DNA of 41,814 bases from Alphaproteobacteria bacterium MarineAlpha6_Bin4 (GTDB lineage: Bacteria > Pseudomonadota > Alphaproteobacteria > GCA-002720895), in NCBI GenBank assembly GCA_002937775.1, contig PTKO01000008.1, forward strand, positions 1 through 41,814. The letters are read 5' to 3'. A program made the position numbers and the translations under genes. Each line of letters starts with the position of its first letter. The first letter of the stretch is position 1. The notes beneath the pieces are model-generated. The model saw only the letters and a list, made by a program, of their open reading frames with translations, was not told where the DNA came from and searched no databases. Below, piece by piece: positions 1-41,814 of this stretch.

Positions 1-55
1 TTTTTTTTTTTTTTTTTTAATTTTTTGCATATTAATTGTAGAATAATATAGTTCA

Positions 56-721
56 GTGAAAAAAAAAATCAAAATAGCACCCTCAATATTAGCAAGTGAT
101 TTTTCATCTCTTGGGGAAGAAATTACTAGTATAAGTAAAGCCGGAGCAGATTATATTCATTTTGATATAATGGATGGCAATTTTGTGCCAAACTTAACTT
201 TTGGTCCTAATACAGTAAAATCATTAAGAAAGTACTCAAAAAAAATATTTGATGTTCATTTAATGATAAAATCTGTCGATGATTTCTTGATTCCATTTAT
301 AAAAGCAGGGGCTGATATAATTTCTTTTCATCCAGAAAACGTAAAAAATGTGGAAAAAACTATTAAAAAAATAAAGTCTAATAAAAAAAAGGTAGGACTA
401 GTTTTGAATCCTAATATTAATGAAAAAAAAATTTTCCCTTACTTAAAAAAAATAGATTTAGTACTTGTTATGAGCGTATATCCAGGTTTTGGTGGACAAA
501 AATTTATGAATAGTCAGATAAAAAAAATTCAGAATATTTATAAAAAAACTCAAATGGAAAAATTAAATATTGATATTGAAGTTGATGGTGGAATCAAATC
601 AAGCAATGCTAATAAGGTAATTGAAGCTGGTGCTAATGTTTTAGTGGCCGGAACAGCGTGTTTTAAAGGTGGAAAAAAATTTTATAAAAAAAATATTTTG
701 AGCCTAAGAAAATCGAAATAG
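56..721 (+). CDS. rpe: Ribulose-phosphate 3-epimerase
   Basis: Start GTG; protein APSILASDFSSLGEE...DIMDGNFVPNLTFGP...HLMI...VYPGFGGQKF...DGGI is typical of Rpe. Confidence 0.96.
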   Translation: MKKKIKIAPSILASDFSSLGEEITSISKAGADYIHFDIMDGNFVPNLTFGPNTVKSLRKYSKKIFDVHLMIKSVDDFLIPFIKAGADIISFHPENVKNVEKTIKKIKSNKKKVGLVLNPNINEKKIFPYLKKIDLVLVMSVYPGFGGQKFMNSQIKKIQNIYKKTQMEKLNIDIEVDGGIKSSNANKVIEAGANVLVAGTACFKGGKKFYKKNILSLRKSK

Positions 722-726
722 AAAAA

Positions 727-2328
727 ATGACTTCAACAAAAATTAGAAATTTTTATTTTCAAAGGTCTGTTGAAAAATTAAAAAAAATAAAATTTTTACT
801 TTCTAAATTTTTTTACAGTTCACCAATTTACGGAAAATTAAATTTTGATGAAATATCAAGTTTTAAAGAGTTAATAATACCTAATTTATGGAATGGAGAT
901 GTAGAAAAAATAAAAATTTTTTTAAAAGATAAATCACATAATAATTCTAATTTAAAAAATCCGTTTTTTTTTTATTATCATTCTTTTGACTTCTTAAATG
1001 ATTTAAAAGAAATAAATAACGAAAAATTGAGAATATATGGACGTGAAAAAACATCAGTTTGGATAAAAAAAAATAATAGCTGGAAATCAAGATTATGGGA
1101 TGACTTTATACTTGCTTCAAGAGTATGTAATTGGATACAAAATTATAATCTTTTTTTTAGTACATCTGATGAAGAATTTAAAAAAAAATTATTCAACTCA
1201 ATTTTAAAACAAGCTGAACATTTAGTAAAAAATTTTTCTAATCAAAAAAGGAATTCAGACTTAATAAGAATAATAAAGGCGCTTATTTATATAAGTATAT
1301 TTATTAGTAATAAAAACTATTACTATCAAATTGCTATCTTTAATCTAAAATCAGAATTGACCAACCAAATACTAAAAGATGGATGCCATTTTCAAAGAAA
1401 CCCTGGAATTCATATACAAGTTTTAAAAGATCTTTTAGATATAAGAACTGTTTTAAATTCAGCTAAAAAAAATGTATTTTTTGATTTGCAGAACGCTATT
1501 AAAAATATGTCTATTGCATATCGTTTTTTTTTACACAAAGATAATTCATTAGCAAATTTTAATGGAGCTAATAATATAGATGAAAAAGAAATAAAAAATA
1601 TCATCTCAGAAATTCCTAAACCAATAAAAAGTCCTAGAGAATTGCATGAAGGTGGTTTTCAAAGAGTTGATGTTAAAGATACAATTTTAATAGCAGACTG
1701 TGGAATACCAAAAAACTATGATGCAACTTATAAAGCACATTCTTGCTCAACAGCTTTTGAATTAAGTTACAAGAAAAAAAAAATTATAATTAATTCATTG
1801 CCAAGTTTAAATGAAAATATGAATAAAGCGACTGCCGCACATTCTACTTTAACTCTTAATAATACTAATTCTTATAAAATTTTGAAAAATAACCATTTGT
1901 CAAGAGTACCGGACAATCTTAAAGTAAAAAGAGTTGAAAGGTATGGCGCAAATATAATTGAAATCGAAAATTATGGTTATAAAAATCAATATGATGCTAT
2001 TCATAAAAGATTAATTTATATAGATAAAGAGGGTTTGGATATAAGAGGAGAAGACAATATTTATTGTCCAATGGAAATAGATTTTGATATAAGATTTTTT
2101 TTAGATATGGGTCTAAAAACATTAGTCACAAATAGTGGAAAAAATATTTTGTTAAGACTTGCAAACAATTCCGGGTGGAAATTTTCCTCTTCCCTCGATT
2201 CACTAGATATAATATCAAATAGAAATCTAAATATTAACAAACAGCCAATAACTAATGAACATATTTTATTAAATGGTAAAACTAAAGAATTAATAACTGT
2301 AATTAAATGGGCTTTTAAAAAATATTAG
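727..2328 (+). CDS. Heparinase II/III family protein
   Basis: 533 aa; motifs LHEGGFQRVDV..., AHSSTAFELSY-like region and AAHSTLTLNN; position between rpe and purH is typical in alphaproteobacteria. Confidence 0.85.
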   Translation: MTSTKIRNFYFQRSVEKLKKIKFLLSKFFYSSPIYGKLNFDEISSFKELIIPNLWNGDVEKIKIFLKDKSHNNSNLKNPFFFYYHSFDFLNDLKEINNEKLRIYGREKTSVWIKKNNSWKSRLWDDFILASRVCNWIQNYNLFFSTSDEEFKKKLFNSILKQAEHLVKNFSNQKRNSDLIRIIKALIYISIFISNKNYYYQIAIFNLKSELTNQILKDGCHFQRNPGIHIQVLKDLLDIRTVLNSAKKNVFFDLQNAIKNMSIAYRFFLHKDNSLANFNGANNIDEKEIKNIISEIPKPIKSPRELHEGGFQRVDVKDTILIADCGIPKNYDATYKAHSCSTAFELSYKKKKIIINSLPSLNENMNKATAAHSTLTLNNTNSYKILKNNHLSRVPDNLKVKRVERYGANIIEIENYGYKNQYDAIHKRLIYIDKEGLDIRGEDNIYCPMEIDFDIRFFLDMGLKTLVTNSGKNILLRLANNSGWKFSSSLDSLDIISNRNLNINKQPITNEHILLNGKTKELITVIKWAFKKY

Positions 2329-2329
2329 A

Positions 2330-3295
2330 ATGGAAAAAATTATTTTTTTTTCAATTTTCAATTTTTTACTTTCAATATTTTCTATAAAATATTTAAAGCA
2401 ATATTTAGAAAAAAAGAAAATATTTGATGTACCTAATCAAAGGAGTAGCCATTCTGTGCCGGTACCAAAAGGGGGAGGATGGGTAATTTTTATCAGTATC
2501 ATTGGAATCATTCTTATTTTTGACCCTTATGATAAAATACCAGCAATAACCGCTATAACTGGGCTAGCCCTTTTGTCATGGTTAAATGATTTAAAGAATA
2601 TTAAAGTTTATTTTCGGTTGATATTTCAATTTATATTTATTTCAATTTATTTTTTCTATTTATATTTATCAGGATTTTATGAACACCAACAAATAATTTA
2701 TATTTTGATACCTATATTTGTTTTCATATGGTTTATAAATATTTTTAATTTCATGGATGGCATAGATGGTATTAGTGCATCTATGACTATAACAATTTGT
2801 TTAGGAATAATTATTGCATATTTAACAAGTAATTCAGATTATTTTCCAACTTTTGAAATCTTAATAATATCTTCATGCTTAGCTTTTTTATATTGGAATT
2901 GGGATCCAGCAAAAATATTTCTTGGCGACATTGGAAGTATTCTTTTAGGATTTGTATGTATATTATCTTTATATTGGTTATCACTTGAAAAAAATACATG
3001 GCACTGGGTTATTTCCCTGCCAATGTATTATGTGCTAGATACATCTATAACTTTAATAAAAAGATTAATAGAAAGAAAAAAACTTTGGAAAGCTCATAAA
3101 GAACATTTTTATCAAAAAGCAGTACAATCAGGAATGAGTCATAAAGAAGTAGTTTTTTCAATTTTAATATTACAAATTTTAGTAATATCTACTTGTTATT
3201 TTGTCAAAAATCCAATTTTAGCAGTTTCTTTAGTATTTATTGAAAGTTTAGGATTAATAATTTATTTCTCTTCAAAATATAAAAAGAGTACCTAA
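2330..3295 (+). CDS. WecA/MraY-like undecaprenyl-phosphate sugar-1-phosphate transferase (glycosyltransferase family 4)
   Basis: Multi-spanning membrane protein with FDVPNQRSSHSVPVPKGGG, FMDGIDGISA and FLGDIGSILLGF motifs. Confidence 0.9.
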   Translation: MEKIIFFSIFNFLLSIFSIKYLKQYLEKKKIFDVPNQRSSHSVPVPKGGGWVIFISIIGIILIFDPYDKIPAITAITGLALLSWLNDLKNIKVYFRLIFQFIFISIYFFYLYLSGFYEHQQIIYILIPIFVFIWFINIFNFMDGIDGISASMTITICLGIIIAYLTSNSDYFPTFEILIISSCLAFLYWNWDPAKIFLGDIGSILLGFVCILSLYWLSLEKNTWHWVISLPMYYVLDTSITLIKRLIERKKLWKAHKEHFYQKAVQSGMSHKEVVFSILILQILVISTCYFVKNPILAVSLVFIESLGLIIYFSSKYKKST

Positions 3296-3305
3296 TATAT
3301 AGTAC

Positions 3306-5216
3306 ATGTTTTCTTTTTTTAGAAATAAGGCCAATCTTGTTTATTTACATGACATTTTTATAACAGCGATATGTTTTAATTTATCAATATACCTTAGATT
3401 AGGTTCTGATTTTAATTCTATACCTCAGACTATTATATTTTATGGAACACTGATTATAACCATGCTTGGCGCGATTGTTTATAGATATACAGGACTTTAT
3501 AAAGGAATATGGAGGTATGCTTCAATAAATGACTTAATTAATATTGTAAAAGCAACAAGCATTACTATTTCAGCATTCTTAATTCTAATGTTTGCAATAA
3601 CAAGATTGGAAAGTTTTCCAAGATCTGTTTTATTCATAAATTGGTTTGTTTTAATAATGTCACTGTCAGGATCTAGAGCTATTTACAGGTTATATAAAGA
3701 TAAAAAACTTTTTTTAGGATCCATTACAAAGAATGAAAATTCAATACCAGTACTTTTAATTGGAGCTACTGATAGGGCTGAATTATTTATAAGAGAAATG
3801 AGTCGAAGTATTAATCCTACTCACAAAATTATAGGGATTTTAGATATTAATAAAAACAAGATTGGTAGATTTATTAGGGATGTAGAAATTTTAGGATCAG
3901 TTCAAGAAATTTCAAAAATTATTGTTAAATTAGAAAAAAATAATAAAAGAAATAGACCTCAAAAAGTTATTATTGCAAACAATGATTTAGAAGGAAATAT
4001 AGTAAGGGATCTTTTAACATTCACAGATAAAACTGGGATATCTTTAGCAAGACTTCCAAAAATAACTGATCTTGAAAGTGATATTAATAATGAAAAATTG
4101 AAAGTAAAGCCGATTGATGTTTTTGATTTGTTATCAAGACCACAAGCTTTATTGGACAGAGATGCAATGAAAAAATTTATATTTAATAAGAAAATATTAG
4201 TAACTGGTGCCGGAGGAACTATTGGTTCAGAACTAGTTAATCAAATTATGAATTATGAACCTAAAGAAATTATTATTCTCGATAATTCTGAGTTTCTTTT
4301 ATACAAAATTGAAAAAGAAATTGAAGATAAAAGTAAGAAAATAAAAATTAATTCTATTTTAGCTGATGTAAAAAATTCAAAAGGTATCGATAATATTATA
4401 AATATTAATAGACCTGATATTATATTCCACGCAGCTGCATTAAAGCATGTTCCAATAGTAGAAAATAATCCGTTAGAAGGAATATTAACAAATATATTGG
4501 GTACTATAAATATAGCGGATGCTTGTAATAAATATAATGTTTCCGAAATGGTTTTAATTTCAACTGATAAAGCTGTAAATCCTTTTAGTGTTATGGGTGC
4601 CACAAAAAGAATTAGTGAAAAATATTGTCAAAGTTTAGCAAATTCTTCAAAAACTAATTTTAAAATTGTTAGATTTGGTAATGTTTTAGGATCAACAGGC
4701 TCAGTTGTGCCATTATTTCAAAAGCAGTTAGAAAATGGAGGGCCTTTAACTGTTACGCACCCAAAAATGAAAAGGTATTTTATGACTGTTAGAGAGGCTG
4801 TAGAATTAGTTATTCAATCTGCAACATTAGAAAATAGAAATATACAAGGAGGTATATTTGTTCTCGAAATGGGGCAACCAATTGCAATAATAGAAATAGC
4901 TGAACAACTAATTAGATTAGCCGGATTAAGACCAAATAAGGATGTTTTGATCAAATATACTGGTTTAAGACCTGGAGAAAAAATCCAAGAAGAACTACAT
5001 TATAAAAATGAAAAATTTATCAAAACAAAAAATAAATCTATTTTTGTAGTAAAACCTAAAACAGAATCTCAAAAAAAGTTATCTAGAATGTTAAAAAATT
5101 TAATAGAACATGCAAAAAACGGTAAAATGCAAGAGTGCTACAAATTAATGTCAATAATAGTTCCAGAATATAAAAAAACAAAAGTTGAAAATTTACAAAA
5201 CAAAAGAGTTGTCTAA
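3306..5216 (+). CDS. Membrane-anchored nucleoside-diphosphate-sugar 4,6-dehydratase/epimerase (PglF/WbpM/CapD family)
   Basis: N-terminal TM segments; ILVTGAGGTIGSELVNQI; HAAALKHVPIVENNPLEGI; STDKAVNPFSVMGATKR; LRPGEKIQEEL. Confidence 0.92.
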   Translation: MFSFFRNKANLVYLHDIFITAICFNLSIYLRLGSDFNSIPQTIIFYGTLIITMLGAIVYRYTGLYKGIWRYASINDLINIVKATSITISAFLILMFAITRLESFPRSVLFINWFVLIMSLSGSRAIYRLYKDKKLFLGSITKNENSIPVLLIGATDRAELFIREMSRSINPTHKIIGILDINKNKIGRFIRDVEILGSVQEISKIIVKLEKNNKRNRPQKVIIANNDLEGNIVRDLLTFTDKTGISLARLPKITDLESDINNEKLKVKPIDVFDLLSRPQALLDRDAMKKFIFNKKILVTGAGGTIGSELVNQIMNYEPKEIIILDNSEFLLYKIEKEIEDKSKKIKINSILADVKNSKGIDNIININRPDIIFHAAALKHVPIVENNPLEGILTNILGTINIADACNKYNVSEMVLISTDKAVNPFSVMGATKRISEKYCQSLANSSKTNFKIVRFGNVLGSTGSVVPLFQKQLENGGPLTVTHPKMKRYFMTVREAVELVIQSATLENRNIQGGIFVLEMGQPIAIIEIAEQLIRLAGLRPNKDVLIKYTGLRPGEKIQEELHYKNEKFIKTKNKSIFVVKPKTESQKKLSRMLKNLIEHAKNGKMQECYKLMSIIVPEYKKTKVENLQNKRVV

Positions 5217-6777
5217 TAAAATAAAAATAAAAAAAGCACTTATCTCAGTATATGACAAAACAAATATATTAGATTTAGCTAAATTTTTATTAGCTAATAA
5301 TGTAGAAATTTATTCTTCTGGCGGTACTTATAAATATTTAAAAGAAAATAATATAAAAGCTCTTGAAATATCTAAATATACAAAATCTCCTGAAATTCTA
5401 GATGGGAGAGTTAAAACTCTTCACCCAAAAATACATGGAGGTATACTTGCAAAAAGAAGTGTTCCTAAACATTTAAAGGAATTAAAAAAAAATAAAATTA
5501 ATTTAATTGATCTCATAATAGTAAATTTATATCCCTTCAAAAAGACTGTTGAGTCTAAAAGCTCCTCTAGGGAATGTATAGAAAATATTGATATTGGAGG
5601 CCCAACCTTAATTAGAGCATCTGCAAAAAATTTTGACTATGTCACAACAATAATTGACCCAGATGATTATCATCAATTTGTAGATGAAATGAAAAAAAAT
5701 AAAAACTATATTTCAAAAAAAACAAGACTTAATTTAGCCACTAAAGCATTTAACGAAATCTCTATATATGATATGGATATATCTAATTGGTTCTCAAAAA
5801 TTTGTAATAATAAAACTGAGAATTTTTTTATCCAATCAAAAATAAAAAAAAAATTAAGATACGGTGAAAACCCAAAACAAAAAGCTGCTATTTATAAAAA
5901 TACTGCAGTTTTAAATAATAAAAATTCTTTTTTTAATATGAAAATCATTCAAGGGAAAGAGCTTAGCTATAACAATATAAATGATATGCAAGCAGGTTGT
6001 TTACTAGCAGATGAAATAAATAAGCCATGCGTAGTTATTATAAAACACGCTAATCCTTGTGGAGTTAGTAAAAGCAATAATTTACTGGGCGCATATAAAA
6101 GTGCGTTTAACTGTGATCCTATAAGCGCATTTGGAGGAATTATTATTATTAATGGTAGGGTTGATGAAAAACTAGCAAAAGAAATTTCAAAAACTTTTGT
6201 AGAAATAATTGTTGGAAAAAAAATAAGTGAAGAAGCAAAAAATATTTTACAAGATAAAAAAAATTTAATAATAATTGAAACAAAAACTTTTAAACAATTT
6301 AAACCTTTAAAAGAAATTAAATCTATGTCTGATGCTTATTTGATTCAAACTCCAGATAATTTATATAGTAAAAAAAATAATTTAAAATTTATTACAAATA
6401 AAAAACTTAAATCAAAAGAAATTGAAGATTTACTTCTTGCAGAAAAAATTTGTAAGTATGTGAAATCAAATGCAATTGTTTATGTTAAAAATAATTGTTC
6501 AGTTGGAATAGGCGCAGGTCAAATGAATAGGCTTGATTCTGCAAAAATTGGTGCGGAAAAAGCAAAAAAATTTTTTAATAAAAATATTTTAAAAGGGTCT
6601 TTTGTTGCATCAGATGCTTTTTTTCCATTTCCAGACAGTATAGATGTATTTGGAAAATTTGGTGTAAAAGGAATTGTCCAACCTGGAGGATCAGTTAAAG
6701 ATAAGGAAGTTATTGAAAGAGCAAATAAATATAAAATTGCAATGGCTTTTAGTAATATGCGTCATTTTAAACATTAA
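5209..6777 (+). CDS. purH: Bifunctional IMP cyclohydrolase/AICAR transformylase
   Basis: KKALISVYDKTNILDLAKFL...GGTYKYL...GRVKTLHPKIHGGIL; IKHANPCGVS; DAFFPFPDSID. Start set to TTG at 5209 (ORF track 5185), overlapping the stop of the upstream gene; start uncertain. Confidence 0.96.
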   Translation: MSNKIKIKKALISVYDKTNILDLAKFLLANNVEIYSSGGTYKYLKENNIKALEISKYTKSPEILDGRVKTLHPKIHGGILAKRSVPKHLKELKKNKINLIDLIIVNLYPFKKTVESKSSSRECIENIDIGGPTLIRASAKNFDYVTTIIDPDDYHQFVDEMKKNKNYISKKTRLNLATKAFNEISIYDMDISNWFSKICNNKTENFFIQSKIKKKLRYGENPKQKAAIYKNTAVLNNKNSFFNMKIIQGKELSYNNINDMQAGCLLADEINKPCVVIIKHANPCGVSKSNNLLGAYKSAFNCDPISAFGGIIIINGRVDEKLAKEISKTFVEIIVGKKISEEAKNILQDKKNLIIIETKTFKQFKPLKEIKSMSDAYLIQTPDNLYSKKNNLKFITNKKLKSKEIEDLLLAEKICKYVKSNAIVYVKNNCSVGIGAGQMNRLDSAKIGAEKAKKFFNKNILKGSFVASDAFFPFPDSIDVFGKFGVKGIVQPGGSVKDKEVIERANKYKIAMAFSNMRHFKH

Positions 6778-6780
6778 AAG

Positions 6781-7743
6781 TTATTTAACTAAGTTAGGCC
6801 CTATAAAATTACCAAAACCTCTCGGACCTTCTCCAACCTTTATTTTTTTTTTTACATCTAAGTTTTTACTATTTAATATAACTACTTCACTATCAAACCA
6901 ATTTACTACGAAAATTTCTTTTTTTTTTGCATAAAAATTTATACCCTCTGGATACTCTCCAACATCTAAAGTTTTTATATTTTTTTTATTTACGGAATCT
7001 ATAACAGAAATTGTATTTTCATGCTGATTTGTTACAAATGCACGGCTACCTTCTTGGTTGAATGCTATTGCATAAGGTGACTTTCCTACTTTAATTGTTT
7101 TAATTTTTTTATAATCTTTCAACTCGAAAACACTAACATCATTACTCTTTACATTTGCAACATACAAAAATTTGTTATCAGGACTTAAAGCAACAGCAAA
7201 AGGTCTCTTACCTGCTTTTAAAACTCTTTCCACTTTAAAATTACTAATATTTACTACTGACACAGTATGATCATCTCTATTTGCGACATAAAATTTAGAA
7301 TTTTTTAAATTTGTATCTATTCCTGCGGGTGATTTTCCTACAGATATTTCTTTAATTAATTTTAAAGTATTTGTATTTATAACCCTTACTTTATGATCAT
7401 ACCAATCTGCAACTAGTAAAAGTTTGTCATCTTTAGTTAAAGCAATACCCAATGGTCCTTTTCCTAAAGAAATATTTTTAATATTTTCTAATTTTAATCC
7501 GTCAATTATAGATATTTCCTTACTTTCGGGGTTGCTGACATATATTCTTTTTCCATTTTTTGCCACAACTACTCCCGCAGGCTTAGCCCCAACATAAATT
7601 TCTTTTACAACTTTATAAGTTTCAAGATCAATTACGCTAACACTGTTTGATAATTGATTTGTAATATATGCAAAATCACTTGAAAGAGAAGCTTTTAAAA
7701 AAATTATAAAGAATATCAAAAAACTAGTAAGAAAATTCTTCAT
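6781..7743 (-). CDS. Secreted YVTN/YncE-type beta-propeller protein
   Basis: Signal peptide plus about seven repeats of the type VYVAN..D.TVSVIDL....K.IKVGK.P.G. Confidence 0.88.
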   Translation of the reverse strand: MKNFLTSFLIFFIIFLKASLSSDFAYITNQLSNSVSVIDLETYKVVKEIYVGAKPAGVVVAKNGKRIYVSNPESKEISIIDGLKLENIKNISLGKGPLGIALTKDDKLLLVADWYDHKVRVINTNTLKLIKEISVGKSPAGIDTNLKNSKFYVANRDDHTVSVVNISNFKVERVLKAGKRPFAVALSPDNKFLYVANVKSNDVSVFELKDYKKIKTIKVGKSPYAIAFNQEGSRAFVTNQHENTISVIDSVNKKNIKTLDVGEYPEGINFYAKKKEIFVVNWFDSEVVILNSKNLDVKKKIKVGEGPRGFGNFIGPNLVK

Positions 7744-7753
7744 ATATTTTTAA

Positions 7754-8278
7754 TTATTTTTCTAATTTACTTTTTAAATTATTTAACCCAGCCTGAAAAA
7801 ATTCTGTAACAGCTTTTATTGCAGCTGCTTCATTTAATTCTGGAGGTGGGTCATTATTTACATAAGCTCTATAAAATGCCGCTTTCCATAAAACAGTTGA
7901 TGATCCATCGTCATTTGCTTTTACTGAAATATTTGCCGTGTAGGTATTTACTGGAAAATTTTTTATATCTACTTCAGTAATTGATGTTTTGTACATCATT
8001 TTTTCATCACTATAATTTTCAAGTTTTTGTTTAATTGGAGTATTATTTCTAGGAGAATAATAAATAGTCCTATTTTTTCCATCACTTTCAACTTTTGAAA
8101 TTGAGGGATGCCAATTATTAATATTCCCAAAATCTTTAATTATATTCCAAACATCTTCAGGTTTTGCTTTAATAGTAATTGATTCTTTAATTTTTTGTCT
8201 TGTTGGCCCATGTGAACTTGCAACATCAATCATGGTAAAAAATATTAGAAAAATTAAGGTAAATTTAAATTTAAACAT
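7754..8278 (-). CDS. Secreted SRPBCC/START-like (polyketide cyclase-like) protein
   Basis: Signal peptide; IKESITIKAKPEDVWNIIKDFGNINNWHPSISKVE is typical of SRPBCC. Confidence 0.82.
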   Translation of the reverse strand: MFKFKFTLIFLIFFTMIDVASSHGPTRQKIKESITIKAKPEDVWNIIKDFGNINNWHPSISKVESDGKNRTIYYSPRNNTPIKQKLENYSDEKMMYKTSITEVDIKNFPVNTYTANISVKANDDGSSTVLWKAAFYRAYVNNDPPPELNEAAAIKAVTEFFQAGLNNLKSKLEK

Positions 8279-8380
8279 ATAAATAATATTAATTTTTTTT
8301 ATTTTTAAATCTATACTTATAATACTAAAAGTAATTAAAAAAATTATGTTAACAAAGTATAGTTTATTAATGCAATTTTG

Positions 8381-9040
8381 ATGGCCTTTATAAAAGATTT
8401 TTTTAGAAAAATTAAAAAACCTAAATACTCAATAAAAGCAGCTAGTAAAAATTTTAAGTTTGAGATAAATAATTTAGTAAAAAAATATAATCCAGATCAA
8501 ATTATTGAAACTGGCTCTTATAAAGGATTAGGGTCAACATTGGTATTTGCAAAAACAAAAATACCTGTAATTTCTATTGAGTGTAATAAAGATTATGCAA
8601 TGAAAGCAAGAAAAAATCTTAAAAATTATCACAATGTTATAATTTTAAATGCACATTCACTTAAAAAAAAAGAACTTATAAAATTTATAAATAATTATAA
8701 ATACAAATACCCAAAAAATGTAAAAAGAGAAGTTGATGATAAATTTTTTTATCAATACAAAAATGAAATTAATGTAAATTCAGATTTTGAAAATGCTTTA
8801 CCTTTTTTAATAAACAATGATAAAAGACAAATTGTTTTTCTTGATTCCGCTGGAGGGGTAGGATATCTAGAATTTAAAACATTTATGAAATTGCCAAAAA
8901 AATTTTTAAGAAATAAAATTCTTGTCTTAGACGATGTAATGCATGTGAAACATTATAGATCTATTAAAGATTTAAAAAAGATGGGGTGTAATCCTAAGGT
9001 GATAAATAACAGATTTGCATATTTATCATTTATAAAATAA
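8381..9040 (+). CDS. SAM-dependent methyltransferase-like protein
   Basis: IIETGSYKGLGSTLVFAKT...VISIECNKDYAMKARKNL...FLDSAGGVG; ATG at 8381 preferred to TTG at 8378. Confidence 0.6.
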   Translation: MAFIKDFFRKIKKPKYSIKAASKNFKFEINNLVKKYNPDQIIETGSYKGLGSTLVFAKTKIPVISIECNKDYAMKARKNLKNYHNVIILNAHSLKKKELIKFINNYKYKYPKNVKREVDDKFFYQYKNEINVNSDFENALPFLINNDKRQIVFLDSAGGVGYLEFKTFMKLPKKFLRNKILVLDDVMHVKHYRSIKDLKKMGCNPKVINNRFAYLSFIK

Positions 9041-9044
9041 TTTT

Positions 9045-10637
9045 TTAAACTACTTGAGGTTTTACATCGAAAGCAATACAAATTCTTTCTTCTTTAGAAT
9101 TAAAAGGAATTGTTCTGTGAAAAACAGATGATGGGAAAAAAACAACATCTCCAACTTTTACTGGGTAAGTTTTAGTAGGAAAATTTTCGTGTTTCTTAGG
9201 GTAATTGTCTCCATGTAAACTTAATTCAATTGCTCCTTCATTAGGGTCTTTTTTTTCTTTAGGTATAGAAAGATAGACAGAGCCACTAACCCAACCCTCT
9301 TCATGAATATGAGAATCTAAATGGCCACCTGATTGCATCTTTACATACCATGAACTATTAAAATCCACATTTTTTGGAAATTGTTTCACAAAAATGGATT
9401 CTTTATCCTTATCTTTATTTTTTTTATAATAATCTTCAATAGCTTTTGATATTAATTTAGCTAAAGTTTTAAAAGATCCTTCTGATCTTTTAAATAGATT
9501 ACCGGATGATTGCGTTCCATGATGAAGCCTACTTTGTGTGCGTTTTGATATCTCTTCTTTTTGAATATCTTGTAATAATTCTTTTAGTAATGGACTATCA
9601 GGTTCAGATAGTTCTTTTATAGACATGTGTGCAGCAAATTCTAAAGGATTAATACAAAAATTATATTGGTCTTTTATTTTAAAATTTATTGCATGATGGC
9701 TTGATAAAGTTGCTAAAAAAGGTGAATCGTTTTTTTTATTTTTAATAATATTATCTAATTCAGTTTTAAACTGCTCGTATTTTTCAGTTTTATATAAACA
9801 ATATAAAGACCTTTCTTGCCAGTCAAAAATTTTAGCTTTTTGAAAATGTTCTAGAGCTTTTTCAAGTTCATTGTTGTCACTCAAAAATACTGCTAAATTA
9901 TAATTTGCTTGTGGATGATCTGGTTGAACTTCTACTGCTTTATTTAATTTATCTAAACCTTCATTTATTTCACCTTTATGCCAAAGTGCATCGCCTAAAC
10001 TTGTTAAAGTCTCAGGATTATTTTCATTAAAAGATAATGATTTTTTAAATTCTTCAATTGCTTCATCCAGCGAACCGCTTGTTCTCAAACCAGCTGCTAA
10101 ATTAAAGTGATTTCTTGCATCAGGTTGGATAGATAAAGCTTTTTTGTAATATTCAATTGCTTCATCTAGTTCTCCTTGCGCTTGAACTGCTGTTCCCAAT
10201 GCACCAATTGCTTCATGAAAATCTGGTTTTAATTCAATTGCTTTTTCAAAACTTTCTATAGCCTTTTTGTTATCTTGTAAATTTTGATAAATTAAACCTA
10301 AATTAAAATAGGCATTTAGAAAATCTGGTTTTATGCTGATTGCTTTTTCATAACTTATTCTTGCTTCATTGCCTCTACCTTGTCTATGTAAAATTGACCC
10401 CATATTAAAATGAGTTTCTGCGCTATTTTCATTAATTTGTAAAGCTTGCTGATATACTTTAATTGCTTCTTCTGGTTGGCCCTTACTATCTAAAATTACA
10501 CCGTAAATATTCAAACAAGTTATATTATCAGGAAATTGTTTAAGTAAATTTTTAACTTCGACTTCAGCCTCATCTAAATTCCTTGATTCGTATAATTTAA
10601 TTAACTCTTGTAACTGCTCTTGTGTTGGTTGTGTCAT
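9045..10637 (-). CDS. TPR-repeat protein with C-terminal putative 2OG-Fe(II) oxygenase domain
   Basis: Multiple tandem 34-residue TPR units; C-terminus SGGHLDSHIHEEGWVSGSVYLSIP...GDVVFFPSSVFHRTIPF. Confidence 0.85.
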   Translation of the reverse strand: MTQPTQEQLQELIKLYESRNLDEAEVEVKNLLKQFPDNITCLNIYGVILDSKGQPEEAIKVYQQALQINENSAETHFNMGSILHRQGRGNEARISYEKAISIKPDFLNAYFNLGLIYQNLQDNKKAIESFEKAIELKPDFHEAIGALGTAVQAQGELDEAIEYYKKALSIQPDARNHFNLAAGLRTSGSLDEAIEEFKKSLSFNENNPETLTSLGDALWHKGEINEGLDKLNKAVEVQPDHPQANYNLAVFLSDNNELEKALEHFQKAKIFDWQERSLYCLYKTEKYEQFKTELDNIIKNKKNDSPFLATLSSHHAINFKIKDQYNFCINPLEFAAHMSIKELSEPDSPLLKELLQDIQKEEISKRTQSRLHHGTQSSGNLFKRSEGSFKTLAKLISKAIEDYYKKNKDKDKESIFVKQFPKNVDFNSSWYVKMQSGGHLDSHIHEEGWVSGSVYLSIPKEKKDPNEGAIELSLHGDNYPKKHENFPTKTYPVKVGDVVFFPSSVFHRTIPFNSKEERICIAFDVKPQVV

Positions 10638-10680
10638 AAAAAAATATTATACTAATTTAAAAAAAAATTTAACAAATTAA

Positions 10681-11148
10681 ATGAAAACATATTTTTCAAT
10701 TATTAAAACTAATTTAGGAAATATATACGCCGAAGCAACAAATAAAAATTTAATAAAATTATATTGGACAAATAAACAAATTAAAAATCAAAAACAAACA
10801 AAAAATAGAATTTTAGTTAATTTAGAAAAACAATTAATTAACTACTTAAAAGGAAAAAAAATTAAATTTAATATTCCTCTATATATGAAAGGTTCCGTTT
10901 TTCAAAAAAAGGTATGGAAAAATTTACAAAAGCTAAATTGGGGGGAAAAAAAAAGTTATAGTGAAATATCTGAAAAAATTTCCCAAAATAAAAAAAGTGC
11001 AAGAGCTGTAGGAAATGCGTGTTCGAAAAATCCTATTTTAATTGTAGTTCCATGCCATAGAGTTATTTCTTCTAATGGAAAGTTTGGTGGTTACAAAGAA
11101 GGATTAAATAAAAAGAAAAAATTATTAGAATTAGAAAAAATTATATAA
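10681..11148 (+). CDS. ogt: Methylated-DNA--protein-cysteine methyltransferase
   Basis: FQKKVWKNLQKLNWGEKKSYSEIS...ARAVGNACSKNPILIVVPCHRVISSNGKFGGYKEGLNKKKKLLELE, with the active-site PCHRV. Confidence 0.93.
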   Translation: MKTYFSIIKTNLGNIYAEATNKNLIKLYWTNKQIKNQKQTKNRILVNLEKQLINYLKGKKIKFNIPLYMKGSVFQKKVWKNLQKLNWGEKKSYSEISEKISQNKKSARAVGNACSKNPILIVVPCHRVISSNGKFGGYKEGLNKKKKLLELEKII

Positions 11149-11382
11149 TTAAGCAGTTCCCACAACTCTAGACGCCCAAAATCTATCTAATACGTAGTAC
11201 CATACACCATTTAATAGTGGTTCAACGATTGCATCGGTTATTGCTATAGAAAAAGGAACACTTGCAATTACCATTAAACAACTAACAGCAATAAACATAT
11301 GCCCAATAGTATATATGATAGTCCTCAAAAATGAGCCATGGCTATTTAGTTTTTGTAAGGAATTTGTAACTGCAGTCATCAT
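11149..11382 (-). CDS. Small membrane protein, DUF2061-like
   Basis: 77 aa with two hydrophobic segments and SFLRTIIYTIGHMF...EPLLNGVWYYVLDRFWAS; family call from memory. Confidence 0.6.
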   Translation of the reverse strand: MMTAVTNSLQKLNSHGSFLRTIIYTIGHMFIAVSCLMVIASVPFSIAITDAIVEPLLNGVWYYVLDRFWASRVVGTA

Positions 11383-11403
11383 AATTTAGTATTTGCTAAT
11401 TAA

Positions 11404-11419
11404 GTTAGTTTATACTAAC
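11404..11419. promoter_or_regulatory. Candidate operator dyad for the divergent mntR-like / DUF2061-like genes
   Basis: Perfect inverted repeat GTTAGT-TTAT-ACTAAC in the divergent intergenic region. Confidence 0.5.
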
Positions 11420-11465
11420 ATTTTTTCAAGTATTATTAAATAAAAAAAAATGTTAAATTTTTTGA

Positions 11466-11897
11466 ATGTTTAAAAGAAACCCAAAAATTGACTCAAAATC
11501 ATATATTCATACAAGAAAAGCCCATGAATCAGAGCTTGCAGAAGATTATGTTGAACTAATAGAAGATTTAATTAATAAAGAAGGCGAAGCAAGAATAGTT
11601 GATATAGCAAATCATTTAGGTATTTCAAAAGCTACAGCAAATCAAGCAATAAGTAGATTAGTAAAAAAAGGTTTTTTAAAATCAAAGCCATATCGAGCAA
11701 TTTATTTAACTAAAAAAGGTGAAAATACAGCTTTACATGCAAGACAAAGGCATAAAATTGTTTATGATTTTTTATTAGCTATAGGTATAGATAGAGAGAC
11801 AGCTGAACTAGATAGTGAAGGAATAGAGCATCATGTAGGAAATAAAACTTTAGAAAAATTTAAAAATTTAACTAATAAATTAAAAAAAAAATGTTAA
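11466..11897 (+). CDS. mntR: DtxR/MntR-family metal-dependent transcriptional regulator
   Basis: YVELIEDLINKEGEARIVDIANHLGISKATANQAISRLVKKGFL...RHKIVYDFLLAIGID...DSEGIEHHV. Confidence 0.85.
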   Translation: MFKRNPKIDSKSYIHTRKAHESELAEDYVELIEDLINKEGEARIVDIANHLGISKATANQAISRLVKKGFLKSKPYRAIYLTKKGENTALHARQRHKIVYDFLLAIGIDRETAELDSEGIEHHVGNKTLEKFKNLTNKLKKKC

Positions 11898-11919
11898 TAA
11901 TTAATTATTTTTAAATATT

Positions 11920-12285
11920 ATGCCTTTTGTAACAATTACTATACTAGAAGGAAAAAATAAAGAATACATTAAAGGTGTATCTGAAGGAATAAATTCTGCG
12001 GTTAAAGAAACTATGGATTTTCCAGATGATGATCTATTTCAAGTTGTTCATCAAGTAAGCCAAGATTGTCTTCAATATCAACATAGAACTGAGGATAGGG
12101 TAATGATGCACTTAGTTATGCGGTCTGGTCGTACCAACAAAAAAAAGCAAGCTTTTTATAAAAAGGTAGTTGAAAATCTCTCAAAAAATCCGGGTATTAA
12201 ACCTGAAAATGTTTTTATAACAATTACCGAAAATCATGATATTGATTTTGCATTCAAGGATGGAATAGCTCAATTTGTTGTTTAA
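11920..12285 (+). CDS. Tautomerase-family protein
   Basis: Met-Pro N-terminus (MPFVTITILEGK...), 121 aa, MIF/4-OT-like. Confidence 0.75.
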   Translation: MPFVTITILEGKNKEYIKGVSEGINSAVKETMDFPDDDLFQVVHQVSQDCLQYQHRTEDRVMMHLVMRSGRTNKKKQAFYKKVVENLSKNPGIKPENVFITITENHDIDFAFKDGIAQFVV

Positions 12286-12353
12286 CATTTTTTAAATGTT
12301 ATAAAAACTTTTTAATAAAACTTTCATATTTAATTTTTTTTAATTTTTTTAGC

Positions 12354-12371
12354 TTGGCACAATTGTTGCTT
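12354..12371 (+). promoter_or_regulatory. Sigma-54 (-24/-12) promoter of amt copy 1
   Basis: TTGGCACAATTGTTGCTT: TGGCAC-N5-TTGCT, GG-N10-GC spacing. Confidence 0.85.
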
Positions 12372-12381
12372 GAGTTCTAGT

Positions 12382-12500
12382 GAGACAAATAATTATTAGA
12401 ACTTATATAAAAAAATTATTTTGTTTGTCTCCCTCTTTGTAAAAAAATTATATAAGTTTATCAGAGCGAGATACTGGATAATTTCTAGATTATCTCGCTC
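12382..12500 (+). ncRNA. Candidate structured 5' leader RNA of amt copy 1
   Basis: Crossing inverted repeats 12382-12392/12421-12431 and 12400-12410/12448-12458, plus a perfect 10-bp hairpin 12464-12473/12491-12500. Confidence 0.55.
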
Positions 12501-12524
12501 AACATATATGTAAGGAGAAAAAAT

Positions 12525-13808
12525 ATGTTTAAAAAATTAAAATTATTATCAGCATTCCCAATGTTGTTATTACTTTTAATGCCATTAGAAGTTTTAGCAG
12601 AAGAAGTAACGGCGGGGCAAGTCGCTGGTGATAATGCATGGATGTTAACATCAACATGCTTAGTTTTGTTAATGACGATTCCAGGTGTTGCTTTATTTTA
12701 TGGTGGATTAAGTCGTAAACAAAATGTTTTGTCTACGTTGATGCATGTATTTGCTGGTTGCTGTGTTGTAACACTTACGTGGTGTATTATTGGATACAGT
12801 ATTGCTTATACAGAAGGCACAACACCTTATTTTGGCGGACTAGGCAATTTTATGTTTAATGGTTTTGAAATTGCTGAAAAAGATTATAGTGGTTTGCCAA
12901 TAGGAGTCGATGTGGTCTTCCAAGCTACATTTGCTATTATCACAACAGCACTTATTGCAGGCTCGTTTGCTGAAAGAATTAAATTTTCATCAACACTTGT
13001 ATTTATGGCAATATGGTCTGTCGTTGTCTATGCCCCCGTGTGTTATTGGGTATGGGGTGGTGGAGTTTTATCAGAAAAAGGAATACTAGATTTTGCTGGT
13101 GGAACTGTTGTCCATATAAATTGTGGAATCGCTGGTCTTGTAGCAGCTATCGTAGTTGGAAAAAGATCAAGTGACATATATACTTGGGCACCTCACAATC
13201 TTATTTACACAATAGTTGGAGCTTCTCTACTTTGGGTAGGTTGGTTTGGTTTTAATGCTGGCTCAGCCTATGGTGCTAATGAAAGTGCTGGGATGGCAAT
13301 GCTTGTGACTCAAATAGCAACAGCTGCTGCGGCTTTAGCTTGGATGTTGGTAGAATGGTTAACCAAAGGAAAACCTACTGTGATTGGATTAACAGGTGGA
13401 GCTGTGGCAGGACTTGTCGCAATAACCCCTGCATCTGGATATGTATATCCTATGGGAGCTTTAATCATTGGATTAGCATCAGGAGTAGCCTGTTGGTTCT
13501 TTTCAACCGTTGTTAAAAAAGCTCTTAAATACGATGATTCATATGATGTATTTGGAATACATGGTGTGGGTGGAATAGTAGGCGCTTTATTAACTGGTCT
13601 TTTTTGTGTACCAGTTTTAGCAGGAGTTGAACCAGGTATGAAACAACTTGGTATTCAATTTTATGGAATACTTTTAACTATTGGTTGGTGTGCTATTGCA
13701 ACTTTTATAATTTTAAAAGTAATAGATATGACTATGGGATTAAGAGTAAGTTCTAAAGTTGAGAAAGAAGGTTTGGACGTCAATCTTCATGGTGAGGTTG
13801 TGTCTTAA
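12525..13808 (+). CDS. amt: Ammonium transporter, Amt family (copy 1)
   Basis: PGVALFYGGLSRKQNVLSTLMH...DFAGGTVVHINCGIAGLVAAIVVGKR...GWFGFNAGSA...DVFGIHGVGGIVGALLTG; SD taaggag upstream. Confidence 0.97.
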   Translation: MFKKLKLLSAFPMLLLLLMPLEVLAEEVTAGQVAGDNAWMLTSTCLVLLMTIPGVALFYGGLSRKQNVLSTLMHVFAGCCVVTLTWCIIGYSIAYTEGTTPYFGGLGNFMFNGFEIAEKDYSGLPIGVDVVFQATFAIITTALIAGSFAERIKFSSTLVFMAIWSVVVYAPVCYWVWGGGVLSEKGILDFAGGTVVHINCGIAGLVAAIVVGKRSSDIYTWAPHNLIYTIVGASLLWVGWFGFNAGSAYGANESAGMAMLVTQIATAAAALAWMLVEWLTKGKPTVIGLTGGAVAGLVAITPASGYVYPMGALIIGLASGVACWFFSTVVKKALKYDDSYDVFGIHGVGGIVGALLTGLFCVPVLAGVEPGMKQLGIQFYGILLTIGWCAIATFIILKVIDMTMGLRVSSKVEKEGLDVNLHGEVVS

Positions 13809-13834
13809 AAGTCGAATAAGTCTCTCTATAAAAA

Positions 13835-13873
13835 AAAAGAAGCTAGAAAATTAAAAAATCTAGCTTCTTTTTA
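13835..13873 (+). terminator. Rho-independent-type terminator after amt copy 1
   Basis: aaaagaagctaga / tctagcttctttt 13-bp stem running into a T-rich tract. Confidence 0.85.
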
Positions 13874-13958
13874 ATTTAAAAAAAAATTTTATTGGTCAGA
13901 AAAAAAGATTCCATTAAAATATAAAAAATAAAAAAATTATGCTTTATAACTAATTTCA

Positions 13959-14792
13959 ATGGACAATAACATTAAAAAATTTAATTTAGCAGATGGTACT
14001 TTCATTAGATATAAGAAAACTGGTAAAGGTTCTCCTTTATTACTTTTACATACAATAAGAAATAGGCTTGAATATTCTGATAATATTGCTCAATTATTAA
14101 AAAAAAAATTTACTATTTATAGTATAGATCTACCTGGATTTGGAGAATCACCGATAAATACTAAAACAAATTATAATCAAGACTTTTTTACTAATTGTAT
14201 TATTGATTTTATTGAAAAAAAAAAATTATCTAGATTGACGTTAGCAGGAGAGTCAATTGGAGGAGTTTTGCCTTTTTCGATTTCTCAAAAAAAACCAAAA
14301 AGAATAAGAAAGATTTTTTCATTTAATCCATATGATTATGATAAAAAATTTGGAGATGGTATTGGAAGAGGAAATTTTTTCGCAAAATTTATAATGTTTC
14401 ATGTAAGTCTTCCAGTTTTGGGAAATTTATTTGCTAGGTTAGAAAATAAAATAGTACTAAAAAATATTTTAAACGGAGGTTTTGTTGATAAAAATAAATT
14501 ACCGAAAAATTATTTAAACCTACTTTGTAAATCATATAAACATCCTGGATATTATTATCATTTTAGAAATGTTCTTTCAAATTATCGTAGCTGGTCAAAT
14601 ACGAAAAATATATATCCTAATATTAGCCTCCCAACGGAACTAATTTATGGAGATAATGATTGGTCAAACAATGCAGAACGTAATGAAACTAAAAACCTGC
14701 TTGGACTTCATAATTTTAAAACTATAAAAGATTGTGGTCATTTTTCCTTTTTAGAAAAACCACATCAAGTTGCAAAAATTCTCTTAAAATAA
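13959..14792 (+). CDS. Alpha/beta hydrolase
   Basis: GKGSPLLLLHTIRNRLEYSDN...YSIDLPGFGESP...LAGESIGGVLPF...DCGHFSFLEKP. Confidence 0.88.
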   Translation: MDNNIKKFNLADGTFIRYKKTGKGSPLLLLHTIRNRLEYSDNIAQLLKKKFTIYSIDLPGFGESPINTKTNYNQDFFTNCIIDFIEKKKLSRLTLAGESIGGVLPFSISQKKPKRIRKIFSFNPYDYDKKFGDGIGRGNFFAKFIMFHVSLPVLGNLFARLENKIVLKNILNGGFVDKNKLPKNYLNLLCKSYKHPGYYYHFRNVLSNYRSWSNTKNIYPNISLPTELIYGDNDWSNNAERNETKNLLGLHNFKTIKDCGHFSFLEKPHQVAKILLK

Positions 14793-14800
14793 ATATTTTT

Positions 14801-14875
14801 TGGAGCGGGAAACGAGATTCGAACTCGCGACCCCCACGTTGGCAACGTGATGCTCTACCACTGAGCTATTCCCGC
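14801..14875 (-). tRNA. tRNA-Gly (anticodon GCC), CCA encoded
   Basis: Minus strand GCGGGAATAGCTCAGTGGTAGAGCATCACGTTGCCAACGTGGGGGTCGCGAGTTCGAATCTCGTTTCCCGCTCCA: complete cloverleaf. Confidence 0.97.
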
Positions 14876-14961
14876 AAATTTAGTGTAATAATATTTTATA
14901 TACTAATTTATTCAAGAAAATTATTGATTTAAATGTTATAAAAATTTTCTAAGATACTAAC

Positions 14962-15129
14962 GTGGATAAAAATTTGTTAAAGATGCTAGTTTGCCCAAAG
15001 ACTAAGGGGTCTCTTGTCTATGATAAGAAAAACGAAGAATTAATTAGTAAAAAAGCTGGTCTAGCATATCCGATTAAAGATGGCATACCAATAATGTTGA
15101 TTGAAAAAGCTAGAAAAATAAAAAAATAA
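14962..15129 (+). CDS. Trm112-family small protein (55 aa, absent from the supplied ORF track)
   Basis: GTG start; (M)[54 protein letters not shown]. Confidence 0.88.
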
Positions 15130-15144
15130 AAATATTATCTTTAT

Positions 15145-16317
15145 ATGAATTTTGATTTTGTAATTATTGGAGCAGGGCCATCAGGGTTAACATTGGCCTG
15201 TGCTTTAGCTAATACCAAATTAAAAATAGCTATAATTGAAAAAAATATAACTAAAAATTTCTCTAAACCAAAAATTGATGGGCGTGATATAGCTTTAACA
15301 CATAGATCGATAAAAATATTAAAAGATTATGGAATTTGGAAATTTATTAATAAACGAAATACTTCGCAAATAAAAGAAGCTAGAGTGCTCGACGGAGATT
15401 CTAGCAAATATCTCAGTTTCGATCATAAAAATACAATAAGAGATAATTTAGGATGTTTGGTTCCAAATCAAATTATTAGAAAAGCTATATATAAAGAAAT
15501 AAAAGATCTTAAAAATGTAAAAATATTTACAAAAAGTGAAGTAGCTAAAATTATATCTAATCAATCTGGATCTAAAATTTATTTAAAAGATAAAAGGATT
15601 TTTTTTTCTAAACTAACAGTTATTGCAGATGGAAGATTATCAAAAATTAGAGAAAAAATGGGTATTTATGCAAATAAAACAAATTTTAAAACTTCAATGA
15701 CAGTATTTAGAATGAAACATAAATTAGATAATTACAAAATAGCTTCGGAATATTTTCATTATAATCAAACTTTGGCAGTTCTTCCTATAAAAAAGAATTT
15801 ATCTTCTATAGTTGTTACGCTCGAGAATGCTAAATCAAAAACTTTTTTAAACATGAGTAAAAATGAAATAAATAAAAAAATTGAACAAGATTTAAAAAAT
15901 AAATTAGGCAAAATGTCTATAGTAGGTAAAAAATATACCTACCCTATGCTTACTGTTTATACAAATGAATTTTACAGAGAAAGATGTGTCTTTTTAGGAG
16001 ATGCCGCCGTAGGTATGCATCCCATAACTGCGCATGGTTTTAACTTAAATTTAAGAGGAGTATCTATTCTTCAAAATGAAATTAAAAATGCAATAATTAA
16101 TAAAATTGATATGGGAAGTGCAAATGTTTTAAAAAATTATGAAAAAAAGTTTAAAAAAGTTTCTCTGCCTATTTATTTAGCAACAAATACTATAGCAAGT
16201 CTATATACTAGCCAAAAGCCCATAACTAAAATAGCAAGAAGATCACTTTTATATATAGCTAACAAAATGAGTCCAATAAAAAATGCAATTATGGACAGAT
16301 TATTAGTTAATAATTAG
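15145..16317 (+). CDS. UbiH/UbiF/VisC-family FAD-dependent ubiquinone biosynthesis hydroxylase
   Basis: FVIIGAGPSGLTLACALA; GRDIALTHRSIKIL; FLGDAAVGMHPITAHGFNLNLRG. Confidence 0.9.
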   Translation: MNFDFVIIGAGPSGLTLACALANTKLKIAIIEKNITKNFSKPKIDGRDIALTHRSIKILKDYGIWKFINKRNTSQIKEARVLDGDSSKYLSFDHKNTIRDNLGCLVPNQIIRKAIYKEIKDLKNVKIFTKSEVAKIISNQSGSKIYLKDKRIFFSKLTVIADGRLSKIREKMGIYANKTNFKTSMTVFRMKHKLDNYKIASEYFHYNQTLAVLPIKKNLSSIVVTLENAKSKTFLNMSKNEINKKIEQDLKNKLGKMSIVGKKYTYPMLTVYTNEFYRERCVFLGDAAVGMHPITAHGFNLNLRGVSILQNEIKNAIINKIDMGSANVLKNYEKKFKKVSLPIYLATNTIASLYTSQKPITKIARRSLLYIANKMSPIKNAIMDRLLVNN

Positions 16318-16340
16318 TAAAATTTGATATAAATCTGTAT

Positions 16341-16358
16341 TTGGCATAATAATTGCTT
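16341..16358 (+). promoter_or_regulatory. Sigma-54 (-24/-12) promoter of amt copy 2
   Basis: TTGGCATAATAATTGCTT: TGGCAT-N5-TTGCT with GG-N10-GC spacing. Confidence 0.8.
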
Positions 16359-16386
16359 AATTATTCTTATACAAAGAGGGTTTATA

Positions 16387-17682
16387 TTGAAAAATTTATT
16401 TTATTTATTTAGTCTTTTATTATTTTCAAATTTATTTGGATTTACAGAAGTATTAGCAGATAATGGCGAAGCTGTACTTGATACTGGTGACACAGCATGG
16501 ATTATGACAGCTACTGCGCTAGTATTATTTATGACTCTACCAGGATTAGCGCTTTTTTATGGTGGATTAGTTAGTTCCAAAAATGTTGTATCAGCATTGA
16601 TGCATGTTATAGCTATAGCTTGCTTAATGTCAGTTCTTTGGCTATTTGGTGCATATAGTATTGCATTTACAGATGGGGGTGATCTAAATAAATATCTAGG
16701 AAGTATTACAGAAAAATTTTTATTTAATAATGTAGAATGGAATGCGCTAAGCGGAACTATACCAGAAAATGTTTTTTTTATCTTTCAATTAACTTTTGCT
16801 GTAATTACTCCGGCCCTAATGGTTGGGGCTTATGTTGAAAGAATAAAATTTTCTTCTGTTCTTTTGATTTCTGGTATTTGGTTGTTTGTTGTTTATGCTC
16901 CTGTAACTCATTGGATCTGGGGTGGTGGTTGGCTAGCAGATTTAGGAGTTTTAGATTTTGCAGGTGGATTAGTTGTTCATACAACAGCTGGTGTTTCAGC
17001 ACTTGTCATAGCGATTTTACTTGGTAATAGAAATGATTTCCCTAATAATGTTTTACCTCCACATAATCCTGGTCTTGTCATGGTAGGAGCGTGTATGCTT
17101 TGGGTTGGATGGTTTGGATTTAATGGTGGAAGCGCCTTAGCGGCAAATTCAAATGCAGGAATGGCAATGGTTGTAACTCATATAGCAGCTGCAACAGCAT
17201 CTTTAACTTGGATGGGTATCGAATGGTTTAAAAATGGCAAACCAGGATTAGTTGGACTTGTAACTGGTACAATTGCTGGTTTAGCAACAATAACTCCTGC
17301 TTCTGGTTTCGTAGATCCAAAATCTGCCTTTATTATTGGTGTGGCTGCCGGTGCTATATGTTATTACTTTTCTGTTTTAATAAAACAAACTTTTAATATT
17401 GATGATTCTTTAGATGTTTTTGCAGTTCATGGTGTCGGGGGTATGCTTGGTACCATAATGGTAGGATTTTTAGCAAATGAAGCTATTGGTGGAACAGCTG
17501 GAAGTTTGGCACAAGCTAAGGTTCAAATAACTGGTGTTGTTACTGTTGCTGTATATTCTCTTATTGCAACATTTATAATTGTGAAAGTAGTCCAAACTAT
17601 AATAGGTTTAAGAGTTTCAGATAAAGATTCTCAAGAGGGTCTAGATATTACATCTCATGGCGAAAGAGGATATCATTTATAA
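16387..17682 (+). CDS. amt: Ammonium transporter, Amt family (copy 2)
   Basis: TTG start; LPGLALFYGGLVSSKNVVSALMH...DFAGGLVVHTTAGVSALV...GWFGFNGGSA...DVFAVHGVGGMLGTI. Confidence 0.97.
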   Translation: MKNLFYLFSLLLFSNLFGFTEVLADNGEAVLDTGDTAWIMTATALVLFMTLPGLALFYGGLVSSKNVVSALMHVIAIACLMSVLWLFGAYSIAFTDGGDLNKYLGSITEKFLFNNVEWNALSGTIPENVFFIFQLTFAVITPALMVGAYVERIKFSSVLLISGIWLFVVYAPVTHWIWGGGWLADLGVLDFAGGLVVHTTAGVSALVIAILLGNRNDFPNNVLPPHNPGLVMVGACMLWVGWFGFNGGSALAANSNAGMAMVVTHIAAATASLTWMGIEWFKNGKPGLVGLVTGTIAGLATITPASGFVDPKSAFIIGVAAGAICYYFSVLIKQTFNIDDSLDVFAVHGVGGMLGTIMVGFLANEAIGGTAGSLAQAKVQITGVVTVAVYSLIATFIIVKVVQTIIGLRVSDKDSQEGLDITSHGERGYHL

Positions 17683-17702
17683 AAATTTCCTATAATATAT
17701 AA

Positions 17703-18047
<345 letters not shown>

Positions 18048-18143
18048 TTTATATTCAAAAATTCATAAAAAACTGTTGTTTTATCTTAAAACTTATATAA
18101 ATCTAATAGTGTTGGGATATTAAAGAATTAACACCTTATTTAT

Positions 18144-20447
18144 ATGGTTTTAAAATTTAATTCCTCAAATTACACTCAATTACCTTTTTTTAAAAGGAAA
18201 CTTCTAGAAACTATTGGTTTAATACTTTTAATTTTAAGTTTAGGAGTAGCTGCTTCTATACTTACCTTTGATGTTAATGATACTTCTTTTTCATATATAT
18301 CTGATAATAATAATTCAAATAATATACTTGGAAAATATGGGGCATATACCTCTGATTTATTGATAAGATTATTTGGAGCATCCTCAATTATTATTTTTTT
18401 AATTGGTTCTGCATGGGGTTTAAAATTATTTATACATAAAAAAATAACTTTTTTTTGGCTTAGATTAATATTTGTTCCAATTACTTTAATCTCAACATCT
18501 ACATTTTTAAATATTGAAAATATATTTAATTCAAGTCTAGAAGGCGGGGGGATATTAGGAAAATACACTTTTTTATATATACAAAATTTTATGCAAGATA
18601 TTAAGTTTGAAATTGATCAAATTTATATTGCAATTTCATTCTTTATAATTTCTTTTTCTTCATTTAATTTTACTTTAGGATTGAATCAGTCCGACTGGAT
18701 AAAAATTAGTAATTATATTTTTTCATTTTCAAAACATTTAATTTCTTATCTTATAAAATTTTTAAATATTTTAATCTTAAATATGAATAAATTTTATTCT
18801 TTTCTAAAACCTATTATTTCAAAATTTTTTTTAAAACGAAATGGTATCAATACAGATTCTAATAATAGTTCTGATGATTTATTTTCTGAAAAAAATATTA
18901 CTACAAAACCAGGAAAACTATTAAGAGAGTCAGTAGAGCCTAAATTTAATTTTGGTGAAGAAAATGATTATAAATTACCAAAATTAGATCTTTTAGAAGA
19001 AGGTGAAAAAAAAACAAAAACAAATAAATATAATAAAGATTTACTAGAGCAAAATGCAAAATTGTTAGAAAATGTTATTAAAGAATTTAAATTAGATGCA
19101 AAAGTTATAGGAATTTATCCAGGTCCTATAGTTACTTTATATGAATTAGAACCAGCTCCAGGCATTCAAACAAAAAAAATTATTAATTTATCGGATGATA
19201 TTGCAAGATCAATGAGCGCTGAATCTGCCAGAATCTCTAATGTAAAAAATAAAAATGCAGTAGGAGTGGAATTGCCTAATCAAGAAAGAGAAGTTGTAAA
19301 TTTAAAAGAGATATTTGGAAATAAGGATTTTGATACAAGTAATGCTAAGTTGCCTTTAGTTTTTGGGAAAGATATTTCAGGAAAAAACGTAATTCAAGAT
19401 TTGAACAAAATGCCTCACCTTTTAATAGCAGGTACAACCGGTTCAGGAAAATCTGTTGGGCTAAATGCAATGATTTTATCAATCTTATATTCTCTTACAC
19501 CTGACCAATGTAAATTTATAATGATAGATCCTAAAATGTTAGAACTATCGGTATATGATGAAATACCACATCTTATTACCCCAGTTGTCACAGATTCAAA
19601 GAAAGCCATTTTTAGCTTAAAATGGGCAGTAGATGAAATGGAAAAGAGATATAAGCTTATGTCAAAAATTGGAGTTAGGAATATAGAGTCATATAACGAA
19701 AAAATAAAAGATAAAAAAATAAATGGGGAAGTTATCATGGAAAAAATTCAAACAAGCTTTGATAGTCAAACTGGAAAACCAATATTTGAGGAAAAAAGAA
19801 TAAATTTTAAAAATTTACCTTATATTGTAGTAATTATAGATGAAATCGCTGATCTAATGGCGGTATCTGGCAAAGATGTAGAAGTATGTATACAAAGACT
19901 ATCTCAAATGGCAAGAGCAGCTGGAATTCATTTAATAGTAGCTACTCAAAGACCTACAACTGATGTTATAACAGGAACTATAAAAGCAAATTTTTCTCAT
20001 AGAATAAGTTATCAAGTCGCAACTAGCATAGATAGTAGAACAATTATAGATGACAGGGGAGCAGAATATTTATTAGGTCAAGGAGATATGCTTTATAGAT
20101 TAGGAGCAGGCAATGTTAGAAGAGTTCATGGACCATTTGTAAGTGATAATGAGGTAATAAGAATAGTAAAATTTTTAAAATCTCAAGGAAAACCTTCATA
20201 TATAGAAGGAGTTACAGATGACAAACAAAAGCAAATAAATAATGAAAACATGGAAGATGTCGATGAATTTTATAATGAAGCTGTCAAATTAGTTATATCT
20301 AAAAAAAGAGCATCTACAAGTTTAATACAAAGACATTTTCAAATTGGATATAATAGAGCTGCAAGAATAATAGAAAAAATGGAAGAAAATAATATTGTTA
20401 CTGAAGCAGATAGAATTGGCAGACGCGAAGTTTTAATAAATAAGTAA
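18144..20447 (+). CDS. ftsK: DNA translocase FtsK
   Basis: N-terminal TM segments; LIAGTTGSGKSVGLNAMILSILY; PYIVVIIDEIADLMAVSGKDVE; ATQRPTTDVITGTIKANFSHRISYQV; C-terminal gamma-like domain. Confidence 0.97.
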   Translation: MVLKFNSSNYTQLPFFKRKLLETIGLILLILSLGVAASILTFDVNDTSFSYISDNNNSNNILGKYGAYTSDLLIRLFGASSIIIFLIGSAWGLKLFIHKKITFFWLRLIFVPITLISTSTFLNIENIFNSSLEGGGILGKYTFLYIQNFMQDIKFEIDQIYIAISFFIISFSSFNFTLGLNQSDWIKISNYIFSFSKHLISYLIKFLNILILNMNKFYSFLKPIISKFFLKRNGINTDSNNSSDDLFSEKNITTKPGKLLRESVEPKFNFGEENDYKLPKLDLLEEGEKKTKTNKYNKDLLEQNAKLLENVIKEFKLDAKVIGIYPGPIVTLYELEPAPGIQTKKIINLSDDIARSMSAESARISNVKNKNAVGVELPNQEREVVNLKEIFGNKDFDTSNAKLPLVFGKDISGKNVIQDLNKMPHLLIAGTTGSGKSVGLNAMILSILYSLTPDQCKFIMIDPKMLELSVYDEIPHLITPVVTDSKKAIFSLKWAVDEMEKRYKLMSKIGVRNIESYNEKIKDKKINGEVIMEKIQTSFDSQTGKPIFEEKRINFKNLPYIVVIIDEIADLMAVSGKDVEVCIQRLSQMARAAGIHLIVATQRPTTDVITGTIKANFSHRISYQVATSIDSRTIIDDRGAEYLLGQGDMLYRLGAGNVRRVHGPFVSDNEVIRIVKFLKSQGKPSYIEGVTDDKQKQINNENMEDVDEFYNEAVKLVISKKRASTSLIQRHFQIGYNRAARIIEKMEENNIVTEADRIGRREVLINK

Positions 20448-20452
20448 AAAAA

Positions 20453-21037
20453 TTGAAAAAAATAGTTTTATATAGTTTTTTAATATTTTTTTCTTTCAGT
20501 CAAAAAAAAATTTTTTCCCTCGATGATCAATTAATTTATCAATTAGAAAATTATTTAAATAAATTCAATAATATTTCATCACAATTTATTCAAAGTTCTC
20601 CTAACGGAAAACAAGAAAGTGGAATAATTTTAATATCTAAACCTGGAAAACTAAGAATTGAATATAAAAATGATAGTAAACTTTTAATAATTGCTGATGG
20701 GAAATGGCTACACTATTTTGATATTGATCTAAACGAAATACAATCAGTTGTAATTGAAAAAAGTCCAGCTTGGATTCTTTTAAAAGGAAAAATAAATTTA
20801 AAAAAAGATTTTAATGTACAAAAATTATCAAAAAATAAAGGTAAAATTACTCTTACTTTAACTGATAAAAATATTGAAAATTTTAAGAAAGTTGAATTAA
20901 TTTTTTCCTCAACTCCTTTAAAATTAAAAAAATGGATTATAACTGATAATCAAGAGGGTGAAACAATAGTAGCATTAATAAATACAAAAAAAGTAAAAAG
21001 ATTTAGCTCCAAAACTTTCAAATTAATAGAAAATTAA
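20453..21037 (+). CDS. lolA: Outer-membrane lipoprotein carrier protein LolA
   Basis: Signal peptide; ISSQFIQSSPNGKQESGIILISKPGKLRIEYKN...DGKWLHYFD; directly after ftsK. Confidence 0.85.
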   Translation: MKKIVLYSFLIFFSFSQKKIFSLDDQLIYQLENYLNKFNNISSQFIQSSPNGKQESGIILISKPGKLRIEYKNDSKLLIIADGKWLHYFDIDLNEIQSVVIEKSPAWILLKGKINLKKDFNVQKLSKNKGKITLTLTDKNIENFKKVELIFSSTPLKLKKWIITDNQEGETIVALINTKKVKRFSSKTFKLIEN

Positions 21038-21681
21038 AACATTTTATAAGAATTATTATTAGAACTTATAAAAGCTTTTACTCCAAAATTTGTTTTAATT
21101 TTTTTTCTTAATCTATAAATATGAGTTTCAAGAGTTCTTGTTTTAACTTTACTATTAAATCCCCAAACATTTTTTAACAAATCACTTTTTTTAATAAATT
21201 TTTTCTTACTTATTAAATATTCTAAAATTTCACATTCTTTTTCTGTTAACAATATTTTTTTGTTTTTGCAAAAAATAGTCCTTTGTAACTTTTTAAAAAT
21301 TAAACCATTTTTTAAAAGAAATCTTTTTTTTTTAATATTTTTTTTTTTTGGCTTAACTAAAATTGCAAGAAGCCTATTAATAATAAGTGGTTTTTTTAAA
21401 CAATATGATGAAAAATTGTGTTTAACATCATTATTTTTTTCCATAATTTGAATTATTTTATTATTTGGTTTATTTTTAAATAAACTCATGATTACATTGA
21501 AAGAATTTAATTTAGGATTAAGTGAACTAATAATAATGTAATCGAAATTTTTTTTTTCTAAAATTTTTTTTACACTATTAACAGAAGATAAAAAAATTAA
21601 ATTAAATTTTTTTTTTAATTCTAGTGAAGAAAAAAAATTTTCTTTAAGCAAAAAATTGTTTTCAACTATTAATACATTCAT
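21034..21681 (-). CDS. OmpR-family response-regulator-like protein with degenerate receiver domain
   Basis: C-terminal winged helix LLTEKECEILEYLISKKKFIKKSDLLKNVWGF...TRTLETHIYRLRKKI; receiver lacks the phospho-Asp (FDYIIISSLNP). Confidence 0.8.
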   Translation of the reverse strand: MNVLIVENNFLLKENFFSSLELKKKFNLIFLSSVNSVKKILEKKNFDYIIISSLNPKLNSFNVIMSLFKNKPNNKIIQIMEKNNDVKHNFSSYCLKKPLIINRLLAILVKPKKKNIKKKRFLLKNGLIFKKLQRTIFCKNKKILLTEKECEILEYLISKKKFIKKSDLLKNVWGFNSKVKTRTLETHIYRLRKKIKTNFGVKAFISSNNNSYKMF

Positions 21682-21791
21682 ATTTATTCTTATTTTATAA
21701 TTTAAGGAGTAAATATATTATAAATATAATAAATTAAAAAAGAATTAAATATTTTTTTTTATTGAAAACTATTTTTAAAATAAAAAAGTGA

Positions 21792-22280
21792 ATGGAAATT
21801 TTAATAAAAACTCCTGGTATAATTAAATTTGGTAAATATTATTTCAAATGCCTTATAGGTAAAAATGGAATAACATTTAATAAAAAGGAAGGAGATTTAA
21901 AAACACCTAAAGGCACCTTTAATTTAAGATATGTTATGTATAGAGCTGATAAGATAAAAAAACCTAAAACAAAATTACCTATTTTTAAAATAAAAAAAAA
22001 ACATATTTGTTGCGATAATATAGAAGACTCAAATTATAATAAAATATTTGAAACTAATAACTTTGATTTAGGAGAAAGACTTTGGAGAAATGATAGTATT
22101 TACGATATCTTAATTGTGATTGGATACAATCATCTTCCAGTAATCAAAGGTAAAGGTAGTGCAATTTTTTTACATTTGTCAGAAAAAACAAAAAATTCAA
22201 CTGAAGGATGTATAGCAGTCAGAAAAAAAATAATGTTTAATATATTAAAATATGATGTGAGAAAAATTAAGATAACTTAA
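21792..22280 (+). CDS. L,D-transpeptidase (YkuD) family protein
   Basis: GITFNKKEGDLKTPKGTFNL...VIGYNHLPVIKGKGSAIFLHLSEKTKNSTEGCIAV. Confidence 0.85.
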   Translation: MEILIKTPGIIKFGKYYFKCLIGKNGITFNKKEGDLKTPKGTFNLRYVMYRADKIKKPKTKLPIFKIKKKHICCDNIEDSNYNKIFETNNFDLGERLWRNDSIYDILIVIGYNHLPVIKGKGSAIFLHLSEKTKNSTEGCIAVRKKIMFNILKYDVRKIKIT

Positions 22281-22283
22281 GGA

Positions 22284-22775
22284 TTATTTTTTATTTTTAA
22301 AAAAAATTACTAAATTTGTATAAATACTATCAGACAAAACACTTAAATTTTTTTGCCTCGCATCCTTTTCTGCAACTAAAGTCGCATATACAGATTCTAC
22401 AACATCAAAACTTGATTTAGACTTAATTTCCTGCTTTAAAATAATTTCACCGCTTTTTATTTCTATAAGAGAATATCTTGCGGTATTTTCAAGATCTGTT
22501 CTTGTTGCAGACATATCTTTTCGAAATGCTAATTCTTCTTTACTTTCAGATAAATCAACAACAAGATTATATTTTGTTATTACTCTTTCTCTTTCTGGAT
22601 TTATTTGATTTAATAGTGAATTCTTTAAAATTTGTCCTGATCTATTTTTTATATTTTTTACTGAAACTGAAAGTATTTGTTTATTTGCATATGTGTTATC
22701 TGAGTAAATTGGTTGATAACCACAACTATGAAAAACAAAAAATAAAAGGAACAATAATAATTTTATTTTATTCAT
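22284..22775 (-). CDS. lptE: LPS-assembly lipoprotein LptE
   Basis: Lipobox-like FHSCGYQPIYS; located directly downstream of leuS. Confidence 0.82.
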   Translation of the reverse strand: MNKIKLLLFLLFFVFHSCGYQPIYSDNTYANKQILSVSVKNIKNRSGQILKNSLLNQINPERERVITKYNLVVDLSESKEELAFRKDMSATRTDLENTARYSLIEIKSGEIILKQEIKSKSSFDVVESVYATLVAEKDARQKNLSVLSDSIYTNLVIFFKNKK

Positions 22776-25295
22776 TTATATAACTATATTTGCCACTCTG
22801 TTTTTCACTATAATTATTTTTTTTGGTTTATTATTCCCAATTATCTTAATTATTTTTGGTAAAGATAAAGCTTTTTTTTGAATTTCTGAAATATCTGTAT
22901 TAAAAGGAAGTTCAAGAGTTTCCTTTAGTTTGCCATTTATTTGAATAGCAACTACTATTTTTTCAACTTTTAAGAATTTTTTATCTGCAACTGGCCATTT
23001 ACTTTTAATTATAAAATCATTATTTCCCATCACATGCCACATTTCCTCTGTTATATGTGGTATCATTGGACTAAAAATTTTAATTATATTTTCAATTAAA
23101 TGCTTAAATAATTGGTTGTTTTTCCTTAGTTCTTCCTCTTTATTAAATAATAAATTTGTAAATTCTCTTATTCTTGCAATTGCTCTATTAAATCTAAAAT
23201 TTTCATAATCTGATGTTACATCATGTATCATCTTATTTAGATCTGAAATATATTTGTTATTTTTTAAGAAATCATTTTTATTAATTTTTACTTTTGATAA
23301 ATCTTTTGAATTTCTTTTTATTAAATCCCACAACTTATTTAAATATTTAAATGAGCCTTTAATTCCAGTATCTGTCCATTCTAAGTCCTTTTCTGGAGGA
23401 CTATCAGAAAGCATAAATAATCTTGCCGTATCTGCACCATACTTGTTTAGTATTAAATCTGGATCAACTACATTTTTTTTTGACTTACTCATTTTTTCAC
23501 TTTTACCAATTATTATTTTATTTTCGTTTTTTTGTTCTCCTGATTCTGGAGGCTTAATCCATTCTCCTTTTTTATTTTTATATGTTTTATGACAAACCAT
23601 TCCTTGAGTTAGTAAGTTCTCAAATGGTTCTTTAATACTTAATAGACCACAATCATATAAAGCTCTTGTAAAAAATCTTGAATATAAAAGATGAAGTATT
23701 GCGTGTTCTATTCCACCTATATATTGATCTACTGGAAGCCAATATTCAGCTTCTTTTTTTTCTATAATATCTTTTGATTTTGGAGAACAGAATCTTGCAA
23801 AATACCACGAAGATTCAAAAAAAGTATCAAAGGTTTCAGTTTCTCTTATTGCATCCTCTCCAGTCTTAGAATATTTTGTATACTTCCAATCTGAATGATC
23901 TTTTAATGGGTTTTGACTTTTTGAAAAATCTACGTCTTCGGGGAGAATTATTGGCAAATCATCTTCTGTTGCTGGAACAGACTCTCCATTTTTTAAGTAC
24001 ATAATAGGAATTGGACAACCCCAATATCTTTGCCTTGATATGCTCCAATCTTTTAATCTATAAATTATTTCGGTTTTTGCTTTCTTGCTTTTAATTAGAA
24101 ATTTAGATATTTTTTCTTGAGCTTTTTTTATATTTAATCCATTTAAAAATTCTGAATTAATAAGTTTTCCATCACCAGTATATGCTTTATCTAATTTAAA
24201 ATTTTCGGTTGGTTTTATTACTTGTTTTATTGGTAAATTATATTTTACAGCAAAATCAAAATCTCTTTGATCATGTGCTGGACAACCAAAAACAGCTCCA
24301 CTTCCATATTCCATAATAATAAAGTTAGCTACATAAACTGGTATTTTTTTTTTTGTAATTGGATGTAATGCACTAAATGGTAGTTTAATACCTAGCTTTT
24401 CTAGTTTTTCAAATTCTTCTTCTTGTAAATTTAAATTGCTTTGACATTTTTTTATGAAATTTTTTATTTCTTTATTTTTATTTGCATAAGTTTTTGCAAT
24501 CGGATGTTCAGACGAAAGAGCAATAAAAGAAGCTCCAAATAATGTATCAGGTCTAGTAGTAAAAACTTCTACGTCTTTTTCTTTATTATCTAAACTAAAC
24601 TTTATTTTTAATCCTTTTGATTCACCAATCCAATTTCTTTGCATTGTTTTTACTTGTTCCGGCCAAAATTTTAGGTCTTTTAATGATTTTTCTAAATCTT
24701 TTGCATATTTAGTTATTTTCAAAAACCACTGAGACATTAATTTTTTTTCTACAATTGCTCCCGACCTCCAACCTTTACCATCGATTACTTGTTCATTAGC
24801 TAAGACACATTTTTCTATTGGATCCCAGTTGACATAACTTGATTTTTTATAAACCAATCCTTTTTTATAAAACTCTAAGAATATTTTTTGTTCATGCTTA
24901 TAATAATTATCATCTGAAGTGGATAATTCTCTATCCCAATCATAAGAAAACCCCATTTTTTTTAACTGTGTTTTCATTGTATTAATATTTTTTAGTGTCC
25001 AATCTTTTGGATGTACTTTATTTTCTCTTGCTGCGTTTTCAGCTGGTAGTCCAAAAGAATCCCAACCCATTGGATGTAATACATTAAAACCATTGCTATA
25101 TTTAAATCTAGCAATTACATCGCCTAGAGTATAATTTCTCACATGACCCATATGTAACTTCCCAGAAGGATAGGGAAACATTTCTAAAACATAATATTTC
25201 TTTTTATTTTTTTCTGGCTCTACTTTGAATATCTTTTTCGATTCCCATTCATTTTGCCAATTTTCTTCAATTTTCCTGAAGTCGTAGTTTTCCAT
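22776..25295 (-). CDS. leuS: Leucyl-tRNA synthetase
   Basis: [44 protein letters not shown]. Confidence 0.98.
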
Positions 25296-25307
25296 AATAA
25301 TTAAAAT

Positions 25308-25724
25308 CTATTGATATGATTCTTCTAATCTTAATGCTTTTTCCATAATTTTTATTTTAAGATTAGCATTAAATGCCCTACTAGCCTGTTGTCTTTGCCA
25401 TACCCCACTTTTATTGACTTCTTTCTCAGTAAAAATTTTTATATTTTCTTCAATTAATTTAGATCCCATAATATAAATGGATATTCTAAATCTTGTATTT
25501 GGATTTTTCTTACTTGTTATCCAACCTGTAATTATATTACCTTCGCTCAAATTTTCATTTATGTCCGCATAGTTTTTAAATAAATCTTTAGAAGCTAACC
25601 AGAGATATTCGTTTATTTTTAATTTTTCAAACTTATTTGTTTCTTCACCAAAACCAAAAATATTTATTTTACTACATCCTGTGATTAAAAAAAATATAGA
25701 TAAAATTAATATAACTTTTTTCAT
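25308..25724 (-). CDS. DUF3576-like lipoprotein
   Basis: Lipobox LITGCSK; NEYLWLASKDLF...GWITSKKNPNTRFRISIYIMG; upstream of leuS. Confidence 0.75.
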   Translation of the reverse strand: MKKVILILSIFFLITGCSKINIFGFGEETNKFEKLKINEYLWLASKDLFKNYADINENLSEGNIITGWITSKKNPNTRFRISIYIMGSKLIEENIKIFTEKEVNKSGVWQRQQASRAFNANLKIKIMEKALRLEESYQ

Positions 25725-26356
25725 TATTTACCCCTTTGGAATGCGTAACCTATAATACCAGTTTTAGACAAAGATTTTACATTTTTTAGATTTATTCCTC
25801 CTAATGCATAAATTGGTAGCTCTATCTTTTGTAAAATTTTGTTTAATTTTTTTAACCCTAAATTTTTAACCTTTGGATGGCTTTTACTAGGAAAAATTGG
25901 AGATAATAAAGCTGCATCAATACCAAAACATTCTGCTTTTTTTATAGATTTAAGGCTATGGGCAGCAGAGGTAATAATTTTATTTTTCCTCGATTTTATT
26001 TTTTTGATGGCAATTTTATTAATTATATTTTTATTAAGCATATATTCAGGAAAATGTATCCCATCTGCATTGATTTTTTCAGCCAATTTTATATCTGATC
26101 CAATTAATAATTTTATTTTTTTCATTTTACAAAATTTTAATAGTTGTTTGGCAATTTTATTTCTATCTTTTGAATTATATGATCTTAGCAAAAGAGCTGA
26201 TTTTTTTGGTATTTTTAAATTCATAAATTTTTTTTTATCAAAAAAATTATCATTAAAAATTAAGATCACTTTTGGAAGTTTATTATCTTTTGCTTTAATA
26301 TTTTTTAGGTAATCTAAAAGCTTATTAATTTTTATATATGGATTCAAAGATAGCAT
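25724..26356 (-). CDS. Thiamine-phosphate synthase/TenI-like TIM-barrel protein
   Basis: KINADGIHFPEYML; AAHSLKSIKKAECFGIDAALLSPIFPSKSHP...LGLKKLNKI...PIYALGGIN. Confidence 0.78.
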   Translation of the reverse strand: MLSLNPYIKINKLLDYLKNIKAKDNKLPKVILIFNDNFFDKKKFMNLKIPKKSALLLRSYNSKDRNKIAKQLLKFCKMKKIKLLIGSDIKLAEKINADGIHFPEYMLNKNIINKIAIKKIKSRKNKIITSAAHSLKSIKKAECFGIDAALLSPIFPSKSHPKVKNLGLKKLNKILQKIELPIYALGGINLKNVKSLSKTGIIGYAFQRGK

Positions 26357-26378
26357 TTATAATAATTGTAATAAAAAA

Positions 26379-27062
26379 ATGGAAAATCAAAAAGTTTTAA
26401 AAAATATTAATTTGGTAAAAAAAAAAATTATTGATGTTTCTAAAGAATCAATTGATTTAAAATTAAAAAAAAAATTAAATACCAAAATAATTGCTATTTC
26501 AAAAAGACAACCTTTAGATAGAATTATTGAAGCATTAAATTCAAATCATAAAATATTTGGTGAAAATCAAATTCAAGAGACATTAAATAAGTGGCCAAAT
26601 CTTAAAAAAAAATATAATGATGTTGAACTTCATCTTGTTGGACCTTTGCAAAGTAACAAAGTTAAAGACGCTATTTCAATTTTTGATGTAATTCAAACGC
26701 TAGACAGAGAAAAAATTGCCAAAGCTTTAAAAAATGAGGAAGATAAGCAAAAAAAAAAAATTTCATATATGATACAAATCAATACAGGCGAAGAAATGCA
26801 AAAATCTGGTGTCATGCCTGATGATGTAGATAATTTTTTTAAATTATGTAAAGAAGATCTTAAATTAAATATTCAAGGTCTAATGTGTATACCGCCATAC
26901 GGAGAGGATCCTTCAATTCACTTTGCTTATCTTAGAAAAAAAGGATTAGAATATAATCTCCCCTACTTAAGTATGGGTATGAGCGAGGATTATGATAAAG
27001 CAATTCTTTTTGGAGCCACGCATATAAGAGTTGGTACAGCAATCTTTGGAAAAAGACCTTAA
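26379..27062 (+). CDS. YggS-family PLP homeostasis protein
   Basis: IIAISKRQPLDRIIEAL...FGENQIQE...LHLVGPLQSNKVK...QINTGEEMQKSGV...GLMCIPP...LSMGMSEDYDKAI..GATHIRVGTAIFG. Confidence 0.93.
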   Translation: MENQKVLKNINLVKKKIIDVSKESIDLKLKKKLNTKIIAISKRQPLDRIIEALNSNHKIFGENQIQETLNKWPNLKKKYNDVELHLVGPLQSNKVKDAISIFDVIQTLDREKIAKALKNEEDKQKKKISYMIQINTGEEMQKSGVMPDDVDNFFKLCKEDLKLNIQGLMCIPPYGEDPSIHFAYLRKKGLEYNLPYLSMGMSEDYDKAILFGATHIRVGTAIFGKRP

Positions 27063-27072
27063 AAAAAAATAA

Positions 27073-28119
27073 TTAAAATAAATCTTTAAAACTAAATGCG
27101 TACTGCCAACCTAATGTTATCATTTTATCAGATTTCATTTGAAGCCCATCGTAGTATTGATAAATTGGTTCTTTATATTCTATGGCCAGCCGTTGACCTT
27201 TTAATTCTCCTCTTGGAATAATAAAATTTATTCCTCCAGATATGTTGATTTTTCTATTTCCCTGATCTTTAGTAAATACGGGACTCATAAGCATGTTTGA
27301 ATGGTGTGCATGAGCTCCTGATATTTTTCTCCTTAATTTTCCATCTAAACGGCCAGAAATTGACACCCAATCATTTATTAAAAAAGCGGCATACAATGTA
27401 CCTTGGTATTCATCTCCTAGATGATAATCTTTGTTGTTTTGGTAAAATCTCCAGATACCTGAGGTTTGCCATCCCATAGAAATTTTTTCCCATTTTTTAT
27501 AATAACCAACTTTTAAAATCGGATCATATGTTCCGGAACCAAGTTGCATACCATATCCCAAAGTTTTATGAGAATGAGATCCATTCATCATAACCATATC
27601 ATCTTTAACATTAATTTCACCGGTTGGAATGCTTAGACCAAAATTTAAAAGCCAGTTAGAATTGTTATTTTGATTGAAACCATAAAGCCCCATTAATTTT
27701 ATATCTCCTAATCCTCTTGAAGAAACAGTAAAACGATTATTGTCACCTGCTCTTTGACGAACTTGCATTTTTTTATTTAAAATAGGTACCATTAACATTC
27801 CTGTAAGTTGCTTACTAATTCCATACATTGCCCCAAGCATGTGCATATTAGAATGCATTTTAATTGGGGCATTCATAAATTTATAAGACCCATTTGAAGA
27901 AACTGCATCGTCCCTAGATATATCGTGGTTAGCATCTTGTAAGTCTGACATTTCCATTCTCATATAACGATAAGAAAACATTAGTTCGCCTTTTTTATGA
28001 GCATGATCTCCCATTATACCAATTGGCGCGTGCCCATCAGGCCTTCCTACAATACCTATTCCATCGGCAAAACAAATTGTTGGTAACAAGACAATAAAAA
28101 TTAATAAAAATTTATACAT
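27073..28119 (-). CDS. Met/His-rich outer-membrane beta-barrel protein (putative metal-associated)
   Basis: Signal peptide; GIMGDHAHKKGELMFSYRYMRMEMSDL...MHSNMHMLGAMYGI; amphipathic strand pattern; ends in ...WQYAFSFKDLF. Confidence 0.7.
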   Translation of the reverse strand: MYKFLLIFIVLLPTICFADGIGIVGRPDGHAPIGIMGDHAHKKGELMFSYRYMRMEMSDLQDANHDISRDDAVSSNGSYKFMNAPIKMHSNMHMLGAMYGISKQLTGMLMVPILNKKMQVRQRAGDNNRFTVSSRGLGDIKLMGLYGFNQNNNSNWLLNFGLSIPTGEINVKDDMVMMNGSHSHKTLGYGMQLGSGTYDPILKVGYYKKWEKISMGWQTSGIWRFYQNNKDYHLGDEYQGTLYAAFLINDWVSISGRLDGKLRRKISGAHAHHSNMLMSPVFTKDQGNRKINISGGINFIIPRGELKGQRLAIEYKEPIYQYYDGLQMKSDKMITLGWQYAFSFKDLF

Positions 28120-28169
28120 AACGAACCTCCAGATTCAATTAATTATTAAAAAATAAAAAAAAAACTTAA

Positions 28170-28523
28170 TTACGAGATTTGAGGTGGAGATCGTGTCTTT
28201 TGAAAATCTTTTTTAAGAAAATAATGAAAATTTACTAAACTAATTAATTCTGAACTAGTTTTAGTTGGTAGTTCTATAATTGAGTAAAAAAAAGCGTCAT
28301 TACAATCTTTATTAACACCATTTTTAAAAATACAATAGAAACAATTTTCGTCTGATGAATTTTTAGAAGATTTTGAACTTTCATCAATGCTACATAAATA
28401 TCCGTATGTAATCGAATTTTTTTTTAAATCGTTTTTTAGGTCGTTGTAAACATACGATGAATAGGGTAAACAAATTCCAAATAGAAATATTAATATGAAA
28501 AATTTATAAAAGCTTCGGTACAT
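28170..28523 (-). CDS. Small secreted/membrane Cys-containing protein, possibly DUF2946-like
   Basis: N-terminal hydrophobic segment; ENCFYCIFKNG Cys pair; C-terminal TRSPPQIS resembling the RAPP tail of DUF2946 proteins. Confidence 0.45.
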   Translation of the reverse strand: MYRSFYKFFILIFLFGICLPYSSYVYNDLKNDLKKNSITYGYLCSIDESSKSSKNSSDENCFYCIFKNGVNKDCNDAFFYSIIELPTKTSSELISLVNFHYFLKKDFQKTRSPPQIS

Positions 28524-28579
28524 AATAATAAATAATAAAAAGATATAATAAATTATAAAAAAAAAAAAAAAATAAATAC

Positions 28580-28607
28580 TTGACGTTTAGATGAGAATGA
28601 TTATCAT
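28580..28607 (+). promoter_or_regulatory. Sigma-70-type promoter of the TonB receptor gene
   Basis: TTGACG (28580-28585) - 16 nt - TATCAT (28602-28607). Confidence 0.6.
28592..28606. promoter_or_regulatory. Fur box 1
   Basis: TGAGAATGATTATCA, one mismatch to TGATAATNATTATCA; overlaps the predicted -10. Confidence 0.85.
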
Positions 28608-28617
28608 CTTTAATAAA

Positions 28618-28632
28618 TGCGAATGATTATCA
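28618..28632. promoter_or_regulatory. Fur box 2
   Basis: TGCGAATGATTATCA, two mismatches to TGATAATNATTATCA. Confidence 0.75.
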
Positions 28633-28645
28633 TTTCCATTTGAAC

Positions 28646-28679
28646 GGCGCGGGAGCATGTCGCCTAAATCCACATGCCC
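28646..28679 (+). ncRNA. Candidate H-type pseudoknot in the TonB receptor leader
   Basis: GGCG(28646-28649):CGCC(28661-28664) crossing GCATGT(28655-28660):ACATGC(28672-28677), in a GC-rich patch of an AT-rich intergenic region. Confidence 0.45.
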
Positions 28680-28703
28680 AAAGCTTTTTTTTACAGGGAG
28701 TAA

Positions 28704-30992
28704 ATGCTTAAAAAAATACTATATTCAACATGTTTGATTAGTGCGGTCTTTATAAATTCATTAAAAGCAGATAGCGTATATGCACCGGCAGTTACAGTAA
28801 CAGGCGGAGCAGAAGAAGCAGATTCATTAAGTGGGTCAGGTGTTTTTATTGGTTCTGACACTATAAGATCAAATAATTACGATAATATTGATCAAGTTTT
28901 AAAAACAATTCCAGGTGTTTATAGTAGAGAAGAAAATGGATTTGGAATTTTTCCAAATATTAGTTTAAGAGGCGTTGATCCAGGAAGAAGTCAAAAATTA
29001 ACAATTATGGAAGATGGTGTTTTATCGCAACCTGCTCCATATACTGACTTTTCAGCTTATTTTAACCCAACTACAGGTAATAAAGATGGGATAGAAGTTT
29101 TAATGGGTTCAAGCCAAGTTCTTTATGGACCAAGAACAACAGGTGGTGTTCTTAATTATCTAACAACACCAATACCAACCAAAAGAAGGGCACATCTTAA
29201 AACTACTTATGGAAATTATCTTGGAGTAATTACACAAGGTGCAAGAAGTACAGAAAATTTACAATATGGGGATGTTAGATCACATGCATATTATGGAGAT
29301 ACATTAAATACAAATATTGGTGACTTTGGTTTTTTATTTGAATTATACGGAAGAGGTGACGGTGGATTTAGAAATTTCAAACATATAAAAAGAGGTCAAT
29401 CTGGTTTCCATAAATATGAACCAATGGTAAAATTAAGTTACAAACCTAATACAAGTTTAGATCAAAGTTTAGAAATAAAAGCACAACATATAAGAATGAT
29501 TGGAGATGTTGGATATGCAGGTGTATCAAAAAATGATATTAGAAATAAAGATCCTTGGAAAGCACCAGGATATACTCAAATGGATAGAATTTGGACTGAA
29601 AGATCTGGTGGACACTTAAAATATAGCGTAGATTTACCTCAATATTTTGACACAAAAATAACAACAACAGCTTACGCATCTAGATTTCATAGAGATTGGG
29701 CAAAAGCAGCAGAATACAGCACTACTCTTAATGATACAGATGGTGGAACAAAATTTCATACAGCAGATACTGATGAAGAGTTGAAGCTTATAGATACAGG
29801 TGGGGTAAGTGGTATAACAGTTGAAAATAAACACAATAATAGATATTACCGTGTAAGAGGTATAGAACTTAGAGCAAACACAAGTTTTAATTCAGATATT
29901 GGTGGAAAAAGTTTAGATCATACTTTAACTTATGGTACTCGTTGGCATTATGATTCATATTACGATTTTTCTTTTTATGATTATTATAATTTACAAAATG
30001 GTATTATGTACCATACTTCAAGTACTCTTAAAGAAGCAGCTTCTTCTAAAGAATATAAAACTTGGGGAAGATCATTATATATACAAGACTCAATTCAATT
30101 TAATAATTTAACCGTAACGCCTGGATTTAGATATGAAAAGGTTGATGCAAAAAGAGCAAGATCTGGAACTTCTGGACTGTTAACAGCAGATGTCGAAGGA
30201 TATTCCGGTGGAGTAGGTTTTAATTATGTTGCCAATAATAATTTGAGTATTTTTGGAAGTGTTCATCAAGGATCATCTTTTCCTAAAGGATCAGACATAT
30301 GGACAGCTGCAAGTGGTAGTAGAGAAAATATGGATCCTGAAACAAGTTTCGCAAAAGAAATAGGGCTTCGTTATAAGAACCGTGATAAAGGTATTAATAC
30401 TAAAATAGCGATATTTCATACTGATTTCGAAGATTTAATTGTAAGTAGCAACACAGGTGCAGGAACTGCTGTAACACAAAACGCTGGTGAAGTTGAATCA
30501 TATGGACTTGAATTATCTGCAACTTATGACGTAGGATTTAATCGCGGATGGTCTTTTAATAATCCATGGACATTAACTTATACGAATTCTCATGCAGAAT
30601 TTCTAAATGATGCAAAAAAAAGTGATGGAGATACTATTTATGGAAATGCAAAAAAAGGAAATGATTTGCCATTTATTTCTGACCATCAAGTAACTATTGG
30701 AACTGATGTTATAAAAGGACCTTATAGTCTAGGAGTGCTTGGTAATTGGAAAAGTTCACAATGGTCATCAGGTGAAAACATAAGTGTTAAGGCTAATGAC
30801 ACAAGAATTGGTAAAATCCCTGCACGTTGGGTATGGGATGTGAAAGGAAATATTAAAATTACTAATACTGTAAATTACAATTTTGGAGTTCACAATGTAT
30901 TTAATAACAAATACATAACAACCTACTTACCACTAGGTCCTAGACCTGGCGCTCCTCTACATGCATACTTTGGTATTACGGTAGACTACTAA
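28704..30992 (+). CDS. TonB-dependent outer-membrane receptor (FecA-like)
   Basis: Signal peptide; plug IDQVLKTIPGVYSREENGFGIFPNISLRGVDPGRSQKLTIMEDGVLSQPAPYTDFSAYF...EVLMGSSQVLYGPRTTGGVLNYLTTPIP; C-terminal barrel YNFGVHNVFNNKY...HAYFGITVDY. Confidence 0.93.
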   Translation: MLKKILYSTCLISAVFINSLKADSVYAPAVTVTGGAEEADSLSGSGVFIGSDTIRSNNYDNIDQVLKTIPGVYSREENGFGIFPNISLRGVDPGRSQKLTIMEDGVLSQPAPYTDFSAYFNPTTGNKDGIEVLMGSSQVLYGPRTTGGVLNYLTTPIPTKRRAHLKTTYGNYLGVITQGARSTENLQYGDVRSHAYYGDTLNTNIGDFGFLFELYGRGDGGFRNFKHIKRGQSGFHKYEPMVKLSYKPNTSLDQSLEIKAQHIRMIGDVGYAGVSKNDIRNKDPWKAPGYTQMDRIWTERSGGHLKYSVDLPQYFDTKITTTAYASRFHRDWAKAAEYSTTLNDTDGGTKFHTADTDEELKLIDTGGVSGITVENKHNNRYYRVRGIELRANTSFNSDIGGKSLDHTLTYGTRWHYDSYYDFSFYDYYNLQNGIMYHTSSTLKEAASSKEYKTWGRSLYIQDSIQFNNLTVTPGFRYEKVDAKRARSGTSGLLTADVEGYSGGVGFNYVANNNLSIFGSVHQGSSFPKGSDIWTAASGSRENMDPETSFAKEIGLRYKNRDKGINTKIAIFHTDFEDLIVSSNTGAGTAVTQNAGEVESYGLELSATYDVGFNRGWSFNNPWTLTYTNSHAEFLNDAKKSDGDTIYGNAKKGNDLPFISDHQVTIGTDVIKGPYSLGVLGNWKSSQWSSGENISVKANDTRIGKIPARWVWDVKGNIKITNTVNYNFGVHNVFNNKYITTYLPLGPRPGAPLHAYFGITVDY

Positions 30993-31111
30993 TTTATCTT
31001 ATAAATTAATCATCGAATTAATATAATTGTTAGTTTTGCAATAATTTATTTTGTAAAATAATAAAAATTATTATTTATTGAAAAAAAAAATTTTCTATTT
31101 AATTAACTGTT

Positions 31112-31840
31112 ATGAGGCGTATTTTTGTTTTTCTATTAGTCTTTCTTTTTATTAAGCCATTAATTGCACACCATAAGATTTATGGGGCAAGAGTAGATAA
31201 AGATGATCGTGAGATTTCATGGAGAGGGCACTTTGATTATGATAATCGAAGTAATAAAAATAAAGGACATATCCACGTAGCAGAAGTAGAAAATGCATGG
31301 ACTGATAGATGGCAATCTGAAATAGAATTCTTTATGCGTGATAAATATGAAAATAATTTTCGTTGGTATAAAACAGAATTTCAAAATGTATATGAATTAA
31401 TTGAAACTGAAAAAGGAGCTGCAGCCTTATATTTTTCATTTAATTGGGCTAGGGAAAAAGGAGAGGCTAATGAAATTGAATATAAACTGCTCCTTGAAAG
31501 AAACTTTTTAGGTGCAAGAAATATAATAAATTTTGTATTTGAAAATGAATTTGGAAGTAAAGCAGAAGGAAGTACTTCCTTTAAAATATCATATCTTTCT
31601 ATGTTCAAAAAACCAATTTATAAAGGAATACAAATAGGTTTTGGTGGGGTGCATAATCTTGGACAATTAGATAATTTTGATTCACCAGGAAGACAAAAAC
31701 ACCAAATTGGTCCGGGATTTAAAAAATCATTTCGTATAAGTGAAGAAATGGAATATGATTTCTTTATTGGACCAATTTTTGGTTTAACTAATGCATCTGC
31801 AGACAATAGTTTGCTTTGGAATATGTCATTAGAATTCTAG
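31112..31840 (+). CDS. Secreted/outer-membrane beta-barrel-like protein of unknown function
   Basis: Signal peptide ending LIAHH; alternating aromatic beta-strand pattern; C-terminal ...LLWNMSLEF. Confidence 0.6.
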   Translation: MRRIFVFLLVFLFIKPLIAHHKIYGARVDKDDREISWRGHFDYDNRSNKNKGHIHVAEVENAWTDRWQSEIEFFMRDKYENNFRWYKTEFQNVYELIETEKGAAALYFSFNWAREKGEANEIEYKLLLERNFLGARNIINFVFENEFGSKAEGSTSFKISYLSMFKKPIYKGIQIGFGGVHNLGQLDNFDSPGRQKHQIGPGFKKSFRISEEMEYDFFIGPIFGLTNASADNSLLWNMSLEF

Positions 31841-31847
31841 ATTAGTT

Positions 31848-32849
31848 ATGAAAATAAAAGCTTATGAATTAAAAGGTTTAGTTGGAAAACAAACATATAG
31901 AAGCTACCTAGTTTATGGTCAAAACAAAGGACTGGTAAGAGAAAAAAGTCAAGTAATTATAGATACTTACAAAAATGAGCAAACTGAAGTCATAAAATTT
32001 GAAAATGAGGAATTAATATCTGAGCCAGATAAATTAAGTAATGAATTTAATACATATTCACTAACTTCTGAAAAAAAAATTATACATATATTAAATACTA
32101 AAGATAATTTAATGGAAATAATTGATAAAACTATTTCCGACCAGGACTCTAATAATTTAATAGTTTTTGAATCTAGTGAATTAACTCCAAGATCTAAATT
32201 AAGAAAATTTTTTGAAAAAGAAAAAAAACTTGGAATAATTGCATGTTATTTTGACTCAGAACGAGATGTTCAGGATTTGATAGAAAATGCTTTTAAAAAA
32301 GAGAACCTCTCAATAAGTAAAGATTTAATTTTAATGATTGCAAAACACCTAGGTAAAGAAAGACATATTATAAAAAATGAAATTGAAAAAATTATTTTAT
32401 ATTTAAAAGATAAAAAAAAATTTGAAATTAAAGATATTTTAAGATGCCTTAGTCAAAATGAAAAATTTGGTTTTGATGATTTAAATTATAGTATTTGTGA
32501 TGGAAACGTTTTAAAGCTTGATAAAATTATCAACCAGCTTTATTTAGAAGGCATTAACCCCATTGCTTTACTTAGATCAACAGCTAGACATTTTCAAAAA
32601 ATTTTATTAGTCAATAAAAAAATGGAAGATGGCATTAGTTTAAATGAATCTTTAAGAGAATTGAAGCCTCCAATTTTTTTTTTATACTTGAATCAATTTA
32701 AAGAACATGTAAAAAATTGGAAAACAAGCATATGTCACAAAGCTATTCAAAGAATAATGGAGACAGAGGAATTATGTAAAGTTAATTCCAAAATTTCTAA
32801 AATTATATGTTGGAGAACTTTAAGAAATTTAGCTTCTGTTAAATATTAA
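31848..32849 (+). CDS. holA: DNA polymerase III delta subunit
   Basis: RSYLVYGQNKGLVREKSQ...FESSELTPRSKLRKFFEK...IIACYFD...NPIALLRSTARHFQKIL. Confidence 0.88.
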   Translation: MKIKAYELKGLVGKQTYRSYLVYGQNKGLVREKSQVIIDTYKNEQTEVIKFENEELISEPDKLSNEFNTYSLTSEKKIIHILNTKDNLMEIIDKTISDQDSNNLIVFESSELTPRSKLRKFFEKEKKLGIIACYFDSERDVQDLIENAFKKENLSISKDLILMIAKHLGKERHIIKNEIEKIILYLKDKKKFEIKDILRCLSQNEKFGFDDLNYSICDGNVLKLDKIINQLYLEGINPIALLRSTARHFQKILLVNKKMEDGISLNESLRELKPPIFFLYLNQFKEHVKNWKTSICHKAIQRIMETEELCKVNSKISKIICWRTLRNLASVKY

Positions 32850-32853
32850 AACA

Positions 32854-33720
32854 CTATTCGCCAGTAAGTTTTTTAATTATATTTTCTCTTTGATCTACGT
32901 TTCTATATTCTATTTTTATATTTCCTTTATTATTTTTATCGTTGATAGTTAGCTTTACTCCTAATTTTAAACTTAGCTCTTTTTCTAAAATAGCTGTATC
33001 CGCATCTTTTTCCTTAATTTTTTTATCAACTTTACTGCTAGTTTCTTTTTCTACTGTTTCTTTATCAAATAAACTTTCAACATATCTCACCGACAAACCT
33101 TCTTTTACAATACGCTTTGCTAATTCAACTGCCCCAGTGTATCCAACTAAACATCTTGCGTGACCTAATGATAACTTTCCATCTAAAATAAATTTTTTAA
33201 CTTCCTTTGGTAAAGATATTATTCTAAGTAAGTTTGCTACATGACTTCTACTTTTTGACACAACTAATGCTAACTGTTCTTGATTATAATTAAATTCATT
33301 CATTAACCTATTGTAGCCTTCTGCTTCTTCTATTGATGTTAAGTCTTCCCTTTGTAAATTTTCGATTAGACCTGATTCAAAAGCTTCCCTATCATCAAAT
33401 TTTGAAACAATTGCTGAAATTTCATTTATCCCAACGAGTTTGCAGGCTTTTAATCTTCTTTCTCCTGCAACTAATTCAAAATCTTTTTTACTTTTCCTTA
33501 CAATTATAGGTTGTATCAACCCATTTTTCTTAATAGATTCAGCTAGTTGATTTAATTTTTCTTCATCAAATTTTTTTCTTGCTTGGAATTTACTTAAAAT
33601 TATTTTGTCTACAGGAATTAAGTTGTTATTAATTTCCTCATTTTTAAATTCTAGATCAGTAGTATCTTTTTCTAAAAGTGCAGAAAGACCTTTTCCTAAT
33701 CTATTTTTTTTTTTTATCAT
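32854..33720 (-). CDS. parB: Chromosome-partitioning protein ParB
   Basis: KKNRLGKGLSALLE; SKFQARKKFDEEKLNQLAESIKKNGLIQPIIVRK; AGERRLKACKLVG; ENLQREDLTSIEEAEGY; LSLGHARCLVG. Confidence 0.97.
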   Translation of the reverse strand: MIKKKNRLGKGLSALLEKDTTDLEFKNEEINNNLIPVDKIILSKFQARKKFDEEKLNQLAESIKKNGLIQPIIVRKSKKDFELVAGERRLKACKLVGINEISAIVSKFDDREAFESGLIENLQREDLTSIEEAEGYNRLMNEFNYNQEQLALVVSKSRSHVANLLRIISLPKEVKKFILDGKLSLGHARCLVGYTGAVELAKRIVKEGLSVRYVESLFDKETVEKETSSKVDKKIKEKDADTAILEKELSLKLGVKLTINDKNNKGNIKIEYRNVDQRENIIKKLTGE

Positions 33721-33725
33721 TTTTT

Positions 33726-34520
33726 TTATTCGTTAACTACTTTTTTTTTTTCTTGTTTTAAGAATTCTTTTGCTAAACCAAGATATGCCTTAGACCCTTT
33801 GCATTTAGAATCATAAATTAAAACTGGCTTTCCAAAACTTGGTGCTTCAGATACCCTAACATTTCGTGGAATCACAGTTTTATAAACTTTCTTTCCAAAG
33901 AAACCTTTTATATCTGATTGAACCTGATCTGTAAGAGAATTTCTTTTATCAACCATTGTTAATACTAACCCTTCTATAGTCAAATCAGGATTATAAGTTT
34001 TTTTAACCCTATTAATTGTATGAACAAGATGACTTAATCCTTCTAAAGAGTAAAACTCGCATTGCATTGGTACAATAATGGAATGTGCAGCGGTAAACGC
34101 ATTTACAGTAAGAATTCCAAGTGCAGGTGGACAATCAATTAAAATATAGTCAAATTTCCCTTTTATTTTTGTAATAGCATTTTTTAGCCTTACTTCTCTT
34201 TCTTCCTGTCTTGCTAGTTCAACTTCGGCACCAGAAAGATCTAATGTTGATGGAACTAATTTTAGTTTAGGAATGTTTGTTTTATATACCGCATCAAAGA
34301 TTTTTGAAGAATCATGTAAAACATCATATATATCGTTACGTTCTTTGCTTTGTTCAAAACCAACTCCTGTTGATGCATTTCCCTGTGGATCTAAATCTAT
34401 TAACAAAACCTTTTTTTTTACTGATACCAAGGCAGTTGCTAAATTAACTGCTGTTGTGGTTTTACCTACACCACCTTTTTGATTTGCTATAGCTATTACT
34501 TTTGGCTCTTTTTTTGACAT
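33726..34520 (-). CDS. parA: Chromosome-partitioning ATPase ParA
   Basis: IAIANQKGGVGKTTTAVNLATAL; LLIDLDPQGNASTGVG; DYILIDCPPALGILTVNA. Confidence 0.97.
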   Translation of the reverse strand: MSKKEPKVIAIANQKGGVGKTTTAVNLATALVSVKKKVLLIDLDPQGNASTGVGFEQSKERNDIYDVLHDSSKIFDAVYKTNIPKLKLVPSTLDLSGAEVELARQEEREVRLKNAITKIKGKFDYILIDCPPALGILTVNAFTAAHSIIVPMQCEFYSLEGLSHLVHTINRVKKTYNPDLTIEGLVLTMVDKRNSLTDQVQSDIKGFFGKKVYKTVIPRNVRVSEAPSFGKPVLIYDSKCKGSKAYLGLAKEFLKQEKKKVVNE

Positions 34521-34557
34521 CTTTATTTAATTATAATTGTATTAATTAAAATAAAAA

Positions 34558-35175
34558 TTATTTTTTTTTTAAATTTTTTACTATTAAAATTCTTCCCTCA
34601 TCACTTGTAATACTTTTTTTAAATTTTAAATCAAATGAAAACCTTTTTTTTGCATCTTCAATTTCTTTGTTAATAGTTTTGCCTTTTAAAAAAATACAAG
34701 ACATATTTTTTTTATAGAATTTTACAATATAATTCATTAATTTATCTAGAGGCGCTACAGCTCTAGCTGAAATACAATCATAATCATTATCTATTTTCAT
34801 AGTTTCGATTCTTGAATTAAATATAGAAATATTTTTTATACCAACTACCTCTTTTACTTCATTTAAAAAAATGCATTTTTTTTTATTTGATTCTATTAAA
34901 TGAAAATTATTATTAGAACAAATAGCACACACAATTGCCGGAAACCCAGCTCCACTTCCTATGTCTAAAACATTCTTTTTATTACCAATTAAACCAATGA
35001 TTTGATATGAATCTAAAAAATGTCTTTCCCAAATTGTTTTAAAAGAATTTTTACTGACAAGATTAAATTTTTTTTGCCATAATTTAATTAATTTAAAAAA
35101 TATTTTTAACTTTTCATATTTTTCTTCGCTAAGACTAGTTTGAGATTTAAAATTTTTATAAATTAGACTGCCCAC
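34558..35175 (-). CDS. rsmG: 16S rRNA (guanine-N7) methyltransferase
   Basis: LWQKKFNLVSKNSFKTIWERHFLDS; VLDIGSGAGFPAIV; ISARAVAPLDKLMNY. Confidence 0.94.
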   Translation of the reverse strand: MGSLIYKNFKSQTSLSEEKYEKLKIFFKLIKLWQKKFNLVSKNSFKTIWERHFLDSYQIIGLIGNKKNVLDIGSGAGFPAIVCAICSNNNFHLIESNKKKCIFLNEVKEVVGIKNISIFNSRIETMKIDNDYDCISARAVAPLDKLMNYIVKFYKKNMSCIFLKGKTINKEIEDAKKRFSFDLKFKKSITSDEGRILIVKNLKKK

Positions 35176-37046
35176 TTTCTCTTTTTTCTGTTAATAAATC
35201 TAAGAATATTTATTACTGCTGCAGGAGTAACTCCTGATATTCTAGTAATTTCTCCCAAATTCCTTGGTTTAACATAATTTAATTTTTCTAAAACTTCTTT
35301 TGTTAGATTTGGGATTTTTTTATAATTTAAATTTTTAGGTATTTTTAACTCCTCATCTTTTTTTAGATCTTTTATATCTTGTAATTGTCTTTCAACATAA
35401 CCCCTGTAAACTGACCTTGTTTCTAATTCGTCAAAAATATCATTAGGTATTTTTTTTATTTCAGGCCATATATTTTCTAATTCTTTTCTATTTATATCTT
35501 TGAACACTAAAAGATCAAATATATTTCTCTTTTTACCATCTAAATTGATTTTAATACCATATTTAAGCAAATTATTTGGTGTAAAAGTGTTTTTTTTGTA
35601 TTTTATGTCAATTTTTTCTAACAAAGCTTGCTTTTTATTGAACTTTTCCTTCCGATCTTTATTTATACAGCCTATTTTTATTCCTTTAGGCGTCAATCTT
35701 AAATCTGCATTATCAGAACGAAGTAAAAGTCTATATTCAGCTCTACTTGTAAACATTCTATAAGGTTCAGTAACGCCTTTGTTTACTAAGTCATCTATTA
35801 AAACTCCTATGTACGCTTCTGATCTTGATAAAACAAATTCCGTTCCTTTTTTTACTTTTAATGCTGCATTTATACCGGCAATAATTCCTTGAGCTGCAGC
35901 TTCTTCATAACCAGTTGTTCCATTAATTTGTCCAGCTAGATATAAGTTATTGATTTTATTAGTTTCTAAAGTATTAGATAATTGTAAAGGATCTACATAA
36001 TCATATTCAATTGCATATCCATATTGAGTAATTTTTGCATCTTCTAAACCTATTATTGATCTAATGAAATTTTCTTGTATTTTTTTTGGTAAAGAAGTCG
36101 AAACGCCATTAGGATAAATTACATTAGAATTAAGACCTTCAGGTTCTAAAAAAATATGATGCTGATTTTTATCTTTAAATTTAACAATTTTATCTTCAAT
36201 AGATGGGCAATATCTAGGGCCAATACTTTTTATATTACCTGAATAAATAGCTGATTTTGCTATATTTTTTTCTATTATTTTGTGTGTCTTTTTGTTTGTA
36301 TACGTAATATAACAAGGAATTTGTTTTACTTTTATAGATTTATTCATAAAAGAAAATGGAATGATTTTTTTATCACTATCCTGTTTCTTTAGATTTTTAT
36401 AATTTATTGAATTTTGATCTATTCTTGGTGGTGTACCAGTTTTCATTCTTCCTAATTTAAAATTATATTTTTTAAATGTCTTAGAAAGACCATAAGTTGC
36501 TTTTTCACCTACTCTTCCTGCAGGTATTGTTTCATTTCCAATATGTATAATACCATTTAAAAAAGTTCCAGTGGTTAAAACAATTGTTTCACATGGAACA
36601 ATTTTTTTTTTAGATAAAATTACTCCACAAATACTGTTATTTTTAATATCTAAATCTATAACCTCATCTTCTATTATTTTTAGGTTTTTTTCTTTTGATA
36701 AGATATTTTTAATGGCCTTCTTATACAAAATTCTATCAGCCTGAGCTCGTAAACCACGAACTGCGGGTCCTTTTGATGCATTTAACATTCTAAATTGAAT
36801 ACCGGACTCGTCAATTGCCCTAGCAATTATTCCGTCTAAAGCATCTATTTCTCTTACCAAATGACCTTTTCCTAAGCCTCCAATAGATGGGTTACAAGAC
36901 ATTTCTCCAATTTTATTTTTGTTATTTGTTATAAGAAGAGTTTTGCATCCTATTCTAGATGCGGCTGCAGCAGCTTCGCATCCTGCATGGCCTCCTCCAA
37001 CAACTATAACTTTATTTGTTCCACGTGAAACATTGTTTTTTCTCAT
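35163..37046 (-). CDS. mnmG: tRNA uridine-5-carboxymethylaminomethyl modification enzyme MnmG/GidA
   Basis: VIVVGGGHAGCEAAAAASRIG; SCNPSIGGLGKGHLVREIDALDG; GTPPRID; AGQINGTTGYEEAAAQG. Start set to ATG at 37046, overlapping (ATGA) the stop of the upstream gene; the ORF track extends to 37109. Confidence 0.96.
   Translation of the reverse strand: MRKNNVSRGTNKVIVVGGGHAGCEAAAAASRIGCKTLLITNNKNKIGEMSCNPSIGGLGKGHLVREIDALDGIIARAIDESGIQFRMLNASKGPAVRGLRAQADRILYKKAIKNILSKEKNLKIIEDEVIDLDIKNNSICGVILSKKKIVPCETIVLTTGTFLNGIIHIGNETIPAGRVGEKATYGLSKTFKKYNFKLGRMKTGTPPRIDQNSINYKNLKKQDSDKKIIPFSFMNKSIKVKQIPCYITYTNKKTHKIIEKNIAKSAIYSGNIKSIGPRYCPSIEDKIVKFKDKNQHHIFLEPEGLNSNVIYPNGVSTSLPKKIQENFIRSIIGLEDAKITQYGYAIEYDYVDPLQLSNTLETNKINNLYLAGQINGTTGYEEAAAQGIIAGINAALKVKKGTEFVLSRSEAYIGVLIDDLVNKGVTEPYRMFTSRAEYRLLLRSDNADLRLTPKGIKIGCINKDRKEKFNKKQALLEKIDIKYKKNTFTPNNLLKYGIKINLDGKKRNIFDLLVFKDINRKELENIWPEIKKIPNDIFDELETRSVYRGYVERQLQDIKDLKKDEELKIPKNLNYKKIPNLTKEVLEKLNYVKPRNLGEITRISGVTPAAVINILRFINRKKRKWAV
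36585..36600. promoter_or_regulatory. Secondary parS-like site
   Basis: TGTTTCACATGGAACA, two mismatches to TGTTTCACGTGAAACA. Confidence 0.35.
37017..37032. promoter_or_regulatory. parS: parS centromere site
   Basis: TGTTCCACGTGAAACA, matches the TGTTNCACGTGAAACA consensus; 2.5 kb from parA. Confidence 0.9.
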
Positions 37047-37438
37047 TCTTTGACTCTTTTTAATATTGAACACCCAACAGCAGCTCCTTCGTAAGCTTCC
37101 GTATAACAAACTTCTATAGTATTAAAATTTACAACTTTTCCATGAATATATCCTTTACTTTCTGGTGAAACCCAATAAAAATCTTTATTATTTAAGCGAA
37201 TCGTACCTAAAAAATTTCTTTCTCCATCAGCATATTTAAAATAACCTTTAAATATTCTTTCATTTTGCTCTAAAATTGTTATTTTTTTCTCCCAGGTCCT
37301 ATGGCCTTTTTCGGTTGAGTAGCTTTTATTTATACCCTTCCAGGTACCAATTAAGTTAAAAATATATTCAGATTTTACTTGATGATTAGAAATAATTATA
37401 AATAAAAAAAAAACTGAACAAATTAGTGTTTTTTTCAT
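37043..37438 (-). CDS. Small secreted protein, lipocalin-like, unknown function
   Basis: Signal peptide; FNLIGTWKGINKSYSTEKGHRTWEKKITILEQNERIFKGYFKYADGERNFLGTI. Confidence 0.6.
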   Translation of the reverse strand: MKKTLICSVFFLFIIISNHQVKSEYIFNLIGTWKGINKSYSTEKGHRTWEKKITILEQNERIFKGYFKYADGERNFLGTIRLNNKDFYWVSPESKGYIHGKVVNFNTIEVCYTEAYEGAAVGCSILKRVKE

Positions 37439-37442
37439 GATT

Positions 37443-38825
37443 TTATTTACCTATACAAAAGTCCTTAAAAACTATATCTAGCAACTTTTCGACATCATAT
37501 TTACCAGTGATATTTCCCAAACTATTTAAAGACAATCTAATGTCTTCTGCATTTAATTCTGGGTCCTTATCATTATTTACTTTCTTTAAAAAATTAAAAC
37601 ATTTTTTTAGCGCAGTTCTATGTCTGGTTCTGGTCAAAACAGGATCCCCAAAAAAAACATCCTTATACTTATGTTTAATATATATTTCTAAATCATTTAA
37701 TAAAGTATTTATACCATTTCCTTTTTTTGCCGAAACAAATGATATTTTTTTTAATCCTTTTTCATTTAACTCTTTGATTACACTATATAATTTTTTCTTA
37801 TTTATAAGATCTATTTTGTTTAATACTAATAATGTTTTATTACAAACTAATCTTAAAATATGTTTAGTTAAGTTTTTAGTTACATCAATCACCAATAATT
37901 TTACATGACAATTTTTAATTACTTTTTTAGCTTTATTTATTCCCTGCTTTTCAATGTTATTTCTAACGCTCATTTTTAAACCAGCAGTGTCTGAAAAAAT
38001 GACTGGTATATTTGATAAATTAACTTTTGATACAATTACATCTCTAGTTGTTCCAGAAGTTTTAGATACAATTGCTATATCCTTCTTCACTATTTGATTA
38101 ATTAATGAAGATTTTCCCACATTAGTATTTCCAACAATAGCAACTTCAACTCCATTTCTAATAACATCCCCGCTTTTGTTTTCTGACAAAAAAAATTCAA
38201 TTTCTTTAATTAAATCAGTAATTTGACTAAGGACTCTTCTCTCAATATTTTCTGGAACCTCATCTTCCGGAAAATCTATTTGTCCTTCGTAGTGTGCCAA
38301 TAATTTTAAAAGCCTGCCATTCCAAACTTTAATAACAGTACTTAAATTTCCATTTACTTGCTGTAATGCTAAATTCTTTTGAAATTTAGTCTCAGCATTA
38401 ATTAAGTCCATTACACCCTCAGCCTCAAGAAAATCCATTTTATTATTTGTAAATGCTCGCTTTGTAAACTCACCTGGTTTTGCTTCCCTTACACCATCAA
38501 TTAATAAAAGATTTTCAATCAAGTGATCTAAAACTGAATTTCCACCATGTATATTTATTTCTAATATATTTTCTCCCGTATATGTGTTTGGCGAAGAAAA
38601 CCAAACAACCATTGCTTTATCTATAATTGATGAATTTTTTATATCATATAAGTTTACTAATTTACAAAACCTTGCTTTTGGTAATTTTCTATTTGTTAAA
38701 ATTTTAAATATTTTTTTTGTTTTTGTGCCAGAAATCCTAATAGTTTTAATTGCAGACAATCCAGAGCTACTTGCAGAAGCAAAAATTGTATCTATATTTA
38801 TTTTATAATTTATTCTTTTATCCAT
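37443..38825 (-). CDS. mnmE: tRNA modification GTPase MnmE
   Basis: DTIFASASSSGLSAIKTIRISG; NIHGG; GEFTKRAFTNNKMDFLEAEG; VAIVGNTNVGKSSLINQ; SDTAGLK; C-terminal CIGK. Confidence 0.97.
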   Translation of the reverse strand: MDKRINYKINIDTIFASASSSGLSAIKTIRISGTKTKKIFKILTNRKLPKARFCKLVNLYDIKNSSIIDKAMVVWFSSPNTYTGENILEINIHGGNSVLDHLIENLLLIDGVREAKPGEFTKRAFTNNKMDFLEAEGVMDLINAETKFQKNLALQQVNGNLSTVIKVWNGRLLKLLAHYEGQIDFPEDEVPENIERRVLSQITDLIKEIEFFLSENKSGDVIRNGVEVAIVGNTNVGKSSLINQIVKKDIAIVSKTSGTTRDVIVSKVNLSNIPVIFSDTAGLKMSVRNNIEKQGINKAKKVIKNCHVKLLVIDVTKNLTKHILRLVCNKTLLVLNKIDLINKKKLYSVIKELNEKGLKKISFVSAKKGNGINTLLNDLEIYIKHKYKDVFFGDPVLTRTRHRTALKKCFNFLKKVNNDKDPELNAEDIRLSLNSLGNITGKYDVEKLLDIVFKDFCIGK

Positions 38826-38862
38826 TTACTTTTGTTTTACTATCATATTTGGATTTATCAAG

Positions 38863-40875
38863 TTGAACAAATTAGAAAAAGAAACTAGCCCCTATTTACT
38901 GGAACATAAAAAAAATCCTGTTGATTGGTATGCTTGGAACAGTAATTCTTTAAAAAAAGCAAAAAAAGAAGGAAAGCCAATTCTATTATCTATTGGATAT
39001 TCGGCTTGTCATTGGTGTCATGTAATGGCAAGAGAGTCATTTGAAAACAAGGAAATTGCGACACTAATGAATAAATATTTCGTTAATATAAAAGTTGATA
39101 GAGAAGAAAGACCAGATTTAGACGCGATCTATCAAAATGCTCTTCAAGTATTTGGTGAACAAGGCGGTTGGCCTTTAACAATGTTTTTAACTCCTAACTT
39201 AGAACCATTTTGGGGAGGCACTTATTTTCCACCTAAAGAAAAATTTGGGAGGCCTGCATTTCCTACTGTTTTAAAAACAATTAATAATGTTTTTAACAAT
39301 GAAAAAAATAAAATTCAAAAAAGTATAAATTTGATAAAAAAAGGAATAACTGAGAGTACATCAAATATTTCAGGAGCTATTAATAAAAATTTATTTGATC
39401 AAGTTTCATTATCATTAATTAACCTAATTGACAAAACTAATGGAGGTATAAAAGGTGCTCCAAAATTCCCTAATGTTCCAATTTTTGAAAATATTTTGAG
39501 ATTTTCTATTGAAAAAGACAAACACTCAAAAAATAATTTGATGATAAATTCTGGGATATATCAGACTTTGGAAAAGATGTGCAATGGTGGAATTTATGAT
39601 CATGTAGGAGGGGGTTTTTCAAGATATTCAACAGATGAAAAATGGCTTGTGCCGCATTTTGAAAAAATGTTGTATGACAATGCCCAACTAATAGAACTTT
39701 TGATTTATGGTTACCAAATTTTTAGGGAACCAACTTTCAAAAATAGAATTTTTGAAACTATTAATTGGGTTTTAAGAGAAATGAAAACTAAAGATGGTGG
39801 CCTTGCAAGTGCTATTGATGCTGATAGTGAAGGTGAAGAAGGAAAATATTATGTTTGGGAAAAAAAAGAAATAGATACTATTTTAGGAAATTCATCAGAA
39901 TTGTTTTGCAAAACATATAATATTAAAAAGGAGGGAAATTGGGAAAGTAAAAATATATTACACTTGGAAAATAAAAGAAATATAAAAGAAATAGAAACTG
40001 ATAAAAAATTACTAAACATTCTTTTTGAAATAAGAAAAAAAAGAATTCCTCCTAATTTAGATGATAAAATTTTAGTAGATTCCAACACATTAATGATAAA
40101 TGCTTTAACTAATGCTGGATGGGTTTTTAATCAAAAAAAATGGATAAATGAAGCAGAAAATATTTATTCTTTTCTAGAAAAAAATCTTTTCAAAAATTGT
40201 GAATTATATCATTGCTGGAAAAATTTTAAGGTAAAAACATTTGCTACTTTAGATGATTTTGCAAACTTATTAAGATCTTCTATTACATTATTTGAAAAAA
40301 CGGGGAAAAAAAAATATTTAAACAATTCTATAAATTTTTCAAAAAAAATTTTAAATGACTTTAAAGATAAAAAAAATGGAAGTTTTTATATAAATTCAAA
40401 TAAAACAACTGATATTTTTACAAAATTAAAATCTATTTATGATAATGCAACACCATCTGGAATTAGTATTCTTATACAATCTTTAAGCAAATTATTTTAT
40501 TTAACTGGTAATGAAAATTTTTATAACGAAGCAGAATCTGCATTAGAATCTGTTCATGGTAATATAGAAAAAAATTTTTTTAGTTCTGCTTCTTTGCTTA
40601 ATTCTTATGATATATTAAATAATGGAATTCTTATAATTTTCATTAGATCAGAGAAAAATGATTTTCTTTTAAATAAAATAAAAAAAATATGTTTACCTAA
40701 TATGATCTATCAAGAAATAACAGATTTAAAAGAGTTAGATAAAACCCACCCGGCGTTTGGTAAAAAAATTAAAGAAAATAAAAATACTATTTTTATTTGT
40801 AAAAACCAAAGTTGTTCATTACCAATTACCACTTTTGATGAGTTCGCTAAAATAATAAATAATAAAAATGGATAA
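38863..40875 (+). CDS. Thioredoxin-domain protein of the YyaL/SSP411 (DUF255) family
   Basis: TTG start; NKLEKETSPYLLEHKKNPVDWYAW...SIGYSACHWCHVMARESFEN...VDREERPDLD...GGWPLTMFLTP. Confidence 0.96.
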   Translation: MNKLEKETSPYLLEHKKNPVDWYAWNSNSLKKAKKEGKPILLSIGYSACHWCHVMARESFENKEIATLMNKYFVNIKVDREERPDLDAIYQNALQVFGEQGGWPLTMFLTPNLEPFWGGTYFPPKEKFGRPAFPTVLKTINNVFNNEKNKIQKSINLIKKGITESTSNISGAINKNLFDQVSLSLINLIDKTNGGIKGAPKFPNVPIFENILRFSIEKDKHSKNNLMINSGIYQTLEKMCNGGIYDHVGGGFSRYSTDEKWLVPHFEKMLYDNAQLIELLIYGYQIFREPTFKNRIFETINWVLREMKTKDGGLASAIDADSEGEEGKYYVWEKKEIDTILGNSSELFCKTYNIKKEGNWESKNILHLENKRNIKEIETDKKLLNILFEIRKKRIPPNLDDKILVDSNTLMINALTNAGWVFNQKKWINEAENIYSFLEKNLFKNCELYHCWKNFKVKTFATLDDFANLLRSSITLFEKTGKKKYLNNSINFSKKILNDFKDKKNGSFYINSNKTTDIFTKLKSIYDNATPSGISILIQSLSKLFYLTGNENFYNEAESALESVHGNIEKNFFSSASLLNSYDILNNGILIIFIRSEKNDFLLNKIKKICLPNMIYQEITDLKELDKTHPAFGKKIKENKNTIFICKNQSCSLPITTFDEFAKIINNKNG

Positions 40876-41344
40876 TATATCTAGAGATATATTACAAAAA
40901 ACAATGCGTTTTTTAACTTTAAAGGGTTACAAAGTATTAAGTGAGTTCGCTTTACCTAATAAAAAAAGAGTTGATATCATAGCTTTAAGTGAAAAAAAAA
41001 AAATAATCATAGTAGAAGTTAAATCTAATAAAAAAGATATTAAAACCGATAAGAAATGGAAAAATTATTTAAAATATTGCAATTATTTTTATTTTTCATG
41101 TAATGATAATTTAAAAGATCTAAATTTTTCTGAAAATGTAGGAATTATAAAAAACAATTCAAAAGGAACTAAAATTGTAAAAAGTCCTAAATATAAAAAA
41201 TTATCAAAAAATACTAAAGATCTTTTAATATTCAAAATTGCACTTTCAGCTTCTTCTAAGTTTCACAGGTTGGTAGACCCTGAATTTAAAAAACAAAAAA
41301 ATAATTCGATATACATTTATAAAAAAATAAATAGTAAAAACTGA
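40868..41344 (+). CDS. mmcB: MmcB-family DNA repair protein
   Basis: ISRDILQKTMRFLTLKGYKVLSEFALPNKKRVDIIALSEKKKIIIVEVKSNKKDIKTDKKWKNYLKYCNYFYF. Confidence 0.8.
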   Translation: MDNISRDILQKTMRFLTLKGYKVLSEFALPNKKRVDIIALSEKKKIIIVEVKSNKKDIKTDKKWKNYLKYCNYFYFSCNDNLKDLNFSENVGIIKNNSKGTKIVKSPKYKKLSKNTKDLLIFKIALSASSKFHRLVDPEFKKQKNNSIYIYKKINSKN

Positions 41345-41403
41345 CGTTTTAAATTATAATAAAATTACCTTTTTGACATGCATAATTTAATTGTGGGGGA
41401 TCT

Positions 41404-41793
41404 ATGAAGGGAACTGTTAAGTGGTATAATGCTCGTAAAGGGTATGGCTTTATAACACCGGAAGATAATAGCGAGGATATTTTTGTTCACGCAACATCAT
41501 TAAAAAATAGTGGTTTAAAAAAGTTATACACAGGGTCTGAAGTTTCTTTTGAAGTTGATCAAGACGATAAAGGAAAAAGAGCTAAATCAATTAAAGTTAC
41601 AAAAGAAGTAAAACCGGAGGTTGAAGAAAAACCTAGGGACAAAGTAGAAAAAAAAGAGCCTAAAAAAGAAGAAAAAAAAGAAGCTAAAAAAGAGCCAAAA
41701 AAAGAGCCTAAAAAAGAAGCTAAAAAAGAACCAAAAAAAGACGCTAAAAAAGAACCAAAAAAAGACGCTAAAAAAGGAAGTAGCAAAAAATAA
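41404..41793 (+). CDS. Cold-shock-domain protein with Lys/Glu-rich C-terminal tail
   Basis: KGTVKWYNARKGYGFITPEDNSEDIFVHATSL followed by a KKEPKKEAKK low-complexity tail. Confidence 0.94.
   Translation: MKGTVKWYNARKGYGFITPEDNSEDIFVHATSLKNSGLKKLYTGSEVSFEVDQDDKGKRAKSIKVTKEVKPEVEEKPRDKVEKKEPKKEEKKEAKKEPKKEPKKEAKKEPKKDAKKEPKKDAKKGSSKK
41650..41780 (+). repeat. Imperfect tandem repeats coding for the Lys/Glu/Pro/Ala tail, including one exact 24-bp duplication
   Basis: gaaccaaaaaaagacgctaaaaaa starts at 41728 and again at 41752. Confidence 0.85.
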
Positions 41794-41814
41794 AAAAATT
41801 AGCATTATTAATTA

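Follow-up and report, generated by a model that had tools for sequence, protein, structure and literature searches.

A structured, probably cis-regulatory leader with crossing stems precedes one of two ammonium transporter genes in two alphaproteobacterial genomes

The window, the 41,814-nt stretch of DNA analyzed here (contig PTKO01000008.1 of Alphaproteobacteria bacterium MarineAlpha6_Bin4, genome G000), carries two copies of the ammonium transporter gene amt, each preceded by a sigma-54 site. The gene termed amt copy 1 (12525-13808, plus strand; TIGR00836, E 2e-128, above cut-off) has a leader of 144 nt, and its promoter, TTGGCACAATTGTTGCT, occupies 12354-12370 on the same strand as TTGGCAC-N5-TTGCT, fitting the -24/-12 consensus TTGGCAC-N5-TTGCW with its GC at 12368-12369; placing the start 12 nt past the C of this GC predicts a +1 at 12381. 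At amt copy 2 (window 16341-16387), the sigma-54 site TTGGCATAATAATTGCT is followed by a leader of about 19 nt, close to the 18 nt or so estimated in an earlier sequence-only reading of this DNA. A relaxed sigma-54 consensus has only two matches in the window, both 5' of amt genes.

Within the amt copy 1 leader, two 11-bp stems interleave at the positions which that reading had proposed. The first, P1, joins GAGACAAATAA (12382-12392) to TTGTTTGTCTC (12421-12431) with one G-U pair and lies as near the sigma-54 start as had been claimed, the predicted +1 being the single base 5' of it. The second, P2, joins AACTTATATAA (12400-12410) to TTATATAAGTT (12448-12458), crosses P1, and reaches 12 bp when G12399-U12459 is counted (arms 12399-12410 and 12448-12459). 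Between the two 3' arms lies loop 3, CCUCUUUGUAAAAAAA (12432-12447), whose conserved pyrimidine tract is a candidate anti-Shine-Dalgarno (anti-SD) sequence. Downstream of both stems, and stronger than they are, is the hairpin P3 (GAGCGAGATA...TATCTCGCTC, 12464-12500; arms 12464-12473 and 12491-12500), followed by the Shine-Dalgarno (SD) sequence AAGGAG at 12512-12517; all of these features are on the plus strand. P3 and the anti-SD tract are not among the features that the sequence-only reading named. The leader contains no intrinsic terminator, and no T run follows P3. A minimal start-stop frame, ATGTAA (12508-12513), overlaps the SD and is missing from the related genome G001 described below.

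Because stem 2 is rich in A/T, the sequence-only reading had cautioned that its pairing might be fortuitous. We scored the stacking energy of the best pair of crossing helices and used shuffles and equal-sized windows on both strands as controls. The leader scores -30.85 kcal/mol, a value reached by 2 of 1000 shuffles of the 144-nt leader and by none of 2000 shuffles of its 82-nt core, and the core ranks first among 4174 equal-sized windows on both strands of the 41.8 kb. Together with the conservation of 21 of 22 P2 arm bases in G001, these results counter the caution: the pattern of an H-type pseudoknot, in which the loop of a first helix pairs downstream, is present beyond chance and is kept in G001. 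The nested fold has a z-score of -5.4 in the window and of -4.6 in a G001 segment that begins inside its leader. Second-tier crossing stems (-27.7) occur on the minus strand at about 11213-11315, between one open reading frame that ends at 11148 and another that starts at 11466.

We compared the window with five other genomes of the family. In G001, the same sigma-54 site and leader stand before an amt gene 94% identical to amt copy 1, and the predicted +1 there is again the single base 5' of the first stem (GAGA). Identity is 15/17 in the promoter and 3/11 in the -11 to +1 spacer, and conservation begins at +2, with 8/11 and 11/11 in the P1 arms, 11/11 and 10/11 in the P2 arms at their 11-bp extent (12/12 and 10/12 at 12 bp, both differences preserving pairs), and 9/9 and 9/9 in the P3 arms; loop 2 stands at 6/10, loop 3 at 13/15, and the variable P3 apex at 8/18. 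Stem arms are thus identical at 58 of 62 positions, against 33 of 54 in loops (P = 3e-5) and 124 of 205 (60%) at four-fold sites of amt (P = 1e-7). Large length changes are confined to loop 2 and the interval between P3 and the SD, and the spacing of the arms shifts by 9 nt. Where pairs differ, pairing is kept: C-G becomes U-G in P1, which in G001 needs a one-base bulge (an A) and is weaker there, while in P2 U-A becomes U-G, through the A-to-G change that is the single difference among the 22 arm bases, and G-U becomes G-C. The comparison of the two sequences comprises 32 pairs, 96.9% of cells paired, with three one-sided changes and no double-sided compensatory change, so that it documents conservation and not covariation. 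The sequence-only reading had staked its case on covariation or conservation of the stems in relatives; the stems are conserved in G001, whereas the element is missing from the relative G004 and no true covariation was seen. The G001 assembly is likely mixed or contaminated, given 6% contamination and a contig 99.6% identical to one of G000. That contig carries lon and HU (L132 vs L133), and other orthologs are 77-84% identical. The G001 contig bearing the leader is 84% identical to the window across promoter, leader and gene, and is a distinct homolog.

In G004, amt copy 1 is 86% identical, lies 3' of an HU (hupA-like) gene and retains a sigma-54 site, TTGGTATATATCTTGCT, but its leader is only 18 nt long and holds no structured element (L005:1456-1500), indicating gain or loss of the element as one module. 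The upstream neighbors of amt copy 1 are a tautomerase gene in the window, a metal-transporter-like permease gene in G001, and the HU gene in G004, and yet promoter, leader and amt stay joined in G000 and G001. In G001, G003 and G004, amt copy 2 likewise has its sigma-54 site near the gene, and the short leaders there and at amt copy 1 of G004 mark the structured element as specific to amt copy 1; of the three genomes found to have that gene, two carry the element. A covariance model (R1) built from both leaders, and searched in largely overlapping samples of 385 genomes of the class, matched only G000 and G001, the same two genomes to whose amt copy 1 leaders P3 is restricted. Those weak R1 matches that were inspected (E 0.5-8) resembled coding, tRNA or other unrelated DNA rather than amt leaders. 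Among 86 further loci that were fetched, most of them from amt, none matched the leader, and a plain DNA search of plasmids and phages gave no match either; two IMG/VR pattern matches were unrelated DNA without the remaining leader. Judged by sequence comparison, the amt copy 1 leader is a real, conserved and narrowly distributed structured RNA of two genomes.

The window genome encodes NtrB-NtrC, with a GSFTGA loop in NtrC, as well as an NtrYX-like second response regulator that has a sigma-54 activator domain and adjoins a sensor kinase. RpoN was found in G001 and G003, which are sister genomes; the 69%-complete assembly of G000 yielded no rpoN, which may have moved, been lost, or lie within the missing third. 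In G001 and G003 (L092, L093), rpoN has as its neighbor the tautomerase gene that in the window (11920-12285) lies ahead of amt copy 1. No NtrC box of the enterobacterial type was found near amt. A porin-like outer-membrane gene in G001 and G002 (L112, L113) has the same sigma-54 consensus ahead of it, which suggests a small sigma-54 regulon, and transcription of amt copy 1 looks nitrogen-controlled via sigma-54 and NtrC.

The sequence-only reading had allowed either a pseudoknot or two mutually exclusive folds; the crossing stems stand, and a pseudoknot is the likely form, though the two folds may instead exclude each other. Nested folds containing P1 and those containing P2 differ by no more than about 7 kcal/mol, in an order that is reversed between the two species. 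In a hand estimate rather than a tool result, which adds a pseudoknot penalty of about 9.6 kcal/mol to the stack energies, the window's P1+P2+P3 state lies near -43 kcal/mol vs -38 kcal/mol for the nested fold, such that with a standard penalty the pseudoknot would be the lowest state and the default could be a pseudoknot with an open SD. With loops of about 7, 10 and 16 nt, coexistence of P1 and P2 in one molecule is plausible on steric reasoning.

Folding also links the stems to the SD. In the nested minimum-energy fold of the window, the anti-SD tract at 12433-12439 (CUCUUUG) pairs with 12511-12517 (UAAGGAG); the same pairing forms when P1 is forced, with the P2 3' arm pairing to 12501-12510. 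The probability that the SD is unpaired is 0.02 with P1 forced and about 1.0 with P2 forced in the window, and 0.23 and, for the larger part of the SD, about 1.0 in G001, where the direction is the same, different bases are involved, and the unforced nested ensemble favors P2 with the SD mostly open. This pattern, in which P1 alone would hide the SD and P2 would free it in both species, is suggestive and not significant: the SD is hidden as well by 8% of shuffles for the window and 31% for G001, and four other start regions in the window offer the anti-SD tract better pairing than its own does. Since sequestration is only weakly unusual, a switch is the best mechanism and not a proven one.

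We infer from these folds a leader that would operate as follows. Transcription would start at the sigma-54 promoter, giving an mRNA that opens with an H-type pseudoknot, in which P2 crosses P1, and continues with P3 just 5' of the ribosome-binding site. With P2 formed together with P1, the SD would be exposed; with P2 open, the loop 3 pyrimidine tract and the freed P2 3' arm would base-pair to the region of the SD and prevent initiation. The trigger may be a nitrogen metabolite, a protein or temperature, or there may be none. The leader is probably a new, narrowly distributed cis-regulatory RNA acting on translation, and could control the amount of transporter made. That this 144-nt element, with its pseudoknot and P3, sets translation is the likeliest single reading, which we hold at slightly less than even confidence; that it represents a new pseudoknotted, riboswitch-like class adding translational control by nitrogen status atop sigma-54/NtrC, for one of the two transporters of a streamlined alphaproteobacterium, strikes us as quite unlikely.

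The main rival, possible if rather unlikely, and one that could act alongside a translational switch, is that the leader stabilizes the 5' end of the mRNA: an 11-bp stem within one base of the start, locked by P2, would block RppH/RNase E-type decay with no need for switching, and a long-lived mRNA would suit a transporter made under nitrogen limitation. The position of the predicted +1, one base before GAGA in both species, argues for it, as does the established precedent of stabilizing 5'-terminal stem-loops in ompA, papA and aprE (works cited in PMC3997798), but a simple hairpin would do without a crossing stem, and neither the conservation of the loop 3 tract (13/15) nor the exact sequence of the P3 arms is accounted for. 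A riboswitch whose aptamer would be the pseudoknot, and whose ligand would be glutamine, 2-oxoglutarate or some other metabolite linked to nitrogen, would fit the ammonium transporter gene, the conserved loop 3, and the frequent use of small pseudoknots as aptamers, including those of glutamine-II (PMC6698751) and the SAM-binding pseudoknot of Pelagibacter (PMC2704228). We nonetheless regard it as doubtful in view of its A/U-rich loops, its extremely narrow distribution, the nitrogen control that transcription apparently already receives via sigma-54 and NtrC, and the results from Rfam: nothing reached gathering score over the window, and no match was credible at E<=10 over 12280-12560. Less probable still is recognition of the pyrimidine tract CUCCCUCUUU and of the unvarying P3 arms by an RNA-binding protein or a small RNA; these are conserved in sequence and not just in structure (18/18 in the arms), and all 10 nt of CCCUCUUUGU are complementary to ACAAAGAGGG in the leader of amt copy 2, but no candidate protein was identified, and we rejected the trans pairing of CCCTCTTTGT (12431-12440) with ACAAAGAGGG, which is perfect in the window but missing from G001 and hence likely a coincidence. 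Inverted repeats can be operators and the region is AT-rich, yet DNA-level operator sites or chance complementarity are highly improbable given the 9-nt shift in arm spacing, G-U pairs in P1 and P2 that fit RNA rather than DNA operators, conservation that begins at +2 and not in the preceding spacer, and shuffles that seldom equal the crossing stems.

In this group, amt genes have sigma-54 promoters and very short leaders, and a folded leader of ~150 nt occurs only at amt copy 1 in two species, so G004 and the pair G000/G001 offer a natural comparison, without and with the element, of what a folded leader adds. If nitrogen sensing or translation control proves true, these small-genome bacteria would have a second layer of nitrogen control, and the leader would be a new RNA family. 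What the sequence-only reading proposed is supported in part: the leader is structured and starts at a predicted sigma-54 +1, its stems cross beyond chance, and it is not a known glutamine riboswitch; it is also conserved in one relative. The sensing of nitrogen status which that reading raised is conjectural.

That reading did not recognize the cores of the glutamine riboswitches, and the Rfam check likewise gave no match to RF01704 or RF01739. In marine bacteria, glutamine-II (Downstream-peptide RNA, RF01704) is a pseudoknotted 5' UTR element of nitrogen metabolism (PMC6698751, PMC2864571); the amt copy 1 leader is likewise a pseudoknot-type 5' UTR element tied to nitrogen metabolism, but it gives no covariance-model match, belongs to another host group, has the extra hairpin P3, and has its sigma-54 start at the first stem. 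The glnA RNA (glutamine-I, RF01739) also occurs upstream of ammonium transporter genes, as well as PII genes (PMC2864571), but has a three-way junction with a loop E motif (PMC6698751), a core to which our leader shows no model match. The SAM-binding pseudoknot of Pelagibacter is a simple one that precedes a gene in marine alphaproteobacteria whose DNA is AT-rich (PMC2704228). The leader described here shares with SAM-II and SAM-V a simple pseudoknot upstream of a gene, but precedes a different gene and has no Rfam match to them. The stems of SAM-II and SAM-V are also shorter than those found here. Finally, like the stabilizing ompA-type stem-loops, the first stem sits at the very 5' terminus of its mRNA, but here it is crossed by a second conserved stem and then followed by P3.
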